A DNA stretch of 36,069 nt from a virus, in IMG/VR virus record IMGVR_UViG_3300025132_000126, positions 1 to 36,069 of that record, one strand, 5' to 3'. The first letter of the stretch is position 1, and every line of letters begins with the position of its first letter. A program made the position numbers and the translations under genes. Of the stretch, positions 1-36,069 are shown one piece after another. The notes beneath the pieces are model-generated. The model was not told where the DNA came from and ran no database searches. It worked only from the letters and a program-made list of their open reading frames with translations.

Positions 1-401
1 AATTCCCAAAGTCTGTCTTTACAAAATTCTTTGGCAGCATCCCACTTTGCCTCATTTTTGACATATTGGGTTACCTCGTATATGTATCCCTTTGTTTGTC
101 TTTTTGGTTTCTTAGGAGGTCTTGTTTGTTTATCTGGTTTCACCTCAATGATAGACCTACAAATAGATCCATTAGATTTTTTATATTTGATATAAAAGTC
201 AGGAAAATATCTATGTACTCTATTATCTAAGGGAGAACGATATGGTATAAAAAACTCTTCACTTCCCCACTCTAAAATATTATCATTTAAGTCACAATAA
301 CACATAAACTTACGCTCCCAAAGAGAACGATAGATGACATTTGTTGGATCACCTTTGTATTTTTTAGGATTGGTTGGTCTATATTTTCCTTTATATGCCA
401 T
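1..401 (-). CDS. gp4: Head completion protein, T4 gp4/gp50-like (3' end outside window)
   Basis: The protein reads leftward from an ATG at 401-399 and runs open to the window edge, so only about 133 N-terminal residues are present. It begins MAYKGKYRPTNPKKYKGDP and contains RSLWERKFM, PYRSP, HRYFPDFYIKY and IIEVKP, which I recognise as the pattern of T4-type gp4 head-completion proteins. The D-F-Y / E-V-K-P arrangement resembles an endonuclease-like fold. In T4 this protein closes packaged heads before tail joining. A GATAAATATT stretch lies just upstream on the minus strand and may be a late promoter. It is divergent from the tail gene at 454. The function call is from family knowledge; catalysis is not implied. 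Confidence 0.85.
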   Translation of the reverse strand, partial: MAYKGKYRPTNPKKYKGDPTNVIYRSLWERKFMCYCDLNDNILEWGSEEFFIPYRSPLDNRVHRYFPDFYIKYKKSNGSICRSIIEVKPDKQTRPPKKPKRQTKGYIYEVTQYVKNEAKWDAAKEFCKDRLWE

Positions 402-402
402 T

Positions 403-453
403 AATATTTATCACTACCTCCCTATATAGTATAGGCAAATCATAACAACAAAC
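403..453. promoter_or_regulatory. Divergent intergenic control region with 15-bp inverted repeat
   Basis: This 50-bp gap separates the leftward gp4-like gene from the rightward tail operon. It contains a perfect inverted repeat, CCTATA-TAG-TATAGG, at 421-435. On the minus strand GATAAATATT at 412-403 resembles the T4-type late promoter core. No strong sigma70 -35/-10 pair is obvious on the plus strand. The repeat could be an operator or part of a late promoter; this is inference. Confidence 0.35.
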
Positions 454-1437
454 GTGCAAGATCTTGCAAAGGGTGCTCAGATAGCTGCTGGATATGGCAG
501 ATTAGCAGCAAGTATATTCCCTAATAGTAAAGCAGTAAAGAAAGTATCTGGTATTCTTAGCAATGCTACTGACATCGCTGACGCTTTAAGTGGTGGTGGT
601 GCAGGATATACTGGCGCAAAGACAGGTTCTGGAACACCGAAAGGAATGGCAGAAGTCATTTCTCAGTTTGGTAGATTGGCACAGACTTCTCATTATGAAG
701 TATCCTTTGCTGGTTTTATGAATCTATCTAATCTTAGTGGATTCTTACGAAATAAAGGAGTTGATACAGATTTTGTTACTAGAGAACTAGGTTTATTGTG
801 TAGTAGTGCTTCTCTCCCAACATCTAAGTTTGCTCCTGCTGAGATAACAAACTTTATGGGTGTTAGAGAAAACTTTGCACATACAAGAATATTTGCCCCT
901 ATTGATCTTACTTTCTATGTTGATGCAGAATATAAGACATTAAAGTTTTTTGAGCACTGGATGGAATATATTGCTAGTGGTGCACAAACTAGAGATGGAG
1001 TTTTTGATCAAGCAAGACCAGGATATTATGTAAGAATGAAATATCCACAACAAGGTTACAAATGTGATACAATCCAGATTAAAAAATTTGACAGAGACTA
1101 CCAATATCAGATAGAATATAACTTTATTGGATGTTTTCCTTTTGATATTATTGCTATTCCCGTTTCATATGAAGGATCACAAATTCTTCAACTGACTGTT
1201 AGTTTAGCATACGATCGTTATGTTTGTGGTGCGATTGATAGTAAATCTGTATCTCAAGGAACTTTCGGTAACTTTATCCCTCAATTGGGTGGTCTTGCTA
1301 TTGCTTCTGCTGCTGCTTTTGGTGGAACCTCAGCTCTAGGTAAAATCAATAGTGCTGCGAACAGTCTTGCTGGTATTTCTAGAAATGCTAGATCTTTACA
1401 GGGATCTGTTGACTCTATCAGACAGCGTTTTATTTGA
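454..1437 (+). CDS. Tail tube cap/initiator protein (gp48/gp54 family)
   Basis: The 327-residue product starts at a GTG (454). The central part, roughly residues 70-270, has tube-protein-like character: HYEVSFAGF, LCSSASLPTSKF, a run of alternating beta segments, and VSLAYDRYV near the end of the fold. An Ala/Gly/Ser-rich tail follows (IASAAAFGGTSALG). In T4 the gp48 and gp54 proteins are related to tail tube protein gp19 and sit on the hub to start tube polymerisation; T4 gp54 is 320 aa and gp48 364 aa. I lean to gp48 in cyanophage nomenclature but cannot separate the two by eye. It opens the hub operon, followed by gp26 after 30 bp. Confidence 0.65.
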   Translation: MQDLAKGAQIAAGYGRLAASIFPNSKAVKKVSGILSNATDIADALSGGGAGYTGAKTGSGTPKGMAEVISQFGRLAQTSHYEVSFAGFMNLSNLSGFLRNKGVDTDFVTRELGLLCSSASLPTSKFAPAEITNFMGVRENFAHTRIFAPIDLTFYVDAEYKTLKFFEHWMEYIASGAQTRDGVFDQARPGYYVRMKYPQQGYKCDTIQIKKFDRDYQYQIEYNFIGCFPFDIIAIPVSYEGSQILQLTVSLAYDRYVCGAIDSKSVSQGTFGNFIPQLGGLAIASAAAFGGTSALGKINSAANSLAGISRNARSLQGSVDSIRQRFI

Positions 1438-1467
1438 CCCCTATATAATATACTGAAATTATAAATT

Positions 1468-2184
1468 ATGCCGTTACCAACCATTACAACTCCTACGTAT
1501 GAGTTGAGTTTGCCATCGAACGACAAGAAAGTTAAATATCGTCCATTTCTAGTCAAGGAAGAGAAAATACTTATCCTTGCAATGGAATCTGAGGATACAA
1601 AACAAATTACAAATGCAATTACTGATGTTCTTAATTCATGTATCATTACCAGAGGTGTTAAGGTAGATAAATTACCTACCTTTGATATTGAGTATCTCTT
1701 CTTGAATGTTCGTGCTAAATCTATAGGTGAAGTTGTGGATTTAGTTGTAACCTGTTCTGATGACGGGGAAACAAAAGTAGATGTCGCAGTTAACCTCGAT
1801 GATATTAAAGTACAAAGAAAGGAAGAACATAAAACAGATATTAAATTGGATAAAAACCTCTCCTTAAGGTTAAAGTATCCATCAATGGAACAATTTATTA
1901 AAAGTAATTTTGATTTTGATGGTACTAATGTAGATGCATCATTTAAAATGATCGCTGGATGTATTGACCAGATTTATACTGATGAAGAATCGTGGCCAGG
2001 AACTGATTACACTGAAAAAGAAAGACTAGCATTTTTAGATCAACTAAACACTAAACAGTTCAAAGAAGTAGAGCAGTTTTTTGATACTATGCCTAAACTT
2101 TCACATAAGATGACAGTTAAGAATCCCAAAACTGGGGTTGATAATAATGTGGTGCTTGAGGGTTTGGCGTCTTTTTTCGTATAA
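1468..2184 (+). CDS. gp26: Baseplate hub assembly protein gp26
   Basis: This is a 238-residue acidic/basic soluble protein. The N-terminal KKVKYRPFLVKEEKILILA segment (about residues 19-37) and the following MESEDTKQITNAI are characteristic of the T4 gp26 baseplate-hub family as seen in cyanophages; T4 gp26 is 208 aa. In T4 it takes part in assembly of the central hub. The gene lies directly upstream of the gp51-like frame, the same order as T4 genes 26-51. The last codons before its TAA carry a six-T run that forms a slippery heptamer (see 2172-2178). Confidence 0.8.
   Translation: MPLPTITTPTYELSLPSNDKKVKYRPFLVKEEKILILAMESEDTKQITNAITDVLNSCIITRGVKVDKLPTFDIEYLFLNVRAKSIGEVVDLVVTCSDDGETKVDVAVNLDDIKVQRKEEHKTDIKLDKNLSLRLKYPSMEQFIKSNFDFDGTNVDASFKMIAGCIDQIYTDEESWPGTDYTEKERLAFLDQLNTKQFKEVEQFFDTMPKLSHKMTVKNPKTGVDNNVVLEGLASFFV
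2172..2178 (+). promoter_or_regulatory. Candidate -1 frameshift slippery heptamer T_TTT_TTC
   Basis: In the gp26 frame the codons read TCT TTT TTC GTA TAA. Re-pairing of the TTT and TTC codons one base back gives TTT TTT, and the -1 frame continues CGT ATA ATA ATG straight into the gp51-like frame with no stop. T TTT TTC fits the X_XXY_YYZ rule. The downstream ATG at 2187 has no visible Shine-Dalgarno sequence. I did not identify a convincing stimulatory structure. Confidence 0.5.
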
Positions 2185-2186
2185 TA

Positions 2187-2360
2187 ATGGCACAAGAGGA
2201 TCTTGTGTCATACTTTAAGTTAAATTTTGCCTTGATGCAGTACCATAAATACTCTTTGACAGAGCTTGAAAATATGATTCCTTGGGAAAGAGAAATTTAT
2301 GTTTCCCTTCTCCAACAACACATCGAAGAGGAAAATTTAAAAGCACAGCAAAATGGCTAG
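2187..2360 (+). CDS. gp51: gp51-like small baseplate hub assembly protein
   Basis: A 57-residue product starts two bases after the gp26 stop and ends 8 bp inside the next gene. The sequence MAQEDLVSYFKLNFALMQYH with the later ENMIPWEREIYVSLL motif matches what I know as the short cyanophage gp51 hub-assembly protein. T4 gp51 is much longer (249 aa), so assignment rests on position after gp26 and the motif. With no ribosome binding site, expression is probably by coupling to gp26 or by -1 frameshifting, which would give a fusion of about 297 residues. Confidence in coding is higher than in the name. Confidence 0.6.
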   Translation: MAQEDLVSYFKLNFALMQYHKYSLTELENMIPWEREIYVSLLQQHIEEENLKAQQNG

Positions 2361-3678
2361 TTCATTCCTACCAAAAAGACAAGAAAGTAAGGGCGGTGCT
2401 CTTGCTAGAACTATGATGGGAAGAAATAGTCAGACAAGTCAAGTTGGTGGAGTTACTCAACAAGTTGTTGTTGCTGGTTTTAATGATGAGGTTTTAGGAA
2501 GAATAGATCAGAATTTAAAATCAATACTTGAAGTATTGACAAAGGATTTAGAATTACAAGAAGATAGTTTAGACGATCAAAAGGACGCAGCAGTACAAGC
2601 AAAAAGTCAGTCTAGAAAAAATGCAGAAGAAAAATCATTTGCCAGTCCTATCATGGGAGGAATTAAGAAGATTGGTAATATTGCCAAGGAAGTAACTGGT
2701 GTAGGAAGTGTATTAGATAGATTGATACAAGGATTTGGTGCAATAATAGCAGGATGGGTTGCTGGTAAATTACCAGAAATAATAGAAACACTTAAAGCAA
2801 CATGGGACACAGTTTCAAAAGCTGTGATGAATGTTGTTAACAGCGTTATTGAAGGTATCAAGGGAGTATTTAATTTTATCAAAAATATAGTTACTGGTAT
2901 TATTGATTGGTTTAAAGGTGGTTTTGATTTTCTAGGAAAAGGAATAAAAGGATTCATAGACTTCATTATTGGAATTGGAGAAAAAATATTTGAAGGACTA
3001 AAGAAAGCATGGGATTTTGTAACTAATCTTCCTGGTGCGATTGGTGGTGTCTTCAAGAAAGGTTGGAATTGGATAACTGGTGGTGACAAAAATGGTGAGA
3101 TTAAGTCCGTAAACACAGGTAGGAAAGTAGAGAAATCTTTACCTAAAGGATATGCGGGACCTGGAGTTGGAGATGGTGGTGCGATTCAAAATTCAGAAAA
3201 AACTTATAATGAAAATTTTAGTGATAAAGTATTTGATAAGAAATCTGATGTAAATGTCAATGTAAATTCATCAAGTTCAGATACTGTTGGAGATATGAAA
3301 GGTCAGGGTAATAAAAAGAATCCTGTTATACAACCCAAGGTTTTAACTGGAAAGAGTTTTACACAAGGGCAAATGAATAATGCTGTTCCTAATGTCAGTC
3401 CTAAAGAATTTGATATACCATCATCAATTCAACCATCATTATCACAAGTAGAACCAGGTAAAGTAAAAGATAAAACAGTTGCTCAACAAAAACCAGAATC
3501 ATCACCACTTATTGTTCCTTTGGCACCAAATCCAGTGATGCCTACTACAAAATCTCAAACTAGTGTGGGTCGTCCAAGTGGCGGTGATAATGGTGCTAAG
3601 GCAATTCCATCTAAAAATCCTAAAAATTTCTATCCAATGTTTGCTGCAATTCAATATAATTGCATGGCAGACTTCTAA
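2353..3678 (+). CDS. Tape-measure-like tail/hub structural protein, paralogue 1
   Basis: This 441-residue protein has a helical, charged N-terminal part (residues ~45-100). A hydrophobic block follows at about 121-145 (LDRLIQGFGAIIAGWVAGK...PEIIE), then amphipathic Gly/Phe/Ile/Lys-rich repeats to ~245 (FNFIKNIVTGIIDWFKGG and similar), and a Ser/Pro/Asn-rich low-complexity C-terminus. Long hydrophobic helices of this kind are usual in tail tape-measure proteins, and the position between gp26/51 and gp27 fits a hub or tape-measure role such as T4 gp28/gp29. The hydrophobic block is shared with the next gene, so the two look like tandem paralogues. No exact T4 counterpart is claimed. Confidence 0.55.
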   Translation: MASSFLPKRQESKGGALARTMMGRNSQTSQVGGVTQQVVVAGFNDEVLGRIDQNLKSILEVLTKDLELQEDSLDDQKDAAVQAKSQSRKNAEEKSFASPIMGGIKKIGNIAKEVTGVGSVLDRLIQGFGAIIAGWVAGKLPEIIETLKATWDTVSKAVMNVVNSVIEGIKGVFNFIKNIVTGIIDWFKGGFDFLGKGIKGFIDFIIGIGEKIFEGLKKAWDFVTNLPGAIGGVFKKGWNWITGGDKNGEIKSVNTGRKVEKSLPKGYAGPGVGDGGAIQNSEKTYNENFSDKVFDKKSDVNVNVNSSSSDTVGDMKGQGNKKNPVIQPKVLTGKSFTQGQMNNAVPNVSPKEFDIPSSIQPSLSQVEPGKVKDKTVAQQKPESSPLIVPLAPNPVMPTTKSQTSVGRPSGGDNGAKAIPSKNPKNFYPMFAAIQYNCMADF

Positions 3679-3688
3679 GGTAAAGTAA

Positions 3689-5116
3689 ATGGCAAAAGTA
3701 GAATTACCAAAGGTTAACGAAGATACATTAAAGAGATCAACTCTTTCTATGAAGAGTATTGATACTACTGTTCTTTCTATAGCCAAATTTTTAGATAAAA
3801 AAGAATCTTTTACAGCAAAGAAACAAAAGTTTTTGAAAGATCAAAAAGCGATGATCAAAGGTCAGAAAAGAAAAGCAGATGAAGCTGACAGTCTAAAGGT
3901 AGAGAAAAAGAAAGAAACAAAAGAAAATAGGATTGTTACCGCTGCAAAGAAAAAGGGTGGTAGTATGTTAGATAGACTTATTTTGGGTGTTGGATCTATT
4001 TTTGCAGGATGGTTAGCAGGTAAAGTACCTGAAATCATAGAATTGATAAAGAACAGTATGCCAAGAGTTAAAGCAATTTTTGATGGAATAACAAAAACAG
4101 TTGGATTGATTTATGAATACTTCCAAAGTATGTTTGTAATTGTATATGAACTAGGCAAGTCTTTATTTACATTGACTCCTCCAGATGGTGAAAAAATTGC
4201 TTCTGAATTTAATGACATAAAAGGTGCATGGGATTCATACCTAAAAAGTGCCACTAATGGTTTTAAAGCAATAACAGGACAAGACTTTCAAGATCCAAAG
4301 GATTTAGAAAAAGTAGATAAAGAGATAAAAAGTAATAGTGTAGATGAATCTAAATTAAAAGAAGAAAACAAACCAAAAGTAGATAAAAAGATTAATAAGA
4401 AAGAAGTTAGCCAAGAAGAATTAGATGCAAAAATAAAAGACCCTAAAATTATTGAACTGTCTAATAAAATGGCAGGTGATGGTAAACCAAAAACTAAGGC
4501 AACTCAGGGTTATATGCAGGCAGTTTCAGTTGGTAAGATGCTCACTGATCAAGGTGTTGGTGTTTGGCAACATCCAGACTTCAATATAAAAAGTGGTTTC
4601 ACTGGTTCTGGTCTAGAGGGTATGATGAAAAGAGCTTCTAATTCTTTCCATAGTTCTGGTGAAGCACTTGATATTCCTATTGCAGGTCAAGGTGAAGAGA
4701 GATTAAATCAAATAGCTTCAATGCTTGGTGCTAATAAGAAAAAACTTGGCATCAATGAACTGAAGTGGAAAGATGATGCTGACCACATGGATCATATCCA
4801 CGTTTCTTTCAAAGGAGCAGTTAATGAATTAATGAAACCAGCAAGTGTTTCTGCAGCACCATCTTCTAAATCTACAACTATAGATAATATTAATGCTGCT
4901 AAAGATATTGATTCTCCAGATAGAGACATGCAAAAGAAAATTACTCAAGCAGTATTGTCTCAGCAAACACAAGTACCACCAATGTCTGTGCCTGAACCAC
5001 AAAGTAAAGCAATAGTTGTAGGTGGCGATGGTGGAGAACTTCCTACACCTGATATCGATACTCTGTTAAATACTATGCAGAGGACTAGAGTACTAACAGC
5101 ATTAGCATACCAATAA
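3689..5116 (+). CDS. Tape-measure-like protein with M15-type peptidase domain, paralogue 2
   Basis: In this 475-residue protein, residues 94-118 (LDRLILGVGSIFAGWLAGKV then PEIIE) repeat the hydrophobic block of the upstream gene. From about 265 to 380 there is a peptidase-like region: FHSSGEALDIPI with His321 and Asp328, then DHMDHIHVSF with His369/His371. The HxxGxAxD...HxH arrangement is the zinc site of M15/DD-peptidase-type enzymes that cleave peptidoglycan peptides. It could open the cell wall during infection, which matters because the gp5-like protein downstream shows no lysozyme domain. Lys-rich coiled sequence fills residues ~35-75 and ~205-250. Zinc binding and activity are inferred. 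Confidence 0.6.
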   Translation: MAKVELPKVNEDTLKRSTLSMKSIDTTVLSIAKFLDKKESFTAKKQKFLKDQKAMIKGQKRKADEADSLKVEKKKETKENRIVTAAKKKGGSMLDRLILGVGSIFAGWLAGKVPEIIELIKNSMPRVKAIFDGITKTVGLIYEYFQSMFVIVYELGKSLFTLTPPDGEKIASEFNDIKGAWDSYLKSATNGFKAITGQDFQDPKDLEKVDKEIKSNSVDESKLKEENKPKVDKKINKKEVSQEELDAKIKDPKIIELSNKMAGDGKPKTKATQGYMQAVSVGKMLTDQGVGVWQHPDFNIKSGFTGSGLEGMMKRASNSFHSSGEALDIPIAGQGEERLNQIASMLGANKKKLGINELKWKDDADHMDHIHVSFKGAVNELMKPASVSAAPSSKSTTIDNINAAKDIDSPDRDMQKKITQAVLSQQTQVPPMSVPEPQSKAIVVGGDGGELPTPDIDTLLNTMQRTRVLTALAYQ

Positions 5117-5117
5117 A

Positions 5118-6425
5118 ATGAGTGCAGATCAAGCAGCAAAGTATGAAGAGTTTATCATCGAGTCTAATGATGGTTCTAGAAATGTAGACCTTAGATTTGG
5201 TGTATTATCTTTTCAATATTTTGAAGATGTATTTTCTCCAACAGTAACTGCCAGAGTATTAATTCAATCCTCTGGTGGTGGTGATATTGAAGATTTTAAA
5301 GGAACTGGTGGTACTAAAGCATTACTACAAGGTTTACCCGTCATTGGTGGAGAAAGAGTATCAATTAAGGTAAAAAACATTGTCGGTGATGGTATTGATT
5401 TGACTGAAGATCCACTTTATGTTGGTGGTGTTAGTGAGATTATGGTTGATGGTGATAGAGAAGTATTTACATTAAATTTAGTTTCTAGATCGGCAATTAC
5501 AAATGAAACTTCCAGAGTAACAAAAAAATATCCAACTACTCAAAAGATTGATATTTCTGTAAAACAAATTGCAGAAGAATTTTTAAAAATTGAATTACCA
5601 GAAGATAACATTGACTCATGTAAAAATCAATATGGATTTATTGGTAATCTCAGAAAACCATTTACTGTTCTAACATGGTTAGCTGGCAAGGCAATTCCTG
5701 CCAGTGGTAAAAAAGATTCAACAGCAGGATATTTTTTCTATCAAACACTTGATGGTCATTACTTTAAATCAATCGATGAATTAATCAAACAAGAACCATA
5801 TGCAGAATATAAAGAAGATACAGTAAATAAAAGTACTCTTGAATCTGGTGTTAAAGATACAGCAACTAAGATTATGTCTTATGCTTTTAAACAGAATACA
5901 AATATTTTAGAGAAACTTAGAACTGGTGCCTTTTCATCTCATAATGTTTTCTTTGATCCCCTGACATTTGAATTTCCCCAGTTTACATATAAATTAAAAG
6001 ACTTTGCTGAACAAATGGAAGTATTGGGAGAACCTCCCACACTCCCACCAATGGAAGCAGGTAGTAGTGAAAGTCTTGGAGATTATCCAACAAGGCTGAT
6101 GACAAGAATACTAGATCGAGGTACAATGGATGCAGACGTCAAAGTTGACGTTAATTCAGATCCAGCAAAAGTCCAATCACAATCCATTGCTCGTTATAAT
6201 CTACTAATGACTCAAGCAGTCAATGTTACAGTCGCATGTAACTCTGATTTAAGAGCAGGTATGATTGTAAAATTATTCTTTAAAAACCAAAGTTTTGAAA
6301 AGGGAAATGAGTTTGACGAGCACACAAGTGGACTATATATGATAAAGGAACTTTGCCACCAATTTACCCAAACTGACTCTCTGACATCTATGTTATTAGT
6401 GAGAGATTCATACGGTAGAAAATAA
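5118..6425 (+). CDS. gp27: Baseplate hub protein gp27
   Basis: The 435-residue beta-rich protein starts one base after the previous stop. The N-terminal segment (NVDLRFGVLSFQYFEDVFSP, then TVTARVLIQSSGG) and the C-terminal MIKELCHQFTQTDSLTSML fit a gp27-type hub, built of tail-tube-like domains. In T4, a gp27 trimer adapts the sixfold tube to the threefold gp5 spike. The neighbouring gp5-like gene, one small gene downstream, supports this. T4 gp27 is 391 aa. The assignment is from context plus fold character, not from a catalytic motif. Confidence 0.65.
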   Translation: MSADQAAKYEEFIIESNDGSRNVDLRFGVLSFQYFEDVFSPTVTARVLIQSSGGGDIEDFKGTGGTKALLQGLPVIGGERVSIKVKNIVGDGIDLTEDPLYVGGVSEIMVDGDREVFTLNLVSRSAITNETSRVTKKYPTTQKIDISVKQIAEEFLKIELPEDNIDSCKNQYGFIGNLRKPFTVLTWLAGKAIPASGKKDSTAGYFFYQTLDGHYFKSIDELIKQEPYAEYKEDTVNKSTLESGVKDTATKIMSYAFKQNTNILEKLRTGAFSSHNVFFDPLTFEFPQFTYKLKDFAEQMEVLGEPPTLPPMEAGSSESLGDYPTRLMTRILDRGTMDADVKVDVNSDPAKVQSQSIARYNLLMTQAVNVTVACNSDLRAGMIVKLFFKNQSFEKGNEFDEHTSGLYMIKELCHQFTQTDSLTSMLLVRDSYGRK

Positions 6426-6445
6426 CTTACACATAGGAGTTTAAA

Positions 6446-6673
6446 ATGAAAAGCATAGAAGATCACATCCAACACGACAAGGAACTTATTGAAGATCCAA
6501 AAACTTCTGAACCCATGAAGAGACATGCAAAAGAAGAACTATTTGAATTACAGGAGTATGTTGGACATCATAAAAAGGAGATTGAAGCAGGAGATCATCA
6601 TGATCCAAATACTTTAGAGTTGTTTTGTGATAATCACCCAGATGAACCTGAATGTTTGGTTTATGACGACTAA
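6446..6673 (+). CDS. CP12-like Calvin-cycle regulator
   Basis: This is a 75-residue acidic protein behind a good Shine-Dalgarno (AGGAG at 6435-6439). Its C-terminus reads LELFCDNHPDEPECLVYDD, with Cys61 and Cys70 separated by eight residues and ending in VYDD, which closely follows the C-terminal GAPDH-binding loop of cyanobacterial CP12. Residues 28-36 (AKEELFELQ) vaguely recall the CP12 core, but the N-terminal cysteine pair of host CP12 is absent. CP12 ties GAPDH and PRK into an inactive complex, and cyanophages are known to carry cp12 to slow carbon fixation. It is unusual that it sits between the gp27 and gp5 genes; a structural role cannot be excluded. Confidence 0.6.
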   Translation: MKSIEDHIQHDKELIEDPKTSEPMKRHAKEELFELQEYVGHHKKEIEAGDHHDPNTLELFCDNHPDEPECLVYDD

Positions 6674-9600
6674 TGATCGAAGAAGCAGCGTTTAAAAGTA
6701 ATTTTGTAGGACGTGATGGATTTAGATGGTTTATTGCTCAAGTAGCACCTTCTACCAAACAATCTAAACAAAGAGAAGGTGGTTGGGGTAATAGATATAA
6801 AATTAGAATCATGGGGTATCATCCCTTTGATGCTACTATTACAGATGAAGACCTACCATATGCCCATGTGTTAATGCCACCTACCTCTGGTAGTGGTGCA
6901 GCGAACACGTCGGAGTCTTGTATGATTAGACAGGGAGACGTTGTATTCGGATTCTTCTTAGACGGAGATGATGGACAACTCCCTGTCATTTTAGGTTTAT
7001 TTGGAAGAACTCCTCAGATAAAAGCAGGAGAAGCAAGCACTGAAGATACACAAGCATTTAAACCTTTTACTGGTTACACTGACGAAATTGTTGGAACTTC
7101 CAAGATGGGTCAGGAAGAAGCAAATGATAACCAAGGGGTTGTCAATCTCCCTGCTGCAAGAAATCCTAAAAATTCTCAAGGAGGAGTTGTTGATGGTTTG
7201 ATGGGTGGAAACCTAACAGATCAATTAGAGTCTGTATCAGGAGCATTAGACGGTGCTTTAGGAGCAGTTAGTCAAGGTATGCCAGAGGTTTCAGGTGTTG
7301 CTGGTCAGGTATCAAATGTTGTTAGTAATGCTGGTGGAGCAATTAGAGGTGCTACTCAGGGTGTTTTGAGTGGAGCATCCAGTGTAATATCAGAGGCAAT
7401 TTCTGGAGCAGTCAATTCAGCATCTGCAGGTGATCTTTTAGGTGCTGCAACACAGGCACTAAAGGCAACAGAAGCTGCTACTGGTATTATTGCTTCTATC
7501 GGACAAGATGCTGCCACGATTGCAAATAATATTAAGTCATTCGCATCAATATCAAATGCAAACCTTGCCAAGTATATTACTCAACCAGGAGGATATCAAA
7601 ACCAAACATCTTTAAGTGCGGTTATTCCTTCAGGTAATACTGCATTAGACTCGTTAATCTCTGCAAGAAATGCCACTTCAATGATGGCAAGAAATAAAAA
7701 GTCTGGAGCACCACAAACAGATAGTTTGGCAAATGGTTTAAGAGTTGAACCTGCGGGTGGAGGTACTGCTATTTCCAGTATCGATTCTGCTATCAATAAT
7801 ACTGTTACTAAACTTCAAACAACTAGAGGAGTTTACGATTCAAATAAAGAAATTGCAAGAACAGCAGAGAAAATAACTAAGGTCATTAGACCGATGATTG
7901 AGATTGCTTTGAAGGGAGTTAATGATGAAGTTACAAGTAGAACTCCTGATGGTTTAGAGAAACAATATAAACTTTTCTATGAGAGAAAACTTAATGCATT
8001 GTATTATCAAGCTCTTGGTATTACAACGTCAGGTATTGGACAGTTTCAAGGTGGAAATACTGGTATTACAACTGCAATGAAAACAGCAGCACATCAGGCA
8101 GGATTAGAAAGACAACTTGAATTTGAAGATCCTATTGTTGCATTTGAAGAAGCACAAAATGGTATCTTAGAAACTGTAGAAGATGATGTTACATCCAGAA
8201 TGAAAACTCATGTAGCAAGAACATTAAGATTCATTGCAGAAAGTCCCTCAGATGTTCCTAAATGTGTTGCAGAAAACTTAATGGTTAGAGCAACAGTTGA
8301 AATTGGTTATGGATTAGATGAAGCATGTAAACCATATCTCATTCCATTAGAACCAATTAATGGTTTAGTTAATATTACTGATCGGGTCTGGTCATCAGAA
8401 TCAGTTTACGAACCTATTGAACCCGTTGATGGTGCACCTAATTTTGGTTTAGTTTTAGGTGGTGGTGGTTACACTATTCCAGTTGTAGATAAAGACAGAG
8501 TAATGAGAGTAACTCCAATTGCTGCTGGTGAATCAAGAGATACACAATTATTGTTCCAAAATGAAACTCCATACTCTGCTGATCCAACATATGATGGAGG
8601 AGTATTAGGTAAGTGTTATACAGGACCACCTGTATGTAGTGGTTTGATTGTTGAAATTGTTGGAGGTAATGCAACTAAAAATGCAACAGTAGCACCAATT
8701 TTTGAAAGAGTCCCAACAGAGGAAGAAGTTGGACAATTTGCTGCTGCCGTTGGTGGAACTGGTGTTCTTGCAATTCAAGTTGTAGATCCTGGCGAGGGAT
8801 ATAAGAAAACACCAAAAATTGTTGTAAAAGATCACTCAAACCAAGGGTTTGGATGTATTGCTGAAGCAAAGATTGATTTTAATACAGGATCTCCTACATA
8901 TGGTCAGTTATTAAGAATTACTGTTAAATCTACTGGTCAATCATATCCACCTAATGTTTGTCCAGAGACTATTACAAATGATACTCCTAATAGAGTAGTC
9001 AGTATAGGGAAAGAAGGTGGTTACATCAATACCATTAATATTGTTAATATGGGATCTAATTATACAGTTACTGATAAATTTAATACAAATGCACTCAAAC
9101 CTGTTATCTCTTTAGGTAAATTGGTCGGTGCCGACATTCTTGAACCAGTTTTATATGATGAATTACCAAACATCAAACTGGTTTCTGAAACTGGAAAAGG
9201 AGCAAAGATTTATCCTATCTTAGATAATCAAGAACCTGTTGAGACATATGGATACAAGAGGATTATTGATTGTGTAGGTTACTGGTCAACTCAAGGTGCT
9301 AAGATACCAGTTGGATTTGTAAATGGTCGTCCCTACTATGGTGCATATCATTCACATAGTAATGGAATTTTGATGACGGGTCAAGTTCATACCAAGTTTA
9401 GTGTTATTATCTACACTACTCCTGATGCAAGTATTGCAAATATAGATGCAGTCCCAGACGCATCGACTGTAGCAGGTGCATCATCATCTGCTGATCAAGT
9501 TGTACTACCATTAACAGGTACTGAGGCAGCTACTACAGCAGTAGATAATGTCTTAAATTACGGAACTTCATTACAAGATGCAGTCAGTTCTCAGTCTGGA

Positions 9601-9741
9601 TTCTCTGCTGATCCTACTACAACAAGTACATCATCTAGTGGTGGTACACAGACTACAACAACTCAATCAACACCTCCATCCTCAAGTTCTCCTTCTCCAC
9701 CTAGCAGTGGTGGCGGTGGCAGCTATGGTGGCGGTTACTAA
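6673..9741 (+). CDS. gp5: Baseplate central spike protein, gp5-like
   Basis: In this 1022-residue protein, residues ~1-110 form the OB-fold-like start typical of cyanophage gp5 (FRWFIAQVAP, YKIRIMGYHPFDATITDEDL, RQGDVVFGFFLDGDDGQLPV, ILGLFGR). Ala/Gly/Ser-rich helices follow at ~165-290. The middle carries beta segments with GEGYKKTPKIVVKD-like motifs (~700), then YHSHSNGILMTGQVHT near 900. The final ~40 residues are Ser/Thr/Pro/Gly low complexity. T4 gp5 is 575 aa with an internal lysozyme; I see no T4-lysozyme motif here. The gene overlaps the previous stop (TAATG). Role: central spike and OB-domain base on the gp27 trimer. Confidence 0.7.
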   Translation: MIEEAAFKSNFVGRDGFRWFIAQVAPSTKQSKQREGGWGNRYKIRIMGYHPFDATITDEDLPYAHVLMPPTSGSGAANTSESCMIRQGDVVFGFFLDGDDGQLPVILGLFGRTPQIKAGEASTEDTQAFKPFTGYTDEIVGTSKMGQEEANDNQGVVNLPAARNPKNSQGGVVDGLMGGNLTDQLESVSGALDGALGAVSQGMPEVSGVAGQVSNVVSNAGGAIRGATQGVLSGASSVISEAISGAVNSASAGDLLGAATQALKATEAATGIIASIGQDAATIANNIKSFASISNANLAKYITQPGGYQNQTSLSAVIPSGNTALDSLISARNATSMMARNKKSGAPQTDSLANGLRVEPAGGGTAISSIDSAINNTVTKLQTTRGVYDSNKEIARTAEKITKVIRPMIEIALKGVNDEVTSRTPDGLEKQYKLFYERKLNALYYQALGITTSGIGQFQGGNTGITTAMKTAAHQAGLERQLEFEDPIVAFEEAQNGILETVEDDVTSRMKTHVARTLRFIAESPSDVPKCVAENLMVRATVEIGYGLDEACKPYLIPLEPINGLVNITDRVWSSESVYEPIEPVDGAPNFGLVLGGGGYTIPVVDKDRVMRVTPIAAGESRDTQLLFQNETPYSADPTYDGGVLGKCYTGPPVCSGLIVEIVGGNATKNATVAPIFERVPTEEEVGQFAAAVGGTGVLAIQVVDPGEGYKKTPKIVVKDHSNQGFGCIAEAKIDFNTGSPTYGQLLRITVKSTGQSYPPNVCPETITNDTPNRVVSIGKEGGYINTINIVNMGSNYTVTDKFNTNALKPVISLGKLVGADILEPVLYDELPNIKLVSETGKGAKIYPILDNQEPVETYGYKRIIDCVGYWSTQGAKIPVGFVNGRPYYGAYHSHSNGILMTGQVHTKFSVIIYTTPDASIANIDAVPDASTVAGASSSADQVVLPLTGTEAATTAVDNVLNYGTSLQDAVSSQSGFSADPTTTSTSSSGGTQTTTTQSTPPSSSSPSPPSSGGGGSYGGGY

Positions 9742-9749
9742 ATATTGAT

Positions 9750-10283
9750 ATGAGAAATACAAAAGAAGCATCATACGTAAAACAGTTTGGACCTAACTTA
9801 GCAATTTCTTCTGCTAATGAGGTTGGAACTGGTGGAGAAGAAGCATATAAAATGTATTCTGTAAACTTACAGGAGGATGTTGCCTTCCATAGTTTTTCAG
9901 AAAACGGAACTTTTAGATGGCATAGTGATAAAAGTATAGAAGTAGATGCAGGTATCACTGGAGAAGGTGGACTTGATATGATGTTTATGTGTCATAATGG
10001 AAGTTATCAAGTAACTGCTGATAATGGCACAATTGTTTTAAAAGGAGAAAATATTGTTATTGAGGCAACTAATGGAGTTTCGATCAAGGCAAAGACATTT
10101 TCTCATAATTCAAAAAACTATACTGCAACTGCAACAGCTGCCAGTAGTTCCTTTAGTAAAGGAAGTTGGCAAGCAAATAGAAAACTGCTTCCAGGCGGTG
10201 CATCCAGTTTCAGTGGATCTGCCTTCAAAGGATCCCGTGTCGCAAAAGAACAACTCCTTACTAGGGCACCTAATGTGAGATAG
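9750..10283 (+). CDS. Small spike/beta-helix structural protein
   Basis: The 177-residue product has residues ~85-120 (SYQVTADNGTIVLKGENIVI, then EATNGVSIKA) with the alternating hydrophobic/Gly/Asn pattern of VgrG/gp5 C-terminal beta-helix needles. The tail is Ser/Lys/Gly-rich. It follows the gp5-like gene after 8 bp. The reading is that the membrane-piercing needle is supplied as a separate polypeptide instead of as the gp5 C-terminus. That is inference; it may equally be a gp5-associated cap. A CTAAATA at 9738-9744 is too near the ATG to be a normal promoter for it. Confidence 0.5.
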   Translation: MRNTKEASYVKQFGPNLAISSANEVGTGGEEAYKMYSVNLQEDVAFHSFSENGTFRWHSDKSIEVDAGITGEGGLDMMFMCHNGSYQVTADNGTIVLKGENIVIEATNGVSIKAKTFSHNSKNYTATATAASSSFSKGSWQANRKLLPGGASSFSGSAFKGSRVAKEQLLTRAPNVR

Positions 10284-10287
10284 GGGA

Positions 10288-10316
10288 TTGACAAGGGATG
10301 GGCGATGCTCTATAAT
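10288..10316 (+). promoter_or_regulatory. Consensus sigma70 promoter TTGACA-N17-TATAAT
   Basis: TTGACA occupies 10288-10293 and TATAAT 10311-10316, with exactly 17 bp between. Transcription would start near 10323. This is the best match to the bacterial consensus that I saw in the window, and it sits immediately after the tail-hub operon, giving the small-gene block at 10.3-11.7 kb its own host-polymerase promoter. Confidence 0.75.
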
Positions 10317-10339
10317 ATATGAGTAATCAATTGAAACCC

Positions 10340-10549
10340 ATGAATCCAAATTCCTTTACTGACTCTCTTGTTTTCGGTGTTGTTGTAGATATCTGCACTC
10401 GCTCTTTCGTTTTGCTTAGTGATGAGGGTGAGGAAAAGGAAGTTACTTGTGAAAATTTCCAACAATTTGCCAATGTCCTTGAGTTTGTCAAAAACAATTT
10501 GGAACCTAACCAAGTTTTATACGCAGAACCTGCAGTAAGTCTTAGATGA
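10340..10549 (+). CDS. Small protein of unknown function
   Basis: An in-frame ATG also lies at 10319, giving 76 residues, but it is upstream of the likely transcription start (~10323) of the TTGACA/TATAAT promoter. I therefore prefer the ATG at 10340, giving 69 residues beginning MNPNSFTDSLVFGVVVDICT. If the gene is instead read from late transcripts through the operon, the longer form is possible. It looks soluble, with a short beta-rich N-terminal half (FVLLSDEGEEKEVTCENF) and an acidic helix. No family recognised. It overlaps the next gene by ATGA. Confidence 0.6.
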   Translation: MNPNSFTDSLVFGVVVDICTRSFVLLSDEGEEKEVTCENFQQFANVLEFVKNNLEPNQVLYAEPAVSLR

Positions 10550-10686
10550 AATTTCACCCTAATCCAAAAGAACTATGGGAGGAGTACCACAGAGTTGTTG
10601 CTCCAGTGATCAGTGTGGATGGATTTGAGTATGAGAGAAAATATGAGGACGAACCAAGTTTTTGTTTACATCCAGAAGAAGACTAA
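10546..10686 (+). CDS. 46-residue protein of unknown function
   Basis: The gene starts at the ATG of an ATGA overlap with the preceding gene, indicating translational coupling. It encodes MKFHPNPKELWEEYHRVVAP and continues with an acidic C-terminus ending LHPEED. No domain is recognisable. The stop overlaps a CTAAATA motif. Confidence 0.55.
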   Translation: MKFHPNPKELWEEYHRVVAPVISVDGFEYERKYEDEPSFCLHPEED

Positions 10687-10689
10687 ATA
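10683..10689 (+). promoter_or_regulatory. T4-type late promoter motif CTAAATA
   Basis: CTAAATA overlaps the stop codon of the preceding gene and lies 19 bp ahead of the ATG at 10708. The same heptamer precedes the large structural genes at 11771 and 16984, which supports its being the phage late promoter core (T4: TATAAATA). Confidence 0.5.
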
Positions 10690-10707
10690 CTGAAAAGGTA
10701 TTATGGT

Positions 10708-10989
10708 ATGTCTTTTCAATACTTACTAACAGCAGATTACCGTTGGTATAATAACAAATCAACAATTTGTTTATTCTACTATATTCAAGGTGCTCCATTT
10801 ACCTTTGATGAATTGCCTAAATTAATGCAAGATCATCCAGAAGTAATAGCAGAAGCAGAATTAAATAAACCTATTGAACCAGAAGAAATGTGGAGAATAT
10901 CTAATTATCTTGTTGAAGAAGAGATGCACCCATGTATTTTTGACATAAATGTAGACCATCCAGAATTATTACCTGATTTAGCAGAATGA
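10708..10989 (+). CDS. 93-residue acidic protein of unknown function
   Basis: It begins MSFQYLLTADYRWYNNKSTI; the first 35 residues look like beta strands and the rest like acidic helices (DELPKLMQDHPEVIAEAEL and EEMWRISNYLVEEEMHP). No catalytic motif or membrane segment is seen. It sits behind a late-promoter motif and overlaps the next gene by ATGA (10986-10989), so it is probably cotranslated. Function not recognised. Confidence 0.65.
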   Translation: MSFQYLLTADYRWYNNKSTICLFYYIQGAPFTFDELPKLMQDHPEVIAEAELNKPIEPEEMWRISNYLVEEEMHPCIFDINVDHPELLPDLAE

Positions 10990-11210
10990 AACTAACACAA
11001 GAAGTTATTGATCAGATCCAAGAAGCAATGCTACACACCAAAAAAGATGGTAGTATTAATTGGCAAGATAGTGATGAGATAGAAGTAAACTTAGCAGGTA
11101 CATTTGCTGCTGATAGATTTATTGTAATTAAGAATAAGACTAAAGATCCTGTTATAAGTGCTGCACCACATCCTAACTTTGATTATGAAAAGAAAGAGTG
11201 GAAGAAATGA
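10986..11210 (+). CDS. 74-residue protein of unknown function
   Basis: The sequence starts MKLTQEVIDQIQEAMLHTKK. It has an N-terminal helix, then EIEVNLAGTFAADRFIVIKN, which looks like a small alpha/beta unit, and a Lys-rich end. It overlaps both neighbours by ATGA. No family recognised. Confidence 0.65.
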   Translation: MKLTQEVIDQIQEAMLHTKKDGSINWQDSDEIEVNLAGTFAADRFIVIKNKTKDPVISAAPHPNFDYEKKEWKK

Positions 11211-11371
11211 ATAAGACATTAGAAAAAATATTAGAACCCATACTTTTGGTCGGGTTGACAAGTGTTCTATTGGTGATGTTTGGAATCTTTACTGTAGAAC
11301 ACTTCATAGTCAGACCACCTATGAGATTATTAGGACTTGGTGAGTATAAGAAAAGAAGAAGAAGAAAATGA
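11207..11371 (+). CDS. 54-residue single-pass membrane protein
   Basis: The product begins MNKTLEKILEPILLVGLTSV and has one hydrophobic segment at about residues 11-31, followed by the basic tail YKKRRRRK. The positive-inside rule suggests a cytoplasmic C-terminus. The gene overlaps neighbours on both sides by 4 bp (ATGA). It is a possible phage membrane or lysis-accessory protein, but nothing more specific can be said. Confidence 0.6.
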   Translation: MNKTLEKILEPILLVGLTSVLLVMFGIFTVEHFIVRPPMRLLGLGEYKKRRRRK

Positions 11372-11682
11372 AAATAGAATTTGAAAAATCCTTTGGTAAA
11401 GGTAACGATCCTTGGTATGCAAAGGCAGAAAGATGGGCAAAGAAGCAACGCTTCCCCATTTCATTTCTTGCATTAGGTGTTATTGAATGGTTAAAGAATA
11501 AATGGATTGATATTAAGATTGAAAATACAATGAAAGATGTTGATAGACAAGTTGAAGATATTAAAAAAGATTGGGATGGTTATACTCAACCTAAAGTAAA
11601 AATTATAGAAACTCCTTCTGAAGTAGAGGGATTAATGGATATGGAGATAAAAAATCCTGTAAAATGGGAAGATCTACCATAA
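11368..11682 (+). CDS. 104-residue protein of unknown function
   Basis: It begins MKIEFEKSFGKGNDPWYAKA. A short hydrophobic stretch, FPISFLALGVIEWL, lies near residues 30-43, followed by a charged helical region (ENTMKDVDRQVEDIKKDWDG) and an acidic end. It might be membrane-associated together with the preceding small membrane protein. It is the last gene before the late promoter at 11729. Not assignable. Confidence 0.6.
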   Translation: MKIEFEKSFGKGNDPWYAKAERWAKKQRFPISFLALGVIEWLKNKWIDIKIENTMKDVDRQVEDIKKDWDGYTQPKVKIIETPSEVEGLMDMEIKNPVKWEDLP

Positions 11683-11728
11683 TTAGATAGAAATACGCAT
11701 ACATATATTATATGGGTCTTTTAGTCTT

Positions 11729-11735
11729 CTAAATA
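11729..11735 (+). promoter_or_regulatory. T4-type late promoter motif CTAAATA
   Basis: CTAAATA lies 35 bp before the ATG at 11771, in the only non-coding gap (88 bp) between the small-gene block and the giant structural gene. The copy at 16942 sits at the same distance from its gene. Confidence 0.6.
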
Positions 11736-11770
11736 GATTAGCATAACATTTTGTATTAGCATAGGGAAAG

Positions 11771-14700
11771 ATGCCTCTTAGTAAGCTAGAAAATTTTATT
11801 AAGAATACTGAAGGTCGTATATTATACGTCAATCCAAGTGATATTGACTCTACCGACAGTCTTGATAATCAGGGTAACTCTCTAACGAAACCCTTTAAAA
11901 CAATTCAGAGGGCGATGTTAGAATCTGCCCGTTTCTCGTATGTGCGAGGAAAAGATAATGATATTATTGATAAAACTACTATTCTTTTGTTCCCTGGTGA
12001 ACATTTGATTGATAATAGACCTGGATATGGTATTGTAGATAATCTTGGTGCTAAAGCAGTTTCACCTGCTGGTGCTCAGTCTGTTGCGTCCACTGAATTT
12101 GGACTGACTCTAAACTCAAACTTTGACCTTTCCCAAGAAAATAACGATTTATATAAGTTTAATAGTGTTAATGGTGGTACTATTCTTCCCCGTGGTACTT
12201 CTATAGTTGGTCTTGACCTTAGAAAAACCAAAATCAGACCGAAATATGTTCCAAACCCTACAGATCCTGATACTCCAAACAGTGCTATCTTCAGAATCAC
12301 TGGACTATGTTACATTTGGCAGTTTACTATTTTTGATGCTGACCCTAATAGCACAGTATATACTAACCATCAGAATTTTACAAACCAGTTATATGTCTCC
12401 AGACCTCTATTCTCTCACCATAAACTAACTGCATTTGAGTTTGCAGACGGTGTTAATAAGGCAACAGGTTTTAATTATACTGACTTGAGCATGTATTATT
12501 ATAAGTTGACTCATGCCTTTGGTCCTAATACTAACAGACCTATTGCATTCCAATGGCCAGATCAAATTGGTGACTTTGATAAGCAAAGAACAGAATGGGA
12601 AATTGTTGGTGCACTAGCATCTGATCCTATTGTTATATCTAATATTATCGCTGGTGATGGTACTACTCCAACCACAACAGTTACTGTTGACACAGATTTA
12701 CCACACTTACTTGATATTGGTACTCCTATTAGAATTACTGGTATCAACGTTGCTAACTACAACGTCAGTACGACTGTAACTAATGTTGTTACTGACACTA
12801 AGTTTACATATACGTTATCAATTATCCCTGTAAACCTAGATCCAACACCATCAACATCCAGTCCAAAAGTTACGGTTGAATCTGATACTGTTAAGGGTGC
12901 ATCACCATATATCTTTAACATATCACTACGTTCTGTTTATGGTATAAATGGATGTCATGGTGATGGAAGTAAGGCAGATGGTTTCCGATCCATGGTTACA
13001 GCGCAGTATACGGCAATTTCTCTACAAAAAGATGACCGTGCTTTTGTAAAATATAACAAGAATGCTGGTACATATGATGGTATTAATATTAGTACACCTT
13101 CTTATGGTGCTGATCTACCTGCTGGTTCTTCCTCAACAAACAGTGAGCAAGTATATCACTTAGATAGTAGAGCAGTCTATAGAAAAGGTTGGGAAACATG
13201 CCATATGAAATTCACCAATGACGGTGTATGTCAGGTTGTTTCGGTTTTCGCTATCGGATTTGCAAGACACTTCCAAGTACAGTCTGGTGGTGATCAATCA
13301 ATTACTAACTCTAACTCTAACTTTGGTCAAATTTCTCTATATGCAGATGGATTTAAGAAAGAATCTTTCGGTAAGGATGATCAAATTTATATTACTGGTT
13401 TAGTTCCACCAAAAGCAATTCCAAGTTCTGTAGAAACCAAGATTAATTATCTTACTCTTGATGTTGGTTTAACAACGGCAGTTGGTGTTTCTTCTCATTT
13501 ATACCTCAAAGATTTCGTACAAGAAACAGGTGTACCACCATCAGGTGCACAGGGTTTCAAAGTTGGTGCAAAAGACTTTGATAAACTATATGTAAACCTT
13601 AGCAATACTGGTATTGGAGAAACATATGCTGCAAATATCCAGATGATGGATAATACTGTTTCTGTTTCTTCAACTATTGCTGCTGGTGAAAATATTGGAT
13701 TCAAACAGACACAGGTTGTTGGTACAAGTGGAGGTCCAAATGATGAAACAACTTTAAACACTAATGGTAATCATACATTCATTACTGGTGAGTCAGTAAT
13801 TGTACAGCAAGATCAGGGTAATATTCCTGACGGTATTTCAGATCACAGATTATATTATATCATTCGTACATCAACAAACACACTTAAGTTCGCATCAAAC
13901 TTAACTAATGCTTTAAATGGAAAAGGTCTTAACCTCAATAACGTCAAGATTGATGGTAGTTTACAGATTATCTCTAGAGTTTCCGATAAAATACCTGGTA
14001 ATGTAGGACATCCTGTTCAATTTGATCCTAACAAGAGTAACTGGTTTATTAAAGTTGATAGATTTAATGAGATATACCCTCAATTACTTTCTAAAGGTGT
14101 AGCAGGTATAGGTGATGCTACTACTGAAACATGGTTTAATAGAGTTCAGGAAAATAGATCCCTTGATGAAAGAATCTATACTGCTAGAATGTTTATTCCT
14201 AAGGAAGCAGATGACGCAAGAGATCCTAGTGATGGTTTCGTTGTTCAGGAATCTAAGAGTACTAGTGATATTCTTTTCGATCCCGTCCAAATTACTCAAG
14301 AACAATACCAATATGATAGAAACCCAAGATTTATTGGTACATGTTCCTATAATAGTACTAATGCACAAGTAACTCTCTTCTCAGAGAGACCACATACAAT
14401 GAAAAAGGGACATCTTGTCATGGTAAGGGGAGTTAAGAGTGCAAATAATCTTAATGCAATTGATGAACAGGGTTACAATGGTCGTTACCAAGTTATTGAG
14501 GTAGTAGATTCACATACACTTAAATATGCAATTACTTCGGGTGATCCTGGTGTATTCCAGAATGATACATCTGTAAGAGATAGTAAGTTACCAAGATTTG
14601 AAAAGAACCAAATTAATGCAAACTTCTTCATCTTCCGTCCAAACATTCTTGAAGATTTTGCACAAGGATTCAATGACGGTATCTCACAGGCAGACTTTGT

Positions 14701-16936
14701 TAGTGCATCTTATCCACTAGACATTGAGTTTGATGATCGCGAGTTTACACAACCCGTTGAAGATTTCTACCCACAGTTGGATAGAGACAACTGGGATGAT
14801 AACCCACTACCTTCTCAAACTTATGCTAAGAGAACTCCAATTGGATTGACTGTTCTTAACGATAAGAAAAAGTCTTTGACCAGAGAAGCAATAGATAATT
14901 TTGTCAAGGATATTGGTATTGGTATTACTATGGTAAGTATTGCAACTTCCGAAGCATCTGGTATTGCAACAATTACAACATCAACATTCCATGAATTTGG
15001 AAAATTACAACTAGTATCTAATATTAGTAATGCTGGTTCTGGTTTTATTGATGGAACTTACTATAATAAGAAACTACTTAATACTGGTACAACTAATTGG
15101 GATGGTGCCTTAGCAAAGATTGTTGTTAGTAGCGGAACAGTTATTGAAGTTACTATCACTGCTGGTGGTGCTGGTTATGTTGGTGGTGAAGTTTTAGATG
15201 TTGAAGGTTTCCCTGGTGCTCAAGTAACAACTGCACCAAATGAAATTTCACATGGTCTTGGTGATGTTTTACAATTTACTGGTATATCTACAGTTCCTGA
15301 CTGTTTCTACAAAGTTATAAAAATTCCATCTGCTACAACTGTCTCAGTCGCAATGACTGAAGGTGACCAAGTATTAGTAGCTGAACAGTTTTATATAAAC
15401 ACAGGTCCGTCTATTGAAATAGCATCTGTTGATTTTAATGCATCTGCAGGTATTGCAACATTTACAACTTCAGGTCTTGCTGGTGGTCATGGTCTTGTTC
15501 AAGGTAATGCTTTCAGAGTTGTTGACTCTAGTAATAACCAAGTTTCTTCTGCTGGTACGCAAACTACAAATCAACCAAAATATCTTAACTTCCTTGTTGA
15601 AAACGTTACAAGCACATCAAACTTCTCTGCTAAAACTTTAAATCCAAATATTATTAATGCTAGTACCGTTTACAAGGGTGGTATGACAGCTAATGCTGGT
15701 TCAATTCTAGGATCTGCTGATGAGAAGATTGGTGGTAGAGGTATGCCATTTTATGATAATGAAATAGGTTCATTGAAAGCAGCAATTGGTGATACTGATG
15801 CTGATAATATTATCAGAGTTGGTATCTTTACTGATACTTCTGGATCTGTTGGTGTTGGTTCTACTGCAAGATACAAGATTGGTCAATATGTACAGGTCAA
15901 CAATGAGATTATGAGAGTTTCCAGAAATGATCTTTCTGGTGTTAATAATGATGGTCTTACTGTTATTAGAGGTTACTTTGGTACGGAGAAGAAATCTCAA
16001 CCTATTGATTCCAAAGTCAAGAAGATTAAGGCAATTCCTGTAGAACTTCGTAGAAACTCAATTCTAAGAGCATCTGGTCACACGTTTGAATATCTTGGTT
16101 ATGGTCCAGGTAACTACTCTACTGGTCTACCTGCTGTTCAGGACATTACACTGACACCTATGGAAACATTCCTTGCACAAGCACAGGAATTGTCTGGTGG
16201 TGTTGTTGTATACACTGGTATGAACAACGATGGTGACTTCTTTATTGGTAACAAATCTGTTTCTTCTGCAACTGGTAGAGAGACAAGTTATGATACACCA
16301 ATTGCATCTGTTACAGGTGAAGAGGGCACTTCTGTTATAGGTGACTTTGATGAAGTTACTATCTCTCAAAGACTTAAGGTTGAGGGTGGTGCATCTAAGA
16401 CGATCCTATCTCAGTTCGATGGTCCTGTAACATTCCAGAATGAGATAAAGATTAACGATGATGTATTGATTGATGGTGATAAATTTATTATTGATGCTAA
16501 AACACAACTAACTGGTAATCTTAACGTCACTGGTGATATAACCGCAACTGGTATCGGTTCCTTCGGTGGAAATGGTAGTTTTGGTGGTAATGTAACTATC
16601 GATGGTTCAATAACAGTTGGTTCACTTAACACTAGTCTCAAAGCAGATGGTGCAACTATTGAACTTGGTACAGTCGCATTTGTTGATACCTCTAGTGGAA
16701 CTGTTGCATTGACATGCCCAGATCCAGGAACTGCTGCTAAGAACTTCAAAATAATTGATATTTCTGGTAATGCATCAGTAAATAACATCACAATTACATT
16801 CCAGACAGTTTCACCTAATCCCACTAGAAATGTAATGGGATATTCTGAAACTCAATTCATCATTAACCAAGATCATGCAGCGATTGGATTTGTATTCAAT
16901 ACCAATGACAATAATTGGTATCCTACCGAGTTCTAA
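11771..16936 (+). CDS. Giant virion structural protein (baseplate/tail-fibre type)
   Basis: This 1721-residue protein starts MPLSKLENFIKNTEGRILYV. The N-terminal NPSDIDSTDSLDNQGN and PFKTIQRAMLESARF resemble the entry of right-handed beta-helix proteins. The middle is beta-rich with Thr/Ser/Gly/Asn repeats and GAGYVGG-type turns. Residues ~1560-1640 have short hexapeptide-like strands (TQLTGNLNVTGDITATG), and the C-terminus is a compact beta domain. Cyanophage T4-like genomes carry such very large structural proteins near the baseplate cluster, probably as fibres or peripheral baseplate. A late promoter lies upstream. The exact T4 equivalent (gp10-like?) is not clear. Confidence 0.65.
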   Translation: MPLSKLENFIKNTEGRILYVNPSDIDSTDSLDNQGNSLTKPFKTIQRAMLESARFSYVRGKDNDIIDKTTILLFPGEHLIDNRPGYGIVDNLGAKAVSPAGAQSVASTEFGLTLNSNFDLSQENNDLYKFNSVNGGTILPRGTSIVGLDLRKTKIRPKYVPNPTDPDTPNSAIFRITGLCYIWQFTIFDADPNSTVYTNHQNFTNQLYVSRPLFSHHKLTAFEFADGVNKATGFNYTDLSMYYYKLTHAFGPNTNRPIAFQWPDQIGDFDKQRTEWEIVGALASDPIVISNIIAGDGTTPTTTVTVDTDLPHLLDIGTPIRITGINVANYNVSTTVTNVVTDTKFTYTLSIIPVNLDPTPSTSSPKVTVESDTVKGASPYIFNISLRSVYGINGCHGDGSKADGFRSMVTAQYTAISLQKDDRAFVKYNKNAGTYDGINISTPSYGADLPAGSSSTNSEQVYHLDSRAVYRKGWETCHMKFTNDGVCQVVSVFAIGFARHFQVQSGGDQSITNSNSNFGQISLYADGFKKESFGKDDQIYITGLVPPKAIPSSVETKINYLTLDVGLTTAVGVSSHLYLKDFVQETGVPPSGAQGFKVGAKDFDKLYVNLSNTGIGETYAANIQMMDNTVSVSSTIAAGENIGFKQTQVVGTSGGPNDETTLNTNGNHTFITGESVIVQQDQGNIPDGISDHRLYYIIRTSTNTLKFASNLTNALNGKGLNLNNVKIDGSLQIISRVSDKIPGNVGHPVQFDPNKSNWFIKVDRFNEIYPQLLSKGVAGIGDATTETWFNRVQENRSLDERIYTARMFIPKEADDARDPSDGFVVQESKSTSDILFDPVQITQEQYQYDRNPRFIGTCSYNSTNAQVTLFSERPHTMKKGHLVMVRGVKSANNLNAIDEQGYNGRYQVIEVVDSHTLKYAITSGDPGVFQNDTSVRDSKLPRFEKNQINANFFIFRPNILEDFAQGFNDGISQADFVSASYPLDIEFDDREFTQPVEDFYPQLDRDNWDDNPLPSQTYAKRTPIGLTVLNDKKKSLTREAIDNFVKDIGIGITMVSIATSEASGIATITTSTFHEFGKLQLVSNISNAGSGFIDGTYYNKKLLNTGTTNWDGALAKIVVSSGTVIEVTITAGGAGYVGGEVLDVEGFPGAQVTTAPNEISHGLGDVLQFTGISTVPDCFYKVIKIPSATTVSVAMTEGDQVLVAEQFYINTGPSIEIASVDFNASAGIATFTTSGLAGGHGLVQGNAFRVVDSSNNQVSSAGTQTTNQPKYLNFLVENVTSTSNFSAKTLNPNIINASTVYKGGMTANAGSILGSADEKIGGRGMPFYDNEIGSLKAAIGDTDADNIIRVGIFTDTSGSVGVGSTARYKIGQYVQVNNEIMRVSRNDLSGVNNDGLTVIRGYFGTEKKSQPIDSKVKKIKAIPVELRRNSILRASGHTFEYLGYGPGNYSTGLPAVQDITLTPMETFLAQAQELSGGVVVYTGMNNDGDFFIGNKSVSSATGRETSYDTPIASVTGEEGTSVIGDFDEVTISQRLKVEGGASKTILSQFDGPVTFQNEIKINDDVLIDGDKFIIDAKTQLTGNLNVTGDITATGIGSFGGNGSFGGNVTIDGSITVGSLNTSLKADGATIELGTVAFVDTSSGTVALTCPDPGTAAKNFKIIDISGNASVNNITITFQTVSPNPTRNVMGYSETQFIINQDHAAIGFVFNTNDNNWYPTEF

Positions 16937-16941
16937 TCGCA

Positions 16942-16948
16942 CTAAATA
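16942..16948 (+). promoter_or_regulatory. T4-type late promoter motif CTAAATA
   Basis: CTAAATA lies in the 47-bp gap between the two giant structural genes, 35 bp before the ATG at 16984. Same spacing as the copy before 11771. Confidence 0.6.
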
Positions 16949-16983
16949 CTTAAAATAGTATCCCGCGCTATAACTATTGAATA

Positions 16984-19755
16984 ATGGCACAAAATTTTAG
17001 AAAAGTTTTTACAGTCAGAGACGGTATCCAGGTATCTGGAGAATCTCTTGTAGTCGCTAATAATCGAGTTGGTATTGGTACTTCTACCCCGTCAAGACAG
17101 GCAGAAGTAGTTGGTGAACTCCTTGTTTCTGGTAAACTATCCAATACTGGTGTGGTTTCCTTCCGAAACCTAGAATTATCTGGTATTACAACTTTCTATG
17201 AGTTTGATGATGTAACGGGATATAAAGGATTAGGTGCGGGTACAACTAATCCAGGTACTGTTATTGGTATTGGTACTAGTTACTCTGGTATTCAGACTGG
17301 TGCAACAATGCAGGTTGGATTTGGTATTACATTATTTGGTAACTCAGGTAGATTTGAAGCAGTTGCATTTCATGGTGATGGATCTACATTATCTAATGTT
17401 CCTGTCTCTGGTTGGACATCTACATCTGACAACCCGCCAGCATTAGTTGCAGCAAATACAGAAGACATTTATAGACTTGCTAGTGTTGGTATTGGTACGA
17501 CGATTGTAACACACCGACTGACTGTAAAGACGGGTAATTTTGATGGGCAAGACATTAAGGGAGATATTTTTGTAGATCAACATGGACAGTTTGGTGGTAT
17601 TGTAACAGCACTTTCTTATAGAGGTGATTTATCATTAATGTCTGGTATTGCCCAGACTGCAGGATTTGCTAGGACTGCATTTGGTTTACAAGGAGATCCA
17701 ACTATTGGTATCACCACTCTGACTGCACTAGGTGATGCAACAATCAACGGTAAACTTTCTATCAGCACATCAGTCAATCATTTAATTGCTGGTGCTGGTC
17801 TTAGTGTCACTGGTATTGTAACAGCAACAGCAGGTTTTGCAGGTTCTGTTACTGGTGATGTATCAGGTAATGCCACAGGTCTACGTTTAGAACCTAGTGT
17901 TGTTTTGAACAATATGTTTGCCAGAACAGTTGGTGTCGGTACTACAAATACTGGTATTGCAGTAACAACTAATGGTGGTGTACTTATTGATGGTCTGTTA
18001 GACCCAACTGGTAACACTTATTCTGGTATTACTACAGATAACGAACCACCTAATTATCATGTATTCCTAAGAAATAGTGATGATAAGGATGCTGCCACTA
18101 TTGGTATAGGATTTGGTGTTGGTATGGGCAACACTTCTGGTGGTGCACTTGTTTATGAACAAGAAGGTAATGAAGGTGGTAATATTTCGGTATATACAAG
18201 AAATTCAACAAGTGCAAGAGCACAAAGAAGATTTACTGTAGGTAATGGAGGAAATGTTGGTGTCGGTACATCACGACCAGGTAAGAACCTCGCGGTAATA
18301 GGTGATGCTGAATACTATGGTAATGCAGAATACATTGGTTCAGGAGTAACATTTACTGATGGTGCAAACGTAAATATTGAACTCTTCACTCAAGGAACAT
18401 ATGCTGGTATTCTTACTGGTTTGACTGCGATTAGGTCAGAAGATATAAACTATGCAGCAGGAACAAGAAACGAATTTGGTTTAAGTCACTTTAATACATC
18501 TGTTGGTTTAGGTCTTTCTATTGGTGAACAAACAACAGGATTGTATCCTGGTCAACCAAGAGTTGTTATTAATCCAGGTGGTATACCTACTACTGTAGAT
18601 GATTATTATTGCACATTTGCAAATGGTGGATCTGCATACTTTGGTTATCAAGGTTTACAAAGTAAAATTGTTATTGCTAGTGATGCTTGTATCGCATTTT
18701 CTACTAGTAATTACTTACAAGGTATTGTCGCTGACTTAACACCATATCATCTTGGTAGTGGATCTGCATATGGTGGTGGAAACTATACTGGTGTGACTAC
18801 AGGATTCTTGAGATTACCTGTAAATACCGATCAGAGATCGGATGGTATTTTTGCTCCTAGTAGTTATACAGCAGCACAAGATATAGGATTCTTCGGTTTA
18901 GAACAAATTAATACTTCTATTGGTTTAGATTCAATAGTACCAGTAACAAAATTGAGAGTTGGTATCGGAACTACCAATTTTGGTTTTTCGATGCAATATA
19001 ATTCTCATGCTCCTGGTTCTCAGTATGCACAATGGTTTGGATTACCTACATGTGATGCAACAAGAAGAGCACAAAATGATTACCTATGGACAAACTCTGT
19101 AGGTATTGGATCTGGTATGATGTTCTTTGATCAGACGTCGGCACGGGTATGTTATCTCAAATCTGGTGATGGATATACAATCGGTGATGAACTGCAATTC
19201 CAAAGACTCTTTAGTTCTGATGACGTTGTTAATTTAATTGGTATTGCTACAATAACAACCAATACTGCATATCAGTTAGGAACATTTACTGGTAGTACGA
19301 TTAGTAACAACACCACGATCAAGAATGCCCTACAGCAAGTAGAGACAGCAGTAGAAACAAAATTAACTAGTGGTTCTGTTGACATGGCAAATGTTAATAG
19401 TGTATCTTCTATCACTGGTAATAGTAATCAAACTGTAAATGCTGCGACTAATAATAAAGTTTATTGGGAAGCTTCACTCTCAACTGGCAGAACTCTCAGT
19501 GTTAGTAACCTAACAGCAGGAAGAGAAATTACTGTTTGGATGAGAAACACTGGTAATGAAGAGACTATTACTATTCAGGCATCAACCACTACTTCTTCAT
19601 ATCAGAGTGTAGAATTAGCAGATGATGATACAACGAATGGAGCAGCGATTTCATCATTTAGTTGTGGGGATGGTACTGGTTCAAATGGTATAGCAGAAAT
19701 CCATGTTATTAATATTGGTGGTGAATTTATTGGACACGTTATAGGTAATGTCTAA
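16984..19755 (+). CDS. Large tail-fibre-like structural protein
   Basis: The 923-residue protein is made of repeated short beta units such as NRVGIGTSTPSRQAEVVGEL, VGIGTT and SGITT, a pattern common in phage fibre shafts and trimeric adhesins. The VGIGT element recurs many times through residues ~30-700. The C-terminal ~120 residues (about 800-923) resemble a separate beta domain, with LTAGREITVWMRNTGNEETI, also loosely similar to the end of the upstream giant protein. It probably forms a host-contacting fibre or its baseplate attachment. Adjacent late promoter; no chaperone or collar motif seen. Confidence 0.6.
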   Translation: MAQNFRKVFTVRDGIQVSGESLVVANNRVGIGTSTPSRQAEVVGELLVSGKLSNTGVVSFRNLELSGITTFYEFDDVTGYKGLGAGTTNPGTVIGIGTSYSGIQTGATMQVGFGITLFGNSGRFEAVAFHGDGSTLSNVPVSGWTSTSDNPPALVAANTEDIYRLASVGIGTTIVTHRLTVKTGNFDGQDIKGDIFVDQHGQFGGIVTALSYRGDLSLMSGIAQTAGFARTAFGLQGDPTIGITTLTALGDATINGKLSISTSVNHLIAGAGLSVTGIVTATAGFAGSVTGDVSGNATGLRLEPSVVLNNMFARTVGVGTTNTGIAVTTNGGVLIDGLLDPTGNTYSGITTDNEPPNYHVFLRNSDDKDAATIGIGFGVGMGNTSGGALVYEQEGNEGGNISVYTRNSTSARAQRRFTVGNGGNVGVGTSRPGKNLAVIGDAEYYGNAEYIGSGVTFTDGANVNIELFTQGTYAGILTGLTAIRSEDINYAAGTRNEFGLSHFNTSVGLGLSIGEQTTGLYPGQPRVVINPGGIPTTVDDYYCTFANGGSAYFGYQGLQSKIVIASDACIAFSTSNYLQGIVADLTPYHLGSGSAYGGGNYTGVTTGFLRLPVNTDQRSDGIFAPSSYTAAQDIGFFGLEQINTSIGLDSIVPVTKLRVGIGTTNFGFSMQYNSHAPGSQYAQWFGLPTCDATRRAQNDYLWTNSVGIGSGMMFFDQTSARVCYLKSGDGYTIGDELQFQRLFSSDDVVNLIGIATITTNTAYQLGTFTGSTISNNTTIKNALQQVETAVETKLTSGSVDMANVNSVSSITGNSNQTVNAATNNKVYWEASLSTGRTLSVSNLTAGREITVWMRNTGNEETITIQASTTTSSYQSVELADDDTTNGAAISSFSCGDGTGSNGIAEIHVINIGGEFIGHVIGNV

Positions 19756-19793
19756 TACCCCTGACATTACTTGATGTCCCAAAAAAATTGTGA

Positions 19794-19800
19794 TTAAATA
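19794..19800 (+). promoter_or_regulatory. Late-promoter-like motif TTAAATA
   Basis: TTAAATA, one base from the CTAAATA heptamer, lies 23 bp before the ATG at 19824 in the 68-bp gap after the fibre gene. The flanking AATACTAATCATATGTATTAG region contains a weak inverted repeat. Lower certainty than the exact copies. Confidence 0.4.
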
Positions 19801-19823
19801 ATACTAATCATATGTATTAGTTT

Positions 19824-20126
19824 ATGTTATCAACAGCATACCGCCTTCGGTTACAAGGGATCTGCAAAGCAATTGCAGCAAATCAGGAAGTAAGTTTAGA
19901 CGATATGATATGGGCAGAGAAATTGGCAAAGGCAAACACATCAGCAAGAGGTATGTTAAGTTCAGCAAGAAGATTAACAACGGATAATGACTCAACTTTT
20001 CTTAAGTACTTGGATATAGGAAACCCAGATCCAAGGAAACATAAAAAGGGTTTCGGTGGTGCAGATGATATAGCAGATTGGTTTAAGAATGATAAACGTA
20101 GTGATGATTGGAGACAGCGTGACTAA
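19824..20126 (+). CDS. 100-residue conserved phage protein, unknown function
   Basis: It begins MLSTAYRLRLQGICKAIAAN. The N-terminal two thirds are helical (VSLDDMIWAEKLAKANTSAR), followed by a polar, basic tail with GNPDPRKHKKGFGGADDIAD. I have the impression of a family common in T4-like cyanophages but no function is known to me. It is the first gene of a four-gene coupled run (TAATG overlap with the next), behind a late-type motif. Confidence 0.65.
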   Translation: MLSTAYRLRLQGICKAIAANQEVSLDDMIWAEKLAKANTSARGMLSSARRLTTDNDSTFLKYLDIGNPDPRKHKKGFGGADDIADWFKNDKRSDDWRQRD

Positions 20127-20350
20127 TGAAAATTGACACACAAGGAATGTCCTTTGGAACTGAAAAGAGTGGTAAATCATTACAAGAACAACGTGATGCT
20201 ATACCACCTTTGAAGGTGAATAAAATGAATCTTATATCTGATGCACTCAAGGTAGAGTTAAAGGAACTCATCAATGAAGTATTAGATGAAAAGATAACCA
20301 AGATTCTACGAGTAGGAGCTGAATATGAGAGGATAAAAGATCATGACTGA
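20126..20350 (+). CDS. 74-residue protein of unknown function
   Basis: The start is the ATG of a TAATG overlap. The protein has a polar N-terminus followed by a charged helix near residues 38-68 (DALKVELKELINEVLDEKIT) that could form a coiled coil. It overlaps the next gene by 8 bp. No family recognised. Confidence 0.6.
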   Translation: MKIDTQGMSFGTEKSGKSLQEQRDAIPPLKVNKMNLISDALKVELKELINEVLDEKITKILRVGAEYERIKDHD

Positions 20351-20666
20351 TATTCACTCAACACTTCTTACACATATTGAAGAGAAACTAAAAAACATTA
20401 CTGGCAGCATTATAGAAAGTAAGCGGATGCAATCAATTGTTTATTCTAATGGAAACCAAGAATGCGAACGTTCGGTTTCACTTTTAAAAAGTTTAGGTCA
20501 TGATATCCATGAGTACATGGTAGGAAACGACTTTACCCAGACAGAATTTGAAATGGAGTTTGGTGGTGATGCCAAATATCCTATGATTTCTGTTGGTATG
20601 TTTAGAGGTACATTGAAAGAAACTCTTAATTATCTGAATAAAAAAGGTATGTTGACAAGAAGTTAA
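20343..20666 (+). CDS. Glutaredoxin-like protein lacking the CxxC active site
   Basis: In this 107-residue protein, residues 32-58 (IVYSNGNQECERSVSLLKSL, then GHDIHEY) and 60-96 follow the glutaredoxin pattern: beta strand, active-site loop, helix, then the cis-proline region AKYPMISVG (Pro80) and FRGTLKETLNYL where glutaredoxins have GG..ELxxYL. The usual CPYC is replaced by GNQEC, leaving a single Cys41 at about the second-cysteine position. T4 NrdC is the glutaredoxin/thioredoxin of ribonucleotide reductase. Without the nucleophilic first cysteine, ordinary dithiol activity is unlikely; a binding or monothiol role is more plausible. The fold call is by eye. Confidence 0.6.
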   Translation: MTDIHSTLLTHIEEKLKNITGSIIESKRMQSIVYSNGNQECERSVSLLKSLGHDIHEYMVGNDFTQTEFEMEFGGDAKYPMISVGMFRGTLKETLNYLNKKGMLTRS

Positions 20667-20680
20667 ATATCATATACAAT
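20652..20680 (+). promoter_or_regulatory. Sigma70-type promoter TTGACA-N17-TACAAT with embedded late motif
   Basis: TTGACA (20652-20657) and TACAAT (20675-20680) are 17 bp apart, giving a start near 20687, the A of the next gene's ATG. The spacer also holds TTAAATA (20663-20669), a late-promoter-like heptamer. The site could therefore be read both by host sigma70 polymerase and by the late-modified enzyme. Confidence 0.6.
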
Positions 20681-20686
20681 AGTATT

Positions 20687-21070
20687 ATGAAATTATTATT
20701 AACAACCTTAATTGCACTAGGTTCTGTATCACCTGCTTTTGCAGATCAAAGGTCAGGATATTCAGAAGATAGAAAGTGTTATAAAACTGAATACAGAGAA
20801 GAGTATGTACCAGGCACTTATGATAATCCTGGTTACATAAGAACATTTAATGAAACAATAGAAGTTAAATGTCGAGATGGTGCTGGTGGATATACCAGAA
20901 GAGAAACAATCGAGTATGATAACAATGACTGTACAGATGGAAAGATTGCAGGTGGTCTTCTTGGAGGTGCTGCTGCTGCTGCTATGTCTAGGGATGATGG
21001 AAGATGGTGGGCAATTCCTCTAGGTGTATTCTTAGGTGGCACTATTGGTTGTGATGTGGACGGTGGTTAA
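20687..21070 (+). CDS. Exported glycine-zipper envelope protein
   Basis: The 127-residue protein has a clear signal peptide: MKLLLTTLIALGSVSPAFAD, with likely cleavage after AFA (residue 19). The mature part holds Cys residues and a Tyr/Glu-rich region. A Gly/Ala segment at about residues 85-122 (GKIAGGLLGGAAAAAM and IPLGVFLGGTIG) resembles glycine-zipper regions of bacterial outer-membrane or 17-kDa-antigen proteins. It is probably sent to the periplasm or envelope during infection and might modify surface properties. The upstream sigma70-like promoter would give a nearly leaderless mRNA. Function inferred only from the signal peptide and zipper. Confidence 0.65.
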   Translation: MKLLLTTLIALGSVSPAFADQRSGYSEDRKCYKTEYREEYVPGTYDNPGYIRTFNETIEVKCRDGAGGYTRRETIEYDNNDCTDGKIAGGLLGGAAAAAMSRDDGRWWAIPLGVFLGGTIGCDVDGG

Positions 21071-21543
21071 TGAGTGATATACAATTTAGAAGACATCGTG
21101 TATTCAGAGAAACAGATAGTGTTATCTTTTTTGATATATCAGTAGAAGAATCAAATGCTAGTGACCTTGTAGTACATACAGGTCCTGCTATATCTCCACC
21201 ACCTGATTGTGTTGGAAGTAAACAGTTTTACATTCATAGTTTTCAAGACGATGTTAACAGAGTAATACAAGGTGAGAGAACCTTTGAGTTAGTAAATAAA
21301 GATTGGAAATATCCATATCATATAGTACATCTCAATGTACACAGTGGTGCACTAGTAATACCTCGTGGTACATTTCATAGGTCAGAATCAGGTGAGAGTG
21401 GATCTATCGTAATTAATCAGGCAAAGAGATATGATGGGTTCAATCCTAGTTCTGAGTTCGACCCAGTATCCACAGCAGAGAACAGAGATCTATATAATAT
21501 ATTAAGACATGAAAAACCTGTTGTACACACTTTAGGCGAATGA
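21070..21543 (+). CDS. Cupin-like protein
   Basis: The 157-residue product has a beta-rich centre. The segment VHSGALVIPRGTFHRSESGE followed by SGSIVINQA (about residues 95-123) looks like the second cupin motif (G-P-G-H then N-like strand), with His at about 103 as a possible metal ligand. The first cupin motif is poorly defined. Such single-domain cupins bind metals or small molecules. The gene overlaps its upstream neighbour (TAATG) and the next (ATGA). The fold call is tentative; the protein is otherwise a cyanophage-type hypothetical. Confidence 0.45.
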   Translation: MSDIQFRRHRVFRETDSVIFFDISVEESNASDLVVHTGPAISPPPDCVGSKQFYIHSFQDDVNRVIQGERTFELVNKDWKYPYHIVHLNVHSGALVIPRGTFHRSESGESGSIVINQAKRYDGFNPSSEFDPVSTAENRDLYNILRHEKPVVHTLGE

Positions 21544-21788
21544 AGTATTCATGGTTACTACCAATAATAATAACAGCATGTGGTACTGCTCCAGTTACAC
21601 CACCTGCAGGTGCCTTGGATGTTGATAACGACGCACTAGAAAAGATAATGCTTTATGCACATGGATATAGAACAACAGTAAGAAATCCTGATGTTGATGC
21701 CATGCTAAATAATGCACTACTAGAATTTAACTATGGCAGCAATGGAACCACCAAGTCGCAAGAGTTGTTACAACTTCAGAGTGACTGA
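21540..21788 (+). CDS. Small putative lipoprotein
   Basis: The 82-residue protein starts MKYSWLLPIIITACGTAPVT. The hydrophobic segment ends in a lipobox-like ITAC with Cys14, so the mature protein would be lipid-anchored. The rest is polar with a Gln/Leu-rich end. The 3' 56 bp overlap the nuclease gene at 21733 in another frame, an unusually long overlap for this window. The function is unknown; together with the preceding exported glycine-zipper protein it may act at the cell envelope. Confidence 0.55.
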   Translation: MKYSWLLPIIITACGTAPVTPPAGALDVDNDALEKIMLYAHGYRTTVRNPDVDAMLNNALLEFNYGSNGTTKSQELLQLQSD

Positions 21789-22197
21789 GATTAATAGAGT
21801 TTTAGATGGGGATACAATAGATGTTACAATTGACTTAGGATTTGATCTTTATAAGAAAGAACGTGTTAGAATAGCAGGGGTTGATACACCTGAAAAACGA
21901 ACACGTAATTTGGAGGAGAAAGCACTTGGAATCGACGCAACAAACTGGCTCAAAGAGAAACTGGACAGTACCATTGCTGGTGACAGCGAGCTTACTATTA
22001 GGACTGAACTTGATGGTGGCGTCGGCAAATATGGTCGTCTTTTGGGGTGGTTATATGTCGGGGACAGTGAGTTGTCACTTAATGAAGCGATGATTGAAGA
22101 AGGATATGCTCATGCATATGATGGAGGAACCAAGGATATGAACCTTGAAGCACTCCGTGAAATACGTAGAGCACACGGTACACTAAACGAGGGTTAA
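21733..22197 (+). CDS. Staphylococcal-type (thermonuclease) nuclease
   Basis: The 154-residue protein has SNase motifs in order: VLDGDTIDVTID with Asp27 (equivalent of Asp21 of the S. aureus enzyme), RVRIAGVDTPE with Arg46, Asp51, Thr52 and Glu54, and KYGRLLGWLYV with the third Arg, then EAMIEEGYAHAY. All key catalytic residues appear present. These enzymes cut DNA and RNA with calcium. There is no signal peptide, so it would act in the cytoplasm, possibly on host DNA. An alternative ATG three codons in is possible. It is translated in a frame overlapping the lipoprotein gene. Confidence 0.85.
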   Translation: MAAMEPPSRKSCYNFRVTEINRVLDGDTIDVTIDLGFDLYKKERVRIAGVDTPEKRTRNLEEKALGIDATNWLKEKLDSTIAGDSELTIRTELDGGVGKYGRLLGWLYVGDSELSLNEAMIEEGYAHAYDGGTKDMNLEALREIRRAHGTLNEG

Positions 22198-22201
22198 AAA
22201 A

Positions 22202-22375
22202 ATGTCTTGCGAGAATCACGAAAAGATGAACCCAGTAGTTCATCGTTTATATCACTTGAAAGAGTGGGATAAGAAAATGACAAAGAAATTTCAGGACAAG
22301 TTTAACTTGACTGATTATCAAATGCTTTGTATTACATTTGCAAAAGGATTTATTATTGGTGCTATTTTATTATGA
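22202..22375 (+). CDS. 57-residue membrane-associated small protein
   Basis: It starts at the ATG at 22202 with MSCENHEKMNPVVHRLYHLK. The last ~18 residues (CITFAKGFIIGAILL) are hydrophobic and could be a tail anchor. It overlaps the next gene by ATGA. No family recognised. Confidence 0.5.
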   Translation: MSCENHEKMNPVVHRLYHLKEWDKKMTKKFQDKFNLTDYQMLCITFAKGFIIGAILL

Positions 22376-22587
22376 TGTTTGCTATTTTAGGTGACGCTGC
22401 TAATGCGTACAATGCTATTCCTTGGGAAGATGCTTTCCCATTTGCACTTTGTCTTATTGCACTCTATTGGATCAAGGTAAAGATAGATACCAGAGCAGGT
22501 CTTGGTAAAAAGAAATCAAGAGAGTTGAAAAAAATTATAGTTGATGCTATAGTGGAAGGACATAGACAAGCACATAAAAAAGATTAA
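22372..22587 (+). CDS. 71-residue small membrane protein
   Basis: I chose the ATG at 22372 in the ATGA overlap over an upstream TTG at 22327, which would sit deep in the preceding gene. The product starts MMFAILGDAANAYNAIPWED and has a hydrophobic segment, FPFALCLIALYWIKV, near residues 22-36, then a basic helical tail. It and its neighbour may form a small membrane pair. Function unknown. Confidence 0.55.
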   Translation: MMFAILGDAANAYNAIPWEDAFPFALCLIALYWIKVKIDTRAGLGKKKSRELKKIIVDAIVEGHRQAHKKD

Positions 22588-22691
22588 TGACTGATGATGA
22601 AATAGCACAGATGATGCTAGAAGAATGCTTGCATAATGCAGGTATTATTGACAAATCACCATTTGATGATGAAGAGGATGACTCTAAGTAA
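22587..22691 (+). CDS. 34-residue acidic protein
   Basis: A short gene starting in a TAATG overlap and encoding MTDDEIAQMMLEECLHNAGI followed by an Asp/Glu-rich end. It ends directly before the terminator at 22701. Coding is supported by the coupled start and by the downstream AACTGTCACA-terminator module beginning right after its stop. Confidence 0.45.
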   Translation: MTDDEIAQMMLEECLHNAGIIDKSPFDDEEDDSK

Positions 22692-22700
22692 ACTGTCACA

Positions 22701-22724
22701 ACTCCCTATACAGGGGGTTTTTTT
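22701..22724 (+). terminator. Rho-independent terminator
   Basis: ACTCCCT (22701-22707) pairs with AGGGGGT (22712-22718), including one G-T pair, around an ATAC loop, and is followed by a T run to 22724. It is preceded directly by AACTGTCACA at 22691-22700, a decamer that recurs beside two other terminators at 34127 and, inverted, at 35442. Confidence 0.8.
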
Positions 22725-22725
22725 A

Positions 22726-22734
22726 TGCTATAAT
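22726..22734 (+). promoter_or_regulatory. Extended -10 promoter (TGC-TATAAT) for the helicase gene
   Basis: TGCTATAAT is an extended -10 with a perfect TATAAT at 22729-22734; no good -35 is visible because the terminator hairpin occupies that region. The start would be near 22741, giving a short leader before the ATG at 22756. It probably begins an early or middle transcript. Confidence 0.6.
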
Positions 22735-22755
22735 TAAGACATCTAAAGAAAACTG

Positions 22756-23943
22756 ATGCAACTAAGACCACACCAAGAGCAAGCAATTCAATCAATGTTA
22801 GACAATGACAAAGGACAAGTCATTGTTCCTACTGGTGGTGGTAAGACTATCTGTATGATTATGGATGCTGTCAAGCAGTTGGAAGATTATGGTACAGTTG
22901 TAGTCGTTGCACCACGTATATTACTTGCAGAGCAACTATCACATGAGTTTATGGAAATCATTGATGAGAAATACCCTGATGTAGATGTGATGCACGTTCA
23001 TAGTGGTAAAATCAAAGGTGTATTCAGTAGCACTAATCCAATTGATATACAGCAGTTTGTTGAGCAGAACTTAGTAAACTTTATTAGTAGAACTATTATA
23101 TTCACAACATATCATTCATTACACAGAGTTCAAGAAAGTGGTATCGATGTTGATACTATCTACTTTGATGAAGCACACAACTCAGTACAGAAAAACTTTT
23201 TTGGTGCTACTGATTACTTCTCACAGTATGCAGGTAGATGCTATTTCTTTACAGCAACACCAAAGCATAGTCGTACACCTTTCAAAGTGGGTATGAATGA
23301 TGCTGATGTTTATGGTGATGTGATTTGCAATGTACCTGCACCTAAGTTGGTCAAGCAAGGATACATACTACCACCTAAAGTTCAGGTGTTTCGTTCAAGA
23401 ATACTCAAGAAAGATGAGTTAGTTGCAGAAAGAGACAATGAGCAAATGGTAGGTGCGATTGACAATCTTGATAAGGACAAGGTGTTGATATGTGCCAAGT
23501 CAACAAGACAGATTATTTCACTTGTATCACAAACTGATTTCGTACAGCAACTTGCTATCCGTGGTTACTCTTGGATGACTATTACATCAAAGACAGGTGC
23601 TATCATTGATGGAGAGAAAGTATCCAGAGAGGACTTCTTTAATACACTTAATGATTGGGGTAGAACAAGCAAGAAGTTTGTTGTACTACATCACAGCATA
23701 CTCTCAGAGGGTATCAATGTCAATGGTCTTGAAGCAGTATTGTTCATGAGATCAATGGACTACATAGGTATTAGTCAGACGATCGGGAGGGTCATTCGTA
23801 AAGGTGATGCAGACAAAGTATTCGGTCTTGTTTGTGTTCCAGTTTACTCTAATGTTGGTATTACTACAGCAAGAAAGGTTGAAGCAGTAGTCGATACTAT
23901 CTTTAACAAGGGACAAGCAGCAACTACAGTGATTACACGATGA
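22756..23943 (+). CDS. SF2 DNA/RNA helicase, UvsW-like
   Basis: The 395-residue protein has the superfamily 2 helicase motifs: Q-like RPHQEQAI (4-11), Walker A VPTGGGKT (24-31), DEAH box FDEAH (137-141), motif III FFTATP (164-169), and motif VI QTIGRVIRKG (341-350). It resembles the UvsW/RecG-like branch-migration helicase of T4 phages, but the N-terminal domain of T4 UvsW (503 aa) seems absent. In T4, UvsW unwinds R-loops and recombination intermediates and switches off origin-dependent replication. It is transcribed from its own -10 element after a terminator and overlaps the next gene by ATGA. Confidence 0.85.
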   Translation: MQLRPHQEQAIQSMLDNDKGQVIVPTGGGKTICMIMDAVKQLEDYGTVVVVAPRILLAEQLSHEFMEIIDEKYPDVDVMHVHSGKIKGVFSSTNPIDIQQFVEQNLVNFISRTIIFTTYHSLHRVQESGIDVDTIYFDEAHNSVQKNFFGATDYFSQYAGRCYFFTATPKHSRTPFKVGMNDADVYGDVICNVPAPKLVKQGYILPPKVQVFRSRILKKDELVAERDNEQMVGAIDNLDKDKVLICAKSTRQIISLVSQTDFVQQLAIRGYSWMTITSKTGAIIDGEKVSREDFFNTLNDWGRTSKKFVVLHHSILSEGINVNGLEAVLFMRSMDYIGISQTIGRVIRKGDADKVFGLVCVPVYSNVGITTARKVEAVVDTIFNKGQAATTVITR

Positions 23944-24506
23944 ATAAATTATCAGAATTTGCATATACTAATTTCTTATTCCTTAATAACTATTATTATC
24001 ATGCACCATGTCTTCATTTCAAGGAGATAGAGGACATTGTTAATTCATATACTGAGGATGACATAGACAATGATTTCTTTGATTGGGGATATAATTGTGA
24101 TATGGACAAGACACCTGTTAAAAATTCAAATATATTTCAATTAATTTTGGATAACATGGGAGCATTTGCAGAAGACATTTTTAAGATTGATTCAAGTACA
24201 TGGAATATTGAAGAACCATGGTTAAACACATATAAGAAAGGACAGTATCAAGAAATACATGACCATGCTGAAAATGATTTTTCTGCTGTTGTGTTTATGA
24301 ATGAAGAGATTGATTTTGGACAATTTTACTTTATGGATAGGACACCTGCTAGAAGATCAAATATATTTGAAGATGATATATCTTATCCTAATATAAGTAA
24401 AGGAGATATAATTATTTTTCCAGGACATATGTTACATGGAGTATCTCCACATAAAAATGATATAATTAGGAAAACTCTTTCGTTTAACATGGACATGAAA
24501 AGATGA
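23940..24506 (+). CDS. 2-oxoglutarate/Fe(II) oxygenase-like protein A
   Basis: In this 188-residue protein, residues 105-120 (EIHDHAENDFSAVVFMN) and 157-183 (GDIIIFPGHMLHGVSPHKND...RKTLSFNMD) follow the pattern of the 2OG-Fe(II) oxygenase 5 family: HxH near 107-109 before a beta strand, a distal His166 and an Arg177 for 2OG. These enzymes hydroxylate proteins, nucleotides or small molecules; the substrate is unknown. It overlaps the helicase gene and the following oxygenase-like gene by ATGA, so all three are probably one operon. Confidence 0.7.
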   Translation: MNKLSEFAYTNFLFLNNYYYHAPCLHFKEIEDIVNSYTEDDIDNDFFDWGYNCDMDKTPVKNSNIFQLILDNMGAFAEDIFKIDSSTWNIEEPWLNTYKKGQYQEIHDHAENDFSAVVFMNEEIDFGQFYFMDRTPARRSNIFEDDISYPNISKGDIIIFPGHMLHGVSPHKNDIIRKTLSFNMDMKR

Positions 24507-25360
24507 ACATTTGGGAAACACATGACCTATCTAATATTCGTAAAGTACCATTACCTAATGGAGACTTTTACTATGTTATGGATGAGTTCTACAAGTATCC
24601 TGATCTTGTAGTAAAAGAAGTTAAGAAGTTATCTCCTGCATCTTTTAAAATTAGAGATATAGAAGAAGGGGAATCAACTTACAATGATAAATTTTTTAGG
24701 GATCATAGAAATGAAGCATTATATAGAGGTCTTTATCGATTGACTTGGGATCTAGGTACACTTGTAGACCAACCACCTATTGCATGGGAAGATTTGGAAG
24801 CATATAAAATGGGTTACTTGTATAGTAATCATGCCACAATTTATAAACATCCATTTAATCAATTGGATGATTGTTATTGGTATCCCCACATTGACTCTGG
24901 ATGGAATGGAATTGTATATTTGAATAAAAATGACTCTGGGAAAAATGGTACAAACATATATTCAATTAAGAGAAATAAAAAAAAGATTATCAATCAGGTT
25001 CTTCACTCACATGAACATCAATACCCATGGATTCCAAAAAGTCAAATGGATCTTCTTGATTATATACCATCAAAATATAATTCGTTTGCATTTTACAATG
25101 GAATAAAGTATCTTCATGGTATGAATATTGGCGATGATCAATATGTGTGTGATATGGGAGAAGAGTTAGAAGAAGAAAGAATAAACCAAGTATTCTTTTT
25201 TCATGATCAAGGTGCTGTTCGTAGAAATAAACTTGCTTACCTATTCATTTATAACCCACCTATTCCTCATGTGAGATTTCCTGGACCACTTCACAAAGTG
25301 GTACATTTTTTCAAAAAATTATTGAAAAGGTATTTCTTTTCTATTCATACTGGTGTATAA
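24503..25360 (+). CDS. 2OG-oxygenase-like protein B (DUF6445-type)
   Basis: The 285-residue protein contains YWYPHIDSGWNGIVYLN near residue 130 (PHxD then a beta strand), GTNIYSIKRN, then FYNGIKYLHGMNIGDD (distal His near 212) and RINQVFFFHDQ. The HxD...H...R order is that of Fe(II)/2OG dioxygenase folds, and the layout recalls the DUF6445 group. A Tyr/Trp-rich N-terminal half carries YYVMDEFYKYPDLVV, typical of phage oxygenases that begin with an 'F Y .. P' unit. Substrate unknown. The gene's stop overlaps a TATAAT serving the next gene. Confidence 0.6.
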   Translation: MNIWETHDLSNIRKVPLPNGDFYYVMDEFYKYPDLVVKEVKKLSPASFKIRDIEEGESTYNDKFFRDHRNEALYRGLYRLTWDLGTLVDQPPIAWEDLEAYKMGYLYSNHATIYKHPFNQLDDCYWYPHIDSGWNGIVYLNKNDSGKNGTNIYSIKRNKKKIINQVLHSHEHQYPWIPKSQMDLLDYIPSKYNSFAFYNGIKYLHGMNIGDDQYVCDMGEELEEERINQVFFFHDQGAVRRNKLAYLFIYNPPIPHVRFPGPLHKVVHFFKKLLKRYFFSIHTGV

Positions 25361-25361
25361 T
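25356..25361 (+). promoter_or_regulatory. -10 element TATAAT before the endonuclease-like gene
   Basis: TATAAT overlaps the stop of the oxygenase-like gene. The leader that follows (AAGAGTAACAAACAAG, then CCACACATG) closely resembles the leader after the TATAAT at 35495, suggesting a shared early promoter type. The -35 region is poor. Confidence 0.5.
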
Positions 25362-25386
25362 AAGAGTAACAAACAAGTTACCACAC

Positions 25387-26196
25387 ATGAGCAAGCAAAA
25401 AGCATTCATTGATTTAGTCGATCATCACTTCGGTGGTCTTCGTCAAGAGATTAAAAACTCTCTCAAGTTTAATGATGGTGTTTCTTTTGACACTGGTAAG
25501 TTTGGTGAGCGTGTGAACTTTGTTCTACATGATACCACAGGTGTTCCATCTAATGGTGGATGTGCATTTGATGCTGCTAACGGTGCTGAAGCAAAAGCAT
25601 GTAACAAGGCACAGACATATGTGTGTCCTGATTGTGGTTCTAAGAACAACTATTATGCTCATGAGTGTCACAAGTGTGGTAGCACTGAGCGTAGAGATCC
25701 TAATGATACTCGTTGGGGTATTGATACTGAAGCACATTTCAAGTATGTTGATCAAATGCCATACTATTGCTTCACTATCATCACTCCTTTAAATTGTAGT
25801 GTAGAGAGTCCTGAATTTAATATACAAGTTTATCGTATTGATACTAAGAATAAGTTTTTCAATGATATGCTCCAGTATCAGTTAGAACATGGTAAGAAAG
25901 CACACAAGAACTTTATGCCTCTTGGTCGTGATTTCTACATGTCATCACCTAAAATGTTAGTAGATTGTAATGTTTCTCTCACTAATAAATCTTTAGATAT
26001 TGATTTCAAAGAGTTCAATGCTGATGGTCGTGAGATCGAAACTATACCTGTTACTTTATTCACCAAATCAGAACAAGAGCAGTTGCAATCTGTTGATGGA
26101 TCGTGTATAATAACTGAAGCAGTTAATGCTATTGGTGTCAAGAAATCTACCCATGGTAAAGAACGTGGAACTCTTAATCGTAACAATAGGAGGTAA
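25387..26196 (+). CDS. Putative PD-(D/E)XK endonuclease with zinc ribbon, possibly MamI-like
   Basis: In this 269-residue protein, residues 59-71 (CAFDAANGAEAKA) give Asp62 followed by Glu68-x-Lys70, a PD-(D/E)XK-like catalytic signature. Immediately after is a four-cysteine zinc ribbon: CPDCGS (80-85) and CHKCGS (94-99). This order, followed by RDPNDTRWGID, reminds me of the MamI restriction endonuclease family, which I have seen annotated in cyanophages. It lies about 0.9 kb before a DNA methyltransferase gene with three small genes between. A restriction role is inference; it could be a homing-like or host-DNA-degrading nuclease. It has its own early-type promoter. Confidence 0.55.
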   Translation: MSKQKAFIDLVDHHFGGLRQEIKNSLKFNDGVSFDTGKFGERVNFVLHDTTGVPSNGGCAFDAANGAEAKACNKAQTYVCPDCGSKNNYYAHECHKCGSTERRDPNDTRWGIDTEAHFKYVDQMPYYCFTIITPLNCSVESPEFNIQVYRIDTKNKFFNDMLQYQLEHGKKAHKNFMPLGRDFYMSSPKMLVDCNVSLTNKSLDIDFKEFNADGREIETIPVTLFTKSEQEQLQSVDGSCIITEAVNAIGVKKSTHGKERGTLNRNNRR

Positions 26197-26199
26197 CCT

Positions 26200-26715
26200 A
26201 TTAATATTTTTGTAACTGACCCATCACCAACTATATCTGCTAGACATCTACCTGACAAACACATCGTTAAGATGCCATTAGAAACATGCCAAATGTTATC
26301 TATTGTATGTTCTGAGAAGTGGGGTCATGGATATGGTAATCTTCATCGTCTTGATGGTCAACCATACAAGACAGAGAAAGGTGCATTTCGTAATCACCCA
26401 TGTACAATCTGGGCAAATCAATGTTTAGAAAACACATGGTGGTTACTTGCACATGGTCTTGCTCTTTGCAATGAATATCAATGGCGATATGGTAAAATAC
26501 ATAGTTGTGAGAGAACACTAGAGGAAGCAGTAAATATTATTCCTTCTGCACCACCACCATATAAACCAAAATCATTCGCATTCGCAGGTCCAGATGAGTT
26601 TAAATATGACACAAGCATTGACACTTTTACTGCTTACAAGAATTACATTAGCAGCAAACCTTGGGTTGCATCTAATTATTTACGTGACCCATCCAGAAAA
26701 CCGAATTGGTTATGA
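26200..26715 (+). CDS. Conserved phage protein with apparent ATT start codon
   Basis: The first in-frame ATG is at 26272, but coding character continues upstream: NIFVTDPSPTISARHLPDKH then IVKMPLETCQMLSIV, the N-terminal pattern I associate with a cyanophage-type conserved protein starting MNIFVTDP. The only codon at the right place is ATT at 26200, six bases after a perfect AGGAGG (26188-26193) that overlaps the upstream stop. No ATG, GTG or TTG is available between the in-frame TAA at 26194 and 26272. The 171-residue protein has HRLDGQPYKTEKGAFRNHPC, many Trp and conserved His/Cys; function unknown. It overlaps the next gene by ATGA. Confidence 0.6.
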   Translation: MNIFVTDPSPTISARHLPDKHIVKMPLETCQMLSIVCSEKWGHGYGNLHRLDGQPYKTEKGAFRNHPCTIWANQCLENTWWLLAHGLALCNEYQWRYGKIHSCERTLEEAVNIIPSAPPPYKPKSFAFAGPDEFKYDTSIDTFTAYKNYISSKPWVASNYLRDPSRKPNWL

Positions 26716-26909
26716 CTAAGTTAATTAAAAAGAATGACTCACGTTACTTCTCACAGACAAGTAATGAATCTTATGACAGACATAGGTACAAAGTTGTATT
26801 CAAAAATGGTGCAGATCCTGTTATTGTTGATGATTGGGAACAAGCAAACTTAATCTGGTTCCAAACTCCATCACTATTCAAATCACACATAGAAGTTTTA
26901 GACAAATGA
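26712..26909 (+). CDS. 65-residue protein of unknown function
   Basis: I start it at the ATG in the ATGA overlap (26712). It reads MTKLIKKNDSRYFSQTSNES and continues with beta-like RYKVVFKNGADPVIVDDWEQ. A small basic-then-acidic protein with no recognised domain. It overlaps the next gene by ATGA. Confidence 0.55.
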   Translation: MTKLIKKNDSRYFSQTSNESYDRHRYKVVFKNGADPVIVDDWEQANLIWFQTPSLFKSHIEVLDK

Positions 26910-27115
26910 GAAATCAAATTATTTCAGCACTCCTTGCTCATGCTCAAGGGGACATTCAAAAGCACAAGATGAATGTAGAAGTGTACTTAACTAATCCTGT
27001 TGGTATTGGTGAGCATCCTGATGTGATGGAAGCAATAGAACAGGAACTAAACATGATCGCCAAGTATGAAGATCAGGTATCAGTGATCAAAAAACACTTT
27101 TTAATCAAGGATTAA
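26906..27115 (+). CDS. 69-residue helical protein of unknown function
   Basis: The ATG of the ATGA overlap at 26906 is the natural start; a longer reading from 26834 would lie inside the preceding gene. It encodes MRNQIISALLAHAQGDIQKH, then VEVYLTNPVGIGEHPDVMEA and EQELNMIAKYEDQ. The sequence looks like a small helical hairpin, similar in feel to proteins common in cyanophages. It ends 2 bp before the methyltransferase start and probably is cotranscribed with it. Confidence 0.55.
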   Translation: MRNQIISALLAHAQGDIQKHKMNVEVYLTNPVGIGEHPDVMEAIEQELNMIAKYEDQVSVIKKHFLIKD

Positions 27116-27117
27116 GG

Positions 27118-28080
27118 ATGAAAGATACAATCTTATTTGGAGACTGTCGTGAAACACTTAAGACTTTAACAAATTCAAGTGCTCGCATGTGTGTTACATC
27201 CCCACCATATTATGGTCTAAGAGACTATGGAGGAGAGAAAAACCAAATAGGGCAAGAAGAGTCACCAGAAGAGTATGTAAAACAAATGGTGGAGGTATTC
27301 CGATTGGTACGCGATGTATTAACTGATGATGGTACACTATGGTTGAATATTGGTGACTCATATTATAATTACAGATCCGATGGTAACTATCCCAAACAGA
27401 CAGTATCAAAAACGAGACAGGATTTACCACAGAGTACACCAGTAAGAGGTAATAAGTTAAAAGGATTAAAGAGTAAGGATCTAATCGGTATCCCTTGGAT
27501 GTTAGCATTTGCATTGAGAGCAGACGGATGGTATTTGAGACAAGATATAATATGGCATAAACCTAACCCCATGCCAGAGAGTGTGAAAGATAGATGTACA
27601 AAATCACATGAGTACATATTTTTGTTAAGCAAGAGTAAAAACTATTTCTATGATAATGAAGCAATCAAAGAACCCGCAAAAGATTGGGGAACAAGAGATC
27701 GCACAAATGGCAAGTACCATAATCCTGGTACTGGCTTGGCTCCTCATAGTGGGTTATCCAAGTCTTATCCTACAAAAAACAAACGGTCTGTTTGGTCAGT
27801 AACAAAGAAACCATATAAAGGAGCACACTTCGCTGTATTTCCACCTGAATTAATTGAACCTTGTGTCAAGGCAGGTAGTGAAGTTGGAGATACAATCATT
27901 GATCCATTCATGGGTAGTGGTACAAGTGCCATGGTTGCGAAGTCACTAGGCAGATATTATACTGGATGTGAACTCCACGAAGACTATGGTAACCTAATTC
28001 AGCAAAGAATACAAAATTATCACCCAGTTCAAGAAGTGGCACAAGAACCCACCGTTAACATCCTAGATCTTATACAATAA
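27118..28080 (+). CDS. DNA methyltransferase (beta-class N4/N6)
   Basis: The 320-residue protein has the catalytic motif TSPPYYG (residues 27-33) followed by LRDYG, with the AdoMet-binding motif DPFMGSGT at 262-269 near the C-terminus. Catalytic motif before motif I defines the beta class of amino-methyltransferases, which make N6-methyladenine or N4-methylcytosine. DIIWHKPNPMPES and the KSHEYIFLLSKS region are usual in type II enzymes. It could protect phage DNA from host restriction, or be the partner of the endonuclease-like gene at 25387. The recognition site cannot be read from sequence alone. Confidence 0.9.
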   Translation: MKDTILFGDCRETLKTLTNSSARMCVTSPPYYGLRDYGGEKNQIGQEESPEEYVKQMVEVFRLVRDVLTDDGTLWLNIGDSYYNYRSDGNYPKQTVSKTRQDLPQSTPVRGNKLKGLKSKDLIGIPWMLAFALRADGWYLRQDIIWHKPNPMPESVKDRCTKSHEYIFLLSKSKNYFYDNEAIKEPAKDWGTRDRTNGKYHNPGTGLAPHSGLSKSYPTKNKRSVWSVTKKPYKGAHFAVFPPELIEPCVKAGSEVGDTIIDPFMGSGTSAMVAKSLGRYYTGCELHEDYGNLIQQRIQNYHPVQEVAQEPTVNILDLIQ

Positions 28081-28084
28081 AGAT

Positions 28085-28258
28085 ATGGCAAGAATGAAAC
28101 AACTACTCCATGATATGGAGTCCTTCAGGTATTCACCTCAGTTCAAAGAAACTATAGATGATATGATGTCATCAGGTTCATTCACATTTGAACAAATAGC
28201 ATCAGAAGTAGAAATTACTGTTGATGAGTTACACCACTATCTCTCCCTTGCTACATAA
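28085..28258 (+). CDS. 57-residue helical protein, possible DNA-binding
   Basis: A short gene 4 bp after the methyltransferase stop. The product starts MARMKQLLHDMESFRYSPQF; residues ~33-53 (FTFEQIASEVEITVDELHHY) have the shape of a helix-turn-helix unit (F..IA.E..IT..EL). This makes a small regulator possible, but the match is by eye only. Confidence 0.45.
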   Translation: MARMKQLLHDMESFRYSPQFKETIDDMMSSGSFTFEQIASEVEITVDELHHYLSLAT

Positions 28259-28264
28259 ATTACT

Positions 28265-28408
28265 ATGAAAGTTAAAGTCACACTTTTTAAAGCAGGTACT
28301 CTCTTTGAAGAGAGAGTAATTGCTCGCGACTATCAGGATGCAAAAAACGTTGCACTTGCTCGTAACCCTGGTGCCACTGTTACTGGAGTAACCGCAGTAT
28401 TTGACTAA
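28265..28408 (+). CDS. 47-residue conserved cyanophage-type small protein
   Basis: It begins MKVKVTLFKAGTLFEERVIA and continues RDYQDAKNVALARNPGATVT. The beta-helix-beta pattern is compact. I recognise similar short proteins as frequent in marine T4-like phages, without known function. It overlaps the next gene by TAATG. Confidence 0.55.
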   Translation: MKVKVTLFKAGTLFEERVIARDYQDAKNVALARNPGATVTGVTAVFD

Positions 28409-28611
28409 TGAGCAGTAAAATCAAAGTATCTGGTAGATATGTTGATCAGTTTGAGGTCTACACCATGACCCTTACTGATCAACATTTGTCTGTGAATTTT
28501 AGTATGACTCAAGAGGATTTACTTGAAGTCAAAGCAGCAATTGATTCTATGTTGTTAGAGAATGAATCACTGGACATGATGCAACAACTAAGAGAATTAA
28601 CAAATGACTGA
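28408..28611 (+). CDS. 67-residue protein of unknown function
   Basis: It starts MSSKIKVSGRYVDQFEVYTM, a run of likely beta strands, then an acidic helix (DLLEVKAAIDSMLLENESLD). It overlaps both neighbours (TAATG upstream; 8 bp downstream with the oxygenase-like gene). No family recognised. Confidence 0.55.
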   Translation: MSSKIKVSGRYVDQFEVYTMTLTDQHLSVNFSMTQEDLLEVKAAIDSMLLENESLDMMQQLRELTND

Positions 28612-29377
28612 GAAGAAGGAGTTTACTGGTAAAGATTTTTATGGTAAAGAGAATCCAATTAGCGAAGCATTTAAACCCATACTTCCATTTGTTGTGCCTC
28701 ACATGGTATTTCCTATGGAAGATTCTGAGAGAAGAATTACAGAGTTACAACAAATACTTGGTGAGAGGTTAGAACTTCAAAGTCTAACTGATGGAAATGT
28801 ACCTACAGATTTTTATAATCAGGATGATGATTATGTAGAGTGGAAGAATAGTTTGTTTAATAGTTTCTTTGCTAGGGAGATTGAATTAATTTCTAAAGCA
28901 TGGTTCGATTGGTGCCTTGATGTAAAAGAATATTCAGATGGTAGAGTCAATGACCATCCTACCAGTAGCGAGGGAACAGGTAGTACAATATATAAAGAAG
29001 AAGAGCATGGGATGATGGTTACAAGTGCATGGGTTGAACAGGCACAGACTTTTCATCAACATTTACCACATGATCACGGAGTTGAGAATTTTTCATGTGT
29101 CTTGTTTGCTGGTTTTGATGATGCAGTACATGAGTCAACAACACTTATTTCTCCTTATAGATCTGCTGATGGTTTAATCTACCAATATAATCCTACCGTC
29201 AAAGAGGGTGATATTTTGGTGATTCCTGGTAATATTCTACACTATACAACTCAAAATAGGAGTACAATGTCCAGAACAGTTGTTGTATTTAATTTACAAT
29301 TCAAATCATATCTGATGGAGTCAGCGAACTTAGTGAGAGAAGATCTCCTGAAAATGTTTGGAAACCCAAATGACTAA
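28604..29377 (+). CDS. 2OG-oxygenase-like protein C
   Basis: In this 257-residue protein, AQTFHQHLPHDHGVENFSCV followed by LFAGF at about 147-170, and GDILVIPGNILHYTTQ with MSRTVVVFNLQF near 205-235, give the HxH...H...R plan of a 2OG-Fe(II) oxygenase. The first ~100 residues are helical and unlike the other oxygenases here. Substrate unknown. It overlaps its neighbours by 8 bp on each side, so it belongs to the same transcript as the small genes around it. The metal ligands are less certain than in the gene at 31741. Confidence 0.6.
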   Translation: MTEKKEFTGKDFYGKENPISEAFKPILPFVVPHMVFPMEDSERRITELQQILGERLELQSLTDGNVPTDFYNQDDDYVEWKNSLFNSFFAREIELISKAWFDWCLDVKEYSDGRVNDHPTSSEGTGSTIYKEEEHGMMVTSAWVEQAQTFHQHLPHDHGVENFSCVLFAGFDDAVHESTTLISPYRSADGLIYQYNPTVKEGDILVIPGNILHYTTQNRSTMSRTVVVFNLQFKSYLMESANLVREDLLKMFGNPND

Positions 29378-29720
29378 GTATGTTCCTCAAGTAAATGATT
29401 ATGTAAAGTGGACAACTCAACTTGGTATGGTACACCAAGGATGGGTATATTATGTGGCATCACCAATAGAACCTAAGAAAGGTTGGAAAACACCATCACG
29501 GTACATTACGATTGAAATTGCAACCAAACCTAGAAAACAATGTGACTTAACTACATTCTTACATAAAAGAATTCACGTTTGTCTCTGTTGTTATGAACAA
29601 GATTGGGGTGAATTAGAGTTTATTAGGAGAAGAGTAAGCAAACAAGATGATACAGACCCTGATACTCCCATGAGTTATGGTGAATTTAAAAGAGAGCAAC
29701 GTAATGAGCAGGCTAAATAA
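29370..29720 (+). CDS. Conserved protein of unknown function (116 aa)
   Basis: I place the start at the ATG at 29370, which overlaps the preceding gene by 8 bp; a TTG at 29358 is less likely. The protein begins MTKYVPQVNDYVKWTTQLGM, then WVYYVASPIEPKKGW, TIEIATKPRKQC and HVCLCCYEQDWGELEFI. Cys residues cluster near residues 57 and 71-74 and might bind a metal. The N-terminal strand pattern looks like a small beta-barrel. The C-terminus is polar and charged. Its stop overlaps the CTAAATA at 29713, so it ends a transcription unit. Confidence 0.6.
   Translation: MTKYVPQVNDYVKWTTQLGMVHQGWVYYVASPIEPKKGWKTPSRYITIEIATKPRKQCDLTTFLHKRIHVCLCCYEQDWGELEFIRRRVSKQDDTDPDTPMSYGEFKREQRNEQAK
29713..29719 (+). 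promoter_or_regulatory. T4-type late promoter motif CTAAATA
   Basis: CTAAATA overlaps the end of the previous gene and lies 27 bp before the GTG start at 29747. It is the expected late control for the following collar-domain tail proteins. Confidence 0.6.
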
Positions 29721-29746
29721 AAAGTAGCATGTAATAATTTCAATCA

Positions 29747-30352
29747 GTGGCATTATTCCTTGATAGATTTAAAGACAGTAATAAGGTAGGGACTGTTGCT
29801 CCATGGCCAAATAGGACTACTGTTGCACCAACTGGATGGTTGTTGTGTAATGGTGGTCAGTATGATAGCACAAATGCTGAATATTGGCAGTTGTATCAGG
29901 AAATTGGTACAACCTATAATACTGGTGGAGAATCGACTAATTATTTTAGAGTTCCTAATTTACAGGCAAAATTGCTTATGCGTGGTGCAAGTACAGGAAA
30001 CCAAGGTCAAAATCAAGGTTCTAATAATCCTGGTAACACAAATAATGCAAGTTTAGGTAATAGTCATTTACCTGTTCATAATCATAGTGTTGGTCATAGT
30101 GGTAATACTAACACCTCTACCAACATGAACCGTTCCAATAACCAATATCGAACAGGTAGTGGTAGTAGAAACTGGAAACAGTTTTCAGGTTTTAATAGAA
30201 GAAGAGTATACAACTCAAATAGTACTGGTGGTAGTGGTTCTTCTGGTAATAATCATTCTCATAGTGTAAATGCCTCATGCCGACAACCAGACTTGACGAC
30301 AAAGTATATTATTAAATATAAGTATACCGTCAGAGACGATAACTGGAACTGA
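29747..30352 (+). CDS. Tail-collar-domain protein 1 (short-fibre/adhesin type)
   Basis: This 201-residue protein has a GTG start. Residues 14-75 fit the phage tail collar domain: VGTVAPWPNRTTVAPTGWLL then CNGG, YFRVPNLQAKLLMRG. A His/Ser/Gly/Asn-rich section follows (HLPVHNHSVGHSG, then NNHSHSVNA), typical of T4 gp12-like metal-coordinating trimer threads. The C-terminus is PDLTTKYIIKYKYTV. This domain is used in short tail fibres and receptor-contact tips. It is the first of three adjacent genes with the same plan, behind a late promoter. Confidence 0.8.
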   Translation: MALFLDRFKDSNKVGTVAPWPNRTTVAPTGWLLCNGGQYDSTNAEYWQLYQEIGTTYNTGGESTNYFRVPNLQAKLLMRGASTGNQGQNQGSNNPGNTNNASLGNSHLPVHNHSVGHSGNTNTSTNMNRSNNQYRTGSGSRNWKQFSGFNRRRVYNSNSTGGSGSSGNNHSHSVNASCRQPDLTTKYIIKYKYTVRDDNWN

Positions 30353-30355
30353 ACC

Positions 30356-30952
30356 ATGGCAATTGCACAAAACTATTTCTCAGGAAAGTCAAAAGGTGGT
30401 AGGATCGGAACTATTGTTCTGGTTGCTAATGTCCCAACAGGATTTACAAATAAGTATATCCTATGTAATGGTCAAACTCTTGATGCTTTCCAGTATAGAA
30501 GACTACACAGAACAATCAGTAACATATATGGTGGTGATCAGTATGTTCAGAACGTCACCGATCTTCCTGGTTCAACCAGTACATTCAGAGTTCCAGATTT
30601 GAGAGGTAGATGTCTCAGAGGTGCAGATAACATGACCAGTGCTGGTACTATGATACAACAAGGTGGATCAAACAGTATGTCAATAGTATCACATACACTG
30701 ACTAATAATCAAGTACCATCACATACACATGGTATAAATGCTAATACAAACTATGCATATGAAATCAATGTAAATAATCACAGTTCTTCAGGTAATGTTG
30801 AAGTAGCATCATATTATCCAACATATAATAGAAGTTTCAGACCAAATAGTACAAGTGGTTATTTGAACAATAGCACAGGTGGTCATGGTCATGGTGATGC
30901 ATCAACATTGCAACCAAGCATCTACCTAAATTATTACATACAATCCGCATAA
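30356..30952 (+). CDS. Tail-collar-domain protein 2
   Basis: The 198-residue protein follows after 3 bp. IGTIVLVANVPTGFTNKYIL then CNGQTLDAFQYRRL and FRVPDLRGRCLRGADN make a clear collar domain at about residues 17-95. A His-rich part (NQVPSHTHGI and GGHGHGDAS) and the end QPSIYLNYYIQSA follow. The plan matches the neighbour but sequences differ strongly outside the core, as expected for receptor-binding parts under selection. Probably forms part of the host-recognition apparatus together with the flanking genes. Confidence 0.8.
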   Translation: MAIAQNYFSGKSKGGRIGTIVLVANVPTGFTNKYILCNGQTLDAFQYRRLHRTISNIYGGDQYVQNVTDLPGSTSTFRVPDLRGRCLRGADNMTSAGTMIQQGGSNSMSIVSHTLTNNQVPSHTHGINANTNYAYEINVNNHSSSGNVEVASYYPTYNRSFRPNSTSGYLNNSTGGHGHGDASTLQPSIYLNYYIQSA

Positions 30953-30953
30953 C

Positions 30954-31709
30954 ATGGCATTAAGATACAATCAATTTAAACCAGATAAAACTGCCATAGG
31001 TACAATCATAACATGGTCAGGTAATTCAGTACCAAATGGATATTTACAGTGTGATGGATCAACATATACAATCACAGGTGTAAGTAATATCCGTTATCGT
31101 GGTCTTGCCAGTGTTGTGTCACAACAATATAATGGATCTGATACTTACCCACCTGGTAGTAATAATGGTACTGGATCATTTACTCTACCAAACATGAATC
31201 CTGATGATGTTGTAGTTCAACGTAATAATGAGGGACTGGGCAGTCGGTCAGGTTCAACCAATGCAACATTTGGTGCAACAACATTAAATACTAGTCAGTG
31301 GCCACGACACAGACATAATCTACCACGACAGAACTATAGTTTGACAAATAATGCTGGTGTCACCAGACAACCAAACCACTGGGGAGCAGTTGTAAATAAT
31401 CCACGTTGTTGGGATGGTAGGTCATGTATGTCATATCGTATTAGAGTCCGAAGAGGAAGAAGAGGTAGATGGATCAGAACACCATGTTATCCTCGAAGTA
31501 CATGGTGGGGTGGTTATACCAACTGTTCTGTACCTGGTAATACCAGTTATGGTCCAAGAGACGCAGGTAGTGCTGCAGGTATGGGACCTCGTACCAACTT
31601 CTCATATAATATGGGTAATGCAGGTTCAAATAACCCATCATCACATACACACAGTGCCAACATAGTTCAGGCAGGTATGAGAATACAGTTCCTTATAAAA
31701 GCGTTCTAA
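30954..31709 (+). CDS. Tail-collar-domain protein 3
   Basis: The 251-residue protein starts one base after the previous stop. IGTIITWSGNSVPNGYLQCD, then YRGLASVVSQQY and FTLPNMNPDDVVVQRN, give the collar domain. Residues ~150-190 are unusually rich in Arg and Trp (YRIRVRRGRRGRWIRTPCYP), absent in the two neighbours. The end has the usual NPSSHTHSANIVQAG His motif and MRIQFLIKAF. The basic insert may form an exposed loop that binds an acidic receptor or a partner protein; that is speculation. The late motif at 31706 follows. Confidence 0.78.
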   Translation: MALRYNQFKPDKTAIGTIITWSGNSVPNGYLQCDGSTYTITGVSNIRYRGLASVVSQQYNGSDTYPPGSNNGTGSFTLPNMNPDDVVVQRNNEGLGSRSGSTNATFGATTLNTSQWPRHRHNLPRQNYSLTNNAGVTRQPNHWGAVVNNPRCWDGRSCMSYRIRVRRGRRGRWIRTPCYPRSTWWGGYTNCSVPGNTSYGPRDAGSAAGMGPRTNFSYNMGNAGSNNPSSHTHSANIVQAGMRIQFLIKAF

Positions 31710-31712
31710 ATA
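31706..31712 (+). promoter_or_regulatory. T4-type late promoter motif CTAAATA
   Basis: CTAAATA overlaps the stop codon of the third collar gene and lies 28 bp before the oxygenase ATG at 31741, implying late expression of that gene. Confidence 0.55.
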
Positions 31713-31740
31713 ATAGAACATAATAACAATTGATAACATT

Positions 31741-32508
31741 ATGCAAGGAGTTAACGAAGATTTCATCGAACATAGTGATGATTTTATTTCAATATACCAC
31801 AATGTATTCCCCAAGAGTAATTGTGATCAGATAATCAAGAAATTTGACTTTCTTGAGAATGCATGTATGCACAATGATGAAGTCAAGAGACTACATCAAG
31901 AGTGGGAGGAAAGCGGGCATAATATGAATGCCATGGATGGAGAGAAACAATTTAATAATGGACGTGGTGGTAGAATGGATCGGGCATATAACCTGATTCA
32001 CATTGATGATTATTGTACCAGTACATCATATGATCCTGCAATACGGGACGAAGGATGTATTTGTAGTGTTTCATTAGTGAGTGAATACTTATATAATGCC
32101 ATTGATGATTATATGAATCACTATGGTACATTAAGAAAGAGACACGTTTATAGTAATTTTAACAAGGTACAAAAGACACCACCAGGTGGTGGATATCATG
32201 TATGGCATGATGAGTTGGGAGAATCTGTACAACACAGTGACCGAACCCTCGTCTGGATGCTATATTTGAATGATGATTTTGAGGGAGGAGAGACAGAGTT
32301 TTTATATCAGAAAAAGAGAGTACAACCATCACCAGGCACGATTGTCATTTGGCCAGCACAATGGACACATCAACATAAGGGTAACATGGTATTGAAGGGA
32401 TACAAGTATATTGTAACAGGATGGATACACACTATGTGGACAGATCATAATATTGCAGGTACTCTTATTGCACCTGATGCACCACCAGAAAACTCAGTTA
32501 TGATTTAA
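31741..32508 (+). CDS. 2OG-Fe(II) oxygenase, prolyl-4-hydroxylase-like
   Basis: In this 255-residue protein, residues 145-190 carry TPPGGGYHVWHDE, with His156-x-Glu158 (or His153) as likely iron ligands, then LVWMLYLNDDFEGGETEFLY. The C-terminal VQPSPGTIVIWPAQWTHQHK supplies the distal His, and YKYIVTGWIHT the 2OG-binding basic residue. This is the P4H-type double-stranded beta-helix. Such phage enzymes may hydroxylate proline in virion or host proteins. Its position after the collar genes and behind a late promoter makes tail proteins a reasonable candidate substrate. It converges with the GIY-YIG gene, overlapping 4 bp at the stops. Confidence 0.8.
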   Translation: MQGVNEDFIEHSDDFISIYHNVFPKSNCDQIIKKFDFLENACMHNDEVKRLHQEWEESGHNMNAMDGEKQFNNGRGGRMDRAYNLIHIDDYCTSTSYDPAIRDEGCICSVSLVSEYLYNAIDDYMNHYGTLRKRHVYSNFNKVQKTPPGGGYHVWHDELGESVQHSDRTLVWMLYLNDDFEGGETEFLYQKKRVQPSPGTIVIWPAQWTHQHKGNMVLKGYKYIVTGWIHTMWTDHNIAGTLIAPDAPPENSVMI

Positions 32509-33266
32509 TTGGCATAGTACCAGTAATATCCTTTCCATGTCCTTTTACCAGGATATAATAACGACTTCCTGATACCACCGCCACGTTTACCATTAATAGT
32601 ACGTTCAGCATTAGATATACTTTCATATATTTGAGTCTTCTTACCATTAGACTTATGTACACCATATATCTTACGTTTGTGTAGGTTCTTACCTATCTTT
32701 CGCCATGTGTACCCGTATGCTTCCCATCCATTACGGGCAGCAAGTACAATATTGCCATTTTTCTTCTTATCACCAGCAATATCAAGGGCAGCATCACTTA
32801 TACTATCCCATATCTTTATCTCTCCAGTCTTTATATTAGTTCCCTCTATCTTCTGTTTCATGTGTGTGCCATCTCCCCTATGCTCTTCACACATAAATCC
32901 CCATTTCTCTCCTGATGCTACCTTCTTATTAATACTCTTCTTTATATTGTTGACCCACTCTTTAGTCTTATCCATATTCTTTATTATTATCTTCTCTGCT
33001 ACCTCACGATTATTATATTCACTCTTCAGTTTATCAATATAATAGTCCTTACGCTCTTCTAATCTATCAGTTGTTGTTTCCTCTAATACACTTATATTAA
33101 ACCGACCCGTTCCAAGATTGTTAATATCATTATATAAGTCCTTATGAGTATTATTTGTTATGTGTTCTTTCCATACCTTGTTTAATGGTAGAATTGTAGT
33201 GCCAACATATTGTTTCTTATTCACTTTGTTGGTAATACAGTAGATTGTACCTTGTTTTATTGCCAT
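32505..33266 (-). CDS. GIY-YIG homing-type endonuclease with two C-terminal DNA-binding repeats
   Basis: The 253-residue protein is read leftward. Residues 6-23 (GTIYCITNKVNKKQYVGT) match the GIY-YIG motif with YVG as the second element. A helical middle follows. Two repeats near the C-terminus, IKIWDSISDAALDIAG and TQIYESISNAERTING, each end in a GY.W/GYYW unit and resemble NUMOD1/IENR1 DNA-binding modules used by homing endonucleases. It is the only leftward gene apart from gp4 and is convergent with the oxygenase gene. No split gene is visible nearby, so it appears free-standing. A promoter lies at 33395-33423. Confidence 0.82.
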   Translation of the reverse strand: MAIKQGTIYCITNKVNKKQYVGTTILPLNKVWKEHITNNTHKDLYNDINNLGTGRFNISVLEETTTDRLEERKDYYIDKLKSEYNNREVAEKIIIKNMDKTKEWVNNIKKSINKKVASGEKWGFMCEEHRGDGTHMKQKIEGTNIKTGEIKIWDSISDAALDIAGDKKKNGNIVLAARNGWEAYGYTWRKIGKNLHKRKIYGVHKSNGKKTQIYESISNAERTINGKRGGGIRKSLLYPGKRTWKGYYWYYAN

Positions 33267-33343
33267 AGAATAGTGTAGTGTTCACGATGGTACATGTATA
33301 TAGGGAAATATTAACAAAAATATGGTTGTGTGTTGTAATTGAG

Positions 33344-33383
33344 TCTCATTATCAATAAGAATGAGAAAGGTGTGATCTTATTG
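33344..33383 (-). promoter_or_regulatory. Leader with two mutually exclusive inverted repeats
   Basis: TCTCATT (33344-33350) pairs with AATGAGA (33360-33366), and CAATAAGA (33353-33360) pairs with TCTTATTG (33376-33383). The two stems share base 33360 and interlock, so both could not form fully together. They lie in the leader of the leftward endonuclease transcript predicted from the promoter at 33395-33423. They could act as an attenuator or RNA switch; there is no T run to make either a clear terminator. Confidence 0.4.
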
Positions 33384-33394
33384 TTATCTTAGCG

Positions 33395-33423
33395 AGCATA
33401 GCATAAGACTCGGAGTTTGTCAA
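33395..33423 (-). promoter_or_regulatory. Leftward sigma70 promoter TTGACA-N17-TATGCT (extended -10)
   Basis: On the minus strand TTGACA (33423-33418) is followed 17 bp later by TATGCT (33400-33395), preceded by TGC for an extended -10. It points to the GIY-YIG gene at 33266 and would give a leader of about 120 nt. The upstream side abuts the palindrome array (first copy at 33441). Confidence 0.55.
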
Positions 33424-33554
33424 CCCCACCGCCCCCAAATCTCGTCGAGACCTGAGCATTATGATCTAGTCGAGGTCTGCGCATCATAAGTCTCGACTAG
33501 CTTTCGCGCATCATACATCATCTCGACTAGAATGTTCACAAACCGTAACAAATC

Positions 33555-33583
33555 TCGACGAGATCACATAAATATGCTATACT
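33555..33583 (+). promoter_or_regulatory. Rightward promoter P1, TCGACG-N17-TATACT (extended -10)
   Basis: TATACT at 33578-33583 is preceded by TGC (extended -10) and lies 17 bp after TCGACG (33555-33560), which is part of the fifth palindrome copy. A protein bound there would cover the -35. The start would be near 33590, ahead of the small reading frame at 33615. Confidence 0.5.
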
Positions 33584-33614
33584 TATCATATACCTCACAC
33601 AATCTAGTCGAGCC

Positions 33615-33749
33615 ATGTACGAATGGTCTTATGAGTATCTCGTCGAGCTTCCCGACGTAGAGCAGGAATCGTGCAAACATCTCGACGAGAATACGCAGGC
33701 ACGAGACGTACATAATCTCGTCGAGCTTGTGCCCATTCCTGATGCATGA
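33615..33749 (+). CDS. Possible 44-residue protein made of the palindrome repeats
   Basis: The frame runs from ATG at 33615 to TGA at 33749 without interruption. Palindrome copies 7, 8 and 9 fall in the same frame and are translated as L-V-E, L-D-E and L-V-E; the protein begins MYEWSYEYLVELPDVEQESC and is acidic. It lies just after P1. A ribosome binding site is weak (GTCGAG, itself the sixth palindrome). It may be a true small protein or an accident of the array. Confidence 0.3.
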   Translation: MYEWSYEYLVELPDVEQESCKHLDENTQARDVHNLVELVPIPDA

Positions 33750-33755
33750 TATAAT
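33727..33755 (+). promoter_or_regulatory. Rightward promoter P2, TTGTGC-N17-TATAAT
   Basis: TTGTGC (33727-33732) and TATAAT (33750-33755) are 17 bp apart. Palindrome copy 9 ends directly before the -35 and copy 10 (33759-33767) covers about +1 to +6, an arrangement expected of operators around a regulated promoter. The next gene begins at 33790. Confidence 0.6.
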
Positions 33756-33789
33756 AATCTAGTCGAGATTCTAACACGCATCATACTCT

Positions 33790-33981
33790 ATGTCAACTCT
33801 TCTCAGTCAAAAACGCAAAGTCTCGGTCGAGCTCGAGATCGACGCATACGCGGATCTAGACGTGCAGGTGCTGCGGGCGCTAGATTGGCACAAGATTCTC
33901 ATGTTAGAATCAGATGAGACCGTACGTGTCAGTGTGCAAGAGGGTGAGGACCAGATCGATGAATTATATTATTCTCAATAG
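33790..33981 (+). CDS. 63-residue acidic protein, probably early
   Basis: It begins MSTLLSQKRKVSVELEIDAY and continues ADLDVQVLRALDWHKILMLE. The protein is acidic with an alternating strand pattern. The codons for VSVELEID include an imperfect palindrome (CTCGGTCGAG), and base use is richer in G+C than in the late genes. It is the first gene behind P2. The stop codon falls inside a hairpin (33972-33998). No family recognised; an anti-host or regulatory role is possible for an early phage gene but not shown. Confidence 0.6.
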   Translation: MSTLLSQKRKVSVELEIDAYADLDVQVLRALDWHKILMLESDETVRVSVQEGEDQIDELYYSQ

Positions 33982-33998
33982 AGATTCGTTATTGAGAA
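33972..33998. other. Hairpin at the end of the 33790 gene
   Basis: TTCTCAATA (33972-33980) and TATTGAGAA (33990-33998) form a perfect 9-bp stem with a 9-nt loop. No T run follows, so it is not a standard terminator; it may stabilise the mRNA end or be a protein-binding site. Confidence 0.5.
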
Positions 33999-34020
33999 AG
34001 AGAATTAGTAATATTTTATG

Positions 34021-34110
34021 GCAGGTTCCGTGACGAAGATTTTATAGTTCGTACCCTCGAACTTTTCTTACCTTTATTATAACAACTCAGCTGGCATGAA
34101 TGCAACCTGC
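34021..34110 (+). other. Structured non-coding stretch with terminator-like hairpin
   Basis: The 300-bp gap between genes at 33981 and 34291 is not empty. GCAGGTT (34021-34027) can pair with AACCTGC (34104-34110), enclosing the hairpin AGTTCG-TACCCT-CGAACT (34046-34063) that is followed by TTTTCTT. The hairpin could end transcripts from P1/P2; the outer stem suggests a folded RNA of about 90 nt. It lacks the arms of a tRNA. Confidence 0.35.
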
Positions 34111-34139
34111 TATGTGCCACTAATTAAACTGTCACACTG

Positions 34140-34161
34140 AACCACCACGGGGTGGTTTTTT
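34140..34161 (+). terminator. Rho-independent terminator
   Basis: ACCACC (34141-34146) pairs with GGTGGT (34151-34156) around ACGG, extended by A34140-T34157, and is followed by a T run. AACTGTCACA precedes it at 34127-34136, and TATATT follows at 34166, the same order of elements as at 22691-22734. Confidence 0.8.
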
Positions 34162-34165
34162 GGGT

Positions 34166-34171
34166 TATATT
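34166..34171 (+). promoter_or_regulatory. -10-like element TATATT after terminator
   Basis: TATATT followed by AAGAGTGGGAAACAAAAC resembles the sequence after the TATAAT elements at 25356 and 35495 (AAGAGTAA...AACAA). It may start the transcript for the gene at 34291, giving a leader of over 100 nt that contains the small stem TTAGG/CCTAA at 34204-34220. Confidence 0.4.
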
Positions 34172-34290
34172 AAGAGTGGGAAACAAAACTGGCATCCATT
34201 GGGTTAGGTGCAAGTCCTAAACGTAAAAAGAAGTCAATGAGTTTAAGTCCACGTTTTTGTTTCTCGCACCCAATTTATTTCAGGAAGCAG

Positions 34291-34560
34291 ATGAATTATC
34301 CACACGGGGTTTATGATTTTATCAAGTACGTTGATTCGTTCTACGGTACCAATGATCCGCTGTACCCGCTGATCGATCAGAATACAAAAGATCCGTTAAA
34401 TCTTTATGATATCATGAGAGCAACGGTGAACTACGTAGAAAAATGCATGAAAGGTGATTTAGAGTTCGTGCACTATTCGTGGGGTGATGGTGATTCGCTT
34501 GACCGTGAGCGGGTACGTGATATCCTACTAGATGAATTCAACTACGGGTACGTATCATGA
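34291..34560 (+). CDS. 89-residue protein of unknown function
   Basis: I prefer the ATG at 34291, which has AGGAAG a few bases upstream, over an earlier in-frame ATG at 34237 whose 18 extra codons do not look conserved. The product begins MNYPHGVYDFIKYVDSFYGT. It is Tyr/Asp-rich, helical, and includes YDIMRATVNYVEKCM. It overlaps the next gene by ATGA. No family recognised. Confidence 0.55.
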   Translation: MNYPHGVYDFIKYVDSFYGTNDPLYPLIDQNTKDPLNLYDIMRATVNYVEKCMKGDLEFVHYSWGDGDSLDRERVRDILLDEFNYGYVS

Positions 34561-34778
34561 CTGATCCAACAAGATGGGCGGTCCAACCCGCTTCGTGGTT
34601 TAACTTCGATGCCGATGGTGCCGTATACTGCGCGGACCTGGAGACTGCTTACCGTGTAGCGAGTGACCAAACCAGGTTTAGTGATCAAATTATTTGGAAG
34701 ATGACTGCAGGTGATCCGATCCGTTGGATCCGTGTGACAAAAGACGAAGTGGCACAGTCTGCTTACCAAGGTGCGTGA
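34557..34778 (+). CDS. 73-residue protein of unknown function
   Basis: Starts in the ATGA overlap with MTDPTRWAVQPASWFNFDAD. Trp-rich, with a likely beta-alpha-beta outline (AVYCADLETAYRVASDQ and DPIRWIRVTKDE). It is cotranslated with the preceding gene; another early-type transcript starts soon after its end. Function unknown. Confidence 0.55.
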   Translation: MTDPTRWAVQPASWFNFDADGAVYCADLETAYRVASDQTRFSDQIIWKMTAGDPIRWIRVTKDEVAQSAYQGA

Positions 34779-34786
34779 TGTGCGGT

Positions 34787-34792
34787 TATAAT
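34787..34792 (+). promoter_or_regulatory. -10 element TATAAT before the Api92-like gene
   Basis: TATAAT followed by AAGTACATACCACACAAAAG and a GGAAT ribosome-binding stretch lies 29 bp before the ATG at 34822. The CCACACA portion is shared with the leaders at 25380 and 35520. The -35 is poor. Confidence 0.5.
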
Positions 34793-34821
34793 AAGTACAT
34801 ACCACACAAAAGGAATTTATT

Positions 34822-35313
34822 ATGCCCAATTGGTGTAACAACAGAGTTGACTTCTACTCTGACGATACCAGTAAAATTACTGAACTTCGTGAAATCTTTG
34901 AAAGTCAAGACGTATTCGCAAAAATAGTTCCACCCCCAGACTGGCAGAAAGTACCACTAACCGCAGAGGATCAGTATGAATATTCATTCTCAAAACCTCG
35001 TGGTGAAGTTGGTGAATTACCAGTCGTCAAGGATAAAGGATTCGGTAAGGGTCTATACTTTCCGTCAACAGATAATAATGATGACAGATGGTATAACTGG
35101 AATGTGAACAACTGGGGAACTAAATGGGACATTGACGGCAATGATTCAGAAATTGATGGTGATGATTACAGTTTTCAAGTTGAATTTGAAACAGCATGGT
35201 CACCACCTGAGCAAATCTTTTATGCACTTCGTGAAAAATACGGAGAGACAGTTGACATTACGTGGTTCTTTGACGAACCAGGACAGCAAGTAGCAGGTTA
35301 TTTGGGATCATGA
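34822..35313 (+). CDS. Api92/YubB-like ferredoxin-fold protein
   Basis: The 163-residue protein starts MPNWCNNRVDFYSDDTSKIT, and the MPNWCNNR opening is the hallmark of the YubB/Api92-like family with a ferredoxin-like domain found on plasmids and phages. Later WNVNNWGTKWDIDG and VEFETAWSPPEQIFYALREK are also typical. The biochemical function of the family is not known to me. It overlaps the next gene by ATGA and is preceded by its own -10 element, so it is probably expressed early. Confidence 0.75.
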   Translation: MPNWCNNRVDFYSDDTSKITELREIFESQDVFAKIVPPPDWQKVPLTAEDQYEYSFSKPRGEVGELPVVKDKGFGKGLYFPSTDNNDDRWYNWNVNNWGTKWDIDGNDSEIDGDDYSFQVEFETAWSPPEQIFYALREKYGETVDITWFFDEPGQQVAGYLGS

Positions 35314-35441
35314 ACAGATACGAAATTACATGGGAGGAACAATTCCATCTCATAGAATTATATGATCTACTCAGAGATAATGGTACGATCGAAGACTTGC
35401 CACCAGAGATTACCACATTTTTTGAGAAGATCATGTCGTGA
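35310..35441 (+). CDS. 43-residue protein of unknown function
   Basis: Starts in the ATGA overlap and encodes MNRYEITWEEQFHLIELYDL, then a short acidic helix ending EKIMS. It finishes one base before the inverted AACTGTCACA element and its terminator. Coding is supported by coupling and by that boundary. Confidence 0.5.
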   Translation: MNRYEITWEEQFHLIELYDLLRDNGTIEDLPPEITTFFEKIMS

Positions 35442-35466
35442 TGTGACAGTTAACAAAGTGGCACAT

Positions 35467-35490
35467 GGGGACTTTCGTAGTCCCCTTTTT
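35467..35490 (+). terminator. Rho-independent terminator
   Basis: GGGGACT (35467-35473) pairs with AGTCCCC (35479-35485) around a TTCGT loop, followed by TTTTT. TGTGACAGTT, the complement of AACTGTCACA, lies upstream at 35442-35451, and a TATAAT follows at 35495. Confidence 0.85.
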
Positions 35491-35494
35491 CGTT

Positions 35495-35500
35495 TATAAT
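35495..35500 (+). promoter_or_regulatory. -10 element TATAAT directly after terminator
   Basis: TATAAT is followed by AAAAGAGTAAAGCAAACAAT and CCACACATG at the next gene, nearly the same leader as at 25356. This is the third instance of a terminator followed by a -10 element. Confidence 0.6.
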
Positions 35501-35526
35501 AAAAGAGTAAAGCAAACAATCCACAC

Positions 35527-35862
35527 ATGAGAAAAATTGAACTTGAAATGAATGAAGCGATCAGAAATGGTCACGCATGGTCTAAAGATAACACTTGCGT
35601 TACTTATGACCCTACAAACAAAATGAGTGCGGAAGTATTCTTGCATGGTAATCACATTGCCACAGTTACTGATAATTCGTTAAAACTCTACTCTGGCGGT
35701 GGTTGGTTTACTAATACCACTAAGTCCAGACTCAATGCACTTATTAATGAGTTTTGCGAACCAATGTCTAATGGAATTTTTCAAAAGAATTGGAACTGGT
35801 ACGTTCGTGCATTTAATACAATCACACCATTTCACGATGGCATTACAATCCCCGTGGTGTAA
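35527..35862 (+). CDS. 111-residue conserved protein of unknown function
   Basis: It begins MRKIELEMNEAIRNGHAWSK, then a beta-rich middle (TCVTYDPTNKMSAEVFLHGN and HIATVTDNSLKLYSGG), and a Trp/Asn-rich part (FQKNWNWYVR). Similar short proteins occur in several cyanophage types as I recall, function unknown. It has an early-type promoter and overlaps the following gene by TAATG. Confidence 0.6.
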   Translation: MRKIELEMNEAIRNGHAWSKDNTCVTYDPTNKMSAEVFLHGNHIATVTDNSLKLYSGGGWFTNTTKSRLNALINEFCEPMSNGIFQKNWNWYVRAFNTITPFHDGITIPVV

Positions 35863-35984
35863 TGACTCATGACGAAATCCGCAGAGCATCTACTGCTAAA
35901 CTACGGGCATATCTTAAAGAGGATATCCCCGTAGAGTTAGATGATATGATTAATTACGAACTTTACATTAGGGAATTTTCATGA
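35862..35984 (+). CDS. 40-residue protein of unknown function
   Basis: Starts in the TAATG overlap and encodes MTHDEIRRASTAKLRAYLKE and an acidic end (ELYIREFS). A single helical unit, no domain recognised. It overlaps the next start by ATGA. Confidence 0.5.
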   Translation: MTHDEIRRASTAKLRAYLKEDIPVELDDMINYELYIREFS

Positions 35985-36069
35985 AAACTAAACGTCAAAT
36001 CAAACTATCCGTGTTAATGGACAAACTATGTGACCTCGGATGGGAATACACTTGTAATAGAATGTCACG
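35981..36069 (+). CDS. N-terminal fragment of a gene running off the window
   Basis: The ATG of the ATGA overlap starts MKTKRQIKLSVLMDKLCDLG and the frame stays open to the window end (29 codons). It continues the coupled early gene run. Too short to assign. Confidence 0.45.
   Translation, partial: MKTKRQIKLSVLMDKLCDLGWEYTCNRMS

Follow-up and report, generated by a model that had tools for sequence, protein, structure and literature searches.

Among the closest described counterparts of the locus analysed here is the tail assembly chaperone gene of phage lambda, in which the slippery site is G_GGA_AAG. That one gene lies upstream of the tape measure gene and yields a short chaperone, gpG, and a -1-extended form, gpGT; both are described as binding the tape measure protein, gpGT also recruits the tube protein, and neither form is expected in the virion (PMC5009743). 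According to the same 2016 review, conservation of G-T frameshifting is wide 'except T4' (PMC5009743). The T4 genes 26 and 51 are separate and divergent, so no frameshift joins that pair. Vladimirov, Gautam and Davidson reportedly identified the tail assembly chaperones of T4-like phages in 2022, in a paper whose title stresses a mechanism other than frameshifting (PMID 34826709). Their work is cited, in the passages of PMC12846349 that concern these genes, on T4-like phages whose TAC-N genes carry poly-T signals for -1 frameshifting, and the core claim made below is therefore probably already in print; the hairpin, the Shine-Dalgarno-like bias, the case of Aeromonas phage Aeh1 and the breadth of the survey are our additions, with which the 2022 paper may overlap. 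The same passages propose a -1 frameshift at a conserved GTTTTT near the TAC-N end in Vandenendeviridae and Andersonviridae, the ORF that follows supplying the C-terminal domain, an arrangement like the present one but in different families, and they mention neither an RNA structure nor a Shine-Dalgarno element (PMC12846349). Our literature search on the gp26-gp51 junction in cyanophages returned no paper, the 2022 study lying outside its scope. For the frameshift signal of Escherichia coli dnaX, the relevant parts of two papers describe a Shine-Dalgarno requirement (PMC5600365) and a stem-loop (PMC7282821).

The window, that is, the whole stretch of viral DNA analysed here, comprises 36,069 nucleotides (IMG/VR record IMGVR_UViG_3300025132_000126), and all features given below lie on its + strand. 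The gp26 reading frame (1468..2184, 238 aa) matches PF12322 (E=1.2e-75) and positions 5-232 of the 282-position phrog_150 (E=1.4e-81), and is the putative short form of the chaperone, equivalent to TAC-N or gpG. The initial annotation had noted a slippery heptamer in gp26 phase ahead of the gp26 stop and a -1 frame leading directly into that of gp51, and the codon readout of the window agrees on both counts: T_TTT_TTC (TTTTTTC) occupies 2172..2178, one sense codon before the stop TAA (2182..2184), within the codons GAG GGT TTG GCG TCT TTT TTC GTA TAA. Frame 0 thus ends in ...SFFV, while after a -1 slip the codons CGT ATA ATA ATG GCA CAA would follow and the product would read ...LEGLASFF-RIIMAQEDL.... 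The final -1-frame TGA upstream of the heptamer (2157..2159) limits entry from that side, so the -1 frame can be entered only between 2160 and the gp26 stop. The -1 extension (2178..2360; RIIMAQEDL...QQNG, 60 codons and a stop) matches phrog_634 and positions 239-280 of phrog_150, and would be the T domain of a long product of 297 residues. Inside it lies the annotated-type gp51 (2187..2360, ATG at 2187), a 57-aa ORF that is in the -1 frame relative to gp26 and is not full length in its own frame. The predicted junction-bridging peptides of the long form are TGVDNNVVLEGLASFFR and IIMAQEDLVSYFK, the latter beginning upstream of the ATG at 2187. From the sequence comparisons presented below, we consider it highly probable that gp26 and 'gp51' belong to a single tail assembly chaperone gene whose expression involves -1 programmed ribosomal frameshifting.

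The gp26+gp51 pair is matched at the DNA level by 357 phage records, and the named phages nearest to the window, which derives from a marine T4-like cyanophage relative, are Prochlorococcus phages P-SSM2 and P-SSM5 (70.8% nucleotide identity over gp26-gp51). In a first scan, 80 out of 493 relatives were kept; all 80, like the window, contain TTT TTC with a preceding T, then one codon and then the gp26 stop, and 79 of them have gp51 in the -1 frame, the remaining one (L036) being cut off. Further scans and named phages gave 191 loci, which were reduced to 142 distinct 180-nt junctions, of which 141 were analysed; L180, whose gp26 ends mid-gene, and L187, truncated and without a full gp26 match, were left out. 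The conservation of heptamer and phase among relatives, which the initial annotation had proposed to check, was found in 136 of the 141 distinct junctions: T_TTT_TTC stands exactly one codon ahead of the stop in 126, and T_TTT_TTC, T_TTT_TTT or T_TTT_TTG stands 0-2 codons from it in the other ten. The canonical heptamer is absent from five junctions (L084, L086, L087, L088 and L090, four of them listed as Ackermannviridae), and their -1 frame is open nonetheless. At these five Ackermannviridae-type junctions, the non-canonical A CTT TTC, C CTT TTT, G ATT TTC and G GCT TTC were observed, with the -1 frame entering a gp51-like domain. After clustering at 85% nucleotide identity, 75 of 80 gp26 clusters have the heptamer at the junction position; elsewhere in gp26, in-frame canonical heptamers occupy 82 of 17,653 positions in these clusters, TTTTTTC occurring once. 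Probabilities calculated for third-base T and for TTT TTC were set aside as circular, because the 68 clusters used had been preselected for the heptamer. The -1 frame continues for 51-69 codons beyond the gp26 stop in 137 of the 141 junctions and reaches the contig end in the other four; it is open for at least 51 codons in 138/141, compared with 0/141 for the +1 frame (median 5 codons). The nearest upstream -1 stop lies 4-33 codons before the gp26 stop (68 clusters).

Candidate stimulators were found on both sides of the heptamer. On the one hand, the Shine-Dalgarno-like GAGGG (2158..2162) lies upstream with a 9-nt spacer. Of the 57 clusters that encode Glu-Gly at this position, 46 use codons forming GAGG or GGG, compared with 14 of the 42 Glu-Gly pairs located elsewhere (Fisher p=2.9e-6), and this bias is alike in clusters with (33/41) and without (13/16) a downstream start codon, indicating that the element is not a leader for gp51. 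On the other hand, a hairpin with an 11-bp stem and a 3-nt loop (2187..2211; -13.6 kcal/mol, z -4.39, none of 200 shuffles equally stable) begins 8 nt past the heptamer, and its 5' arm holds the annotated-type gp51 ATG. Across 79 clusters, a 60-nt fold from near the heptamer end has a mean z of about -2 against dinucleotide shuffles, whereas the same fold begun 20 nt later has a mean z of 0.08. When the first 14 -1-frame codons from the gp26 stop were compared with 100 synonymous versions, the mean z was -2.16 and 50 of 80 clusters fell in the lowest 5%; eight codons further on the signal was gone (4/80), which indicates that the hairpin is under selection beyond coding constraint. A second, weaker structure excess was seen at many loci under the same control at -1 codons 32-45 past the gp26 stop, where 23 of the 79 clusters ranked among the lowest 5%.

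The stem sequences vary between lineages. Four covariation groups (A1-A4), chosen by eye from single folds, took in 57 of 68 cluster sequences together with L004 and L007; A4 was aligned and left out of the pairing counts, and the other 11 clusters could be placed in none of the four. In the three groups counted, 84.4, 86.9 and 77.6% of cells preserve the intended pairing, compared with at most 45.2, 54.5 and 52.9% for a slid pairing, and double-sided changes are few (5, 3 and 6 cells in A1, A2 and A3). Because covariation within groups is this thin, the hairpin claim leans mainly on the synonymous-codon control. L147 and L160 share the 5' arm GCCCTC after the heptamer with L095, L119 and L125, but the distance to its partner GAGGG(C) differs, which suggests that hairpins have been rebuilt. 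In its upstream Shine-Dalgarno, slippery heptamer and downstream stem-loop the E. coli dnaX signal, as its layout is generally known, is like the present one, and its spacings between the three elements resemble those found here; the differences are the heptamer sequence, the location in a viral chaperone gene and a hairpin that varies between lineages.

Adjacent stop and start codons, and an ATG or TTG at the annotated gp51 start, which 33 of the 80 clusters have (ATG in 30) and the window among them, are what would be expected if gp51 were a short protein produced on its own, through re-initiation or translational coupling from the TAA at 2182-2184 to the ATG at 2187. However, 32 of the 80 clusters have no ATG, GTG or TTG among their first five -1 codons. 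A Shine-Dalgarno sequence ahead of the first possible gp51 start was found in two of the 80; the gp51 frame had been described at the outset as having no ribosome binding site, and none is indeed consistent across relatives. In the window, no Shine-Dalgarno was found at the usual place before the ATG at 2187, which is occupied by the slippery run. In the 68 clusters having T_TTT_TTC one codon ahead of the stop, the first -1 residues, which precede any start, show conservation (R in 62, I/V/L in 68, M/L in 67), and among the 25 of these without a start codon, R, A and L are still found in 20, 22 and 24. Since the residues are conserved even where a start is missing, the stretch is most simply translated by ribosomes arriving from gp26. 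In addition, the ATG of the window lies within the 11-bp hairpin, the heptamer is conserved even though re-initiation does not need it, and the T4 gp51 is full length. Re-initiation as the sole route to gp51 is thus very unlikely, and across the clusters the downstream frame appears not to be independently initiated, although re-initiation retains some likelihood in the 33 clusters with a start at the annotated place, among them the window with its ATG. There is somewhat more room, though still not much, for a combination in which some phages make the frameshift fusion and also a free T domain by re-initiation; the frequency of an ATG at the annotated place would fit this, while its absence in many relatives and its sequestration in the window hairpin do not.

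A homopolymer run is present at the junction, and RNA polymerase could slip on its six T residues to generate mixed mRNAs in which the frame is restored. Such slippage usually needs longer runs, whereas the present run is only six T, is terminated by C in most relatives and has not been lengthened; nor would polymerase slippage give any role to the selected hairpin or to a Shine-Dalgarno-like element at ribosomal spacing, and we hold it to be even less probable than re-initiation. A sequencing error or a decayed, broken gene was also considered, and gp26 of L180 does stop mid-gene as such errors do, but all 141 distinct junctions have an identical phase, as do named isolates, which makes this explanation negligible. 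Independent initiation, polymerase slippage and sequencing error were each rejected on the grounds given above, leaving -1 ribosomal frameshifting as the preferred reading.

Comparison with T4 supports a fusion of this kind. The alignment of T4 gp51 (249 aa) covers fusion residues 23-284 and crosses the junction, whereas that of T4 gp26 ends at the slippery-site position; a profile of 80 fusions matches T4 gp26 with an E-value of 1.7e-26 and T4 gp51 with 1.2e-14, all E-values here being those of a two-protein database. The C-terminal domain of this profile matches residues 208-246 of T4 gp51, T4 gp51 covers positions 13-280 of phrog_150, which independently links it to the gp26 and gp51 of the window, and a profile comparison between gp26 and T4-type gp51 gave a probability of 96.7. 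T4 gp51 is thus collinear with the fusion over its full extent, and T4 gp26 with the N-terminal portion, indicating that these hub assembly chaperones, which resemble the long and short forms, come in T4 from two divergent genes without a joining slippery site and would be made by frameshifting in most relatives. The frameshift layout was found in 15 of 16 named phages sampled, ten of them with the canonical heptamer, and the two-gene layout in IME13 and T4. An unrooted tree of 41 rows resolves three separate groups: the frameshift forms (support 93/89), T4-type gp26, and T4-type gp51. In a 2010 comparison, the cyanophage gp51 was reported to be about 20% as long as usual and to be without its first ~200 residues, and no gp51 was reported for Aeh1 (PMC3037559). 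Read in the -1 frame, an unannotated 166-nt gap after gp26 in Aeh1 (NC_005260 118835-119000; L204 2336-2501) encodes a complete T domain, and there is no start codon close to where that domain begins. Frameshifting would explain both the short cyanophage gp51 and its reported absence from Aeh1, and the annotation of gp26 and gp51 would be corrected in many marine T4-like genomes.

The AlphaFold (AF2) model of gp26 (pLDDT 85.1) has its best PDB matches in the HK97 tail assembly chaperone 2ob9 (Z 7.8), 3fgx (Z 7.8) and YqbN 3klu (Z 7.3), the last two of which we take to be chaperone-like proteins; all Z scores are below 8 and concern the N-terminal domain only, and the next PDB row is at 4.8, so that the top three stand clear of unrelated rows. 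A PDB sequence search with the gp26 profile gave chance matches only (best E 0.035), and a Foldseek search of the PDB with a T4 gp51-type model gave no match (best E 0.39). The fourth structural match to gp26 is PDB 5ir0, ORF19 of a Vibrio cholerae PICI-like element (Z 4.8), possibly a satellite-encoded protein with a tail-chaperone-like fold. The downstream gene (2353..3678), which shares its first 8 nt with the T-domain end, is weakly tape-measure-like (weak PHROG tape-measure matches, best E=1.3e-7), and a clearer match to a tape-measure PHROG (E=8.4e-12) is found in HTVC008M, one small gene further along. Tail-length data for tape-measure scaling were sought in PMC10665884, the consulted part of which contains no tape-measure passage. 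The fold of gp26, this weakly tape-measure-like neighbour and the full-length T4 gp51 support the parallel with G/GT that the initial annotation had drawn, and gp26/gp51 is very probably the equivalent of lambda G/GT; the lambda-like arrangement stands for the cyanophages and other relatives, while for T4 itself, with its divergent genes 26 and 51, it does not. The locus differs from lambda in belonging to a T4-superfamily myovirus, in its heptamer T_TTT_TTC, and in its hairpin and Shine-Dalgarno-like element.

The junctions display a conserved signal and phase, an open -1 frame, no conserved start, a hairpin under selection and homology of T4 gp51 to the fusion; the occurrence of shifting, its rate and the chaperone function are inferred. 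In the mechanism we propose, most ribosomes would stop at 2184 and release the short form (TAC-N, lambda gpG-like), whereas a minority, held by GAGGG behind them and the hairpin in front, would stall while TTT occupies the P site and TTC the A site, shift back by one base at T_TTT_TTC and continue to 2360, producing the 297-residue long form (TAC-NC, gpGT-like). By analogy with lambda, the short form would coat the tape measure protein and the long form would use its C-terminal domain to recruit the tail tube protein, while T4 would make both forms from separate genes, 26 for the short and 51 for the long. Taken together as a single reading, to which we give about an even chance, the T4-superfamily chaperone would carry a dnaX-like three-part cassette of Shine-Dalgarno-like element, T_TTT_TTC and hairpin, with unrelated hairpin stems substituted between lineages in a kept place, the T4 branch would have exchanged the frameshift for the paralogues 26 and 51, and the marine 'gp51', its start codon being hidden by the hairpin, would never be a separate protein. 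Frameshifting and duplication could then be two solutions to one protein ratio, which makes the ratio requirement testable.

The second gene past the T domain (3689-5116) adjoins the tape-measure-like gene and has weak endolysin-type PHROG matches over residues 299-379 (E 0.0049). It carries the motifs HSSGEALD and DHMDHIH, which presumably are metallopeptidase-like.

Follow-up and report, generated by a model that had tools for sequence, protein, structure and literature searches.

The window, that is the whole stretch of DNA that was analysed (36,069 bases, IMG/VR virus record IMGVR_UViG_3300025132_000126), is a fragment of a T4-like cyanomyovirus, whose tail, baseplate-hub, UvsW-type helicase and methyltransferase genes match cyanophage families. 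Ten exact copies of the 9-bp palindrome CTMGWCKAG lie at 33441-33767, with tail-like and 2OG-oxygenase genes to the left and small ORFs without assigned role to the right, in agreement with the late/early gene junction proposed in a preliminary description of this DNA. We infer that the small-gene cluster is early from gene size, position, host-type promoters and general knowledge of cyanomyoviruses. Known RNA families and tRNA were sought in the window and none was found. The genes, elements and sites of the locus are as follows (no strand is assigned to the sites).

32505..33266, minus strand: GIY-YIG + NUMOD1 endonuclease-like gene, divergent from the array; it often, not always, adjoins arrays in relatives
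33441..33449: site 1, CTCGTCGAG, exact match
33466..33474: site 2, CTAGTCGAG, exact match
33492..33500: site 3, CTCGACTAG, exact match
33522..33530: site 4, CTCGACTAG, exact match; in the spacer of the minus-strand promoter-like sequence 33538-33510
33554..33562: site 5, CTCGACGAG, exact match; overlaps the -35 of the plus-strand promoter-like sequence 33555-33583
33604..33612: site 6, CTAGTCGAG, exact match
33615..33749, plus strand: 44-aa micro-ORF inside the array, its position matching a conserved micro-protein (PSSM2_098)
33639..33647: site 7, CTCGTCGAG, exact match; in the micro-ORF as L-V-E
33681..33689: site 8, CTCGACGAG, exact match; in the micro-ORF as L-D-E
33717..33725: site 9, CTCGTCGAG; in the micro-ORF and 1 bp before the -35 of 33727-33755
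33759..33767: site 10, CTAGTCGAG; just 3' of a plus-strand -10 and abutting a minus-strand -10
33790..33981, plus strand: 63-aa acidic protein (phrog_12516), heading the small-gene cluster and conserved beside arrays
34114-34135: hairpin-like GTGCCAC/CTGGCAC element, with a terminator-like stem and T run after it at 34139-34158

No further copy of the motif is present in the 36,069 bases, and dinucleotide shuffles of the window gave a mean of 0.43 copies with a maximum of 2. The earlier count of ten copies with none elsewhere in the window is thus borne out, and the motif, clustered and far above the shuffled expectation, does not occur at background frequency. The start-to-start distances of 25, 26, 30, 32, 50, 35, 42, 36 and 42 bp confirm the irregular 25-50 bp spacing described before. 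Each window site is preceded by T (10/10) and nine by AT; AT-CTMGWCKAG-AT is also the form of most of the 808 sites in related loci, the search pattern itself having forced AT at one site per array. When about 8,000 half-site/gap patterns were scanned in three array-bearing genomes, CTMG with a 1-bp gap was the top palindrome cluster, with log10 p values of -25.5 (G001), -17.5 (G003) and -12.0 (S-T4).

The array is shared with relatives, the search for which had been suggested with the first description: a pattern of three sites with variable gaps retrieved at least 119 IMG/VR stretches with such arrays, and arrays are also found in the cultured phages P-SSM2 (66031-66168), P-SSM5, S-T4 and S-SRM01 (three arrays) and in AG-345-F15, a single-cell Salacisavirus contig. 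Among the IMG/VR matches listed, nearly all motif copies fall within clusters. Larger contigs agree with this, one array holding 9 of 10 copies (146-kb contig) or 7 of 7 (101-kb contig), and most large contigs have one main array; some phages carry additional arrays, of 3-4 sites, ahead of other small genes. S-SKS1 has kept two sites, one on each side of a perfect promoter. The 14 other cyanomyoviruses examined lack arrays and have scattered motif copies only; other palindrome arrays were looked for in array-less phages, and the matches inspected (P-SSM4, S-PRM1) look like coding repeats. In S-T4 (MH412654.1) the array is present twice with identical spacing, at 2748-2933 and 174317-174502, as if the record ends overlapped by about 9.5 kb through terminal redundancy or assembly overlap.

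Host genomes were rejected as a source of the array. A scan of the genomes of 84,980 cellular species, which required three ATCT-type sites and would miss lone host operators, gave irregular arrays only in contigs with genes of the same phages, apparently mis-binned, the remaining matches being regularly spaced repeats that are coding by appearance. Three of these array-carrying cyanophage contigs in bacterial MAGs are L187 (Rhodobacteraceae MAG RGAJ01000223), L191 and L198.

The small protein encoded downstream of the array (33790-33981) leads back to the same element: with its family as query, the 650 bp upstream held three or more sites in 54 of 65 loci, at a density of 6.1 per kb upstream versus 0.22 elsewhere in the loci, the query alignment having been built from array loci and hence favouring close relatives. 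This family was rejected as the DNA binder, having no convincing Pfam or PDB relative. Further copies of the hairpin-like sequence GTGCCAC-N8/9-CTGGCAC, or its CTGTCAC form, lie for the most part in the small early-gene module near arrays (G001 at about 54.6-58 kb, G003 at about 51.7-54.5 kb, P-SSM2 at 66592, S-SKS1 at 150584), and copies are also found in S-PM2 at 2186, 3868 and 20117. Some 36 bp of the window (about 34244-34279) are 97% identical to an unannotated stretch of S-SSM7 and include a 22-bp exact match to P-TIM68.

To assess the conservation of the sites, homologous arrays were aligned pairwise (1,115 pairs). The bases C1, T2, G4, C6, A8 and G9 are 97.5-99% identical, whereas positions 3, 5 and 7 are 78-83% identical, as in the spacers, nearly all of their substitutions being C/A, A/T or G/T; since the pairs are not independent, this conservation is taken as a pattern, without a p-value. 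The choice of C or A in each arm would fit an amino-group read-out in the major groove. Between the window and L048, L074 and L108, 3 of 90 site bases are changed versus 45 of 231 spacer bases.

A micro-ORF of 44-56 aa is common inside the arrays (48 distinct sequences), encoding a Tyr/Asp-rich micro-protein of the array phages with the consensus MYDDYDLDY...YARDGQDYESLAYRHYA, to which the annotated PSSM2_098 of P-SSM2 belongs. Its third codon positions are the most variable, which indicates that it is coding. In a codon test keyed on the Leu-Asp-Glu peptide, Asp at the sites is encoded by GAC in 66 of 78 cases versus 169 of 512 in the remainder of these ORFs, and Glu by GAG in 71 of 79 versus 36 of 79; Fisher tests on nearly the same counts (67 for Asp) gave p values of about 1e-18 (Asp) and 2e-9 (Glu), both too small because the micro-ORFs are related. 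The constraint on synonymous positions inside the sites indicates that the DNA word itself is selected. The arrays hold several copies of a protein-type site, above chance and under selection, and to judge from these sequence data the array is probably a conserved cluster of protein-binding sites.

The arrays are also rich in promoters of the host sigma-70 type. Perfect TTGACA-N16-18-TATAAT sequences occur at 4.83 per 10 kb inside arrays versus 0.174 outside, a 28-fold difference. Grouping of similar sequences left 15 perfect-promoter families, and in 12 of them a palindrome lies in the spacer, 0-3 bp past the -35, as in TTGACAt[CTCGACGAG]ttatctgTATAAT or in the P-SSM2 promoter at 66059, TTGACAat[CTCGACTAG]atctggTATAAT; in 6 of 15 one-mismatch promoter families, the palindrome lies at or just past the -10. 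Promoters with at most two mismatches number 118 versus about 14 with shuffled spacers, and of those that have a known direction and no more than one mismatch, 30 face the small early gene and 4 face away (counts not de-duplicated). By a looser test, a nested promoter is present in 43 of 86 arrays with at least five sites and in 15 of 64 smaller ones, the random control giving 11%. Across relatives, the sites thus overlap promoter elements, which are sequence matches, at fixed positions. Helical phasing of the sites, strong at first, became non-significant once related intervals were removed. The promoter-like sequences of the window are the following.

33395..33423, minus strand: TTGACA-17-TATGCT, before the leftward endonuclease-like gene; contains no site
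33510..33538, minus strand: TGAACA-17-TATGAT, with site 4 in the spacer
33555..33583, plus strand: TCGACG-17-TATACT, extended -10; -35 inside site 5
33727..33755, plus strand: TTGTGC-17-TATAAT, pointing to ORF 33790; a sequence match only, with 3 mismatches
33768..33796, minus strand: strong TTGACA-17-TAGAAT, directed leftward across the array, with site 10 abutting its -10

In the window the site-nested promoters are weak (3 mismatches), and the strongest one, 33796-33768, fires away from the early genes; its layout with a site abutting the -10 recurs in other arrays. The layout at 33510..33538 is the same in L048, L074 and L108 but with a perfect TATAAT.

Taken together, the sequence data make it likely that the array acts as an operator of many sites, at which a dimeric regulator would repress the sigma-70 promoters of the early genes in a T4-like cyanophage. 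In this model the palindrome CTMG-W-CKAG would be recognised by a small DNA-binding protein in dimeric form; bound in the spacer between -35 and -10, on the -35 or right after the -10, it would block the host RNA polymerase. The other sites of the array, most of them spaced by 16-65 bp, would allow joint binding of many dimers that coat or bend the DNA, and the divergent promoters could thereby be shut in a switch-like manner, for example once the early genes have done their work. The sites, their conservation and distribution, the promoter geometry in relatives and the conserved gene downstream are observed; protein binding, repression rather than activation, and timing are the parts of this model that we infer. 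Repression is the simplest role for a protein bound in the spacer or at the start site, since promoters with consensus -35 and -10 hexamers at 17-bp spacing need no activator. The extra sites suggest cooperative binding, and the additional arrays of 3-4 sites before other small genes suggest one regulator for several early operons. The cooperative binding of a dimeric protein put forward in the preliminary description is therefore retained for a regulator, on the strength of the base conservation, the fixed sigma-70 promoter geometry and the relatives; the replication-origin and partition/packaging functions offered with it have gained little support.

The leading candidate for the binder, favoured tentatively from gene content and predicted fold, is the phage's own SpoVT-AbrB/MazE-fold protein (phrog_661 family, 57-65 aa). 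In relatives its gene lies about 5 kb downstream of the array, in the same early cluster, a position past the end of this window; the median distance is 5 kb in the 18 of 21 loci with enough downstream sequence where it is found. In the close relative L048 a divergent copy lies about 5.3 kb downstream; other members are encoded at 69222-69413 in P-SSM2 and, as QPX48150, in S-SRM01. The family was detected in 4 of 4 array-bearing genomes and, at that threshold, in 1 of 8 array-less genomes, weaker matches being present in other array-less ones. It is found in every array-bearing isolate tested, 15 of the 18 loci retrieved with it as query have an upstream array, and its presence correctly foretold the array in AG-345-F15; it is also found in the array-less phages Sf-CH8, ACG-2014f and S-CAM7. 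This co-occurrence leans on one conserved gene module, so the gene may be hitch-hiking. Pfam MazE_antitoxin matches 13 of 27 members (best E 4.9e-5), and EcMazE (2mrn), AbrB and SpoVT are among the best PDB matches by Foldseek of an AlphaFold model of the candidate (pLDDT 84), with probabilities up to 0.99 (EcMazE 2mrn) but E-values of 0.06 and above. The candidate is thus predicted to have the swapped-hairpin fold. The family is very acidic, with few basic residues past the N terminus.

Other proteins could occupy the sites. Early transcription of cyanomyoviruses is thought to use the unmodified host sigma-70 polymerase (PMC2984593), so that a host factor could act at the array, coupling early transcription to the state of the host or being titrated off its chromosome. 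That the phage binder is as yet a candidate speaks for this reading, which is nevertheless improbable given that irregular arrays were seen in cellular genomes only in the mis-binned cyanophage contigs and that the array-less S-PM2 and S-PRM1 share the host of S-T4, WH7803. The GIY-YIG/NUMOD1 protein encoded next to the array might be a homing endonuclease turned autorepressor, with the array as its operator and target. T4 I-TevI autoregulates, and an array lies upstream of the gene in 38 of 41 members of this family. In the window, L054 and L058, V or E stands at what we take to be the position where GIY-YIG motifs usually have their catalytic Arg, and the protein may, from its sequence, be catalytically dead and repurposed for DNA binding. 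It was rejected as a universal binder, since it was not found in P-SSM2, S-T4 or S-SKS1 and since, of the 36 loci whose flanks are long enough, only 14 have it near an array; the autorepressor reading is quite improbable. Its relatives in ACG-2014f and S-CAM7, a point in favour of this reading, adjoin different repeats: the intergenic regions at 2380-2580 of L137 (ACG-2014f) and 1849-1992 of L138 (S-CAM7) have no CTMGWCKAG array and hold AATAGAA-like repeats and 9-bp CCATAGAGN units, possibly another cis-element at the equivalent place.

A role other than transcriptional control has also to be weighed. In a replication origin, the sites would be iterons for an initiator or origin-melting protein and the promoter would give the primer transcript, as happens at certain T4 origins. 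The density of the palindromic repeats, their place in a long intergenic stretch by a strong promoter, the single main array of most large contigs, a local fall of GC skew toward zero around the arrays of four genomes and the single theta origin predicted for Syn9 (PMC2984593) are in agreement with this proposal; it is nevertheless improbable, since the GC skew keeps its sign across the array in P-SSM2 and S-SRM01 (full records) and in G001 and G003 (partial contigs), no switch of AT skew was seen there either, palindromic sites with irregular 25-50 bp spacing differ from the regular direct repeats of iterons, arrays recur every few kb in several genomes, 3-4 per genome and each before small genes, no initiator-like neighbour gene was recognised, and many cyanomyoviruses are without the array. 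The assembly of many copies of a two-fold site would also suit a ParB-like or terminase-associated protein that acts there in partition, packaging or DNA condensation, a reading that has little support and is very improbable: several arrays per genome sit upstream of several early gene groups, and no partition genes were found among the annotated neighbours examined. Both functions leave the promoter geometry unexplained. Finally, the words could be L-D-E or L-V-E codons of a repetitive peptide, since the conserved micro-ORF overlaps the arrays and reads the sites as LDE. The sites, however, extend beyond the ORF and into other frames, the variants with K=T are stops in that frame, and the GAC and GAG bias at the sites points to selection on the DNA beyond the protein alone; a protein-coding repeat is almost certainly not the explanation, and as the sole one it is refuted by the synonymous-position conservation inside the sites.

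The operator cluster proposed here has parallels in known systems. In the accounts of Cluster A mycobacteriophages drawn on here (PMC6550527, PMC9283540), stoperators are, like the array, many copies of a short phage-specific site and act with a phage repressor on lytic transcription, as the array is proposed to do; they are asymmetric, genome-wide and bound by a monomeric repressor in temperate phages, whereas the array sites are palindromic and clustered at early promoters in lytic-type T4-like phages. In lambda-type early operators and divergent switches (phi11, TP901-1), as far as the accounts used describe them, palindromic operators overlap divergent promoters as they do here, usually with about three operators between divergent repressor genes where the arrays have 4-11 sites, each of 9 bp; an HTH repressor was not identified here. 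The array would work in the manner of phage operator clusters and stoperators, differing in palindrome, number, clustering and host group. SpoVT-AbrB and MazE proteins, whose swapped-hairpin fold the candidate is predicted to share, bind DNA as dimers; the candidate differs in being very acidic and in having no toxin partner identified. In T4 the MotA box replaces the -35, and T4-type promoter/stem-loop cassettes are phage-specific elements at promoters between small early genes. The arrays, likewise phage-specific promoter elements and with the hairpin-like GTGCCAC-N9-CTGGCAC nearby, carry consensus TTGACA -35 hexamers, unlike a MotA middle promoter in which the box at about -30 takes the place of the -35; cyanomyoviruses also lack motA and asiA (PMC2984593).

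An earlier description of the array was sought under cyanophage promoters, origins, AbrB and the sequence itself, and none was found in a literature in which subscription papers were thinly covered, which agrees, within that coverage, with the statement that no named element with this consensus was known to its author. Since the array overlaps strong promoters for the first genes of the virus, it is probably an unreported early-infection switch. Cyanomyoviruses are without those proteins by which T4 reprogrammes the polymerase of its host (PMC2984593), and the timing of their early transcription is for this reason an open question. Speculatively, and with a modest chance of being right, the arrays might belong to a widespread regulatory system of T4-like cyanophages in which an AbrB/MazE-fold phage protein, akin to antitoxin-type regulators but without toxin, binds them at one or several early promoters and serves as the master switch for shut-off (or for sister-phage exclusion), taking the place of the T4 Alt/ModA/AsiA/MotA system that these phages lack. 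The finding provides a cis-element whose consensus is defined and which cultured phages (P-SSM2, S-T4, S-SRM01) carry, together with a short list of candidate trans-factors, and a motif that marks early-gene modules in metagenomic cyanophage contigs.
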